This document shows positions 1 to 64,000 of a stretch of DNA of 64,000 bases, piece after piece. A model generated the notes under the pieces. The model was given only the letters and a program-made list of their open reading frames with translations. It was not told the origin of the DNA and searched no databases. The first letter of the stretch is position 1, and each line of letters opens with the position of its first letter. The translations under genes were made by a program, and so were the position numbers. The stretch is from Streptomyces sp. H27-H1 (GTDB taxonomy: Bacteria; Actinomycetota; Actinomycetes; Streptomycetales; Streptomycetaceae): assembly GCF_026627445.1 (NCBI RefSeq), contig NZ_JAPNLJ010000002.1, forward strand, positions 141,677 to 205,676, in the 5' to 3' direction.

Positions 1-1127
1 AGCTCTGGCGCGGCGCGGGTGTCGGTCGGGGCCGGATCGCGGCTGCCGCGCTGCGGCGCGTTCTGCCGCCGCTGGTTCCCCAGTTCGGGATGGTCTCGGT
101 CGGTCTGACCGGGGGCGCGGTCGCCGTCGAGACGGTCTTCGCGATCCCCGGACTCGGCCGGACCGCGCTCGGCGCGGCCAAATCGCAGGACCTGCCGCTG
201 CTCCAGGGCTCGGTCCTCGCCCTGCTCGCGCTGGGCCTCGTGGTGGGCGCCCTGTCGGCCGTGCTGCGCCGACGCCTGCTCGGTCCCGCGCTGCGCGACG
301 CGGCCCTCACGCTGCCCGCCGCGCATCCCGTGCGCGTCCCCCCGGCCGTCCCGGTCGCCCTGGCCGCGGTCCTCGTCGGGGTCATCGGCTGGGGCCTGCT
401 GCGGGATCCGTACGCCATCGACACCGCCGCCCGGCTCACCGCGCCCTCCCCGGGGCACCCGCTCGGCACCGACGCGCTGGGCCGCGACGTGCTGGCCCGG
501 CTGGGGCACGGGGCCGCCTCCACGGTCGGCACGGCCGCCGCCGTGTGCCTGCTCAGCTACGTGGTCGGCCTCGCCCTGGGATTCCTGCCGAACGTCGCCG
601 CCGGGCTGTCCGACATCGCCAATGCCCTGCCCCCGGTGATCGCCGGCATTCTGGTGGCCGCCGCGACGGGGCCGGGCGCCGGTGGCGCGGCCCTCGCCGT
701 GGCGCTGATCTTCTGGCCTCCACTGGCCGCGCACGCTGCCGCGCTCGCCCAGGAGGTCCGGGCCTCCGGCTTCCTGCCGGCCCAGCGGGCGATCGGCGCC
801 GGCCCGCTCTGGATCCTGACCCGGCACGTGCTGCCGTCGGTGGCGGGGCCGGTGGCCCGCCACGCGGTCCTGCGTCTGCCCAGCATCGCACTCGCCCTGG
901 CCTCGCTCGGCTTCCTCGGGCTCGGCGCCCAGCCCCCGTCGCCCGAGTGGGGTCTGCTGCTCGACGAATCCGCCGACTACGTCGAGCGGGCACCGTCCGC
1001 CGCACTGGCCCCCGCCGTCGCCCTCGCCCTGCTCGCCGCCCTCGCCGTGTCCCTGTCGGCGCGCGGGGACGGCCGCACCACCGGACCCGTACACGAACGA
1101 AAGAAGGTGTCTCCCATTGCGGTCTGA
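1..1127 (+). CDS. Fused peptide/nickel-type ABC transporter permease (DppB-DppC fusion), 5' end outside window
   Basis: Integral membrane part of an importer for peptides, metal-chelates or nickel. The frame is open from base 3 with no start inside the window, so the gene begins upstream; about 374 residues are visible. The first visible part is the C-terminal end of a DppB/NikB-type permease, with the family's FAIPGLGR signature. It is followed in the same frame by a second permease of the DppC/NikC type, recognised by HPLGTDALGRDV and several hydrophobic segments. These two subunits are usually separate genes, so this is a natural fusion. The stop overlaps the start of the ATPase gene by 11 bp, which implies one operon. 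The substrate cannot be read from the permease itself. Confidence 0.85.
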   Translation, partial: LWRGAGVGRGRIAAAALRRVLPPLVPQFGMVSVGLTGGAVAVETVFAIPGLGRTALGAAKSQDLPLLQGSVLALLALGLVVGALSAVLRRRLLGPALRDAALTLPAAHPVRVPPAVPVALAAVLVGVIGWGLLRDPYAIDTAARLTAPSPGHPLGTDALGRDVLARLGHGAASTVGTAAAVCLLSYVVGLALGFLPNVAAGLSDIANALPPVIAGILVAAATGPGAGGAALAVALIFWPPLAAHAAALAQEVRASGFLPAQRAIGAGPLWILTRHVLPSVAGPVARHAVLRLPSIALALASLGFLGLGAQPPSPEWGLLLDESADYVERAPSAALAPAVALALLAALAVSLSARGDGRTTGPVHERKKVSPIAV

Positions 1128-2091
1128 TCCGCTCCTCTCCGTGCGTGATCTGCGCGTCGGCTTCGGCGGCGTCGAAGCCGTCCGCGGCCTCTCCTTCGAC
1201 GTACAGGCCGGGGAAGTGCTGGCCCTGGTCGGCGAGTCGGGGGCGGGGAAGTCACTGACCGCCCGGGCCCTGCTCGGCATGGCCCCGCGCGGCGGGGCCG
1301 TATCCGGCGACGTACTGCTGCACGGGCAGCCGGTAACCCCGGCGCACCGGGGCCGGCACATCGCGTACGTCCCCCAGGACGCCCTGTCCGCCCTCTCCCC
1401 CGTGCACCCGGTCGGCGACCAGATCGCCCTGGCCGTACGCTCCGTACAGGGGCTGTCGAAGAGCGAGGCGCGCGCGCGGGCCGAGGCCGCCCTGGAACAG
1501 GTGGGCGTCCCGGCCACCAGGTCCACCGCCCATCCGCACGAGCTCTCCGGCGGCATGCGCCAGCGCGCCGTGATCGCCATGGCCACGGTCAACGCGCCGG
1601 AGCTGGTCGTCGCCGACGAGCCGACCACCGCCCTCGACCCCGAGACCCAGGACCAGGTCCTGGGCGTCCTCGCGGAGCGGTGCGCGGCGACCGGCGCAGC
1701 CCTCGTCCTCGTCACCCACGACCTCGGTGTGGTGCGGGCGCACGCCGACCGGATGGCCGTCATGTACGCGGGACTGCTGGCCGAGCAAGGGCCGGTGGAG
1801 CAGGTCCTGGAGCGCCCCCTGGCCCCGTACACCGCGGCCCTGCTCGCCTGTCTCCCCTCCGGTGAGCAGCGGCGCAAGACCCGGTTGCCCGTCATCCCCG
1901 GCCGGCCTCCCGCGCCCGGCGCCCTGCCGGCGGGCTGTGCCTTCGCCCCGCGCTGCGCGCACGCGACCACTCGCTGCCGTACCGAACGGCCCGAGCCGCG
2001 GGGCCCGGACGGCCCGGGCCGCGCGCCTGGGTTCCATGGCCCGGGCGGGCGCGAGGTCGCATGCCATCTCGACCTGCTGGAGACCGTATGA
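1117..2091 (+). CDS. Peptide/nickel-type ABC transporter ATP-binding protein (DppD/OppD-like)
   Basis: ATPase subunit that powers the fused permease upstream. Walker A GESGAGKS is at residues 39-46, the LSGGMRQR signature at about 143-150, and Walker B with ADEPTTALD near 165-174. The C-terminal ~60 residues carry the cysteine-containing extension (GCAFAPRCAHA) typical of the oligopeptide subfamily. At 324 residues it is normal length. The chosen start is TTG, because a purine-rich AAGAAGG lies about 10 nt upstream and the frame is open from there; a GTG eight codons later is a possible alternative. Its stop overlaps the next ATPase gene in an ATGA arrangement, so the two should be made together as a heterodimeric ATPase pair. 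Confidence 0.88.
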   Translation: MRSDPLLSVRDLRVGFGGVEAVRGLSFDVQAGEVLALVGESGAGKSLTARALLGMAPRGGAVSGDVLLHGQPVTPAHRGRHIAYVPQDALSALSPVHPVGDQIALAVRSVQGLSKSEARARAEAALEQVGVPATRSTAHPHELSGGMRQRAVIAMATVNAPELVVADEPTTALDPETQDQVLGVLAERCAATGAALVLVTHDLGVVRAHADRMAVMYAGLLAEQGPVEQVLERPLAPYTAALLACLPSGEQRRKTRLPVIPGRPPAPGALPAGCAFAPRCAHATTRCRTERPEPRGPDGPGRAPGFHGPGGREVACHLDLLETV

Positions 2092-2758
2092 GCCCGCTGA
2101 TCGATGTCCGTGACCTCGTCGTGCGGTACGGATCGGCCACCGTCGTCGACGGGGTGTCCTTCGACGTGCGCGCCGGGGAGACGGTGGGCCTGACCGGCCC
2201 TTCGGGATGCGGCAAATCGTCGACCGCCACCGCCGTCCTGCAGCTGCGCCGCCCGCACAGTGGCCAAGTCCACTTCGGCGGGCACGACTTGACAACGCTG
2301 AGCGAAAGGGAGCTGCGCCCCGTCCGGCCCCGGCTGCAGCCCGTGTTCCAGGACCCGTACGGCTCGCTCAGCCCGCGCCGGCGCATCCGCGACCAGATCG
2401 CCGAGCCGCTGCGCGTCCAGGGCCGCTGGTCCGCCGCCACCGGACCGGACCGGGTCGCCGAACTCCTCGACCTGGTCGGCCTCGACACCTCCCACGGCGA
2501 GCGACGTCCCCACGAGCTCTCCGGCGGCCAGTGCCAGCGCGCCGGAATCGCCCGCGCCCTGGCGAGCACCCCGCAACTCCTCGTCCTCGACGAGCCCGTG
2601 TCCGCCCTCGACCCTTCCCTGCGCGCCGGAATCCTGAACCTTCTCCTCGACCTCCAGGAACGACTCGACCTCGGCTACCTCTTCATCTGCCATGACATGG
2701 CCGTGGTACGGCATTTCTGCGACCGCGTCCTGTCCATGCGTCGGGGACGGCTCGTCAC

Positions 2759-2762
<4 letters not shown>
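2088..2762 (+). CDS. Peptide/nickel-type ABC transporter ATP-binding protein (DppF/OppF-like, short form)
   Basis: Second ATPase of the importer. Walker A GPSGCGKS is at residues 37-44, the signature LSGGQCQR at about 144-151, and LLVLDEPVSALD follows as Walker B. The start is the ATG in the ATGA overlap with the preceding stop; an upstream in-frame ATG lies inside the other ATPase and is not needed. With 224 residues it lacks the usual C-terminal oligopeptide/nickel extension of about 80-100 residues and ends right after the His-loop region. The stop overlaps the GTG of the following MFS gene (GTGA), so the short length looks like the real gene end and not a frameshift. Confidence 0.85.
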
Positions 2763-5471
<2,709 letters not shown>

Positions 5472-5499
5472 TCAAGAACGTGCATGGCTTCGGATGTGC

Positions 5500-5537
5500 A
5501 ACCGCCTCCCCGCCGCGGAGGTAACGGGGAGGTGGTT
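5500..5537 (-). terminator. Hairpin between argG and argH
   Basis: Two 13-nt arms (5500-5512 and 5525-5537) pair with a single G-T type mismatch around a 12-nt loop. It stands downstream of argG and about 40 nt before the argH start. There is no U-tract, so it could be a partial terminator, an mRNA-processing element, or an attenuator for argH. Confidence 0.45.
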
Positions 5538-5599
5538 CGTACTGCGGGTACGGAGTTCGCGGATCAGGCGCTGCGGAGATCGCGAAGAGCGCGAAGGCC

Positions 5600-5635
5600 G
5601 CGGAGATTGCGGAGATTGCGGAGGTTGCGGATCAG
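5600..5635. repeat. 9-bp tandem repeat at the argG 3' end
   Basis: The unit gcggagatt occurs twice exactly (5600-5608, 5609-5617), then as gcggaggtt and gcggatcag. The last unit runs into the argG stop codon. Less regular copies of the same purine-rich pattern continue to the left as far as about 5560. Confidence 0.7.
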
Positions 5636-6825
5636 GTGAGGTCGCGGCGGGCCGCGATCTTCGAGGAGAGACCGAAGATCTCGATGAACCCCTGGGCCTT
5701 CGACTGGTCGAAGGTGTCGCCGGAGTCGTAGGTCGCCAGGTTGAAGTCGTACAGCGACTCGTCGGACTTCCGGCCGGTGACCACGGCGCGGCCGCCGTGC
5801 AGCGTCATCCGGATGTCACCGGTGACGTGCTGGTTGGCCTCGTTGATGAAGCCGTCCAGGGCGCGCTTGAGCGGGGAGAACCACAGGCCGTCGTAGACCA
5901 TCTCGCCCCAGCGCTGCTCGACCTGCCGCTTGTAGCGGGCGAGTTCGCGCTCGACGGTGACGTTCTCCAGCTCCTGGTGGGCGGTGATCAGCGCGATCGC
6001 GCCCGGCGCCTCGTACACCTCGCGGGACTTGATGCCCACGAGGCGGTCCTCGACGATGTCGATCCGGCCGATGCCCTGGGACCCGGCGCGCTCGTTGAGC
6101 TGCTGGATGGCCTGGAGCACGCTGACGGGCTTGCCGTCGATGGCGACCGGGACGCCCTCCTTGAAGGAGATGACGACCTCGTCGGCCTCGCACGGGAGGG
6201 CCGGGTCCGCGGTGTACTCGTAGATGTCCTCGATCGGCGCGTTCCAGATGTCCTCCAGGAAGCCCGTCTCGACGGCGCGCCCGAAGACGTTCTGGTCGAT
6301 GGAGTACGGGGACTTCTTGGTGGTCGCGATCGGCAGGTCCGCCTTCTCGGCGAAGGCGATGGCCTTGTCCCGGGTCATCGCGTAGTCGCGGACCGGGGCG
6401 ATGCAGCGGAGGTCGGGGCCGAGGGCGGCGATGCCGGCCTCGAAGCGGACCTGGTCGTTTCCCTTGCCGGTGCAGCCGTGGGCGACGGTCGTCGCGCCGT
6501 GCTTGCGGGCGGCGGCCACGAGGTGCTTGACGATGGCCGGGCGCGAGAGGGCGGACACCAGCGGATAGCGGTCCATGTAGAGGGCGTTCGCCTTGATCGC
6601 CGGCAGGCAGTACTCGTCGGCGAACTCGTCCCTGGCGTCGGCGACCTCGGCCTCGACCGCACCGCAGGCGAGCGCCCGCTTGCGGATGACGTCCAGGTCC
6701 TCGCCGCCCTGACCGACGTCCACCGCGACGGCGATGACCTCGGCGCCCGTCTCCTCGGCGATCCAGCCGATGGCGACGGAGGTGTCCAGGCCGCCTGAAT
6801 AGGCGAGTACGACGCGCTCGGCCAC
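5632..6825 (-). CDS. argG: Argininosuccinate synthase
   Basis: Joins citrulline and aspartate with ATP to argininosuccinate, the penultimate arginine step, in the cytoplasm. The PP-loop ATP-binding motif AYSGGLDTS is at residues 8-16, and the rest follows the family closely ([26 protein letters not shown]). The start is the GTG at 6825 because AAGGAG lies 6 nt upstream and the family N-terminus begins there. A longer in-frame reading to 6906 would put the promoter inside the gene. From this GTG the protein has 397 residues, the usual length. The promoter carries an ArgR-like palindrome. Confidence 0.97.
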
Positions 6826-6872
6826 GGGATTCTCCTTACAGGGTGCATCCGCCGTTACCTCAACAGCGATAG

Positions 6873-6906
6873 GCATAACTATGCACTGGTCCGTATGTTT
6901 CGTCAA
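6873..6906 (-). promoter_or_regulatory. argG promoter with ArgR-type palindrome
   Basis: Read on the minus strand, TTGACG (6906-6901) is followed by 17 nt and CATAGT (6883-6878), a good vegetative promoter. The 12-bp perfect palindrome gcatagttatgc (6884-6873) covers the -10 box. It resembles the GCAT/ATGC half-sites of Streptomyces ARG boxes, so ArgR binding would directly block the promoter. ArgR binding itself is inferred. Confidence 0.7.
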
Positions 6907-7013
6907 TCGAGCCCCGTGCTCAACCTCAGCCCCCAGGCCCTGACCAGCGCGAATATCCGGAGGCCCGATCGCGTCCGGCCACCTACCATCGGCTGACGAC
7001 TTGGGGAGGGCGC

Positions 7014-8510
7014 ATGGGAGCCGGTGTACGGCAGGACACGGAAACGGGGCGGGAAACCGCCGCGGCGCTGCTGGCCGGGGAGTGCGGACCGATCGGCGGC
7101 AGGCTCGTCCGGAGCGGGCCCGACGCCTGGACGGCCTTCGACGAGGCGGTGCGCCACCTGGCCCAGCTCTCGCCCGGGGGGGCCCGCGGCAACCCGCTCG
7201 AGTTGCGGCTCTGCCACCCCGACGGACGGGTCCGCGAAGCCGCCCTCGCCGCTTGGCGCAACCCGCCCCCGCAGCTCGTCCTGATCCGGTGCGCCGACTG
7301 GGTCCCGCAGGTGCGCGAGCGTGCCCGCCGGGTGCTCGGCCGCCTCGTGGCCAAGGACCCCGCCGGGTGGCTGACCCTGCTCACCCCGCTCGTCCTGCGG
7401 CTGGGCCGGCGCGAGCACGGCGCCTGGGCGCTGGAGCAGCTGGAGGCCGCCTTGAGCGGCCGGTACTCCCTCCTCGCCGCTTGGTGGCGCCCCGGGCGGC
7501 CCTCGACGACGTGGAGCCTGAACTCGCTGACCGCGGTCCAGCGCGAAGCCGTCCTGGACCGCCTGTGCCTGCGGGCCGATCCGCCGACCCGGCGGTTCGC
7601 CACCCGGCTGACCGTCGCCGCCGGGGAGATGGGCGTACGGGAGCTCGCGCTGCGGGCCGCGCGCGAACCGGATCCGGCCACGGCCCGGCTGTGGACCGAC
7701 GCGGCGCTGCGGGTCATGGCTGCCGACGGGCCGGACGACACGGCGGTCGACGCCCTGCTGACCGGGCACCTCCCGATGGTCCGGGCCTCCGGGGTCACCG
7801 CCTTGCACGGGGCCGGGCGGGCCGATGAGGCCGCGCGGTACCTCACGGACCGCTCCGGACTCGTACGGGCCTGCGCGCGCCGGCTCGTCCCGCAGGGCGG
7901 CGGGGACCCGCGCGCGCTGTGCCACCGACTGGTCGAGGACCCGGCCCGGGTGACCCCGTACGCCGTGACCGGCTTCGCGGAGTGCGCCCACCGCGAGGAC
8001 GCCCCGCTGCTGCGCGCGCTGCTGGACCACCCCGCCGGGGCGGTCCGGGCTGCCGCGGTGGCCGGGCTGCGGCTGCTGGACTCCTCGGACACCGACCTGC
8101 TGCGGCCCCTGTTGGACGACCCCTCGCCCGGGGTGGCCCGGGAGGCCTCCCTCAGCCTGCGTCCCTCGGCGGAGCGGCTGCCCGCCGACTGGCTGGCGGC
8201 CCGAACGGCGCCGGGGTGGCCGACCCACACCCGGCGGGCCGCTTACCGGCTGCTGCACGCCCGGGGCGGGGTGTACGGCCTGCGGGCTGCCGTGGAGCTG
8301 CTGGAGGACGAGGACCCGCACCTGCGCCGGATCGCCGCGCAGCACCTCCAGAGCATGTACTCCCCGAGCCGGCCTCCGGCCCTGCCGCTACGGGACCCCG
8401 AGGTCGGCGCCCTGCTGGACCGCTGCACAGGGCTGTTCAGCGACTGGGTGCTGGCATGGATGCGCTCACAACTCGGACTCCCCAGCCGGGGATCCACGAC
8501 GAACGGATAA
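7014..8510 (+). CDS. HEAT-repeat-like protein of unknown function
   Basis: A 498-residue soluble protein rich in Ala, Leu and Arg with repeated helical pairs of the HEAT/PBS-lyase type. Examples are the [28 protein letters not shown] and [14 protein letters not shown] segments, spaced about 30-35 residues apart. Such solenoids usually act as protein-binding scaffolds; no catalytic motif is visible. The ATG start has gggagg nearby (about 7003-7010). It is separate from the arginine genes in strand and function. Its TAA overlaps an ATG (TAATG) just before the next gene, suggesting co-transcription with it. Confidence 0.75.
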
Positions 8511-8518
8511 TGATCGCC

Positions 8519-9100
8519 ATGGGAAAGCTCTACGAACGCATAGACGGCCGCATGCGCGCCTTCATCGAAGAACAGCCGATCTTCTTCACCGCCACCGCCC
8601 CGCTGACGGGTGACGGACACGTCAACCTCTCCCCCAAGGGCCGCGCCGGGACGCTCGTCGTCATCGACGAGACGACCCTCGCCTACCTGGACTTCGGTGG
8701 CAGCGGCGCCGAGACCATCGCCCACGTCCGTGAGAACGGCCGCATCACGCTGATGTGGTGCGCTTTCAACGGTGCGCCGAACATCGTGCGCATCCACGGT
8801 GACGGCGAGGCGGTGTTCCGCGACGACCCGCGCTGGGACGGGCTGATCGAGCTGTTCGGGGACGCCGACGGGCCCTCGGCGCGCGCCGTCATCCTGGTCA
8901 GGGCCCGGCGGATCGCCACCGTGTGCGGTTTCGCCGTCCCGCTCATGGAGTACCAGGGCGAGCGCACGCTCCACGCGGAGTACTTCGGCCGCAAGACGGA
9001 CGAGGAGTTCAACGAGTACTGCGAGAAGAAGGAGTTCATCGGGGTGAGCGTCGACGGCCTGCCTGCGCTGCCGCTGCCCCTTCCGCCCCGTACCGTCTGA
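8519..9100 (+). CDS. Pyridoxamine 5'-phosphate oxidase family (FMN-binding split barrel) protein
   Basis: A 193-residue protein of the flavin-reductase/PNPOx-like split-barrel group. The segment with FFTATAP, VNLSPKG, LAYLDFGGSGAET and NGRITLMWCAF is characteristic of this group. Members bind FMN or F420 and act in small redox reactions; the substrate is not predictable here. Two starts are possible: ATG at 8510, overlapping the upstream stop, or ATG at 8519. The latter gives the family-like MGKLYERID N-terminus and was chosen. It probably forms a short operon with the HEAT-repeat gene. Confidence 0.8.
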   Translation: MGKLYERIDGRMRAFIEEQPIFFTATAPLTGDGHVNLSPKGRAGTLVVIDETTLAYLDFGGSGAETIAHVRENGRITLMWCAFNGAPNIVRIHGDGEAVFRDDPRWDGLIELFGDADGPSARAVILVRARRIATVCGFAVPLMEYQGERTLHAEYFGRKTDEEFNEYCEKKEFIGVSVDGLPALPLPLPPRTV

Positions 9101-9103
9101 CAT

Positions 9104-9805
9104 GTGCTGCGTACCGCGCTCCTCGCCGCCTCACTGATCGTCACCAGCCTGCTGCCCCAGGGCCGTCACGGTGGCCCGCCGCCGCTGCCCGCACGGCTCG
9201 CCGACACCGGCGGCGGCAGCCAGCTGATCACCGCCGTCGCCCCGGCCGCCGGCTCCACGACCGGCCTGCTGACCTGGTGGGACCGCCGGGCGGGGCACTG
9301 GTACGCGGCGGGCAGCGCGCCGGCCCGCTTCGGCGCGAACGGCCTGACCGAGGGCGCGACCCGGACCCAGGGCACGGACACCACCCCGGCCGGTCTGTAC
9401 GCACTGCCCTACGCCTTCGGCATCGCCCACGCCCCGGCCGGAACGGCGTACCGCTACCGGCGGGTGACGCCCGCCTCCTGGTGGTGCCAGGACAATGCCT
9501 CGGGGAGCTACAACCGCTGGGTGGAGCCGCTGCCCGCCGACTGCGCGCCGGGCGAGGCGGAGCACCTGACCGCGTACGCGAAGCAGTACGCGCACGCGCT
9601 GGTCATCGCCTTCAACTACGACCGGCCGGTACGGGGCCGGGGCGCGGGCATCTTCCTGCACGTGAACGGCAAGGGCGCGACGGCCGGCTGCGTCTCGGTC
9701 CCCGAGGGTGCGATGCGCGAGGTGCTGCGCTGGGCGAACCCGCGCAGGAACCCGCACATCGCGATCGGCACGGAGTCCGGCGGACTCGCCGTCACCCGGT
9801 ATTGA
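9104..9805 (+). CDS. Secreted L,D-transpeptidase-like protein
   Basis: A 233-residue exported protein. The first ~20 residues (MLRTALLAASLIVTSLL) look like a signal peptide. The C-terminal half carries a YkuD-like motif in which HVNGKG is followed by GCVSVPE. The histidine and cysteine match the pair that forms the acyl-enzyme in L,D-transpeptidases, which cross-link peptidoglycan at meso-DAP/LL-DAP residues outside the membrane. The start is GTG, only 3 nt after the preceding stop, so it is probably the last gene of that operon. Overall similarity to classical YkuD domains is modest, hence a family-level call only. Confidence 0.7.
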   Translation: MLRTALLAASLIVTSLLPQGRHGGPPPLPARLADTGGGSQLITAVAPAAGSTTGLLTWWDRRAGHWYAAGSAPARFGANGLTEGATRTQGTDTTPAGLYALPYAFGIAHAPAGTAYRYRRVTPASWWCQDNASGSYNRWVEPLPADCAPGEAEHLTAYAKQYAHALVIAFNYDRPVRGRGAGIFLHVNGKGATAGCVSVPEGAMREVLRWANPRRNPHIAIGTESGGLAVTRY

Positions 9806-9813
9806 CCTCGCGG

Positions 9814-10350
9814 TCAACTCTCCTTCTGGGCCAGCCTCAGCAGGTGGTCGGCGAGGGCCTGGCCGCCCGCCGGATCACGGCTGATGAGCATCAGGGTGTC
9901 GTCGCCCGCGATCGTGCCGAGGATGGCCTGGAGTTCGGCCTGGTCGATCGCGGAAGCGAGGAACTGGGCCGCACCCGGCGGGGTGCGCAGGACCACGAGG
10001 TTCGCGGAGGCCTCCGCCGAGATCAGCAGTTCGCCGGAGAGGCGCCGCATGCGCTCCTCCTTCGCCGACTCGCCGAGCGGGGCCTGCGGGGTGCGGAAGC
10101 CGCCCTCGCTGGGGACCGCGTAGATCAGCTCGCCGCCGGTGTTGCGGATCTTCACCGCGCCGAGCTCGTCGAGGTCCCGGCTGAGCGTCGCCTGGGTGAC
10201 GCTCAGCCCGTCGTCGGCGAGCAGCTTGGCCAGCTGGCTCTGGGAACGGACCGGCTGCCGGTTGAGGATGTCCACGATCCGGCGGTGGCGGGCGGTGCGG
10301 GTCTGCGGAACGGACTGGCCGTTCGATTCGTGTTCCTGCGCCTGACTCAT
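9814..10350 (-). CDS. argR: Arginine repressor
   Basis: Hexameric arginine-dependent repressor of the arg genes. The N-terminal winged helix (about residues 20-85) contains [10 protein letters not shown] and the recognition segment [17 protein letters not shown]. The C-terminal arginine-binding and oligomerisation domain contains [15 protein letters not shown]. It is 178 residues, slightly longer than enteric ArgR because of an N-terminal polar extension. It is the last gene of the argCJBDR operon, 22 bp after argD, so it is likely autoregulated from the argC promoter. Confidence 0.96.
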
Positions 10351-10372
10351 CGTCGTCCCATTCCCCGATTGG

Positions 10373-11617
10373 TCATACGGCCGAGTCCGCGTCGGACTTC
10401 GCTGCGTCGAGCACGCCGGGCAGGGCCCGCAGGAACGCGTCCACCTCGGCCTCGGTGAGTACGTACGGGGGCATGAGCCGTACGACGTCGGGGGCGGGCG
10501 CGTTGACCAGGAAGCCGGCGTCCTGAGCCGCGCGCTGCACCTGCGGTGCGAGCGGCTCGGTCAGCACGATACCCAGCAGAAGACCCGCCCCGCGGACATG
10601 GGAGACGAGCGGGTGTTCGGATCCTTCGATTCCGGAGCGCAGTCGCTCGCCACGCTCCTTGACCTGGTCGAGGAGCCCGTCGGCGGCGATCGTGTCGATG
10701 ACGGCGAGGCCCGCCGCGCACGCGACCGGGTTGCCGCCGAAGGTGGTGCCGTGCTGGCCGGGCTGGAGCAGGTCGGCCACCGGTCCGAAGGCGACGACGG
10801 CGCCGATCGGCAGACCGCCGCCGAGACCCTTCGCGAGTGTGACGAGGTCGGGTTCGACTCCCTCGTGGGCCTGGTGCTCGAACCACTGGCCGCAGCGCCC
10901 GACACCGGTCTGCACCTCGTCGAGGACGAGCAGGGTTCCGGTGGCCCGGGTGATCTCGCGGGCGGCCGTCAGGTATCCGGCGGGGGGAACGACCACGCCG
11001 TTCTCGCCCTGGATCGGCTCGATGATCACGAGCGCGGTCTCTTCGGTGACGGCGGCCCGCAGGGCCTCCACATCGCCGTACGGAACGTGCGTGACGTCTC
11101 CGGGCAGGGGCAGGAACGGGTCCTGCTTCTTGGGCTGGCCGGTGAGCGCCAGGGCGCCCATGGTGCGGCCGTGGAAGCCGCCGTCCGCGGCGACCATACG
11201 GGTCCGCCCGGTCAGCCGGCCGACCTTGAAGGCGGCCTCGACGGCCTCGGCGCCTGAGTTGCAGAAGAAAACCTTGCCGGGGCGGCCGAAGAGCTGGAGC
11301 AGCCGCTCGCCGAGCGCGAGGACCGGCTCGGAGGCGTAGAGGTTGGAGACGTGGCCGAGCGTGGAGATCTGTCCGGTCACGGCCGTGACGATGGCGGGGT
11401 GGGCGTGTCCGAGGGCGTTGACCGCGATGCCGCCGACGAAGTCGGTGTACTGCTTGCCGTCCGCGTCCCAGACCTGGGCGCCCGCGCCGCGGACGAGGGC
11501 CAGCGCGGGGGTGCCGTAGTTGTTGGTCAGCGCGCCCTGCCAACGGGCGGCGTACTGCTCGTTGCCGGTCTGCTCGTTGCCGGTCTGCTGGTCGCCGGTC
11601 TGCTGGTCGCCGGTCAT
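10373..11617 (-). CDS. argD: Acetylornithine aminotransferase
   Basis: PLP enzyme that converts N-acetylglutamate semialdehyde to N2-acetylornithine. Class-III aminotransferase blocks are clear: [15 protein letters not shown] with the PLP-facing Asp, and [15 protein letters not shown] with the Schiff-base Lys. The start is the ATG overlapping the argB stop (ATGA). This places a four-fold [10 protein letters not shown] repeat at residues 2-21, ahead of the usual first conserved region (NNYGTP). The protein has 414 residues. The frame also runs far upstream through argB, but that is only an open shadow frame. Confidence 0.96.
11555..11614. repeat. 15-bp tandem repeat encoding the ArgD N-terminus
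   Basis: Four in-frame 15-bp units follow the argD start codon directly, two encoding TGDQQ and two encoding TGNEQ. The two copies of each type are identical at the DNA level, so copy number could change by slippage without shifting the frame. Confidence 0.9.
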
Positions 11618-12518
11618 GCGGATGCCCCTCCCTGCGCGTCGGGCACGACCATCGTGCCGATTCCTTCGTCCGTGAAGATCTCCAGCAGGATCGAGTGCTG
11701 GACCCGCCCGTCGATCACGCGGGCGGTGGTCACCCCGTTGCGGACGGCGTGCAGGCAGCCCTCCATCTTCGGGACCATGCCGCTGGACAGCTCCGGCAGC
11801 AGCTTCTCCAGCTGGCTGACGGTGAGCCGGCTGATGACCTCGTCGCTGCTCGGCCAGTCCGCGTAGAGCCCCTCCACGTCGGTGAGGACCATCAGCGTCT
11901 CGGCGCCGAGCGCGGCGGCGAGCGCCGCGGCGGCCGTGTCGGCGTTCACGTTGTACACGTGGTGGTCGTCGGCGCTGCGCGCGATGGAGGAGATGACCGG
12001 GATGCGGCCGTCCGCCAGCAGCGCTTCGATCGCGCCGGTGTCGATCGCGGTGATCTCGCCGACCCGCCCGATGTCCACGCTCTCGCCGTCGATCTCGGGG
12101 GTGTGCTTGGTGGCGGTGATGGTGTGCGCGTCCTCGCCGGTCATGCCGACGGCGAGGGGCCCGTGCTGGTTGAGCAGCCCGACCAGCTCGCGCTGGACGT
12201 GACCGGCCAGGACCATGCGTACGACGTCCATGGCCTCGGGGGTCGTGACGCGCAGGCCCGCCTTGAACTCGCTGACCAGGCCCTGCTTGTCCAGCTGGGC
12301 GTTGATCTGCGGGCCGCCGCCGTGCACGACGACCGGCTTCAGGCCGGCCTGGCGCAGGAAGACCACGTCCTGCGCGAAGGCGGCCTTCAGGTCCTCGTCG
12401 ATCATGGCGTTGCCGCCGAACTTGATGACGACGACCTTGCCGTTGTGCCGGGTCAGCCACGGCAGGGCCTCGATGAGGATCTCGGCCTTGGGCAGCGCGG
12501 TGTGCTTGCGTGCGGTGC

Positions 12519-12522
<4 letters not shown>
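11614..12522 (-). CDS. argB: Acetylglutamate kinase
   Basis: Phosphorylates N-acetylglutamate, the second arginine step and the usual feedback-controlled one. The amino-acid kinase motifs are present: KFGGNAMID near residue 34 and VVHGGGPQI for acetylglutamate/ATP binding. The N-terminal helix ([22 protein letters not shown]) is of the type found in arginine-sensitive hexameric enzymes, so feedback inhibition is likely. The start overlaps the argJ stop (ATGA) and the stop overlaps argD, which gives tight translational coupling. The protein is 302 residues, normal length. Confidence 0.96.
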
Positions 12523-14754
<2,232 letters not shown>

Positions 14755-14877
14755 AGCTCGGACCCTGGCGGCACTCCGGGCGTGGAGAGCTGACGCTCCA
14801 GTTTGCCCACAGGGCCGCGGCGTCCGCTTCCGCACCCGTCTCCCGGATCCCACCGATCCGGCCCCGCCGGCGGCCGC

Positions 14878-15205
14878 ACCTACGCGCATCAGCTCGTAGG
14901 GCTCGATGGCGGGCCGGATCTCGCCCGCGGCGACGGCGGCGTCGAGGAGCTGTCCGGCTACAGGCATCAGCCGGTCGATGAAGGAGGTGTGCAGGGAGGC
15001 GTAGCCACTGCTGCCCGGCTGCACGGTGTCGGCGAGGCCGTGCTTGGTGACCAGGAAATCGACGAACAGGTCGATCCATTGGCGCAGCGCCGCCAGTCAC
15101 GAAGACTTCCGCGGCGGCGGCGGCGAGCAGCTTCTTCTCGTTGCGCGCCACGTCGGCCCGCTTGGCCGCGGCCGGCGGTTTCCCGGACTGCTCCGTACCG
15201 GGCAC
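14878..15205 (-). pseudogene. TetR-family regulator pseudogene with deleted DNA-binding domain
   Basis: The gene still has a good start (GTG with AAGGAGG) and the usual TetR lead-in ADVARNEKKLLAAAAAEVFVTGG. In the next bases the reading jumps, in another frame, to the end of the ligand domain: LRQWIDLFVDFLVTKHG, then LHTSFIDRLMPVAGQLLDAA and EPYELMR. The roughly 50-60 residues that normally hold the helix-turn-helix are missing, and the fusion is out of frame. The 3' end after ELMR is also scrambled. A deletion at a short GGCGG-type homology near 15095-15100 explains it. No functional regulator can be made. Confidence 0.75.
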
Positions 15206-15327
15206 GGGGCCCCTCCTTTTCCCGCGGCCGCCGGTTCCTTCGCTGTCGGTCGCACGGCTCGGCGCACGGCTCGGCGCTCGGGATGCGGCGAGTGGGGTAC
15301 GGAGCGGGCCGGGGCAGGCCGCCCCAT

Positions 15328-16002
15328 TTAGGCGTACTCGGCGCGGGGCCCTGCCAGCAACTCGCTCACTACGGCCAGCCAGGCGCTCGGTGCGTACGGA
15401 GCCGGCGGGTCGACCTCCATGCCCAGCTCGGCCACACCGACCGCGTAGTCGACCTCTTCCAAGCCCAGGGCGAGCAGCTCGCGCAGCTCACCGACGAGGC
15501 GTGCCACGAGGGTCGGGTCGGCGGATCCGGCGTAGTCGAGGACCGCGGCCTCGTGGTCCTCGAACTCGTCGGGCATGTCCTGGGAGAACCACCCGCCCAG
15601 GAACTGGCCGAGCTCGGGGAAGCGTGCGTGCCACTCCCAGTGCGTCCCGGGCAGCGCCGCGGGGGGCGGGACCTGGCCCTCCTCGACGCTGCCCTTGATG
15701 TGATCGGCGAGCAGCAGCAGCCACTGCTGGATCCCGGCCTCGGGGAGGCCGATGTCCGGGACGGGGTAGAACTCGCCGAGACGCTGGCGCAGTCGGCCCG
15801 GCGGGTTCTGGGCGTAGGTGCGCAGTTGCTGCTCGGCGACCGACAGGGCCCAGGGCCGGGTGTGCCAGGTGTGGCGCAGGTAGGCGGTGAGCGCCCGGCC
15901 CGGACTGTCGGGGGTGTCGTCGGCGGCGAGGCCGGCATACGCGCTGATCACCTGGTCGAGGTCACCGTAGCGGCGGTCGAACTCCAGGGGCTTCATGGAC
16001 AT
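15328..16002 (-). CDS. CdiI-like contact-dependent-inhibition immunity protein (putative)
   Basis: A 224-residue acidic cytoplasmic protein. The C-terminal half (about residues 125-215: FPELGQFLGGWFSQDM, then EFEDHEAAVLDYA) resembles the CdiI_2-type immunity family associated with polymorphic toxins. The N-terminal half (FDRRYGDLDQVISAYAG) is not recognised. It follows the orphan toxin tip by 12 bp, the usual toxin-then-immunity order, so its likely role is to bind and neutralise the RNase tip of that lineage. The assignment is by motif memory and position; an unrelated function is possible. Confidence 0.6.
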   Translation of the reverse strand: MSMKPLEFDRRYGDLDQVISAYAGLAADDTPDSPGRALTAYLRHTWHTRPWALSVAEQQLRTYAQNPPGRLRQRLGEFYPVPDIGLPEAGIQQWLLLLADHIKGSVEEGQVPPPAALPGTHWEWHARFPELGQFLGGWFSQDMPDEFEDHEAAVLDYAGSADPTLVARLVGELRELLALGLEEVDYAVGVAELGMEVDPPAPYAPSAWLAVVSELLAGPRAEYA

Positions 16003-16014
16003 GGGTGTGTACCT

Positions 16015-16314
16015 CTACACGTAGATCGGGAAGGTGCCGTGCACGACGAAGCCCAGCGGGCTCGCCGGTTCACGGCGAAGGACCACCCGCGCGGCCCGCA
16101 CGTCCACGGCCCCGCGTCCGGCGAGCGCCATGGCCTGGATCAGGACGCGGCCGACGGGGTCCTCGCGGGAGGGCCAGGCGGCTTCGATGGCCAGGCGGGG
16201 GCGGGTGCCCTGGGCGAGCCAGCGGTGAATGGCCTGCTCGTTGCGGGTGACGACCTGCTGGGTGGCCCACTGGGCGGTTTCCCGGTCGGGGTATGTGGCG
16301 GATCTGGTGAGCAC
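16015..16314 (-). pseudogene. Orphan C-terminal half of an RNase-A-like CdiA-CT toxin domain
   Basis: A 99-residue fragment (GTG start) that aligns with the last ~100 residues of the toxin encoded just upstream. Both have an SATYPD/SSFPD opening, the ..AQ.....N...I..WL pattern, and an ending in F-V-V-H/Y-T-x-P. It lacks the first half of the domain, including the HTIDKHVGK segment with the presumed catalytic histidine, and has no secretion domain, so it should be inactive alone. It sits directly after the immunity gene of the main toxin. This is the arrangement of orphan toxin modules that serve as donors for tip exchange by recombination. Confidence 0.65.
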
Positions 16315-16342
16315 TTGGCGTTCCCCGGTTCGGCGGGTCGGA

Positions 16343-16942
16343 TCAGAGGGACAGGAAGTTCCACAGCACGGCGACTTCGTCGTCGTTCACGGCGATGAGC
16401 CCGGCGTCCCAGTCGTACTGACTGAAGGGGGCGGCGGTCCGGAAGGGCTGCGCGTAGAAGTCGGGGTGCTCCGCCCTCCAGCCGAGGTTGGTGTAGAAGC
16501 GGGTGCCGTCAGGGAAGCGCGACAGGATCAGATCGGCCTGACGTTCCATCTCCGGTCTGTGCTCCTCCCACCCCAATGCCTTGGAGAGATCATTGCGACT
16601 CGTGCCGGACCCGAGCATGACGACCAGCGACCTCACCGAGGATCTGGGGATTTCACCCACCCGCCCCCGGCAGCGTTCCGCATCGGCAGGGGTGGAGGGC
16701 GTCTCCAGCCACGGGAACAACGGGTCCTCAAAACGCTCCTCCGCTCCCTCATAAGGATCGATGGACTCCCACCCCCGAGGATCCCGTGTCTCCAAGCGCA
16801 TGATCGCCCCCACGTCGAACCACCACTCGTCGTGGGCACGGGGAGCGACGTCGACGAACGTGCAGAGCCATTCGTACAACTTGAGCGCGTCCGACCATTC
16901 CGCCGAGTCGATCCGGCCTTCCTCCATGGTTCGTTCCTTCAT
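16343..16942 (-). CDS. Putative immunity protein for the WXG100-associated RNase toxin
   Basis: A 199-residue soluble acidic protein without a signal peptide or membrane segment. Its family is not recognised. The call comes from position: its ATG overlaps the toxin stop (ATGA), the usual coupling of polymorphic toxin and cognate immunity gene. The sequence is rich in Trp, Asp and Glu, as expected for a protein that covers a basic nuclease face. Its frame is intact although the toxin is frameshifted. Composition is slightly lower in GC than the surrounding core genes. Confidence 0.55.
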   Translation of the reverse strand: MKERTMEEGRIDSAEWSDALKLYEWLCTFVDVAPRAHDEWWFDVGAIMRLETRDPRGWESIDPYEGAEERFEDPLFPWLETPSTPADAERCRGRVGEIPRSSVRSLVVMLGSGTSRNDLSKALGWEEHRPEMERQADLILSRFPDGTRFYTNLGWRAEHPDFYAQPFRTAAPFSQYDWDAGLIAVNDDEVAVLWNFLSL

Positions 16943-18638
16943 TCGGGTGCCGAGGTGTAGACGACAAAGGGCGGGTTCAGGTTCGGGTCGTACTTGAGAC
17001 GAGTGGTCACTCCGTGGGTGTCCTGGACGGGATTTATCGTGTTGGTGTCGCGGTTCACCGCGACTGTCCGACCGGTCAGGGCGGAGCCGGTGAGCGGGCC
17101 CTGGATCGGGACCGAAGCGACATCGATTTGCAGATCCTCCGCGGGCGGCGGGTTCTTGAGCCAGCCCTGGATCTCCGGGGTGTTTTGTCGGATGTTGTAC
17201 TGAGTGAATTTCTGCGCCGAATCCAGATCCGGAAAGGACGAGGAGGTGAAGATGTTGAACTTACCGTTCGGGCGCTGCTCGTCCTTGATCCGCTGTAGGA
17301 GCTGTTCGTCCGTCTTGCCCACGTGCTTGTCGATGGTGTGGGCGCCGCCCAGCCCCTCGCTCGTCGCCAGGTCCATCGAGTACATGTAGGGGAAGGGGCT
17401 CTCCCCGCCGATCTGCCAGCTGTGTTCCTTCTTGAACTCGTTGAGCGAGCGGGCTCCGAAGCCCTGGGCGCGGGCTATCTCAGCCTGGTAGGTCGGGGCG
17501 CTTTTGATCGCGATGTCGAGTTCCGGCACGAGGGCTTTGAGCTTGCTCGCCGCGTCGGTGAACTCCTGGTGGTACGTCTCGACGACGGCGTTGCACCCCT
17601 GCTTGTCCATGTGGCTCCGGAACGACAGCACGATCCGGCCGACGATCCCCCCGACCGCCAGCTTGGTCAGGTTCATCAGACTCAGGTCGGTGAGATCGGA
17701 AGCCGTGGCCTTCGCCGCGTTGATGCCTGCCTGGCTCGTGAACTTGGTGGTCTTCTCACCGACGTCGCAGACGTGATCCAGCAGCCCCGCGACCTCGTCC
17801 GCCGTCTTCTTCAGGACGTCGATGATGGGGCGCCGCCCGGACGGCGGGAGGTCCTTCGTGGTCCGCCACTGGCGGCCCGTCTGGCTCCGGTTTCCTTCCG
17901 TGTCCAGCTGCCGGCCCCATGCCGTGGTGCCCCACACGGTCTGGCCGAAGGCTCGCATGGCTGCCTGCCACTCGCCCTTGTCCTTCGGGTCGTGATCCCT
18001 CCGATGGCGGTGTTGAACTCGTCCGAGGCCTTCACGGCCTCGGAGCCGAGCTTCCGCCAGGCCTTGGCCATGTCCCGGACCTCGTCCTCCTTGATGCCCG
18101 GGGTGATCTCGTGGACCTTGCCGAGGCGGAGGCCGTGTTCGATGGCGGGCCGGATGACGTCCGCGAGGAAGTCGGGGAACTCGCCGATGACGCCGGAGAT
18201 CCACCAGGAATCGGCGTCCTCACCGGTGCCCGTCCATTTGATGGGGTGGACGGGTCCGTAGCGCGGAGGCTTGTTGATGACCACGGGCTCCGGCTTTCGG
18301 GCCGGCTGAGCTCCCTTGCGGCCGGAGGCCTCCCATTCGGCCAGTACGTAGTGGTTCGCGGTGTGGTTCAGGCCGACGGCGGCGCCGCCGGCACTGACCA
18401 CGCTGCGGCCCCACGCCTCGAGGAACTTCGCGGTCACCTCCATGTAGGCGTCCGCGAACGCGTCCGCGCCGTGGCCGGTCCCGGCGGACTGGTCGTACTT
18501 GTTCAGCACGTCGACGAGGACGGCCGCCCGCTCGGCATGAGCGAACTGGGCCCCTTTCACCAGGTCGGCCGCGTAGTGGACGTGCACCGGCTGTACGTCG
18601 AAGCCCCCGTTTGCCGCGGGGGAGGGGGGTGTGCCCAT
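16939..18638 (-). pseudogene. WXG100-locus polymorphic toxin with C-terminal RNase-A-like domain, frameshifted
   Basis: Two frames must be joined to read one protein. The first runs from ATG (MGTPPSPAANGG) through a helical N-terminal region to NTAIGGI. The second continues with DPKDKGEWQAAMRAFGQ to the end. The switch lies near 17990-18000, and the total length is one base short of a 566-residue protein, so a single-nucleotide deletion is the simplest explanation. The last ~130 residues (HTIDKHVGKTDEQLL, then PDLDSAQKF and a terminal FVVYTSAPE) match the bacterial CdiA-CT RNase-A-like toxin fold, with the histidine segment present. The start abuts the WXG100 gene (TGATG). Secretion by a type VII (ESX-like) system is inferred from the WXG100 neighbours. 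Confidence 0.75.
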
Positions 18639-18943
18639 CAGGCTGCCCCCCAACCGCGCAGGACGGCCCGGTGCGCGGACGCGTAGGCGAGGTGGCCGTT
18701 CACCACGATGTCGTGCAGCCAGGCCTGGGTGGCCTGCAGGTCCTGGGCGGACCGGTCCCATTTGTCGAGCTGGTCGATGAAGGTCTGCCGGGCCTCGCCG
18801 TCCCAGTCGAGAACGGCCTTCTCGGCGCGCCGGTAGAGCAGGTCGAGCTGTTCGTTGAGTGTTTTGAGGATCTCCTCGAGGTCCCCGGCCGCACGCTGCA
18901 GCGTCGCGAAGTCGACCGATATGTGGCCGTCGCTCGACGACAT
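18638..18943 (-). CDS. WXG100-family (ESAT-6-like) protein
   Basis: A 101-residue helical-hairpin protein. The turn motif WDG lies near residue 48 between two amphipathic helices (FATLQRAAGDLEEILKTL and FIDQLDKWDRSAQDL). WXG100 proteins are small type VII secretion substrates that often form heterodimers and escort a larger effector. It is 27 bp from the other WXG100 gene and its stop touches the toxin start, so it is probably the toxin's secretion partner. Confidence 0.85.
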   Translation of the reverse strand: MSSSDGHISVDFATLQRAAGDLEEILKTLNEQLDLLYRRAEKAVLDWDGEARQTFIDQLDKWDRSAQDLQATQAWLHDIVVNGHLAYASAHRAVLRGWGAA

Positions 18944-18970
18944 GAATCCCCCGGTGCCTTTGGTCCTGTT

Positions 18971-19411
18971 CTACAGATCGGCCAGGCGGCTGTGCGGGCC
19001 CGGCGACGGCGCGGGCACCGTGCCGGGCGTGGACAGCGCGTCCGTCTCCGCCTGGATGTCCGCCCGGGACTGGACGCGCCTGAAGTCGTCCAGGATTTCG
19101 AGCTCCTGCGCCGAGAACCCGTCCTTGCTCAGCCGGACGGCCTTGGCCAGAAGCTTCATGGTCTGCCGGATGTGGACGGCGTCCTCGGCGGCGGCCCGAT
19201 GCCTGGCCCGGTACGCCTCCGAGGCCGGTCCGTGCCAGCGGGCCTCGATGCCGTCCACGATCTCGTCCATGCGCAGGAGCTGCTTCTTCAGCACTTCCTG
19301 CATCGCGTCGAGGTCCCCGGCGAGCGTCTTGAGCTTGTCGCCCTGGACGGCGAGATCTGCCGCGGCACCGGCCGTACCGCTCGAACCCGCAGCATCAGCA
19401 GCCCCGTTCAT
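18971..19411 (-). CDS. WXG100-like protein, long form
   Basis: A 146-residue protein with a WHG turn motif (EARWHGPASEAYR, around residue 60) between long helices. A Gly/Ala-rich N-terminus and a Pro-rich C-terminal tail of about 30 residues flank them. The ATG was chosen because GGGAGGG stands 5-6 nt upstream and the sequence before it is not protein-like. It is the first gene of the operon and likely pairs with the shorter WXG100 protein as a type VII secretion heterodimer. Confidence 0.8.
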   Translation of the reverse strand: MNGAADAAGSSGTAGAAADLAVQGDKLKTLAGDLDAMQEVLKKQLLRMDEIVDGIEARWHGPASEAYRARHRAAAEDAVHIRQTMKLLAKAVRLSKDGFSAQELEILDDFRRVQSRADIQAETDALSTPGTVPAPSPGPHSRLADL

Positions 19412-19808
19412 GGTGTCCCTCCCCCGTCGCACGGCCGCACGGCCATGCGTTCGACCGTAGTAAACGCGAAAGACACGGGGACTCCCCCACCGGATCACGG
19501 ATCCCCAGGAGGTCCGGCACGGTGGCAACTCGCCGCCGCCGGGCACGCCCCGGAGGAACCCAAGGCCCTCGGACTCCGCCACTGAGGCGTGTGCGAAGCG
19601 GAAACCCCCTCGCGTCAGCGGGGCGTTCGGAGTCGCTCGCAAAGCCGTTGCCGCCCGGGCGCCGGCCTGGTGGGATGCAGGGGCGCCGATGGCGAAGAGG
19701 GACGCTTGGCGGTGCGCGAGCGGGCGGGTGTTCGGGGGTGCGGTGCGGTACTGACTGCGCCGGTGTCGGAAGTGACGCTCCGATCCGCCTGTGCTGCACG
19801 CCCCTCCC
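19412..19808. other. Gene-free stretch between divergent WXG100 and membrane-protein genes
   Basis: No convincing coding sequence was seen; the open frames here have atypical composition and no family resemblance. It must hold the promoter of the minus-strand toxin operon, but no clear -35/-10 pair could be chosen. Confidence 0.4.
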
Positions 19809-19837
19809 TTGTCCGCCCGATGATCACGGGTTAGGGT
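19809..19837 (+). promoter_or_regulatory. Promoter of the divergent membrane-protein gene
   Basis: TTGTCC (19809-19814) and TAGGGT (19832-19837) are separated by exactly 17 nt, and a purine-rich ribosome site precedes the start about 40 nt downstream. The match to vegetative consensus is moderate. Confidence 0.5.
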
Positions 19838-19876
19838 CCCCGGGCACATATCGGGGGATCACAGCAGGTGGGGGAC

Positions 19877-20593
19877 ATGACCGGAGACGTCGGCACGATC
19901 TCGAAGGGCGCCGCCTGGGGGCAGGGGGTCACCGCCGTGGCCTTGATCGGGGTGCTCGGGGGTGGGCTCTGGGCGGTCGGGGAGGCGGTGGGTTCCACGG
20001 GTGAGGCGGGGACGAAGCCCGTCACCTGCTCGGGCGAGCAGGCCGAGAAGACGCCGACTAGGGCCGCGGACGAAGCCGGGCGGGTGACCGGGGCTCAGCT
20101 GTGCGCGGCATTGCACCGTCCCGATCTCGCCGCGCTGCTGGGTACTCCGGGGGAGCTCGCGAAGAACGCCAACGGCGGCGGCAGCACCTTCAAGCCCGTC
20201 GGCAGCGACAAGGAGATCCACACCCCGTCGGCCGAGGTCGAGTTCGAGACGTACACCGTGCACCTGACGGCCTCCTACGACCGGCTGCCGGTGGCCACCT
20301 CGGCCGCCCTCCTGGGGGACGGTACGCCGCTCCGGACGGTCCTGGGCCGTCCGGCCGCCTTCTACTCGGACCGCACGCTCAGCGTCAGCTTCCGCCTCGA
20401 CGGCAGCAAGGCCCAGAGCCGCCCCGGGGTCCCGGCCCGGGTCCTCATGGTGGCCCGGGACGCGTCGGACGGCGGGGACTCCTTCGAGCTCACCCTGTGG
20501 CGCACCGACGGCGCGGTGCCCGACGACGCGGTGCTGCTGCGCGTGGCCGGGCAGGTCCTGCCGACGGTCCCCGGGTGGGCCGCCGGCGGGTGA
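19877..20593 (+). CDS. Membrane-anchored protein, probably DUF6215 family
   Basis: A 238-residue protein with one N-terminal membrane segment (VTAVALIGVLGGGLWAV, residues about 19-35) and a large extracytoplasmic part. The outer domain has a cysteine after the anchor (PVTCSGEQ) and a second (AQLCAALHRPDLAALLGTP). I associate the overall pattern with the actinobacterial DUF6215 family; function unknown. An in-frame GTG lies three codons earlier; the ATG was preferred because the GTG lies in the ribosome site. It is divergent from the WXG100 toxin operon, so a role in envelope or toxin biology is possible but unproven. Confidence 0.65.
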   Translation: MTGDVGTISKGAAWGQGVTAVALIGVLGGGLWAVGEAVGSTGEAGTKPVTCSGEQAEKTPTRAADEAGRVTGAQLCAALHRPDLAALLGTPGELAKNANGGGSTFKPVGSDKEIHTPSAEVEFETYTVHLTASYDRLPVATSAALLGDGTPLRTVLGRPAAFYSDRTLSVSFRLDGSKAQSRPGVPARVLMVARDASDGGDSFELTLWRTDGAVPDDAVLLRVAGQVLPTVPGWAAGG

Positions 20594-20623
20594 GCGGGCG
20601 CGGCGGCCGGACCGGTACGGGGG

Positions 20624-21040
20624 TCAGCGGTTGCGGGGCTGGTTGAAGCGCAGCATGTTGCCCGCCGGATCGCGGAAGGCGCAGTCGCGGACCCCGTACG
20701 GCTGGTCGACGGGCTCCTGCAGGACTTCGGCGCCGGTGGCCCGGATCCGTTCGAAGGTGGCGTCCACGTCGTCCGTCGAGAAGATCACCCCGCGGAGCAC
20801 GCCTTTGGCCAGCATTTCCGCCATCGCCTGCCGGTCTGCCGGCGAGGCACCGGGATCGGCGAGCGGCGGTTCGAGGACGATCTCCACGTCGGGCTGCTCG
20901 GGCGAGCCGACGGTCACCCAGCGCATCCCCTCGAACGCGACGTCGTTGCGGACTTCCATGCCGAGGGCGTCGCGGTAGAAGGCGAGCGCCTTGTCGTGGT
21001 CGTCCACGGCGATGAAGCACTGCGAGAGCTTGATGGTCAT
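20624..21040 (-). CDS. VOC-family (glyoxalase/bleomycin-resistance-like) protein
   Basis: A 138-residue two-module vicinal-oxygen-chelate protein. SQCFIAVDDHDKALAFYRDALG opens the first module, and TDDVDATFERIRATGAEVL then CAFRDPAGNMLRF closes the second. Such proteins bind a metal and act as lyases, dioxygenases or drug-binding proteins; the substrate is unknown. The gene starts 9 bp after the stop of an AraC-type regulator gene on the same strand, a common actinobacterial pair that suggests the regulator controls it. Confidence 0.85.
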   Translation of the reverse strand: MTIKLSQCFIAVDDHDKALAFYRDALGMEVRNDVAFEGMRWVTVGSPEQPDVEIVLEPPLADPGASPADRQAMAEMLAKGVLRGVIFSTDDVDATFERIRATGAEVLQEPVDQPYGVRDCAFRDPAGNMLRFNQPRNR

Positions 21041-21049
21041 GCCCCGACG

Positions 21050-21493
21050 CTACGGCGCGGCCGCGGATCCCGCTCCCCCATGGGCGGCGGAGTTGCGCAG
21101 GGGCCGGGTGTAGACCTTGGCGACGCACGCCGGGATGGCGGCGCCGGCCTCGTGGCGCCGGGCCCGGTAGGCGCTGGGGCTCTCGCCGACCAGCTCCGTG
21201 AAGCGCGAGCTGAACGACCCCAGCGAGGTGCATCCGACCGCGAAGCAGACCTCGGTCACGCTCAGGTCGCCCCGGCGCAGCAGCGCCTTCGCCCGCTCGA
21301 CGCGGCGGGTCATCAGGTAGCTGTACGGGGTCTCCCCGAAGGCGGCACGGAAGCTGCGGGAGAAGTGCCCGGGCGACATGAGGGCGATGCCCGCCAGTGC
21401 CGGTACGTCCAGGGGCTCTGCGTAGTCGCGGTCCATCACGTCCCGGGCACGGCGCAGCCGGACCAGGTCCTCGATCATCACGCGAACCAGCAT
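21050..21493 (-). CDS. AraC-family transcriptional regulator
   Basis: Small AraC/XylS regulator that is almost only the DNA-binding domain. The two helix-turn-helices are at PALAGIALMSPGHFSRSFRAAF and LSVTEVCFAVGCTSLGSFSSRF, followed by the GESPSAYR motif. No separate ligand domain is present, apart from a short C-terminal tail. The start is uncertain: the ATG used here gives 147 residues, an ATG five codons later and a TTG twenty codons earlier are also open. It is in tandem with the VOC gene. Confidence 0.85.
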   Translation of the reverse strand: MLVRVMIEDLVRLRRARDVMDRDYAEPLDVPALAGIALMSPGHFSRSFRAAFGETPYSYLMTRRVERAKALLRRGDLSVTEVCFAVGCTSLGSFSSRFTELVGESPSAYRARRHEAGAAIPACVAKVYTRPLRNSAAHGGAGSAAAP

Positions 21494-21616
21494 CTCACGG
21501 CCGGTGCGGGCCGAAGGAGGATCGCCGGGATCGCTGGGGTCGCCGGGGCCCAAGGGGGCCGCGATCGCTCGCCGACGAACGTTCGCCGGCGGTCACGGCC
21601 CGGCCCGGCCGCAGGA

Positions 21617-22066
21617 TCAGGAACGAGCCGGCTTATTCTCGGCCTTCTCAGCCTTCGCCGACTTTTCGGCCTTCTCCGCCTGCATCTGCTTGATGCGGAC
21701 GGTCTCCTTGCGCACGTCGGCCTGGGTGGCGCGCTCCTTCTCGAGCCACTCCGGCATCTCCTGCTTCAGGGCCTCGATCTGCTCCGTGGTGAGCGGCTCG
21801 GTGACACCGCCGCGCGCCAGGCCGGCGATGGAGATGCCGAGCTTCCCCGCGACCACCGGACGGGGGTGCGGGCCGTTGTTCCGGAGGTCCTGCAGCCACT
21901 GGGGCGGCTCGGCCTGGAGGGCGGTCAGCTCGGTGCGCGAGACGACACCCTCCTGGAACTCTGCGGGGGTGGCCTCGAGGTACACACCCAGCTTCTTCGC
22001 CGCGGTGGCGGGCTTCATGGTCTGGGTGGTCTGGTGCGACGTCATGAGGTCAAGGGTATCGAGCAT
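21617..22066 (-). CDS. DUF5997-like small basic protein
   Basis: A 149-residue protein with a conserved core (MKPATAAKKLGVYLEATP, then PPQWLQDLRNNGPHPRPVVA) and a C-terminal tail rich in Lys, Ala and Glu that should be helical and disordered. I associate the core with DUF5997 of actinobacteria; function unknown, though KLGV.L..TP suggests a short helix-turn-helix-like or protein-binding unit. The start at 22066 is supported by GGAGGTG 8 nt upstream; a second ATG seven codons later lacks a ribosome site. It is divergent from the LysR-effector-domain gene with only 38 bp between the starts. Confidence 0.7.
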   Translation of the reverse strand: MLDTLDLMTSHQTTQTMKPATAAKKLGVYLEATPAEFQEGVVSRTELTALQAEPPQWLQDLRNNGPHPRPVVAGKLGISIAGLARGGVTEPLTTEQIEALKQEMPEWLEKERATQADVRKETVRIKQMQAEKAEKSAKAEKAENKPARS

Positions 22067-22104
22067 GTGCGCCACCTCCGACCACCGGCCGGTAATCTGG
22101 CCGG

Positions 22105-22884
22105 GTGACAGACTCCCGGACACCCCCGTCGTTCCAGCTCGCATACGTCCCCGGGGTCACTCCCACGAAGTGGGTCCGGATCTGGAAAGAGCGGCTGACC
22201 GACGTCCCGCTGACCCTCGTCCCGGTCGACCCGGCCGAAGCCCCCGCCCTGTTGCGGGGCGGCGGCGCCGATGCCGGGTTCGTGCGGCTGCCGATCGACC
22301 GTACGGACCTCAGCGCCATCCCGCTCTACACGGAGACCACGGTCGTCGTGATCCCGAAGGACCACCTCATGGCCGCGGCCGAGGAGCTGTCGCTCGCGGA
22401 CCTGGAGGACGACATCGTCCTCCACCCGCTGGACGACACCCTCGGCTGGGAGCAGCTGCCCGGCAAGGCCGCGCTCCAGCGCCCGGAGACGACGGCCGAC
22501 GCGATCGAGCTGGTCGCGGCGGGCATCGGGGTCCTGGTCGTGCCCCAGTCCCTCGCGCGGCTGCACCACCGCAAGGACCTCACGTACCGGACGCTGCTGG
22601 ACGCCCCCGAGTCCCGCGTCGCGCTGGCGTGGCCCGAGGCCGAGGTCACTCCCGACCTGGTCGAGGAGTTCATCGGGATCGTGCGCGGGCGGACCGTCAA
22701 CAGCTCGCGCGGGCGCGGCCGTACCCAGCCCGAGCCGGAGCCGAAGAAGGCGAAGCCGCAGCGCAAGCCGGCCCCCCGGTCGGGGGGCAAGCCGGCCGCC
22801 AAGAACCCGCGGTCCGGGGCCCCCAAGGGCGGCAAGGCCACGGCCAAGTCCACCGGCAAGCGCGGCAAGCCCCGCGGCCGCTAG
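22105..22884 (+). CDS. LysR-type effector-binding domain protein lacking the HTH, with basic tail
   Basis: A 259-residue protein (GTG start). Residues about 8-195 form a periplasmic-binding-like LysR substrate domain: FQLAYVPGVTP at the start, GGGADAGFVRLP in the middle, VAAGIGVLVVPQSLA near the end. The winged helix that should precede it is absent; the gene begins directly with the effector domain. Instead, the last ~65 residues are a Lys/Arg/Pro-rich tail (GKPAAKNPRSGAPKGGK), which could bind nucleic acid non-specifically or a partner. The closely divergent DUF5997 gene is its likely partner. Confidence 0.8.
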   Translation: MTDSRTPPSFQLAYVPGVTPTKWVRIWKERLTDVPLTLVPVDPAEAPALLRGGGADAGFVRLPIDRTDLSAIPLYTETTVVVIPKDHLMAAAEELSLADLEDDIVLHPLDDTLGWEQLPGKAALQRPETTADAIELVAAGIGVLVVPQSLARLHHRKDLTYRTLLDAPESRVALAWPEAEVTPDLVEEFIGIVRGRTVNSSRGRGRTQPEPEPKKAKPQRKPAPRSGGKPAAKNPRSGAPKGGKATAKSTGKRGKPRGR

Positions 22885-22926
22885 GCCGTCCCGCGGCCTT
22901 TCCGCGCCCGGCCCGTGAGAGCGGGC

Positions 22927-23385
22927 TCAGAAGGGCGACAAGGTCATGACGGCGCTCCAGGAGACCAACCCGGGCACCACCGCGACGAGCCCGGCGAGGG
23001 CCGCGGCGAGCGTGGCCGGGGCCCCGTGGGCGCGCGGGTCGGCGAAGGTCGCGCACAGCAGCATCAGGGCCGACGGCAGGAAGATCCACGCCCCGTCGGA
23101 CAGGCCGCTGACCGACCACGGCAGCAGCAGGGCCGCGAGGATCACGCAGGACGCCGTGAACCGCGCCCGGTCCGCGCGCAGTACGGGCGGCGCCGCGAGC
23201 AGCAGGACCGGGACGGCCGTCCGAGCCGCCGGCAGCCCCTCGACGAGCATCACCACCACCGGCGCCACCGGGAGGAGAAGCGCGGCGAGCGCGATCCGCC
23301 GCTGCCACGGGTGGGCGGCCCGCGCCCGGCGGGTCCTGATGCCGTCGCCCGCCGCGCTCCTTCCCGCTGCCACGGTGTCCGCCAT
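22927..23385 (-). CDS. Small membrane protein of unknown function
   Basis: A 152-residue protein with about four hydrophobic segments: IALAALLLPVAPVVVML, AVPVLLLAAPPVL, ASCVILAALLLPW, and two near the C-terminus. A basic N-terminal stretch (RRARAAHPWQRR) precedes them. No family is recognised. The ATG at 23385 is preceded by a GGGAG; an ATG five codons earlier is also open. It is convergent with the LysR-domain gene and divergent from the chitin-binding-like gene. Confidence 0.6.
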   Translation of the reverse strand: MADTVAAGRSAAGDGIRTRRARAAHPWQRRIALAALLLPVAPVVVMLVEGLPAARTAVPVLLLAAPPVLRADRARFTASCVILAALLLPWSVSGLSDGAWIFLPSALMLLCATFADPRAHGAPATLAAALAGLVAVVPGLVSWSAVMTLSPF

Positions 23386-23548
23386 GCCCGCTCCCGCCAT
23401 CGGTACGTGTCCCGGCCGGTTGAGCGCCTTCACGCCGGCCGGCAATCGCACACTCTGGCGACAGCTCGAGGATATTGCGTCCGCGTCACCCCCGTCCCTA
23501 TATTCACTTCGTATTCATATCGTCACACTGAGCGATCTGGGGGCACGG

Positions 23549-24127
23549 GTGTTACGCATCATCGGCAAGGGACTGGCCTCAATCGCCGCACTGGCCGCCG
23601 GGGCGGTCCTCGCCCTGGGCGCCGGGGCCGCGCCCGCGAGCGCCGTCGAGGGCTCGTGCGCCGGCAGCGTCACCGGGCGACTGCCGAGGGTGCAGGACCA
23701 GCGGTTCTACGTACAGTGCGGGGCCGGGGTCGCCACCGTCATAGCCTGCCCCACCGGGCAGGTCTACTCCCCCGAGCCGCAGCTCTGCGCGGCGCCCGAG
23801 CTGGTGCGCCCCGCCGTGGCCACCGTCGCCACGGCCGGTCCGGCGAAACTGAACGGGCTGCTCTTCGGGGTCAAGAACCTCAGCACCACCGTACGGATCG
23901 CGGACGCCCCGGCCGGGCTGGACGGCGTACCGGTCACCTTCACCACCGTCGGCGGCCGGACCCTCTGCACCGCCGTCACCGACCAGTTCGGGGCCGCCCG
24001 CTGCGACACCCCGGCCCGGCTGACGATCCCGCTGGACGAACTCCTGCGCGGCTACCGGGCGAACTACGCGGGCATCGGCGGGATCTACCTCCCCTCCTCC
24101 GCCACCGCCCCCATCGCGCTCTTCTAG
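23549..24127 (+). CDS. Secreted protein with chitin-binding (peritrophin-A/CBM14-like) domain
   Basis: A 192-residue exported protein with a GTG start. Residues 1-32 form a signal peptide ending in APASA. The next ~55 residues show the CBM14 spacing of cysteines and aromatics: CAGS..., RFYVQC, then ACPTGQVYSPEPQLC. The C-terminal part looks like one Ig-like beta domain (GVPVTFTTVGG, with a CxxxxxDxxGxAxC pair of cysteines). It may bind chitin or peptidoglycan outside the cell. The call is by cysteine pattern only. The 3' end overlaps the convergent GNAT gene by 4 bp. Confidence 0.6.
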   Translation: MLRIIGKGLASIAALAAGAVLALGAGAAPASAVEGSCAGSVTGRLPRVQDQRFYVQCGAGVATVIACPTGQVYSPEPQLCAAPELVRPAVATVATAGPAKLNGLLFGVKNLSTTVRIADAPAGLDGVPVTFTTVGGRTLCTAVTDQFGAARCDTPARLTIPLDELLRGYRANYAGIGGIYLPSSATAPIALF

Positions 24128-24933
24128 AGGGCGCCTCCCGGCGCGGACGCGGGCCCCAGTGCGTGCCGGACCCAGACGTTCGGCTCCACATAGACCGCGT
24201 AGCCCCGCTCCGGTTCGCAGTGGACCGGGGACAGGGCGCCCGGAACCCGGACCGGGCCCGCCGTGTCGAAGGGGAGGCCGGTCCACCCGCGCCACTGCGC
24301 GAGCGAGCCGCCGATCGTCATCGACAGCGGGGCCACCGAGTCGATGACACCGCCCGCCCGCACGTGGACCCGTAGCCACGGGTCGTACGGGAGCCCGTCC
24401 TCGCGGGTGCGGTACGCGTACTCGTGCATCGGGGTGTCCGGCTCGGCCGGCTTTCCGCTGGGCCGGACCGGCGCCACCACCTCGGTGAACCCGCGCGCCG
24501 AGGCGGTCTCCCGCATCGCCGCGAGCATCCGGCCCGACAGCCCCTCGCCCTGCCGGTCCGGCCGGACGCTGATCTCGATCGCGCTGACCGTGTCGGGCTC
24601 CACCCCGCGCCGCAGGTCGGAGAAGGCCCACATGAGGACCTGCTCCCAGCCCTGCGCGGGCAACCGTCCGTCCCGGCCCGCCACATGCAGGGCGAAGGGC
24701 ACGCTGAACGCCTTGGCGACCACCTCTCCGGTGGCCTCGTCGGTGGCGGCGAAAACATGGTCCGCGAGCTCCGCCATCATGCGCGGATACAGCATCCAGG
24801 CGATCGAGTCCTGGGTGGCGAACTCGGGCCACGAATCCTTCATGTCCCACAGCGCGTCGGCCAGTTCGGGCCGCTCGGCGAGCGTGGTGATCCGGATGCC
24901 GGTGGCGCGGGCAGACTCGGTGGTGTCGTCCAT
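24124..24933 (-). CDS. GNAT-family N-acetyltransferase-like protein
   Basis: A 269-residue soluble protein. The central region IEISVRPDRQGEGLSGRMLAAMRE matches GNAT motif A, with the acetyl-CoA pyrophosphate loop (R/Q-x-x-G-x-G/A), flanked by the AVSAIE-type beta strand. The protein is longer than a typical GNAT (about 150-180), with an extra ~100-residue C-terminal region of unknown function. The substrate cannot be deduced. Confidence 0.75.
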   Translation of the reverse strand: MDDTTESARATGIRITTLAERPELADALWDMKDSWPEFATQDSIAWMLYPRMMAELADHVFAATDEATGEVVAKAFSVPFALHVAGRDGRLPAQGWEQVLMWAFSDLRRGVEPDTVSAIEISVRPDRQGEGLSGRMLAAMRETASARGFTEVVAPVRPSGKPAEPDTPMHEYAYRTREDGLPYDPWLRVHVRAGGVIDSVAPLSMTIGGSLAQWRGWTGLPFDTAGPVRVPGALSPVHCEPERGYAVYVEPNVWVRHALGPASAPGGAL

Positions 24934-24964
24934 GCCCGCAGGCTAGGCGCGCCCCGACCGCCCC

Positions 24965-25549
24965 TCAACCCATTTGGGCGGGTGCCGGGAGCGAGAGGTT
25001 CCAGCGGCGCGGACCCCCGGCGAGGGTGAGGGTGGACAGGGGGCGGACGTCCACGTTCCAGTAGGTCAGCGGCGGCGCGTTCAGGGCGTACACGAGCGCC
25101 GCCCGGACCACCGACGGCTCCGCCACGGCCACGATCGCTCCTCCGTCGTCCGCCGGCCGGGTGTCGAGCCAGCCGCCGATCCGGGCGATGAAGGCGAGCA
25201 GGGACTCCCCGCCGTGCGGCGCGGCGCGCGGATCGGTGAGCCAGAGGTCCACGGCCGCGGGGTCCCGGGCCGCCACCTCGGCGAGGGTGAGCCCGCGCCA
25301 GTACCCCATGTCGCATTCCCGCAGGGCGGGTTGTGCCATCGGGGCGTACCCGAGAGCGGTCCCCGTGGCCCGGCTGCGCGAGGTCGGCGAACAGTAGCGG
25401 AGCTCGGCCGAGCCCAGCGGTACGAGCCCGCGCGCAGCGGATTCCACCGCGCGCCAGCCGTCCACGTCGAGGGGGCGGTCGTCGTCGAAGCGCTCGGCGA
25501 GCAGCGAGGTCCCACGGGCTGCTGCGACTAGCGAAACCCGAACATGCAT
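24965..25549 (-). CDS. Histidine-phosphatase-superfamily protein lacking the catalytic histidines
   Basis: A 194-residue protein with the phosphoglycerate-mutase-like fold pattern: N-terminal strand plus loop, CDMGYWRGLTLAEV, GESLLAFIARI, and a C-terminal VAEPSVVRAAL. In active enzymes the N-terminal loop reads RHG and the late loop SHG; here they read ARG (VAAARGTS) and AEP. Both phosphate-handling histidines are therefore replaced, so the protein is probably a non-catalytic relative or uses another chemistry. The start was set at the ATG giving MHVRVSLVAAARG. Confidence 0.75.
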   Translation of the reverse strand: MHVRVSLVAAARGTSLLAERFDDDRPLDVDGWRAVESAARGLVPLGSAELRYCSPTSRSRATGTALGYAPMAQPALRECDMGYWRGLTLAEVAARDPAAVDLWLTDPRAAPHGGESLLAFIARIGGWLDTRPADDGGAIVAVAEPSVVRAALVYALNAPPLTYWNVDVRPLSTLTLAGGPRRWNLSLPAPAQMG

Positions 25550-25633
25550 GCGGCGATGGTGATCCGCGTACCGCACGGGGTCAAGCGTCTGAACGAAGCC
25601 CGGCTCAGGGCGCCCACCCCGGACGGGCCCGTT

Positions 25634-27079
25634 TCAGCCACCGCCGCCCACGCCGCCCCCCAGCGCCGACCGAAGCCGCCTCGCCGCCTCGGTCAGCTCG
25701 CCCGCGCCGGACACCCCGGCGAAGCTCAGCCGGACGAACGGGCCGGGCGGTTCCGCGCAGAAGTACGGCCGTCCGGGCGCGACCGCGACCCCGGCCCGCA
25801 GGGCGGCCGCCACGAAGGCCGCGTCGTCGCCGCCCCCGCCGGGCCGCGCCCACAACTGGTAGCCACCCCGCGGCAGGTGCGGCACCTCCAGCCCGGGCAG
25901 CTCCCGCCGCAGCGCTTCCACGAGGACGTCCCGTCGGTGGCGCAGTTCGGCGGCTACGGCCCTGAGGTGGCGGGGCCAGGCGGGTGCGCCGACCAGTTCC
26001 AGGGCGGCTTCCTGGAGCGGGCGGGGCACGAAGAAGGTGTCCACGACCTGGATGGCGCGCAGCCGGTCGAAGACCGGCCCCCGGGCCGCCAGTGCGCCCA
26101 CCCGCAGACTCGGCGAGGTGACCTTGGTCAGCGACCGCACGTGGACGACCACACCGTCCGGGTCCTGGGCGGAGAGCGTCGCGGGCAGCGGGCCCGAGTC
26201 CTCGTGGGCCAGGGAGCGCGCGTAGTCGTCCTCCAGGACGAACGCCCCGGCGGCGCGCGCGATCCGCAGCACCTCGCCCCGCCGCTCGCCGGACAGCACG
26301 GCCCCGGTCGGGTTCTGGAACAGCGGCTGGCACACGAAGACCCGCGCCCCGGTCGCTTCGAAGGCGGCGGCCAGCAGATCCGGGCGGACCCCGTCCGCGT
26401 CCACCGGGACGGGCACCGGCCGGCAGCCGGCGGCCCGCGCGATGGCCAGGAGCCCCGGGTAGGTCGGGGATTCGACGAGGATCGGCGCCCCCGGCGGGGC
26501 GAGCGCCCGCAGTGCGGTGGCCAGCGCGCTCTGGCCGCCGGCGGTCACCAGTACGTCCCCGGCGGTGATCGCTCCGCCGATCTCGCGGGCGAACCAGTCC
26601 CGCAGCTCGGCCAGGCCCTCCACCGGGGGCCGGCCCCACACTCCGGGCCGTCGGCCGGCCCGGGCGAGGGCCGCCGCCATGGCCCGCTCGGGCTGGAGCG
26701 TCGAGTGGAGGTAGCCGCTGTGCAGTTCGATGACCCCGGCCGGCGGGGCGGCCAGGGTGACCAGCACCCCGGAGGCGTCCACGGAGCGCGGGACCACCTC
26801 GCCGGAGTCCTCGGCGCTCAGGGCGACGGCCTGCCAGGAGGTGTCGCCGGGCGCGGGGGCCTGCGTACGGGGCTGGGCGCGGTAGACCCCGGCTCCGGGC
26901 CGGGTCACCACGAGGCCTTCGGCGGCGAGCTGGGCGAGGGCCCGGGAGACGGTGACGGGGCTGACCCGGTACTGCTCGACCAGGGACCGGCTCGACGGGA
27001 GTTTTCCACCTACCGAGTAGCGGTCGAGCTCGACTCGAAGGGATTCCGCCAGTTCCGCCACGCTGCTACGCTCGTACAT
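25634..27079 (-). CDS. MocR-family (GntR-aminotransferase) transcriptional regulator
   Basis: A 481-residue PLP-dependent regulator. The N-terminal GntR winged helix (residues about 5-72) contains LPSSRSLVEQYRVSPVTVSRALAQL. The remainder is an aminotransferase class-I-like domain with the PLP lysine in SLTKVTSPSLRVG and the QPLFQNPTG block. MocR proteins sense PLP-linked ligands and often control a divergent transporter or enzyme gene. Here the start codon overlaps that of a divergent exporter gene, its obvious target. The ATG was chosen because the family N-terminus (MYERSSVAELA) begins there; a TATTCT box suggests a leaderless mRNA. Confidence 0.88.
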   Translation of the reverse strand: MYERSSVAELAESLRVELDRYSVGGKLPSSRSLVEQYRVSPVTVSRALAQLAAEGLVVTRPGAGVYRAQPRTQAPAPGDTSWQAVALSAEDSGEVVPRSVDASGVLVTLAAPPAGVIELHSGYLHSTLQPERAMAAALARAGRRPGVWGRPPVEGLAELRDWFAREIGGAITAGDVLVTAGGQSALATALRALAPPGAPILVESPTYPGLLAIARAAGCRPVPVPVDADGVRPDLLAAAFEATGARVFVCQPLFQNPTGAVLSGERRGEVLRIARAAGAFVLEDDYARSLAHEDSGPLPATLSAQDPDGVVVHVRSLTKVTSPSLRVGALAARGPVFDRLRAIQVVDTFFVPRPLQEAALELVGAPAWPRHLRAVAAELRHRRDVLVEALRRELPGLEVPHLPRGGYQLWARPGGGGDDAAFVAAALRAGVAVAPGRPYFCAEPPGPFVRLSFAGVSGAGELTEAARRLRSALGGGVGGGG

Positions 27080-27116
27080 GACAGCACAGAATAGCGCTAC
27101 TCTCCCCACCGCGATA
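27078..27116 (-). promoter_or_regulatory. MocR promoter overlapping the exporter gene start
   Basis: On the minus strand TATTCT (27093-27088) lies 8-9 nt before the A of the MocR start codon, where transcription would begin, so the mRNA should be leaderless. The -35 candidate TATCGC (27116-27111) is weak. The element lies inside the coding region of the divergent transporter. Confidence 0.45.
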
Positions 27117-28025
27117 GCGGTTCGAGGCACCGCCGCCCGCCGGCCCGCCCTCGGGGGCACCAGCCTCGCGGCGGTCGGCGTCGTCACCTTCTCGCTGACC
27201 TTCCCCGGTACCGCCTGGGGCCTGGAGAGCTTCGGCCCCTGGTCCCTCTTCGGCCTGCGCTGTCTGCTCGCGGGCCTGACGGCCGGCGCCTTCCTGCTGG
27301 CCCTGCGCGTCCCGGTGCCCGACCGCGCCCACTGGGCGGGTCTGGCCGTGGTCGCCGGCGGCGTGGTCGTCGGCTTCCCCCTGCTGACCACCCTCGCCCT
27401 GCAGACCTCCACCACCTCGCACGCCGCGGTGGTGGTCGGCCTGCTGCCGCTCACCACCGCCGTCGTGTCCTCGCTGCGCACCGGAGCCCGGCCCTCGCGG
27501 CGGTTCTGGACCGCGGCCGTGGCCGGCGCGGTCGTCGTCCTCGGGTTCACCGTGGCCCAGAGCGGCGGCGCCCTCTCGTCCGGCGACGCCTTCCTCTTCG
27601 CCGCGCTGCTGGTGTGCGCGGCCGGCTACACCGAGGGCGGCCGCCTGGCGCGGCTGCTGCCCGGCTGGCAGGTGATCGCCTGGGCGCTGGTGGTGTGCCT
27701 GCCGATCGGCCTGGCCGGCTCCGCGCTCGGGCTCGCCTACGAACCGGCCCATCCGACCGGCCGCGGGGTGGCCGGGCTCGTCTGGGTGGCGGTCGGCTCC
27801 TCCTTCCTCGGCCTCTACGTCTGGTACCGGGGCATGGCCGAGATCGGCGCGGCCCGCGCGAGTCAGCTCCAGCTCGCGCAGCCGCTGCTGACCCTGTTGT
27901 GGTCGGTGCTGCTGCTCGGCGAGCGGCTGTCCCCGGCCGCGCCCGTCGCCGCCTGCGCGGTGCTCGTCTGCATCGCCGTGACCCAGCGGCCGGACCGGTC
28001 GACCCGACGGGTCAAACCGCAGTGA
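27078..28025 (+). CDS. EamA/DMT-family transporter
   Basis: A 315-residue, ten-helix drug/metabolite transporter with two EamA repeats: the first from GGTSLAAVGVVTFSLTFPG, the second from GDAFLFAALLVCAAGY to LLGERLSPAAPVAA. The family exports amino acids and other metabolites. It faces the MocR regulator gene, with the two ATG codons sharing bases, so it is probably regulated by it. No ribosome site is visible before the ATG, consistent with a leaderless transcript. Confidence 0.88.
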   Translation: MTAQNSATLPTAIAVRGTAARRPALGGTSLAAVGVVTFSLTFPGTAWGLESFGPWSLFGLRCLLAGLTAGAFLLALRVPVPDRAHWAGLAVVAGGVVVGFPLLTTLALQTSTTSHAAVVVGLLPLTTAVVSSLRTGARPSRRFWTAAVAGAVVVLGFTVAQSGGALSSGDAFLFAALLVCAAGYTEGGRLARLLPGWQVIAWALVVCLPIGLAGSALGLAYEPAHPTGRGVAGLVWVAVGSSFLGLYVWYRGMAEIGAARASQLQLAQPLLTLLWSVLLLGERLSPAAPVAACAVLVCIAVTQRPDRSTRRVKPQ

Positions 28026-28077
28026 AACGACCTAAACTGCTAGCACCGGATCGGACCGCCACCTAGGGAGGTCAGCT

Positions 28078-28275
28078 ATGCGCGCGACCGAGGGCGACCA
28101 GCTGGTTCAGCACGGCAGGATCGTGGGCCAGCACGACAAGGTCGGAGAGATCACCCAGGTCCTGGGAGAGGACGGCACCCCTCCCTACCGCGTCCGCTTC
28201 CAGGACGGCCACGAGGCAGTCATGTCCCCCGGCCCCGACTGTGTCGTGAAGCACCCGGCCGACAACGACCGCTGA
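28078..28275 (+). CDS. DUF1918 domain protein
   Basis: A 65-residue protein with the DUF1918 pattern: GDQLVQHGRIVGQHDKVGEI followed by PPYRVRFQDGHEAVM and a final PGPDC. The family is a small actinobacterial beta-barrel-like domain of unknown biochemical function. An AGGGAGGT ribosome site lies 5 nt before the ATG. Confidence 0.85.
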   Translation: MRATEGDQLVQHGRIVGQHDKVGEITQVLGEDGTPPYRVRFQDGHEAVMSPGPDCVVKHPADNDR

Positions 28276-28321
28276 GGAGCGGCGGCCGTAGCGCCGGGCA
28301 GGACCCTCGTCACGGACCGGG

Positions 28322-29590
28322 TCAGCGCGGCGGCACCGCCGCCGTGGTCGGGTAGTGGTCGGCGACGACCTGGGCCATCGCCCCGTTGGGGTCCGCGTCC
28401 ACCTGCTTCGCGGAGAAGTAGACGTGGCCGCGGACCTCCGGGTATCCGGCGGCGAACCGCAGGTGCCGGGACAACTCGCGCGGGTCGCGCCAGGCGGCGG
28501 TGGAGCTCTGCGCGTCGCAGCGGTACAGCGCCTCCCCCACGTAGAGCTGGACTCGGGTGCCGGCGACGGTGCGGGCCCACCAGGGGACGATGGCGGCGTA
28601 GTCGGCGGCCGGGTGGCCGATCTGCCAGTACGCCTGCGGCACGATGTAGTCGATCCAGCCCTCGCGCACCCACTTGCGGGTGTCCGCGTACAGGTCGTCG
28701 TACGTGGCGACGCCCGCCTGGGTCGGCGAACCGAGCGGATCGCGGTCGGAGTTGCGCCAGACGGCGAAGGGGCTGACGCCGAAGCGCGTCGCGGGGCGCA
28801 GCGCCCGCAGCCGCTGGGACATCTCGCGGACCAGGGTGTCGGTGTTGTGGCGGCGCCAGTCGGCGCGGGTCGCGAAACCGCGGCCGTACTGCTCGTAGGC
28901 GGCGTCGTCGTCGAAGTCCCGGCCCTCGACGGGGTACGGGTAGAAGTAGTCGTCCCAGTGGACCCCGTCGAGGGGGTAGCGGGCGACGGCGTCGAGCATG
29001 GCGTCCTGCACGAAGCGGCGGACTTCCGGCAGTCCGGGGTTGTAGTAGAGCTTGCCGCCGTAGGGCACGGTCCAGCCCCGGTTGCGGCGGGCCGGATGCT
29101 CGGCGACGAGCCGGCTCAGGTCGGTGTGGTTGGCCACCCGGTACGGGTTGAACCAGGCGTGCAGTTCCAGCCCCCGGGCGTGGGCTTCGGCGACGGCCGT
29201 GCCGAGCGGGTCCCAGCCGGGGTCGACGCCCTGCTCGCCGGTCAGCCACTGCGACCAGGGCTCGTGCGCCGAGGGCCACATCGCGTCGGCGGTCGGCCGG
29301 ACCTGGAGGATCACCGCGTTGAGGCGGCGCCGGGCGGCCGTGTCGAGGAGGGCGAGCAGCTCGGCCCGCTGCTCCCGCGCGGACAGTCCGCTCTGCGACG
29401 GCCAGTCCACGTTCTGCACGGAGGCGACCCACATCCCGCGGAACTCCGCCTTTGCCGCCGCGGCGCCCTCCCCCGCCCTTCCCGCCATCGCCTCCGGTGG
29501 TCCGGCCGCTCTCGCCGAGGTCGCCGTAGCCAACGCGGCCAGCACCCCCGCCGCGCCGGCCAGCACTTTCCGCCTCCCGATGGACGCCAT
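28322..29590 (-). CDS. Secreted glycoside-hydrolase-like protein (GHL10/DUF187 type)
   Basis: A 422-residue exported protein with a Tat-like signal (SIGRRKVLAGAAG, then an Ala-rich segment to ARA). The mature part has the TIM-barrel pattern of the YngK/GHL10 family: FRGMWVASVQNVDWPS, NAVILQVRPTADAMW, LELHAWFNPYRV, LDGVHWDDYFYPYP, and YIVPQAYWQIG. Members are thought to act on cell-wall or other surface glycans outside the cell. The longer open frame upstream is antisense to the adjacent dehydrogenase gene and was not used. Confidence 0.88.
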   Translation of the reverse strand: MASIGRRKVLAGAAGVLAALATATSARAAGPPEAMAGRAGEGAAAAKAEFRGMWVASVQNVDWPSQSGLSAREQRAELLALLDTAARRRLNAVILQVRPTADAMWPSAHEPWSQWLTGEQGVDPGWDPLGTAVAEAHARGLELHAWFNPYRVANHTDLSRLVAEHPARRNRGWTVPYGGKLYYNPGLPEVRRFVQDAMLDAVARYPLDGVHWDDYFYPYPVEGRDFDDDAAYEQYGRGFATRADWRRHNTDTLVREMSQRLRALRPATRFGVSPFAVWRNSDRDPLGSPTQAGVATYDDLYADTRKWVREGWIDYIVPQAYWQIGHPAADYAAIVPWWARTVAGTRVQLYVGEALYRCDAQSSTAAWRDPRELSRHLRFAAGYPEVRGHVYFSAKQVDADPNGAMAQVVADHYPTTAAVPPR

Positions 29591-29741
29591 GTGACGACTC
29601 CGTTCCGCTCCGTGACATTGTCGCGTGTCCGCCCAGCATGCCCGCCCCGGCCCGACACGCCGGGCAAGGACGGGGGTAACGTCGGGGGGCGTGGCGGGCG
29701 CCGGAACGCAGTTACCACTGCACGAGTACGGGGGACCCGCG

Positions 29742-30638
29742 ATGGAGAGCAGCGAAAGGCACGATGTGACGGACCTCCCAGACGACATCGCACGCGTCGG
29801 CGTAGTGGGCTGTGGCCAGATGGGCGCGGGCATCGCGGAGGTGTTCGCCCGCAGCGGCCTCGAGGTGATGGTCGCCGAGACCACCGGCGAGGCGCTCGAA
29901 CTCGGGCGGACGCGACTGCACACCTCTCTGACCAGGGCCGCCGAACGCGGCAAGATCAGCGAGGAGGAGCGGGACGCGACCCTGGCCCGCCTGTCGTTCA
30001 CCACCGACCTCGGCGAGTTCGCCGACCGAGACCTCGTCATCGAGGCGGTCGTCGAGAACGAGCAGGTCAAGACGGAGATCTTCCAGGTCCTCGACCAGGT
30101 CGTCACCCGCCCGGACGCGATCCTCGCCTCCAACACCTCCTCGATTCCGCTGGTCAAGCTGGCCGTCGCGACCTCGCGTCCCGACCAGGTCATCGGCATC
30201 CACTTCTTCAACCCGGCCCCGGTGCAGCAGCTCGTCGAGCTGATCCCGGCGCTGACCACCAGCGACGAGACGATCAAGCGGGCCGAGGCCCTGGTCGGGG
30301 GCGCGCTGGGCAAGCACGCGATCCGCGCCCAGGACCGTTCCGGCTTCGTCGTCAACGCCCTCCTCATCCCGTACCTGCTGTCCGCGATCCGGATGTTCGA
30401 GTCGGGCATCGCGAGCCGCGAGGACATCGACAACGGCATGGAGCTGGGCTGCGCCCACCCGATGGGCCCGCTGAAGCTCGCGGACCTCATCGGTCTGGAC
30501 ACGGTGGCCTCGGTGGCCGACTCGATGTACGCGGAGTTCAAGGAGCCCCTGTACGCGGCTCCCCCGCTGCTCCAGCGGATGGTCGACGCCGGCCGCCTCG
30601 GCCGCAAGACCGGCTCGGGCTTCTACCCGTACGGCTGA
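29742..30638 (+). CDS. 3-hydroxybutyryl-CoA / 3-hydroxyacyl-CoA dehydrogenase
   Basis: NAD-dependent oxidation of 3-hydroxyacyl-CoA in fatty-acid or hydroxybutyrate metabolism. The Rossmann motif GVVGCGQMGAGIAE starts near residue 19, the catalytic histidine is in GIHFFNPAP, and NTSSIPL is the conserved Ser/Asn block. The C-terminal domain has DRSGFVVNALLIPYL and HPMGPLKLADLIGLD. The ATG used gives 298 residues with GGGGGA before it; an in-frame GTG at 29766 gives 290 residues, has AAAGG before it, and fits close homologues as well. It is divergent from the glycoside-hydrolase-like gene. Confidence 0.93.
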   Translation: MESSERHDVTDLPDDIARVGVVGCGQMGAGIAEVFARSGLEVMVAETTGEALELGRTRLHTSLTRAAERGKISEEERDATLARLSFTTDLGEFADRDLVIEAVVENEQVKTEIFQVLDQVVTRPDAILASNTSSIPLVKLAVATSRPDQVIGIHFFNPAPVQQLVELIPALTTSDETIKRAEALVGGALGKHAIRAQDRSGFVVNALLIPYLLSAIRMFESGIASREDIDNGMELGCAHPMGPLKLADLIGLDTVASVADSMYAEFKEPLYAAPPLLQRMVDAGRLGRKTGSGFYPYG

Positions 30639-30650
30639 CGGCCCGCGGGC

Positions 30651-31181
30651 TCAGCCGAGCCGCAGGTGGTGCAGTAGCAGCAGCCCGGCCGCCATGTTGG
30701 CGGCCGGGACCTCGCCGCGAGCGATCATGTCGGGGACCAGCTCGAGCGGTACCCACTCGCGGCGCGAGGATTCGAAGTCGTCCTCGGGGTGGCCCGTGTA
30801 GGTGGCCCCGTCCGCCCAGTAGAGGTGGTGGCGGGCGTCGGTCAGCCCGTTGGACGGCTCGACGGTCATCAGGTGGTGCAGGGGGCCGGGCCGCCAGCCC
30901 GACTCCTCCTCCATTTCCCGGGCGGCCGCCCGTTCCACGGACTCCCCGTCCTCGACGACCCCGGCGGGCAGTTCCCAGCCCCAGCTGTCGGTGATGAAGC
31001 GGTGGCGCCACAGCAGCAGCACCTCGTTGGCCGCGTTGACGGCCGTGGCGACGGCGACCGGGCGCAGCCGGATGACGAAGTGGTCCAGGTGCCGGCCGTC
31101 GGGGAGCTCCACATCGGCGAGATTCACGTCGAACCAGCGGTTCTTGTACACGGTTTGCTCACTCAGGTTCATCCACTGCAC
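30651..31181 (-). CDS. NUDIX hydrolase (ADP-sugar pyrophosphatase-like)
   Basis: A 176-residue enzyme with a complete Nudix box: GVVEDGESVERAAAREMEEESGW fits G-x5-E-x7-RE-x2-EE-x-G. The N-terminal beta domain (TVYKNRWFDVNLADVELPDG) and the VEPSNGLTDARHHLYW stretch after the box are typical of ADP-ribose/ADP-sugar pyrophosphatases. It hydrolyses a nucleoside diphosphate linked to another group, with Mg or Mn. The GTG start was chosen with GGAAGGTGG upstream and the usual short lead-in before NLSEQTVY. Confidence 0.9.
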   Translation of the reverse strand: MQWMNLSEQTVYKNRWFDVNLADVELPDGRHLDHFVIRLRPVAVATAVNAANEVLLLWRHRFITDSWGWELPAGVVEDGESVERAAAREMEEESGWRPGPLHHLMTVEPSNGLTDARHHLYWADGATYTGHPEDDFESSRREWVPLELVPDMIARGEVPAANMAAGLLLLHHLRLG

Positions 31182-31282
31182 GGTTCTGCCACCTTCCGAT
31201 CGAATAGGTGGCAACATGGCAGCAGTTCACCCCCGCCCAGGGGAATGCGCAAAGGGCGGCGCAGAGAACGCCACGGGGAATG

Positions 31283-32620
31283 TCACAGCGGAACGCGCAG
31301 CGCCCCGTCGATGAGCTCGGCCGTCTCCTCGGCCCCCGAACAACCGCTGGTCAGCAACTGCTCCCGGACGGTGCGCAGCCGGTCGCGCAGGCGCAGCGAC
31401 TCCATCCCCTTGGCCCGCTCGGCCATTTCGGCCGCCGAGGCCACCGCCTGATCGGCCTCGCCCTGGCGCAGCTGGATCTCGCACAGCATCGCGAGCCGGT
31501 GCACCCGCCCCCGGTCGTGCGCGGGGGTTCCCACGGCGGCCGAAGCCTGCTCGCGGGCCGCCCGCAGATCACCCAGGCCGAGCAGCGCCTCCGCCACCTG
31601 TACGTTGACCAGCCCGGGCTGCACGTACCCCGTCTCGTCCGGCTCCGTGCCGGGGCGGATCCGCTCCGCCGCCGCCTCGGCGTTGCGGATGCAGTCCAAC
31701 GCGGCCGAGGTGTCGCCGAGTTGGGCGTACGCCTTGGCCTGCATGGCATACAGGTCCGCGGCCAGGGCCGGGGTGGTGTGCCGGCCCGCCGCACGCAGGG
31801 CGGCCTCGGCGAAGGCCACGGCCTGGCGGAACTCCCTCAGATGCAGGCACTGGTTGACGATCAGGGCGATCACGTAGGCGCCCAGCCCGCGGTCGCCGCT
31901 CGCCTTGGCGAGGCGCAGGGCCTGGTGGAAGTAGCGCTGGGCCAGCCCGTGCGCGTCCGAGTCGTACGCACAGATCCCCGCCACCGCCACCAGGGAGCCG
32001 CCGGCCCGGTGCAGGCTGCGGCCGAGGTCGTCGGAGTAGCTCCCGCGCAGCATGGGCGCGGTCTCGGTGCCGAGGAAGCGGACGATCCGGTCACGGGTGG
32101 CCACGCCGCCGGCCCGGCGGTACATCAGCTCGTAGTGCGCGCGGGCGGCCCGCAGGATCTCCACGTGCTCCGGGCCGACGCGGGTCGGCCCCTCACGCGA
32201 CACGTCGGCGTCCTCCGGCGGGTTCTCCCACTCCCACACCGGGATCACCGCAGGCGTACCGGTGACCGCGCCCTCGTCGGGGTACTGGCGGCCGTTGCCG
32301 TCGGAGCGCCACAGGGCGGCGGCGCGGTCGACGAAGCCGCTGAGCGGGGAGCCGTTCGGGTCGGCGGGCTGCCCGGGCACACCGAACCCGGCGTCGTCGA
32401 GGGAGAGCGGCCGCCGCAGCCGGCCCGCGATCACCTCGCAGATCAGGTCCGGCACCTGGCCGCGCGGGCGCTGTCCCTTCAACCACCTGGTCACGGCGGT
32501 GTGTTCGTACCGCAGGGCGAGTCCGCGCGTGCGGCCCGCCTGGTTCACGTACGCGGCAAGTCCGGCACGGGACATGCCCGCCTCGGCGAGGAGGGCGTCG
32601 AGCAGGGCATTGGGCTGCAT
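31283..32620 (-). CDS. TPR-containing transcriptional regulator, NsdA-like
   Basis: A 445-residue protein. The N-terminal ~80 residues resemble an XRE-like helix-turn-helix (LLDALLAEAGMSRAGLAAYV..., then WLKGQRPRGQVPDLICEVIAGRL). The rest is a TPR-like solenoid (for example AQRYFHQALRLAKASGDRGL and AALRAAGRHTTPALAADLYAMQAKAYAQLGD read as successive helix pairs). It resembles the NsdA group, known as negative regulators of differentiation and antibiotic production; which paralogue it is cannot be said. A strong GGAGGGG precedes the ATG, and a perfect 19-bp palindrome lies 44 nt upstream. Confidence 0.82.
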   Translation of the reverse strand: MQPNALLDALLAEAGMSRAGLAAYVNQAGRTRGLALRYEHTAVTRWLKGQRPRGQVPDLICEVIAGRLRRPLSLDDAGFGVPGQPADPNGSPLSGFVDRAAALWRSDGNGRQYPDEGAVTGTPAVIPVWEWENPPEDADVSREGPTRVGPEHVEILRAARAHYELMYRRAGGVATRDRIVRFLGTETAPMLRGSYSDDLGRSLHRAGGSLVAVAGICAYDSDAHGLAQRYFHQALRLAKASGDRGLGAYVIALIVNQCLHLREFRQAVAFAEAALRAAGRHTTPALAADLYAMQAKAYAQLGDTSAALDCIRNAEAAAERIRPGTEPDETGYVQPGLVNVQVAEALLGLGDLRAAREQASAAVGTPAHDRGRVHRLAMLCEIQLRQGEADQAVASAAEMAERAKGMESLRLRDRLRTVREQLLTSGCSGAEETAELIDGALRVPL

Positions 32621-32663
32621 GGCCCCTCCAAGGGCTCGTCGGATCCAGGCTAGTGGGTGCGCG

Positions 32664-32682
32664 GTTCACACGGGGTGTGAAC
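32664..32682. promoter_or_regulatory. 19-bp palindromic operator upstream of the NsdA-like gene
   Basis: The 8-bp arms GTTCACAC and GTGTGAAC surround GGG with no mismatch. It lies 44-62 nt before the start of the TPR regulator, in the position of a promoter operator, so autoregulation or control by another dimeric regulator is likely. Confidence 0.6.
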
Positions 32683-33305
32683 GCAGTACGCGCATAAATG
32701 CGATACGCACCCTGCCGCGGAGGTCCCTGCGAGCGCTTCACTTAGGGGCCTCGCCAAGAGGTGGCTCGGGTCGTCGGCTCCCCCTCATACAGTGCGACGA
32801 CCCGTCAACCGCGCCGCCCGTCCTGTTGTCTGCCCGACACTCCACGGCAGGCGGGCGGCGCGTTCCGGCTCCGCCGGGTCCTGGTTGGTCGCCGGGGCCC
32901 GGCCGGACCGGACCGAGCGCGCGCCGGGCCCACCCACCGGGCCCGGCCCGCGTGGTCCCCCAGTCGGCGCGGACGTCCGCGCCCCAGCCGCACGGACGTC
33001 CGCGCCCCATCGCAGCCCGCCCGCCCCTTCCCGAAACTCGCGGCAACGCCCCGAGGACCCCTCCCGAAGCCGCGCTCGCGGCTGGGACACGGGGGCGGTC
33101 CGCAGGCGCGGGATGTGACGGCGCGCCCCGGTGCGCGCACAGCCCGGCCCTACCGCACCGCAAGCGCCGGGTGCGGGGCGCAACGGCCCCCGGTGCCGGG
33201 GTCCGGGGCTGCTCCCCGGGGAACGGGCGAAGGGCGGGTAGGGGACCGGTGTCGTAGGGCAGGCCCGACCGGGAGCACCCGTACCGGCCGGGCCCGGGTA
33301 CGGGT
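32683..33305. other. 620-bp gene-free stretch before the pheT terminator
   Basis: Very GC-rich sequence between the 5' end of the regulator gene and the pheT 3' end. Long open frames exist on both strands but have no recognisable protein features and mirror each other, so they are taken as chance. It contains an 18-bp perfect palindrome (32966-32983) and a 17-bp direct repeat (32970-32986 and 32993-33009) that shares part of it. Confidence 0.5.
32966..33009. repeat. Palindrome plus 17-bp direct repeat
   Basis: The palindrome ggcgcggacgtccgcgcc is followed by a second copy of cggacgtccgcgcccca 23 bp further on. Two close copies of a GGACGTCC core look like paired sites for a dimeric DNA-binding protein. 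Confidence 0.6.
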
Positions 33306-33343
33306 GAGGGGGTGCAGCCGCCCTGTGGCGGCTGCACCCCCTC
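33306..33343 (-). terminator. Terminator hairpin downstream of pheT
   Basis: Two perfectly complementary 17-nt arms with a 4-nt loop, 23 nt after the pheT stop. No U-tract, as is usual for high-GC actinobacteria. Confidence 0.85.
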
Positions 33344-33365
33344 CCGTTGAAACAGCGGCCGGCGC

Positions 33366-35908
33366 CTACGCGCCGCGCAGCACCGCGCCCGTACGCTCGC
33401 CGGCCAGGGCGACCGCCGCGTCGCGCGCTGCCGTCGACTCCTCGGCGGTCAGCGTCCGGTCGGTCGCGCGGAAGCGCAGCGCGTACGCGAGGGACTTCTT
33501 GCCCTCGCCCACCTGCTCGCCCTCGAAGACGTCGAACAGCCGCAGGGACTCCAGCAGTTCACCGGCCCCCTTGTACAGCGCGTCCTCGACGGCCGAGGCC
33601 GGCACCGACGCGTCCACGATCAGCGCGACGTCCTGGGTCGCCACCGGGAAGGAGGAGATCCGGGGCGCCTGGAGGGCCTCGCCACCGGCCGCCGCGAGGC
33701 GGTCCAGGTCGAGCTCCATGGCGCTGGTGCGGGCCGGCAGGCCCATCGCCTTGACCACGCGCGGGTGCAGCTCACCGGCGTGGCCGATGACCGTCTCCAC
33801 ACCGTCCAGGGTGACGAGCAGCTCGGCGCAGCGGCCCGGGTGCCAGGGGCCGTACTGGCCCTGGCGCACCACGAGCTCCGTACCGGCCTCGACGGCCAGC
33901 GAGCGCGCCGCCTCGACCGCGTCGGCCCAGTCGGCCGGGCGGCCCTTGCCCCACCAGCCGGCCTGCTCGCGGGCTCCGGCCAGCACGACCGCGGCGTAGC
34001 GCGGCTGTGCGGGCAGGGCCGCGTTCAGGGTGGCGATCTCCTCGTCCGTGGGACGCCGGTCGACACCGAGGCGTACGGCGACGCCCGGCTGCGCGGCGGC
34101 CCGGAAGACCGAGCCGGTCTCGAAGAGGGCGAGGTCGTGGCTGCCCCGGCTGTCGTTGCGGCGCAGTGCGCCGAGCAGACCCGGCAGCAGCGTGGTGCGC
34201 AGCGCCGGCTCCTCGTCGGAGATCGGGTTGACCAGCTTGACGACCTGGCGGGAGGCGTCGTGCGCGGACAGCTGGAGCTGGTCGAAGACGGCCTCGGCCA
34301 GGAAGGGGTAACTGAGGGCCTCGACGTAGCCCGCGCCGGCCAGCGCGCGGCCGACCCGGCGGTGCAGCTGCTGCCGGGCGGTGAGACCGCGGCCGGACGG
34401 CACCTGCGGGAGGGTGGAGGGCAGGTTGCCGTAGCCCTCCAGCCGGATGACTTCCTCGGCGAGGTCGTTGGGCTCGGCGAGGTCGGGCCGCCACGAGGGT
34501 GTGGTGACGACGAGCTCGTCCTGCCCGTAGACGTCGCAGCCGACCTCCTGCAGGCGGCGTACGACGGTCTCCCGGCCGTACTCCATGCCCGCGACCTTGT
34601 CGGGGTGGTCCGCGCTCATCGCGATGGTGCGCGGGGCGCCCGGGGCGGTGAGTGCGGTGACGCCGGCCTCGGCGGTGCCGCCCGCGAGCAGCACGAGCAG
34701 GTCGACGGTGCGCTGCGCGGCAGCGGCGGCGGCCTGCGGGTCGACGCCGCGCTCGAAGCGCTTGGACGCCTCGGAGGACAGCTTGAGGCGGCGGGCGGTA
34801 CGCGAGATCGACACGGAGTCGAAGTGCGCGGCCTCGACGACCACGTCGGTGGTGCCGGTGACGGTGCTCGTCGACCCGGAAGGATCAAAAGGCGTGGTGA
34901 CGGCGTCGGCGATCTCGGTGTTGGCGCCGCCCATGACACCGGCGAGCCCGATCGGGCCGCTGTTGTCGGTGATCACCAGGTCCTCGGAGTCGAGCGTGCG
35001 CTTGACCCCGTCCAGGGTGGTGAACTTCTCGCCCTGCTCGGCCCGGCGGACGCCGATGGCGCCGTCGATCCGCGAGCGGTCGTAGGCGTGCAGCGGCTGG
35101 CCGAGCTCCAGCATCACGTAGTTGGTGATGTCGACGGCGAGCGAGATCGGGCGCATGCCCGCCTTCTGCAGGCGGCGCGAGAGCCAGATCGGGGAACGCG
35201 CCTCGGGGTCGAGGCCGGTCACCGTGCGCGCGGTGAAGTGGTCGCAGCCCTGCGGGTCGTCGATCTTGACGGCGTAGCCGTACGAGTTCGGCGCGGGCAC
35301 GTCGAGCAGCGCCGGGTCGCGCAGCGGCAGGCCGTACGCGGTGGCGGCCTCGCGGGCCACACCGCGCATGGACATGCAGTAGCCGCGGTCCGGGGTGATG
35401 TCGATGTCGAGGACCTCGTCGACCAGCTCCAGGAGCTTGATCGCGTCGGTGCCGACCTCGTGCTCGTGCGGCAGCACGATGATGCCGTGCGTGCCGTCGT
35501 CGCCCATGCCCAGCTCGTCGCCGGAGCAGATCATGCCGTGCGAGGTGCGGCCGTACGTCTCGCGCGCGGCGATCGCGAAGTCGCCGGGCAGGACCGCGCC
35601 GGGCAGGACCACGACGACCTTGTCGCCGACGGAGAAGTTCCGGGCGCCGCAGACGATCTCCTGCGGCAGGCCGGTGCCGTTGGCCTGGCCGACGTCCACC
35701 GTGCAGAAGCGGATCGGCTTGCGGAAGCCTTCGAGTTCCTCGATGGTCAGCACCTGGCCGACGACGAGCGGGCCCTTGAGCCCGCCGCCGAGCTGCTCGA
35801 CGGTCTCGACCTCGAGGCCGGCGTCGACGAGCTTGGTCGCGACGTCGCGACCGGTTTCACCCGCGGGGAGGTCGACGTACTCCCGCAGCCAAGAAAGGGG
35901 GACCCGCA

Positions 35909-35909
<1 letters not shown>
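33366..35909 (-). CDS. pheT: Phenylalanine-tRNA ligase beta subunit
   Basis: Large subunit of the (alpha-beta)2 enzyme that charges tRNA-Phe. It has 847 residues, with an N-terminal tRNA-binding (EMAP-like) domain (residues about 40-150), the B3/B4 editing region for mis-charged Tyr-tRNA, B5 ([14 protein letters not shown]), and a C-terminal anticodon-binding FDX-ACB domain ([15 protein letters not shown]). The start touches the pheS stop (TGATG), so the two subunits are translated in coupling. A strong hairpin terminator follows. Confidence 0.97.
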
Positions 35910-37102
<1,193 letters not shown>

Positions 37103-37189
37103 CTAGGACACAAAGGTGCCAAAGGTCGAGTCTAAAGGTCGCTGGGGGTGAAGGGGCCCGTGGGCCGACTGGCGAGACGCTCCGCAGGG

Positions 37190-38461
37190 CTACTGCGTGA
37201 GGTATGCCGGGGCGGCGACGGGCAGGATGAATCGGAACTCGGCGCCGCCGCCGGGGCCGCGGCCGACCTTGATGGTGCCGCCGTGGGCTTCCACGATGCC
37301 CTTGACGATGTAGAGGCCCAGGCCGGTGCCGCCGCGCTTGCTGCCCCGCCAGAAGCGGGTGAAGACGCGGCCCACCGACTCCTCGGGGATCCCGGGGCCC
37401 TCATCGGTCACGGTGACGGCGGTTCCCTTCTCGGTCTTCCCCGCGGCGTTCGCGAAGCTGGTCGGCGCTACGTCGATGGTGACCGTTCCCTCGCCGTGCC
37501 GCACCGCATTTTCGAGCAGGTTGCCGAGGATCTGGTCGATCTTGTCGGGATCCGCCCAGCAATCGGGCAGCGGCCGGCTCACGCTGACGAGGAACCGCTC
37601 CGGGGCCTGCCCGTTCGCGGTGAGCGCCTGGACGTGGCGGCCGACGGCGGTGGAGATGTCGACCGGCTGGCGGCGCACCTCCAGGCGGCCCGAGTCGATG
37701 CGGGAGATGTCCAGGAGCTCGGCGATGAGCCGGGTGACACGGTTCGCGTCGGCGTCGACGGTCTCCAGCATCAGCCGCTTCTGGTCGTCGGTGAACCGCT
37801 CCCACTTGGCGAGCAGGGTCGCAGTGAACCCCTTCACGGAGGTGAGCGGGGAGCGCAGCTCGTGCGCGACGGTGGCGATGAGCTCGGCATGGCTGCGCTC
37901 GGTGCGCTGGCGGGCCTCGGTGCCCCGCAGGGTGACCACGAGCCGGCGCACCGGCCCGGTGGGGTGGGTGCGCACGTACCGGGCGGAGACGAGCACCTCC
38001 CGGCCGCCGGGGAGCAGCAGGTTGCGCTCGGGCTGTCCGCGCCGGATGGCGAGGCCTCCGTAGGGGTCGGTCAGCCCCCACCAGCGGCGGCCTTCGAGGT
38101 CCTCCAGCGGGAGTGCGCGCTCGATCCCCACGCCGAGGGCCTCACCCGCCACCAGGGCGGTGATCCGGGCCGCGGCGGAGTTGAAGCAGATGACCCGGCC
38201 GGTGGCGTCGGCGATCACCAGCCCGTCGGGCAGGTCGTCGGGGTCGATCCCGAGCCCGGCGAACTCGCCGTGCCCGTCCGCGGCTTCCGGTCCCGCTCCG
38301 GCGGGGCCTACGGGGCCGGCCTGCGGGGGCGGGGCGCAGGCGCCCGCGGGCTGCTGCACCGGGACCCGGGCGACTGGCCCGGCCAGCTGGGACACGGTCG
38401 CCAGGCCCGGTGCGCCGGCCGCCTCGGCGGCGCCCGGCGAGCTGTTCGTACCGACGGTCAT
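37190..38461 (-). CDS. Orphan PAS-domain sensor histidine kinase
   Basis: A 423-residue soluble kinase. A Pro/Ala-rich N-terminus of about 55 residues precedes a PAS-like domain (GLVIADATGRVICFNSAAARI). HisKA follows, with the phospho-accepting His in ATVAHELRSPLTSVKGF, and then HATPase_c with N box NLLENAVRHG, G1 DEGPGIPEE and G2 GGTGLGLYIVKGIVEAHGG. No transmembrane segment is seen, so it senses a cytoplasmic signal. No response-regulator gene is adjacent, so the partner is elsewhere. The ATG at 38461 was chosen because it leaves a 56-bp gap to the upstream methyltransferase gene; upstream in-frame starts overlap that gene. Confidence 0.88.
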   Translation of the reverse strand: MTVGTNSSPGAAEAAGAPGLATVSQLAGPVARVPVQQPAGACAPPPQAGPVGPAGAGPEAADGHGEFAGLGIDPDDLPDGLVIADATGRVICFNSAAARITALVAGEALGVGIERALPLEDLEGRRWWGLTDPYGGLAIRRGQPERNLLLPGGREVLVSARYVRTHPTGPVRRLVVTLRGTEARQRTERSHAELIATVAHELRSPLTSVKGFTATLLAKWERFTDDQKRLMLETVDADANRVTRLIAELLDISRIDSGRLEVRRQPVDISTAVGRHVQALTANGQAPERFLVSVSRPLPDCWADPDKIDQILGNLLENAVRHGEGTVTIDVAPTSFANAAGKTEKGTAVTVTDEGPGIPEESVGRVFTRFWRGSKRGGTGLGLYIVKGIVEAHGGTIKVGRGPGGGAEFRFILPVAAPAYLTQ

Positions 38462-38517
38462 GTCCCCGTACCCCACATCTCCAGGTACCACGGCGGGCCC
38501 CCCGGGCCGCCACATTA

Positions 38518-39378
38518 CTAGCTGGGGGTCACGGAGCGGCACCCTCCGGGCGCCCGCTGTGCACGCGCGGAGGCGTACAGGCACACGGCGGCGGCCGTGG
38601 CGAGGTTCAGGCTCTCGGCCTTTCCGTGGATCGGGACCCGTACGACCGCGTCGGCGAGCGCCCTGGTCTCCTCGGGCAGGCCCCAGGCCTCGTTGCCGAA
38701 GATCCAGGCCGAGGGGGTGCCCATGGTGCCCGCGTCCAGCTCGGCGTCGAGGTCGTCCTCACCGGCCCCGTCGGCGGCCAGAATCCGTACGCCGGCCGCG
38801 CGCAGCCCCTCGACGGCCTGCTCCACGGGTACGCCGACGGCTACCGGGAGGTGGAAGAGGGAGCCCACGGAGGCCCGTACCGACTTGGGGTTGTACAGGT
38901 CCACGGAGGCGTCGGTCAGCACGACGGCGTCGGCTCCGGCGGCGTCAGCGCAGCGCAGCACCGTACCGGCGTTGCCGGGGTCGCGGACGTGCGCGAGGAC
39001 GGCGACGAGCTTGGGCCGGGCCTTCAGGATCTCTTCGAAGGGCGAGTCGAGGAAGTGGCAGACACCGACCAGGCCCTGCGGGGTGACGGTCTGCGAGACC
39101 TCCGCGAGCACCTCGTCGGAGGCGTAGTGGACGCGGGCTCCGGCGGCGTGGGCGGCGTCGACGATGTCGGCGTAGCGCTCGGCGGCCTCCACGGTCGCGA
39201 ACAGCTCGATCAGCGTGGACTCGCCCCCCGCGCCGCGGTGCTCGGCGGCCTCGCGCACGGCCTGCGGGCCCTCGGCGATGAAGCGGCGCTCCTTGGTGCG
39301 GAAATTGCGTCGCGCCAGCCGCCTGGCGGCGGCCACCCGGGTGGACCGGGGGGAGATCAGCTCGGCAGGGGTACCCAT
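38518..39378 (-). CDS. TrmH/SpoU-family RNA 2'-O-methyltransferase
   Basis: A 286-residue SPOUT-fold enzyme that methylates ribose in rRNA or tRNA with S-adenosylmethionine. Motif 1 is HVRDPGNAGTVLRCADAAG, motif 2 IFGNEAWGLPEE and motif 3 ESLNLATAAAVCLYAS, which together form the knotted cofactor site. The N-terminal ~90 residues form the substrate-binding domain (RRNFRTKERRFIAEGPQAV). The target nucleotide is unknown. It lies downstream of the ribosomal-protein operon beyond a terminator. Confidence 0.92.
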   Translation of the reverse strand: MGTPAELISPRSTRVAAARRLARRNFRTKERRFIAEGPQAVREAAEHRGAGGESTLIELFATVEAAERYADIVDAAHAAGARVHYASDEVLAEVSQTVTPQGLVGVCHFLDSPFEEILKARPKLVAVLAHVRDPGNAGTVLRCADAAGADAVVLTDASVDLYNPKSVRASVGSLFHLPVAVGVPVEQAVEGLRAAGVRILAADGAGEDDLDAELDAGTMGTPSAWIFGNEAWGLPEETRALADAVVRVPIHGKAESLNLATAAAVCLYASARAQRAPGGCRSVTPS

Positions 39379-39441
39379 GGCGGTCGGCTCGCTTCCGTAC
39401 GTACATCAGGTGGAACTCAGTCGAACTCGGTGTTCAACGCA

Positions 39442-39474
39442 CCGGACCCGCAGGCGCGTGGCCTGCGGGTCCGG
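39442..39474 (-). terminator. Terminator hairpin of the infC-rpmI-rplT operon
   Basis: Perfect 14-bp stem (39442-39455 with 39461-39474) and 5-nt loop, 36 nt downstream of the rplT stop. Confidence 0.8.
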
Positions 39475-39509
39475 GTAAATTACTGCAGCCTTGAAGGGCT
39501 TGCTGCTAC

Positions 39510-39896
39510 TTAGGCAGCGACCTTCGGGGCGTTGACGTCGGCCGGAAGGGCCTTCTGCGCAACCTCGACCAGCGCGGCGAACGCGTTGGCGTCGTTGACG
39601 GCCAGCTCGGCGAGGATCTTGCGGTCCACCTCGATGTTGGCGGCGTTCAGACCCTGGATGAGGCGGTTGTACGTCATGCCGTTCTGGCGGGCGGCAGCGT
39701 TGATGCGCTGGATCCACAGCCGACGGAAGTCACCCTTGCGCTTCTTGCGGTCGTTGAAGTTGTAGACCAGCGAGTGGGTGACCTGCTCCTTGGCCTTGCG
39801 GTACAGGCGCGAACGCTGACCGCGGTAGCCCTTGGCCGCCTCGAGGATTGCCCGGCGCTTCTTGTGGGCGTTTACTGCCCGCTTGACGCGTGCCAC
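39510..39896 (-). CDS. rplT: 50S ribosomal protein L20
   Basis: Early-assembly 23S rRNA binding protein. It has 128 residues and starts with the canonical [18 protein letters not shown]. The extended basic N-terminal tail is followed by the globular part with [20 protein letters not shown] and [12 protein letters not shown]. Third gene of the infC-rpmI-rplT operon. Confidence 0.98.
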
Positions 39897-39999
39897 TTTT
39901 TACTCCTTGTAGCGGGGCCGCGGTGTTCTTCACACGGCCCGAATTCGATGGGGTCCCGGTCTTGACGTGCTTCCGCTCCCGGAAGGGGAGCGGAGAACG

Positions 40000-40194
40000 T
40001 CACTTGCCGAGAAGCTTCTTGATCTTCTTGGCGTCGCCGGGGGCCATCTCCGCGGTGCCGGTGAGGCGGCGGGTGACACGGGACGACTTGTGCTCGAGCA
40101 GGTGGCGCTTGCCGGCGCGCTCGCGGAGCACCTTGCCGGTGCCGGTGATCTTGAAGCGCTTCTTGGTCCCGCTGTGCGTCTTGTTCTTCGGCAT
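40000..40194 (-). CDS. rpmI: 50S ribosomal protein L35
   Basis: 64-residue very basic protein starting [20 protein letters not shown], the family signature, and continuing with [14 protein letters not shown]. It sits between infC and rplT in the classical order; the spacer to infC is 105 bp and to rplT 103 bp. Confidence 0.98.
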
Positions 40195-40299
40195 AGCGCC
40201 GTTATCTCCTCGTCGGTGGCGCCCCCACCGGCCCTGTTGGGGGCCGGCTCACCGGAGCGTCATATTGTGTTCGGTGATCCGAGGCGGGCTGCCTCGGGA

Positions 40300-41052
40300 T
40301 CAAGCCTGGGCCGGAGCCTCGGGGGATGCGGCTGCCTCGTCGGGGGCGTCGACCTCGTCGGCCGCCTCGTCAGAAACGTCGTCGGTGTCCACGTCCTCGG
40401 CTTCGAGAGCCGCGTTCTCTGCTTCGAGCGCGGCGTCGGCGTCGAGAGCCTCGTCACCACTCTCGTCGCCGACCGAGTAGCCCTGACGCTCGGCCTTGCG
40501 GGCGGCCTGAGCCTCGCGGGCCTCGGCCATCGCCTCGGTCTTCTTCTTGTGCGGACCGAGAACCATGATCATGTTTCGGCCGTCCTGCTTCGGGTTCGAC
40601 TCGATGAACCCGAGTTCCTCGACGTCCGAAGCGAGACGCTGCAGCAGTCGGAAGCCGAGTTCCGGCCTGGACTGCTCGCGACCACGGAACATGATCGTGA
40701 TCTTGACCTTGTCGCCCTGCTTGAGGAACCGGACGACGTGACCCTTCTTGGTGTCATAGTCGTGCGGGTCGATCTTCGGCCGGAGCTTCATTTCCTTGAT
40801 GACCGTGTGCGCCTGGTTCTTACGCGCCTCACGGGCCTTCATGGCCGACTCGTACTTGAACTTGCCGTAGTCCATGAGCTTGCAGACCGGCGGGCGTGCG
40901 GACGCCGCGACCTCGACCAGGTCGAGGTCGTACTCCTGCGCGAGCTCAAGCGCCTTCGCAAGCGGCACGATGCCGACCTGCTCGCCGCTCGGGCCGACGA
41001 GTCGTACCTCGGGAACGCGAATCCGGTCGTTGATGCGGGGCTCGGTGCTGAT
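40300..41052 (-). CDS. infC: Translation initiation factor IF-3 with probable AUC start
   Basis: Prevents 30S/50S association and checks the initiator codon. The N-domain begins [20 protein letters not shown], followed by the linker and C-domain ([35 protein letters not shown]). A strongly acidic Ala/Glu/Asp C-terminal tail of about 55 residues is added, common in Streptomyces. The conserved protein begins at an ATC codon. An AGGAGG lies 4 nt before it, and the nearest GTG, eight codons upstream, has no ribosome site. infC in many bacteria uses a rare start that IF-3 itself discriminates against, giving autoregulation. A GTG start (258 residues) cannot be ruled out. Confidence 0.95.
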
Positions 41053-41135
41053 GGATCCTCCTCGGTAGCACCACACGGCTGCCTGGAGGACAGCCGCTGA
41101 CGATATTTCCGTCAGACCGACCGCGGCGGAGAATG

Positions 41136-41166
41136 AAAAAAGCCCCGCCGGGCACAGACAGGGGCT
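41136..41166 (-). terminator. Intrinsic-terminator-like attenuator in the infC leader
   Basis: On the minus strand AGCCCC pairs with GGGGCT across a 14-nt loop and is followed at once by six U residues. It lies about 85-115 nt upstream of infC and about 185 nt after the likely -10 box, inside the 5' UTR of the infC-rpmI-rplT operon. It is therefore placed to attenuate transcription; the effector (L20, IF-3 or translation itself) is unknown. Confidence 0.65.
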
Positions 41167-41350
41167 CCAATACAACCGGAGCACCCTCGCGTGCGAACCG
41201 CGGGGCGCAACATCGGGCAGCTTTCCATCGTCCGTACGGAACGATGGATACCGCCTGACCGGTGACCCGCCTCCCGTGAGGGTGGTCGGGTGGGAGAATC
41301 GGAGCCTCCACTTGTGGCCGGGCACATAAGTGTCCGGCCGGTCGAAGTAC
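41167..41350. other. infC operon long leader
   Basis: No protein-coding gene is visible between the infC attenuator and the divergent DUF1844 gene. The length suggests a structured 5' UTR that could hold an anti-terminator fold alternative to the hairpin at 41136-41166. Confidence 0.4.
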
Positions 41351-41379
41351 ATACTAGCACCCGCGTCGCAAGCCTGACG
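41351..41379 (-). promoter_or_regulatory. Likely infC operon promoter
   Basis: The -10 box TAGTAT (41356-41351, minus strand) is good. The region 17 nt upstream (CGTCAG, 41379-41374) is a weak -35. It lies about 20 nt from the divergent DUF1844 start, so the two promoters must overlap. Confidence 0.4.
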
Positions 41380-41399
41380 CACGGCATATCGTGGGGCAC

Positions 41400-41780
41400 A
41401 TGACTGACGCGACCACCTCCGGTGCCACTGCTGCCCCCTCCGCCGCTCCCGACTACGACGACATGACCCGCGACATCGCGGACGTGCCCGCCGTCGAGGT
41501 CATCACCACGGTGGCCGTCCACCTGCTCAGCGCGGCAGCGGTCAACCTGGGCCTGGACAAGCCGAATTCCGAGTACAAGGACCTCGACGAGGCCCGCAAG
41601 CTGATCACCGCCCTCGCCGGCCTGGTCACCGCGAGCGCCACCGAGATCAGCTCCTTCCACGCCGCCCCGCTGCGCGACGGCCTCAAGTCCCTCCAGCTCG
41701 CCTTCCGCGAGGCCTCGCTGGTGCAGGACGAGCCGGGGCAGGGCCCGGGCGAGAAGTTCACGGGCCCCGTCTACGCGTAA
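41400..41780 (+). CDS. DUF1844 family protein
   Basis: A 126-residue soluble protein. The conserved core is [23 protein letters not shown] followed by [16 protein letters not shown], the DUF1844 signature of short amphipathic helices. Function is unknown in actinobacteria. The ATG was preferred over an in-frame GTG three codons upstream because GTGGGG makes a better ribosome site for it. It is divergent from infC, a position shared by relatives as far as I recall. Confidence 0.88.
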
Positions 41781-41801
41781 CCCCGGTGTACGCGTAACCC
41801 C
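41772..41801. repeat. 17-bp period tandem duplication over the DUF1844 stop
   Basis: tacgcgtaacccc at 41772-41784 and again at 41789-41801. The first copy contains the stop codon TAA, the second duplicates it just downstream. Confidence 0.75.
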
Positions 41802-41812
41802 GCAGGCAGAAC

Positions 41813-58953: not shown

Positions 58954-59886
58954 GTGACCGTGACGACGACTCGACGCCTGATGCTCCTGGACACCGCTTC
59001 CCTCTACTACCGCGCGTACTTCGGTGTGCCGGACTCCGTGAAGGCCCCCGACGGCACTCCGGTCAACGCCGTCCGCGGCTTGCTCGACTTCATCGGCCGC
59101 CTCGTGCGGGACCACCGGCCCGACGACCTGGTGGCGTGCATGGACGCCGACTGGCGGCCCCACTGGCGGGTGGAACTGATCCCGTCCTACAAGGCCCACC
59201 GGGTCGCGCAGGAGACGGAGAACGGCCCGGACCTCGAGGAGACCCCGGACACCCTGGCCCCGCAGGTCCCGATCATCGAAGCGGCCCTGGACGCCTTCGG
59301 CATCGCGCGGGTGGGCGTCGCCGGTTACGAGGCCGACGACGTGATCGGCACCCTCACCGGCCGCGCCACCGGCCCGGTGGACATCGTCACGGGCGACCGG
59401 GACCTGTACCAGCTGGTCGACGACGCGAAGCAGCGCCGGGTCCTGTACCCGCTGAAAGGCGTGGGCACCCTCCAGGTGACCGACGAGGGGTGGCTGCGCG
59501 AGAAGTACGGGGTGGACGGCCCCGGCTACGCGGACCTGGCGCTGCTGCGCGGGGACCCGAGCGACGGCCTGCCGGGCGTCCCCGGCATCGGCGAGAAGAC
59601 GGCGGCGAAGCTGCTGGACGCCTACGGGAACCTGGCCGGGATCATCGCGGCGATCGACGACCCGAAGTCGAAGCTCACCCCCACCCAGCGCAAGCGGCTG
59701 GACGAGTCCAGGCCGTATCTGGCGGTGGCCCCCAAGGTGGTGCAGGTCGCCTCGGACGTCCCGCTGCCGCCGTTCGACCCGGCGCTCCCGGGCGTTCACG
59801 CCCAGCCGGATCTTGCCGCCGCACTCGCCCACCGGTGGGGCCTGGGTGGAGCAGTGGAACGTCTGAGCAGCGCACTGCGCCCTTGA
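58954..59886 (+). CDS. 5'-3' exonuclease (polymerase-I-type N-terminal nuclease)
   Basis: A 310-residue stand-alone flap/5'-3' exonuclease. The N-terminal acidic block is MLLDTASLYYRAYFG, and VACMDADWRPHWR and GYEADDVIGTL, VTGDRDLYQLVDD carry the metal ligands. The helix-hairpin-helix GLPGVPGIGEKTAAKLL binds DNA. The polymerase domain of DNA polymerase I is absent, as in the short actinobacterial paralogues. The GTG at MTVTTTRR was chosen; no clear ribosome site is visible, and longer readings would overlap the upstream promoter region. Confidence 0.87.
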   Translation: MTVTTTRRLMLLDTASLYYRAYFGVPDSVKAPDGTPVNAVRGLLDFIGRLVRDHRPDDLVACMDADWRPHWRVELIPSYKAHRVAQETENGPDLEETPDTLAPQVPIIEAALDAFGIARVGVAGYEADDVIGTLTGRATGPVDIVTGDRDLYQLVDDAKQRRVLYPLKGVGTLQVTDEGWLREKYGVDGPGYADLALLRGDPSDGLPGVPGIGEKTAAKLLDAYGNLAGIIAAIDDPKSKLTPTQRKRLDESRPYLAVAPKVVQVASDVPLPPFDPALPGVHAQPDLAAALAHRWGLGGAVERLSSALRP

Positions 59887-59894
59887 GGTGCTAA

Positions 59895-59910
59895 CTTAGG
59901 TAATCCTAAG
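59895..59910 (+). promoter_or_regulatory. Iron box (DmdR/IdeR-type) upstream of the siderophore-interacting gene
   Basis: CTTAGG-TAAT-CCTAAG, a perfect inverted repeat matching the TTAGG...CCTAA halves of actinobacterial iron boxes, lies 38-53 nt before the start codon. Iron-dependent repression is expected. Confidence 0.75.
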
Positions 59911-59947
59911 CTTCACGGAGTCAGGGTCGGAAAGTCAGGGAGACGTC

Positions 59948-60796
59948 GTGGCAGAAGGACGCGTCCGCAAGGTCGGCACCGCAGTCGTCGTGCGCACCGA
60001 GCGATTGACCCCGCACATGGTGCGGATCGTCCTGGGCGGTGCGGGTCTGGCCGGATTCGGCGCGGGCGATTTCACCGACCACTACGTGAAGATCCTCTTC
60101 GCGCCGGACGGCGTCGCCTACACCACCCCCTGGGACCTGGACCGGATCCGTGCGGAGCACCCGCGCGAGGAATGGCCGCGCCAGCGGGCGTACACGGTGC
60201 GCGCCTGGGACCCGGCCCGCCTGGAGCTGACCCTCGACTTCGTCGTCCACGGCGACGAGGGACTGGCCGGCCCCTGGGCCGCCGGCGTCCAACCGGGTGA
60301 ACTCGTACGTTTCCTCGGGCCGGGCGGCGCCTACACCCCGGACCCGGCCGCCGGCTGGCACCTGCTGGTCGGCGACGAGAGCGCCCTGCCGGCGATCGGC
60401 GCGGCCATGGAGCGGATGCCCGCCGGGGCGCGGGTGCACGCGCTCGTGGAGGTCCAGGGCTCCGACGACGAGCTGAAGATCTCCACCCCCGACGGCACCG
60501 TCCCGGTCTGGATCCACCGGGGCTCCCGCCCGATCGGGGAGGCGCTGACCGAGGCCGTCCAGGCCTTGTCCTTCCCCTCCTCCGACGTGCACGCCTTCGT
60601 GCACGGCGAAGCGGGCTTCGTCAAATCCCTGCGCCACCACCTGCGCGTCGACCGCGGCATCGCCCGCGAGCGCCTGTCCATCTCCGGCTACTGGCGCCTC
60701 GGCCAGACGGACGAGGGCTGGCGCGCGAGCAAGCGGGACTGGAACGCGGAAGTCGAAGCCGAGCAGGAACGCCCCCTGGCCGGCGCCTCGTCCTGA
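59948..60796 (+). CDS. Siderophore-interacting protein (FAD-dependent ferric-siderophore reductase)
   Basis: A 282-residue flavoprotein of the ViuB/SIP group that reduces ferric siderophores after import and releases iron. The FAD-binding barrel includes RQRAYTVRAWD, and the NAD-binding part has LLVGDESALPAIGAAMERMP and GEAGFVKSLRHHL, ending in SGYWRLGQTDEGWR, all typical of the family. The GTG start follows GGGAGACGTC. The iron box upstream fits its role. Confidence 0.93.
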   Translation: MAEGRVRKVGTAVVVRTERLTPHMVRIVLGGAGLAGFGAGDFTDHYVKILFAPDGVAYTTPWDLDRIRAEHPREEWPRQRAYTVRAWDPARLELTLDFVVHGDEGLAGPWAAGVQPGELVRFLGPGGAYTPDPAAGWHLLVGDESALPAIGAAMERMPAGARVHALVEVQGSDDELKISTPDGTVPVWIHRGSRPIGEALTEAVQALSFPSSDVHAFVHGEAGFVKSLRHHLRVDRGIARERLSISGYWRLGQTDEGWRASKRDWNAEVEAEQERPLAGASS

Positions 60797-60894
60797 CGCG
60801 GCGGCGAACCCGGCCAACCGGGGACGCGGCGGCTCCCTCCCAGGGGCGATGCGCTCGCAAGGCGGTGTCACCCGGTCGGCGGCACAATGGGGCC

Positions 60895-62439
60895 ATGCGT
60901 AAGCTCCGCGCATTCACGGCAGCCGGAGCGGCCGCCCTCCTCGCCACGGCCGGGACGGCGGCGGCCGCTCCGAGCCCGCCACCCGCGCCCACGGCCCAGC
61001 TCACGGACGCCCAGGTCGACACGGCGGTGCGGCGCCTCGACGGGACCGTCGCCGAGATGATGCGCCGCACGGGAGTCCCGGGAGTCTCCGTCGCCGTCGT
61101 CCACGACGACAAAGTGGTCTACCTCAAGGGGTTCGGCCTGCGACGCGTCGGCGACGAGGCCGCCGTGGGCCCCGACACGGTCTTCCAGATCGCCTCCCTC
61201 TCCAAACCGGTCTCCTCCACCGTCGTCGCGGGGGTCCTCAAAGAACCCGCCGACTGGGACCGGCACGTGCCACTACCCGGCTTCGCCCTCGGGGACCCGT
61301 GGGTGACCTCCCACGTCACCACCGCCGACCTGTTCTCCCACCGCAGCGGCCTGCCCGACCACGCCGGCGACCTCCTCGAAGACCTCGGCTACGACCAGGC
61401 GTACATCCTCGACCACCTGCGCATGGCGCCCCTGACCCCCTTCCGCGCGAGCTACGCCTACACCAACTACGGGCTCACGGCCGCAGCCGAGGCGATCGCC
61501 CGCTCCCAAGGCACCACCTGGCAGAAGCTCAGCGCCGACACCCTCTTCAAGCCCGCCGGCATGACCCGCACCAGCACCGAGTTCCAGGCCTTCGTGGACG
61601 CCCCCGACCACGCCGCCACGCACGTGAAGAACCCCGACGGCACCTGGAGCCCCCGCTTCGTCCGCGAGCCCGACGCCCAGGCCCCGGCCGGCGGTGTGAG
61701 CAGCTCGGCCCGCGACATGTCCCGCTGGCTGCGGCTCCAGCTCTCCGGCGGCACCCTCGACGGCAAGCGGATCGTCCCCGCCGACACCCTCGCCCGCACC
61801 CACGTCCCCGAGATCGTCTCGCAGCCGCCCGCCTCCCCCACCGCCCGGACCGGTTTCTACGGGCTGGGCTGGAACGTCGGCTACGACGACGCGGGCCGCC
61901 TGCGCCTGAGCCACTCCGGGGCCTTCGACCTCGGCGCCAACACCAGCGTCACCATGCTTCCCCTGGAGAAGCTCGGCATCGTCGTCCTCACCAACGGCGC
62001 ACCCATCGGCCTCCCCGACGCCGTCGCCGCCGACTTCTTCGACACCGCCGAACACGCGAAGCCCTCCACCGACTGGCTGGCCCTGACCGGCTCCCTCTAC
62101 GCCCAGCTGAACGCGCAGGGCCGCTCCCCCACCGACTACGCCCGCCCACCCACCGATGGCAAGCCCGCCCGGGAGGACTCCGCGTACACCGGAACGTACG
62201 CGAACCCCTACTACGGCAAGGCGACCGTGGCGTCCACGGCCGAGGGCGGGCTGACGCTGTCCCTCGGCCCGGGGCCGATGGTCTTCCCCCTCACCCACTA
62301 CGACGGGGACACCTTCAGCTACGAGACCGCCGGGGAGAGTTCGGTCGGCCGCACCGGTGTGTTCTTCTCCCCTGCCGACCGCACGGTCCGCGTCGAGTAC
62401 CTGGACGCCGACCACCTGGGGACCTTCACCGGCGGATAG
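60895..62439 (+). CDS. Secreted serine hydrolase, beta-lactamase class-C-like
   Basis: A 514-residue exported protein. Residues 1-25 are a signal peptide. The catalytic Ser101 and Lys104 form SLSK (S-x-x-K), and Tyr189/Asn191 form the Y-x-N motif. The class-C fold continues with HSGAFDLG in place of KTG. A C-terminal ~90-residue domain (YTGTYANPYYGKATV) resembles DUF3471. It may be a D,D-peptidase or esterase; resistance function is not implied. The start is the ATG with GGGG nearby. Confidence 0.87.
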   Translation: MRKLRAFTAAGAAALLATAGTAAAAPSPPPAPTAQLTDAQVDTAVRRLDGTVAEMMRRTGVPGVSVAVVHDDKVVYLKGFGLRRVGDEAAVGPDTVFQIASLSKPVSSTVVAGVLKEPADWDRHVPLPGFALGDPWVTSHVTTADLFSHRSGLPDHAGDLLEDLGYDQAYILDHLRMAPLTPFRASYAYTNYGLTAAAEAIARSQGTTWQKLSADTLFKPAGMTRTSTEFQAFVDAPDHAATHVKNPDGTWSPRFVREPDAQAPAGGVSSSARDMSRWLRLQLSGGTLDGKRIVPADTLARTHVPEIVSQPPASPTARTGFYGLGWNVGYDDAGRLRLSHSGAFDLGANTSVTMLPLEKLGIVVLTNGAPIGLPDAVAADFFDTAEHAKPSTDWLALTGSLYAQLNAQGRSPTDYARPPTDGKPAREDSAYTGTYANPYYGKATVASTAEGGLTLSLGPGPMVFPLTHYDGDTFSYETAGESSVGRTGVFFSPADRTVRVEYLDADHLGTFTGG

Positions 62440-62450
62440 CCGCATAGCCT

Positions 62451-63446
62451 GTGCCGGTGAAGCGCAGATCCCACATCCCCGACGCGCCCCTGCCCCAGGT
62501 GTCCGGAATCGACCCGGTCCGCATGCGGCTGCCCCCCGACCCGGGCGGGACGTGGCCGGACCTCGGCTCCTACCTCACGGCACGCTACGAGGGCACGCGC
62601 GGCGCCGAGTCGATGGACCGCCTGCTGCGATCCGGCCGGGTCCTGGCCACCGGCGGCCGGGTGCTGCGCCCGCGGGACCCGTACGAGCCCGGCGCCTTCC
62701 TGTGGTTCCACCGGGACATGCCGCCCGAGCCCGTGGTGCCCTTCCCCATCGGGGTCGTGTACCGCGACGAGCACCTGCTGGTGGCCGACAAACCGCACTT
62801 CCTGGCCACCACCCCGCGTGGCAGCCACGTCTTCCAGACGGCCCTGGCCCGCCTCCGGGTCGAGCTCGGGCTGCCCGCGCTGAGCCCTGCGCACCGGCTG
62901 GACCGGATGACCGCCGGGCTGGTGCTGTTCAGCATCCGCCCCGAGGACCGGGGTGCCTACCAGCTGATGTTCCAGGAGCGGCGGATCCGCAAGGAGTACG
63001 AGGCGCTCGCGCCCCACGACCCGGCGGTGGAGTTCCCCCGGACCCTGCGCAGCCACATCGAGAAGGTCCGCGGGGTGATGGCGGCGACGGAGGTCGCCGG
63101 CGCCGAGCCCAACGCCGAGACCCTGGCCGAACTCCTCGCGGTCAAGGGGGACACCGGGCGCTACCGGCTGACTCCGCACACCGGGCGCACCCACCAGCTG
63201 CGGGTGCACATGAACAGCCTGGGCCTGCCGATCCTGGGCGACCCGGTCTACCCGGTGGTCCACGATCCGGCGCCCGACGACTACCGGCGTCCCCTCCAGC
63301 TCCTGGCCCGCACCCTGGAGTTCACCGATCCCGTCACCGGGATCGCGCACCGGATCGAGAGCGGCCGGACCCTGCGGGCCTGGGAGGACCGGCCCGGCTG
63401 GGAAGAGGGAGCAACCCCGGGGGAACCCCTGGCGCCGTTGTCCTAG
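62451..63446 (+). CDS. RluA-family pseudouridine synthase
   Basis: A 331-residue enzyme that isomerises specific uridines in rRNA or tRNA. The catalytic Asp151 lies in the family motif HRLDRMTAGLVLF; LLVADKPHFLAT and GRTHQLRVHMNSLGLPILGDPVY are the other conserved blocks. The N-terminal ~90 residues contain a possible S4-like segment (MDRLLRSGRVLATGGRVLRPRDPYEPG). The start is GTG; a second GTG two codons later is equally possible. It overlaps the convergent TetR gene by 4 bp. Confidence 0.92.
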   Translation: MPVKRRSHIPDAPLPQVSGIDPVRMRLPPDPGGTWPDLGSYLTARYEGTRGAESMDRLLRSGRVLATGGRVLRPRDPYEPGAFLWFHRDMPPEPVVPFPIGVVYRDEHLLVADKPHFLATTPRGSHVFQTALARLRVELGLPALSPAHRLDRMTAGLVLFSIRPEDRGAYQLMFQERRIRKEYEALAPHDPAVEFPRTLRSHIEKVRGVMAATEVAGAEPNAETLAELLAVKGDTGRYRLTPHTGRTHQLRVHMNSLGLPILGDPVYPVVHDPAPDDYRRPLQLLARTLEFTDPVTGIAHRIESGRTLRAWEDRPGWEEGATPGEPLAPLS

Positions 63447-64000
63447 ACGCCGACGCCCGCGATCCGCAGCGCCGCGTCGGCGGTGGCCTCCGCGAAGGCG
63501 GCCACCGGGCGCGCCGGATCGGAGCGGTGGATCAGCATCACGCCTTCGATGAGGCCGAAGACCAGGTCGTTGCGGAGCACCAGTCCGGCCCGGTCATCGG
63601 CGAGTTCGGCCCCCACGCGGGTTCCGTCGAGCAACTCCCGGTAGCCGCCCCTGAGTTCCTGGCGCATCCGGCGGAAGCGGGCGAAGCGCGCACCGGAGAC
63701 CTCGGGCAACAGGTAGAGCGCGCCCAGGTTGTACGGCCCCCCGCACAGCAGCAGCACGTCCGAGCGGCACAGCTCCCAGAGCCGGCGGCCGGCGGGCCGG
63801 TCCGTTTCCTGGACCAGCCGGCGGGCCAGCTCCAGGGAGGGCGCGACCGTGGACTCCAGGAGTTCGGCGAGGAGTTCCTCCTTGCCGCCGAAGTAGTGGT
63901 ACATCGTGGCCTGGCGCATTCCGGCCCGTTCGGCCACCGCCCGCGTGGTGGTGGCCGCGTACCCCTTCACCGTGAACAATTCGGCCGCCGCGTAGAGGAG
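63443..64000 (-). CDS. TetR-family regulator, 5' end outside window
   Basis: At least 185 residues, open to the right edge. The visible HTH reads LLYAAAELFTVKGYAATTTRAVAERAGMRQATMYHYFGGKEELLAELL, missing only the first residues. The ligand domain follows, with an unusual RSDVLLLCGGPYNLGALYLLPEV stretch. The TTG seen inside the visible part is not a start, since the helix continues upstream. Target unknown. Confidence 0.87.
   Translation of the reverse strand, partial: LLYAAAELFTVKGYAATTTRAVAERAGMRQATMYHYFGGKEELLAELLESTVAPSLELARRLVQETDRPAGRRLWELCRSDVLLLCGGPYNLGALYLLPEVSGARFARFRRMRQELRGGYRELLDGTRVGAELADDRAGLVLRNDLVFGLIEGVMLIHRSDPARPVAAFAEATADAALRIAGVGV

Follow-up and report, generated by a model that had tools for sequence, protein, structure and literature searches.

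The gene at positions 24965..25549 (minus strand) of the window, by which we mean the whole stretch of 64,000 nucleotides of Streptomyces sp. H27-H1 DNA that was analyzed, encodes a 194-residue protein that has the histidine phosphatase fold without either of the catalytic histidines. That it is a pseudophosphatase is well supported. Throughout, "group A" refers to this gene and its Streptomyces orthologues. We consider it probable that group A is a conserved pseudophosphatase which branched off within Streptomyces from a cobalt-linked family, moved to a position beside a gene for a MocR-type regulator, and kept a remodelled pocket with a putative binding or regulatory function. New here is the finding of relatives beside CbtB-CbtA, in cobalamin-riboswitch loci and in nitrile hydratase operons.

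As an earlier note made from the sequence had stated, the frame and length are intact: the 194 codons are uninterrupted. A profile search matched residues 23-186 to PF00300 (His_Phos_1) with 80.8 bits, against a curated cut-off of 21.7. The AlphaFold2 model, based on 39 aligned sequences, has a mean pLDDT of 90.8 and a pTM of 0.88, and shows the phosphoglycerate-mutase-like alpha/beta fold; it was aligned by VIA-align with the phosphoserine phosphatase structure 4ij6 over 186 residues (Z 21.9, rmsd 2.4). The fold elements are therefore well kept, as the same note had proposed. In a Foldseek search with the model, entries of glucosyl-3-phosphoglycerate phosphatase (GpgP) and of phosphoserine phosphatase ranked first. 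The GpgP entry 6s2q was at rank 1, followed by Rv2419c (4pz9/4qih) from rank 7; the alignment with 4qih gave Z 20.6, and the APHGGES loop was likewise matched to GpgP. The window protein shares its fold with GpgP and is 26% identical to it; GpgP is an active enzyme that has its catalytic histidines. Similarly, PspA of Hydrogenobacter (4ij5 and 4ij6) resembles the window protein in fold (Z 21.6-21.9, rmsd 2.4). The top PspA match is a laboratory H9A mutant, whereas natural PspA has H9, and the NCBIfam PspA model gave 32.6 bits with the window protein, against a cut-off of 350.

The catalytic set of the histidine phosphatase superfamily consists of an arginine, a histidine and a second histidine. 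The earlier note had claimed that both histidines are lost and that the first loop reads ARGTS. The loss stands, because histidine is absent at positions 10 and 144, but the register of the first loop does not. Relatives that keep the histidine in a VSHAMT motif align with the window protein without gaps and place their histidine on A10, so the RHGE/Q position of active enzymes corresponds to A9-A10-A11-R12 (codons at 25514..25525, minus strand), two residues earlier. Invariant residues of this alignment include R4, R20, W84 and R149. The RHG motif with its nucleophilic histidine is thus A9-A10-A11 in the window protein. For the second motif, AEPSV in place of SHG was confirmed, the SHG position being occupied by A143-E144-P145 (codons at 25115..25123, minus strand). 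The second core arginine and the acidic residue are retained, as R58 (codon at 25376..25378, minus strand) and as D or E at position 78.

To follow these positions we used 131 distinct orthologues, drawn from 158 loci with an identity of at least 60%, with the frame-broken copy L144 and the decayed copy L165 excluded. Histidine is present at position 10 or 144 in 0/131, so that the lost histidines are conserved as lost; retention of RHG by most close homologues, which the earlier note had named as the sign of a recent decay, was found in none of the 131. Its suggestion of a pseudo-enzyme is in this way supported. A10, R12 and R58 are each present in 130/131 orthologues, and E144, P145 and an acidic residue (D or E) at position 78 in all 131; in the first set of distinct orthologues, R12, R58, H112, E144 and P145 were found in 95/95. 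Across Streptomyces, other and nearly fixed residues thus stand in place of the nucleophilic histidine, of the arginine and glycine beside it, and of the second catalytic histidine.

By a hand count of the protein search, 318 of the 392 Streptomyces genomes contain a match with E<1e-60, the range in which opened loci proved to be orthologues. No such match was found in the remaining 74, some of which contain fragments, nor in 5 genomes of other Streptomycetaceae genera or in 15 of other families of the order. Group A is dispensable, since 74/392 genomes lack a match at this level, one copy is frame-broken and one has decayed.

The nearest relatives of group A are CbtA-linked histidine-phosphatase-like proteins. 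In the trees, group A was nested among CbtA-linked Streptomyces rows whether the motif columns were included or not. The 45% relatives, found by their similarity to the window gene, adjoin CbtA in 26 of 29 Streptomycetaceae loci (28 from Streptomyces, one from another genus). The CbtA-linked Streptomyces relatives, which we call group B, also lack both histidines; among their 23 full-length rows, position 10 is P in 20 and position 144 is E in 17. Group A and the CbtA-linked proteins, most of which are annotated as "histidine phosphatase family protein", belong to the same superfamily, and many of the latter lack one or both histidines. Group A differs from them in lying beside MocR/EamA instead of CbtA and in having nearly fixed AAAR/AEP replacements. 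CbtA was adjacent to group A in 0/71 loci of at least 10 kb. The idea that group A tracks CbtA within Streptomyces was rejected, because in the 22 genomes listed group A is present in 11/12 with CbtA and in 8/10 without it. A third Streptomyces paralogue group (L253, L157 and L162; CATAG/TEPAV in L253) showed no CbtA match in the stretch examined.

Elsewhere in the class, 19 of the fetched rows have both histidines, not as RHG/SHG as such but mostly as SHA or similar and THP, and 18 of these 19 rows, all from outside Streptomycetaceae, are adjacent to CbtA. In one genus group (f20 g43, nine rows) the first histidine is lost and the second kept, and CbtA is adjacent in 1/9. The four rows of another (f19 g25) have RQA and CDA motifs; a CobQ-like gene is adjacent in all four, and an AdoCbl riboswitch lies just upstream in both of the rows scanned. 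In two f19 loci, L243 (1792-2552) and L247, the AdoCbl riboswitch directly precedes the histidine-less gene (IRQAGT/VCDAGP); in L243 this gene is followed by a chelatase-like gene (Mg-chelatase and VWA domains), and the CobQ-like gene is divergent. Cobalamin riboswitches were detected in 9/16 of the CbtA-linked loci scanned outside Streptomycetaceae, and in 3/20 and 1/8 of two sets of Streptomycetaceae loci, L137 being in both sets. These results cover part of the family members found.

The association extends to plasmids. A plasmid search with the window protein gave 53 records, many of them near copies, and CbtA is adjacent in at least 40 of them: at least 37 within 1.5 kb, judged among 60 listed of 85 CbtA plasmid records, and three more by annotation. 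In nitrile hydratase operons of Acinetobacter, Rahnella, Pantoea and Agrobacterium, CbtB and CbtA are followed by a phosphatase-like protein, which lacks both histidines in all four; L285, L288, L290 and L291 are proteobacterial plasmid operons of this type. On a Paenarthrobacter plasmid with an annotated cobalt-containing nitrile hydratase, a relative with RHG follows a membrane protein that is not annotated as CbtA. Only the first histidine is lost in the Paracoccus and Bradyrhizobium relatives, and only the second in the Granulicella and one Burkholderia relative. The companion is not a constant partner of CbtA: with flanks of about 1.5 kb it was seen at 12/30 CbtA loci and not at 18/30. 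Seven of the 23 plasmid CbtA records listed without a nearby match were opened, and an annotated companion was present in 0/7; one of them has a hypothetical protein of similar length after CbtA that had no Pfam match and did not fit the family profile. Together, CbtA gene order, cobalamin riboswitches and nitrile hydratase operons suggest a cobalt link for the ancestral group.

The accessible part of a Leptospira study (PMC4758666) describes cbtBA together with an additional hps_1 as three genes, located in cob I/III clusters. This hps_1 is among the closest known counterparts of the protein; its catalytic residues are not mentioned there. In a comparative study of cobalt transporters (PMC2667541), CbtAB are listed as predicted transporters, and the word "phosphatase" does not occur in its main text as accessible to us. 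The accessible part of PMC13188929 describes a plasmid cluster in which cobalamin genes and cbtB are accompanied by a histidine phosphatase family protein. No description of recurrent histidine loss was found in our searches of the open-access literature, most subscription journals lying outside the search.

Next, we considered the history of the loss using three trees, from all of which L220, L254, L155 and L145 (repeats, broken or truncated) were left out; L252 was also excluded from both trees built without motif columns, and L306 from the 77-row tree. In the 88-row tree, all Streptomycetaceae histidine-less rows formed one clade (100/98), with group A as one clade inside it (100/100); L252, from another family, was placed inside the histidine-less clade on a very long branch. 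Group A was also one clade (SH-aLRT 100) in a smaller tree without motif columns, which gave three changes for the first histidine and two for the second, and two instead of one for the Streptomyces histidine-less rows. The 77-row tree, also without motif columns and using only part of the rows of the 88-row tree, gave seven changes for the first histidine and eight for the second. All these numbers were obtained by parsimony on single trees in which many forks are unresolved, and some of the changes may be regains; moreover, the two-histidine row L246 sits on a long branch inside the Streptomyces clade of the 77-row tree, where it may have raised each count by one. Among the 69 non-outgroup rows, 23 keep both histidines, 30 lack both, 10 have lost only the first and 3 only the second; in 3 more the second is absent and the first was not aligned.

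With seven and eight changes on the 77-row tree, loss is recurrent in the cobalt-linked group. As the eight outgroup rows of that tree were picked for RHG, the independent control is provided by the PF00300 matches of this genome: they occur at 13 places, and RHG or RHA is present in the matched frame at 10 of these. RHG is absent at two places, the window gene and the CbtA-linked L002/L266. L002 (contig 93, 1411-1878) lacks the whole R58 stretch, and this short form corresponds to a supported clade of eight rows. A further match, L268 (contig 176, 144104-144244), is weak (21.6 bits) and covers profile positions 46-92 only; RHG is missing from the matched frame and lies in a different reading frame of that strand, possibly because of a frameshift, either genuine or introduced in assembly.

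The pocket was analyzed at positions set by the alignment and by the known residues of the family. The charges of the named positions add up to +1.75 for the four RHG controls and to -1.9 for group A. The sums were -1.3 in two-histidine relatives, -1.6 in rows that have lost the first histidine, -2.0 in RQA rows and -2.3 in group B. Because the two-histidine relatives already sum to -1.3, most of the acidic shift predates group A. At these positions, which were chosen by homology, the pocket of group A is somewhat more conserved than the rest of the protein (Mann-Whitney, p 0.027), but the test is weak, and the count test was not significant (Fisher, p 0.065).

We propose that the histidine-less form arose before one copy moved beside MocR and then became the genus-wide group A. 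Without a phosphohistidine nucleophile the protein would have no classical phosphatase action. With the retained R58, D/E78 and H112 and the new R12, D22-D24 and E144, the pocket would be remodelled and more acidic; it may take a cation, a ligand that is cationic or a partner protein, and through such binding the protein could work as a binding or regulatory protein. Since the ancestral setting is cobalt uptake, cobalt or cobalamin status is the first candidate ligand class. For group A itself a cobalt role would follow by descent only, because CbtA is adjacent in none of its 71 long loci and group A occurs with and without CbtA. The series RHG/SHG, SHA/THP, SCA/THP, SAA/THP, SPA/AEP, AAA/AEP and CQG/APA may serve as a natural test of how an enzyme becomes a binding protein. 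Should most of the cobalt-linked group prove non-catalytic, the label "histidine phosphatase family protein", used in most of the annotations opened, would be misleading, and CbtAB cobalt uptake would have an unstudied companion.

A further reading of the same data, which we regard as rather unlikely, is that the fold would be a third, non-catalytic component of CbtAB, acting in cobalt handling or gating, whose catalytic residues could be lost freely and were lost many times. Group A would then be a freed copy that acts in trans and, across the genus, senses or carries cobalt or a corrinoid, the old phosphate site being occupied by E144 and the D22-D24 run.

The present surroundings of the gene offer another explanation, without a tie to cobalt: group A could serve the MocR/EamA pair as a ligand-binding or regulatory partner. 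The MocR-type regulator (GntR plus aminotransferase domains; 25634..27079, minus strand) is the conserved upstream neighbour, and a gene for an EamA/DMT transporter (27078..28025, plus strand) diverges from it; both were assigned by domain search and locus comparison. All 71 group A loci of at least 10 kb have MocR upstream on the same strand, with EamA diverging from it in 70; including short loci, MocR is upstream in 79/80, the exception, L052, having only 641 nt upstream. This arrangement speaks for a partnership, but the gap between MocR and the gene lies anywhere between 31 and 4279 nt, with more than 300 nt in 45/79 loci; in five of the six such gaps that were displayed there is a frame that looks like an acetyltransferase, a label given from reading the sequence. 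Moreover, MocR at 68% identity or more is kept in 40/52 genomes without the group A gene (52 of the 74 mentioned above), and EamA was present in 12/12 opened MocR loci of such genomes. An obligate pairing of MocR and the gene was rejected on the retention of MocR in these genomes. In four close loci (L269-L272), MocR is directly followed by a GNAT-like gene, and no group A match was found at E 0.05. As MocR and EamA persist in genomes without it, the gene is a dispensable unit of its own next to MocR. An open-access search found no literature joining MocR and EamA, also in combination with Streptomyces.

Promoter-like boxes of its own also argue against such a partnership. A -35-like box (TTGACC, 25579..25584, minus strand) is followed after 17 nt by a -10-like box (CACCAT, 25556..25561, minus strand), and the ATG lies 6 nt further. 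Among 128 distinct upstream stretches of orthologues, TTGAC occurs within 50 nt of the ATG in 126, at -35 or -36 in 122 of those, compared with 2/128 in a shuffled control; CACGAT or CACCAT stands at a spacing of 17 from TTGAC in 120/128. A motif resembling a Shine-Dalgarno sequence was found at -20 to -4 in 0/128. In the window copy, the 6-nt distance between the -10-like box and the ATG fits a transcript beginning at the ATG, and we infer that the gene has its own promoter and a leaderless transcript. The window copy showed no riboswitch: within 24800-27600 the sole match at E 1 was to a snoRNA family, with 18.3 bits against a gathering threshold of 49. Considering both sides, a role as partner of MocR/EamA without cobalt is unlikely.

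It is quite improbable that the protein works by new chemistry as a hydrolase, be it a phosphatase or another, with E144, D/E78, H112, R12 and R58 acting together as a novel catalytic set within the old pocket. The intact fold would allow it, and in group A each of these residues is fixed, almost fixed or exchanged for a similar one; but H112 is also present in 18/19 of the two-histidine relatives, position 144 is variable in group B, beside CbtA (E in 17/23), and the recurrent and varied loss elsewhere better fits a dispensable active site. The chance is very small that the protein serves cobalamin synthesis as a CobC-like alpha-ribazole phosphatase. The TIGR03162 model does match, and relatives occur in cobalamin loci, but the catalytic histidine is absent and relatives are also found in nitrile hydratase operons, whose enzyme is not known to use cobalamin. 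Membership of the CobC family was rejected, the match of 64.6 bits being below the equivalog cut-off of 162.9.

That the gene has recently decayed is barely conceivable: one orthologue has a broken frame and another has decayed, but the orthologues refute it, with either histidine in 0/131, nearly fixed replacements, purifying selection and conserved promoter-like boxes. The median NG86 dN/dS was 0.24 over 190 pairs from 20 sequences, a set in which L011 is mis-trimmed and L064 starts one residue early, and purifying selection is thus visible. Decay is excluded by the conservation across the genus, and the conserved TTGAC-N17-CAC(C/G)AT pair ending just before the ATG indicates a living gene, in agreement with the view of the earlier note that the gene is not decaying.

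Some other features of the window were recorded. The downstream neighbour (24124..24933, minus strand) is a weak GNAT-like protein (PF00583, 17.5 bits, below the cut-off of 20.7), which has this position in only 12/71 loci. Next to it on the plus strand, 22946-24127 encodes a secreted-looking protein with a match to CBM_14 (peritrophin-A; 23.8 bits, cut-off 22.1), a domain best known from animals. Finally, positions 41135-41346 of the minus strand match the Streptomyces small RNA Scr1601 of Rfam with 146.6 bits.
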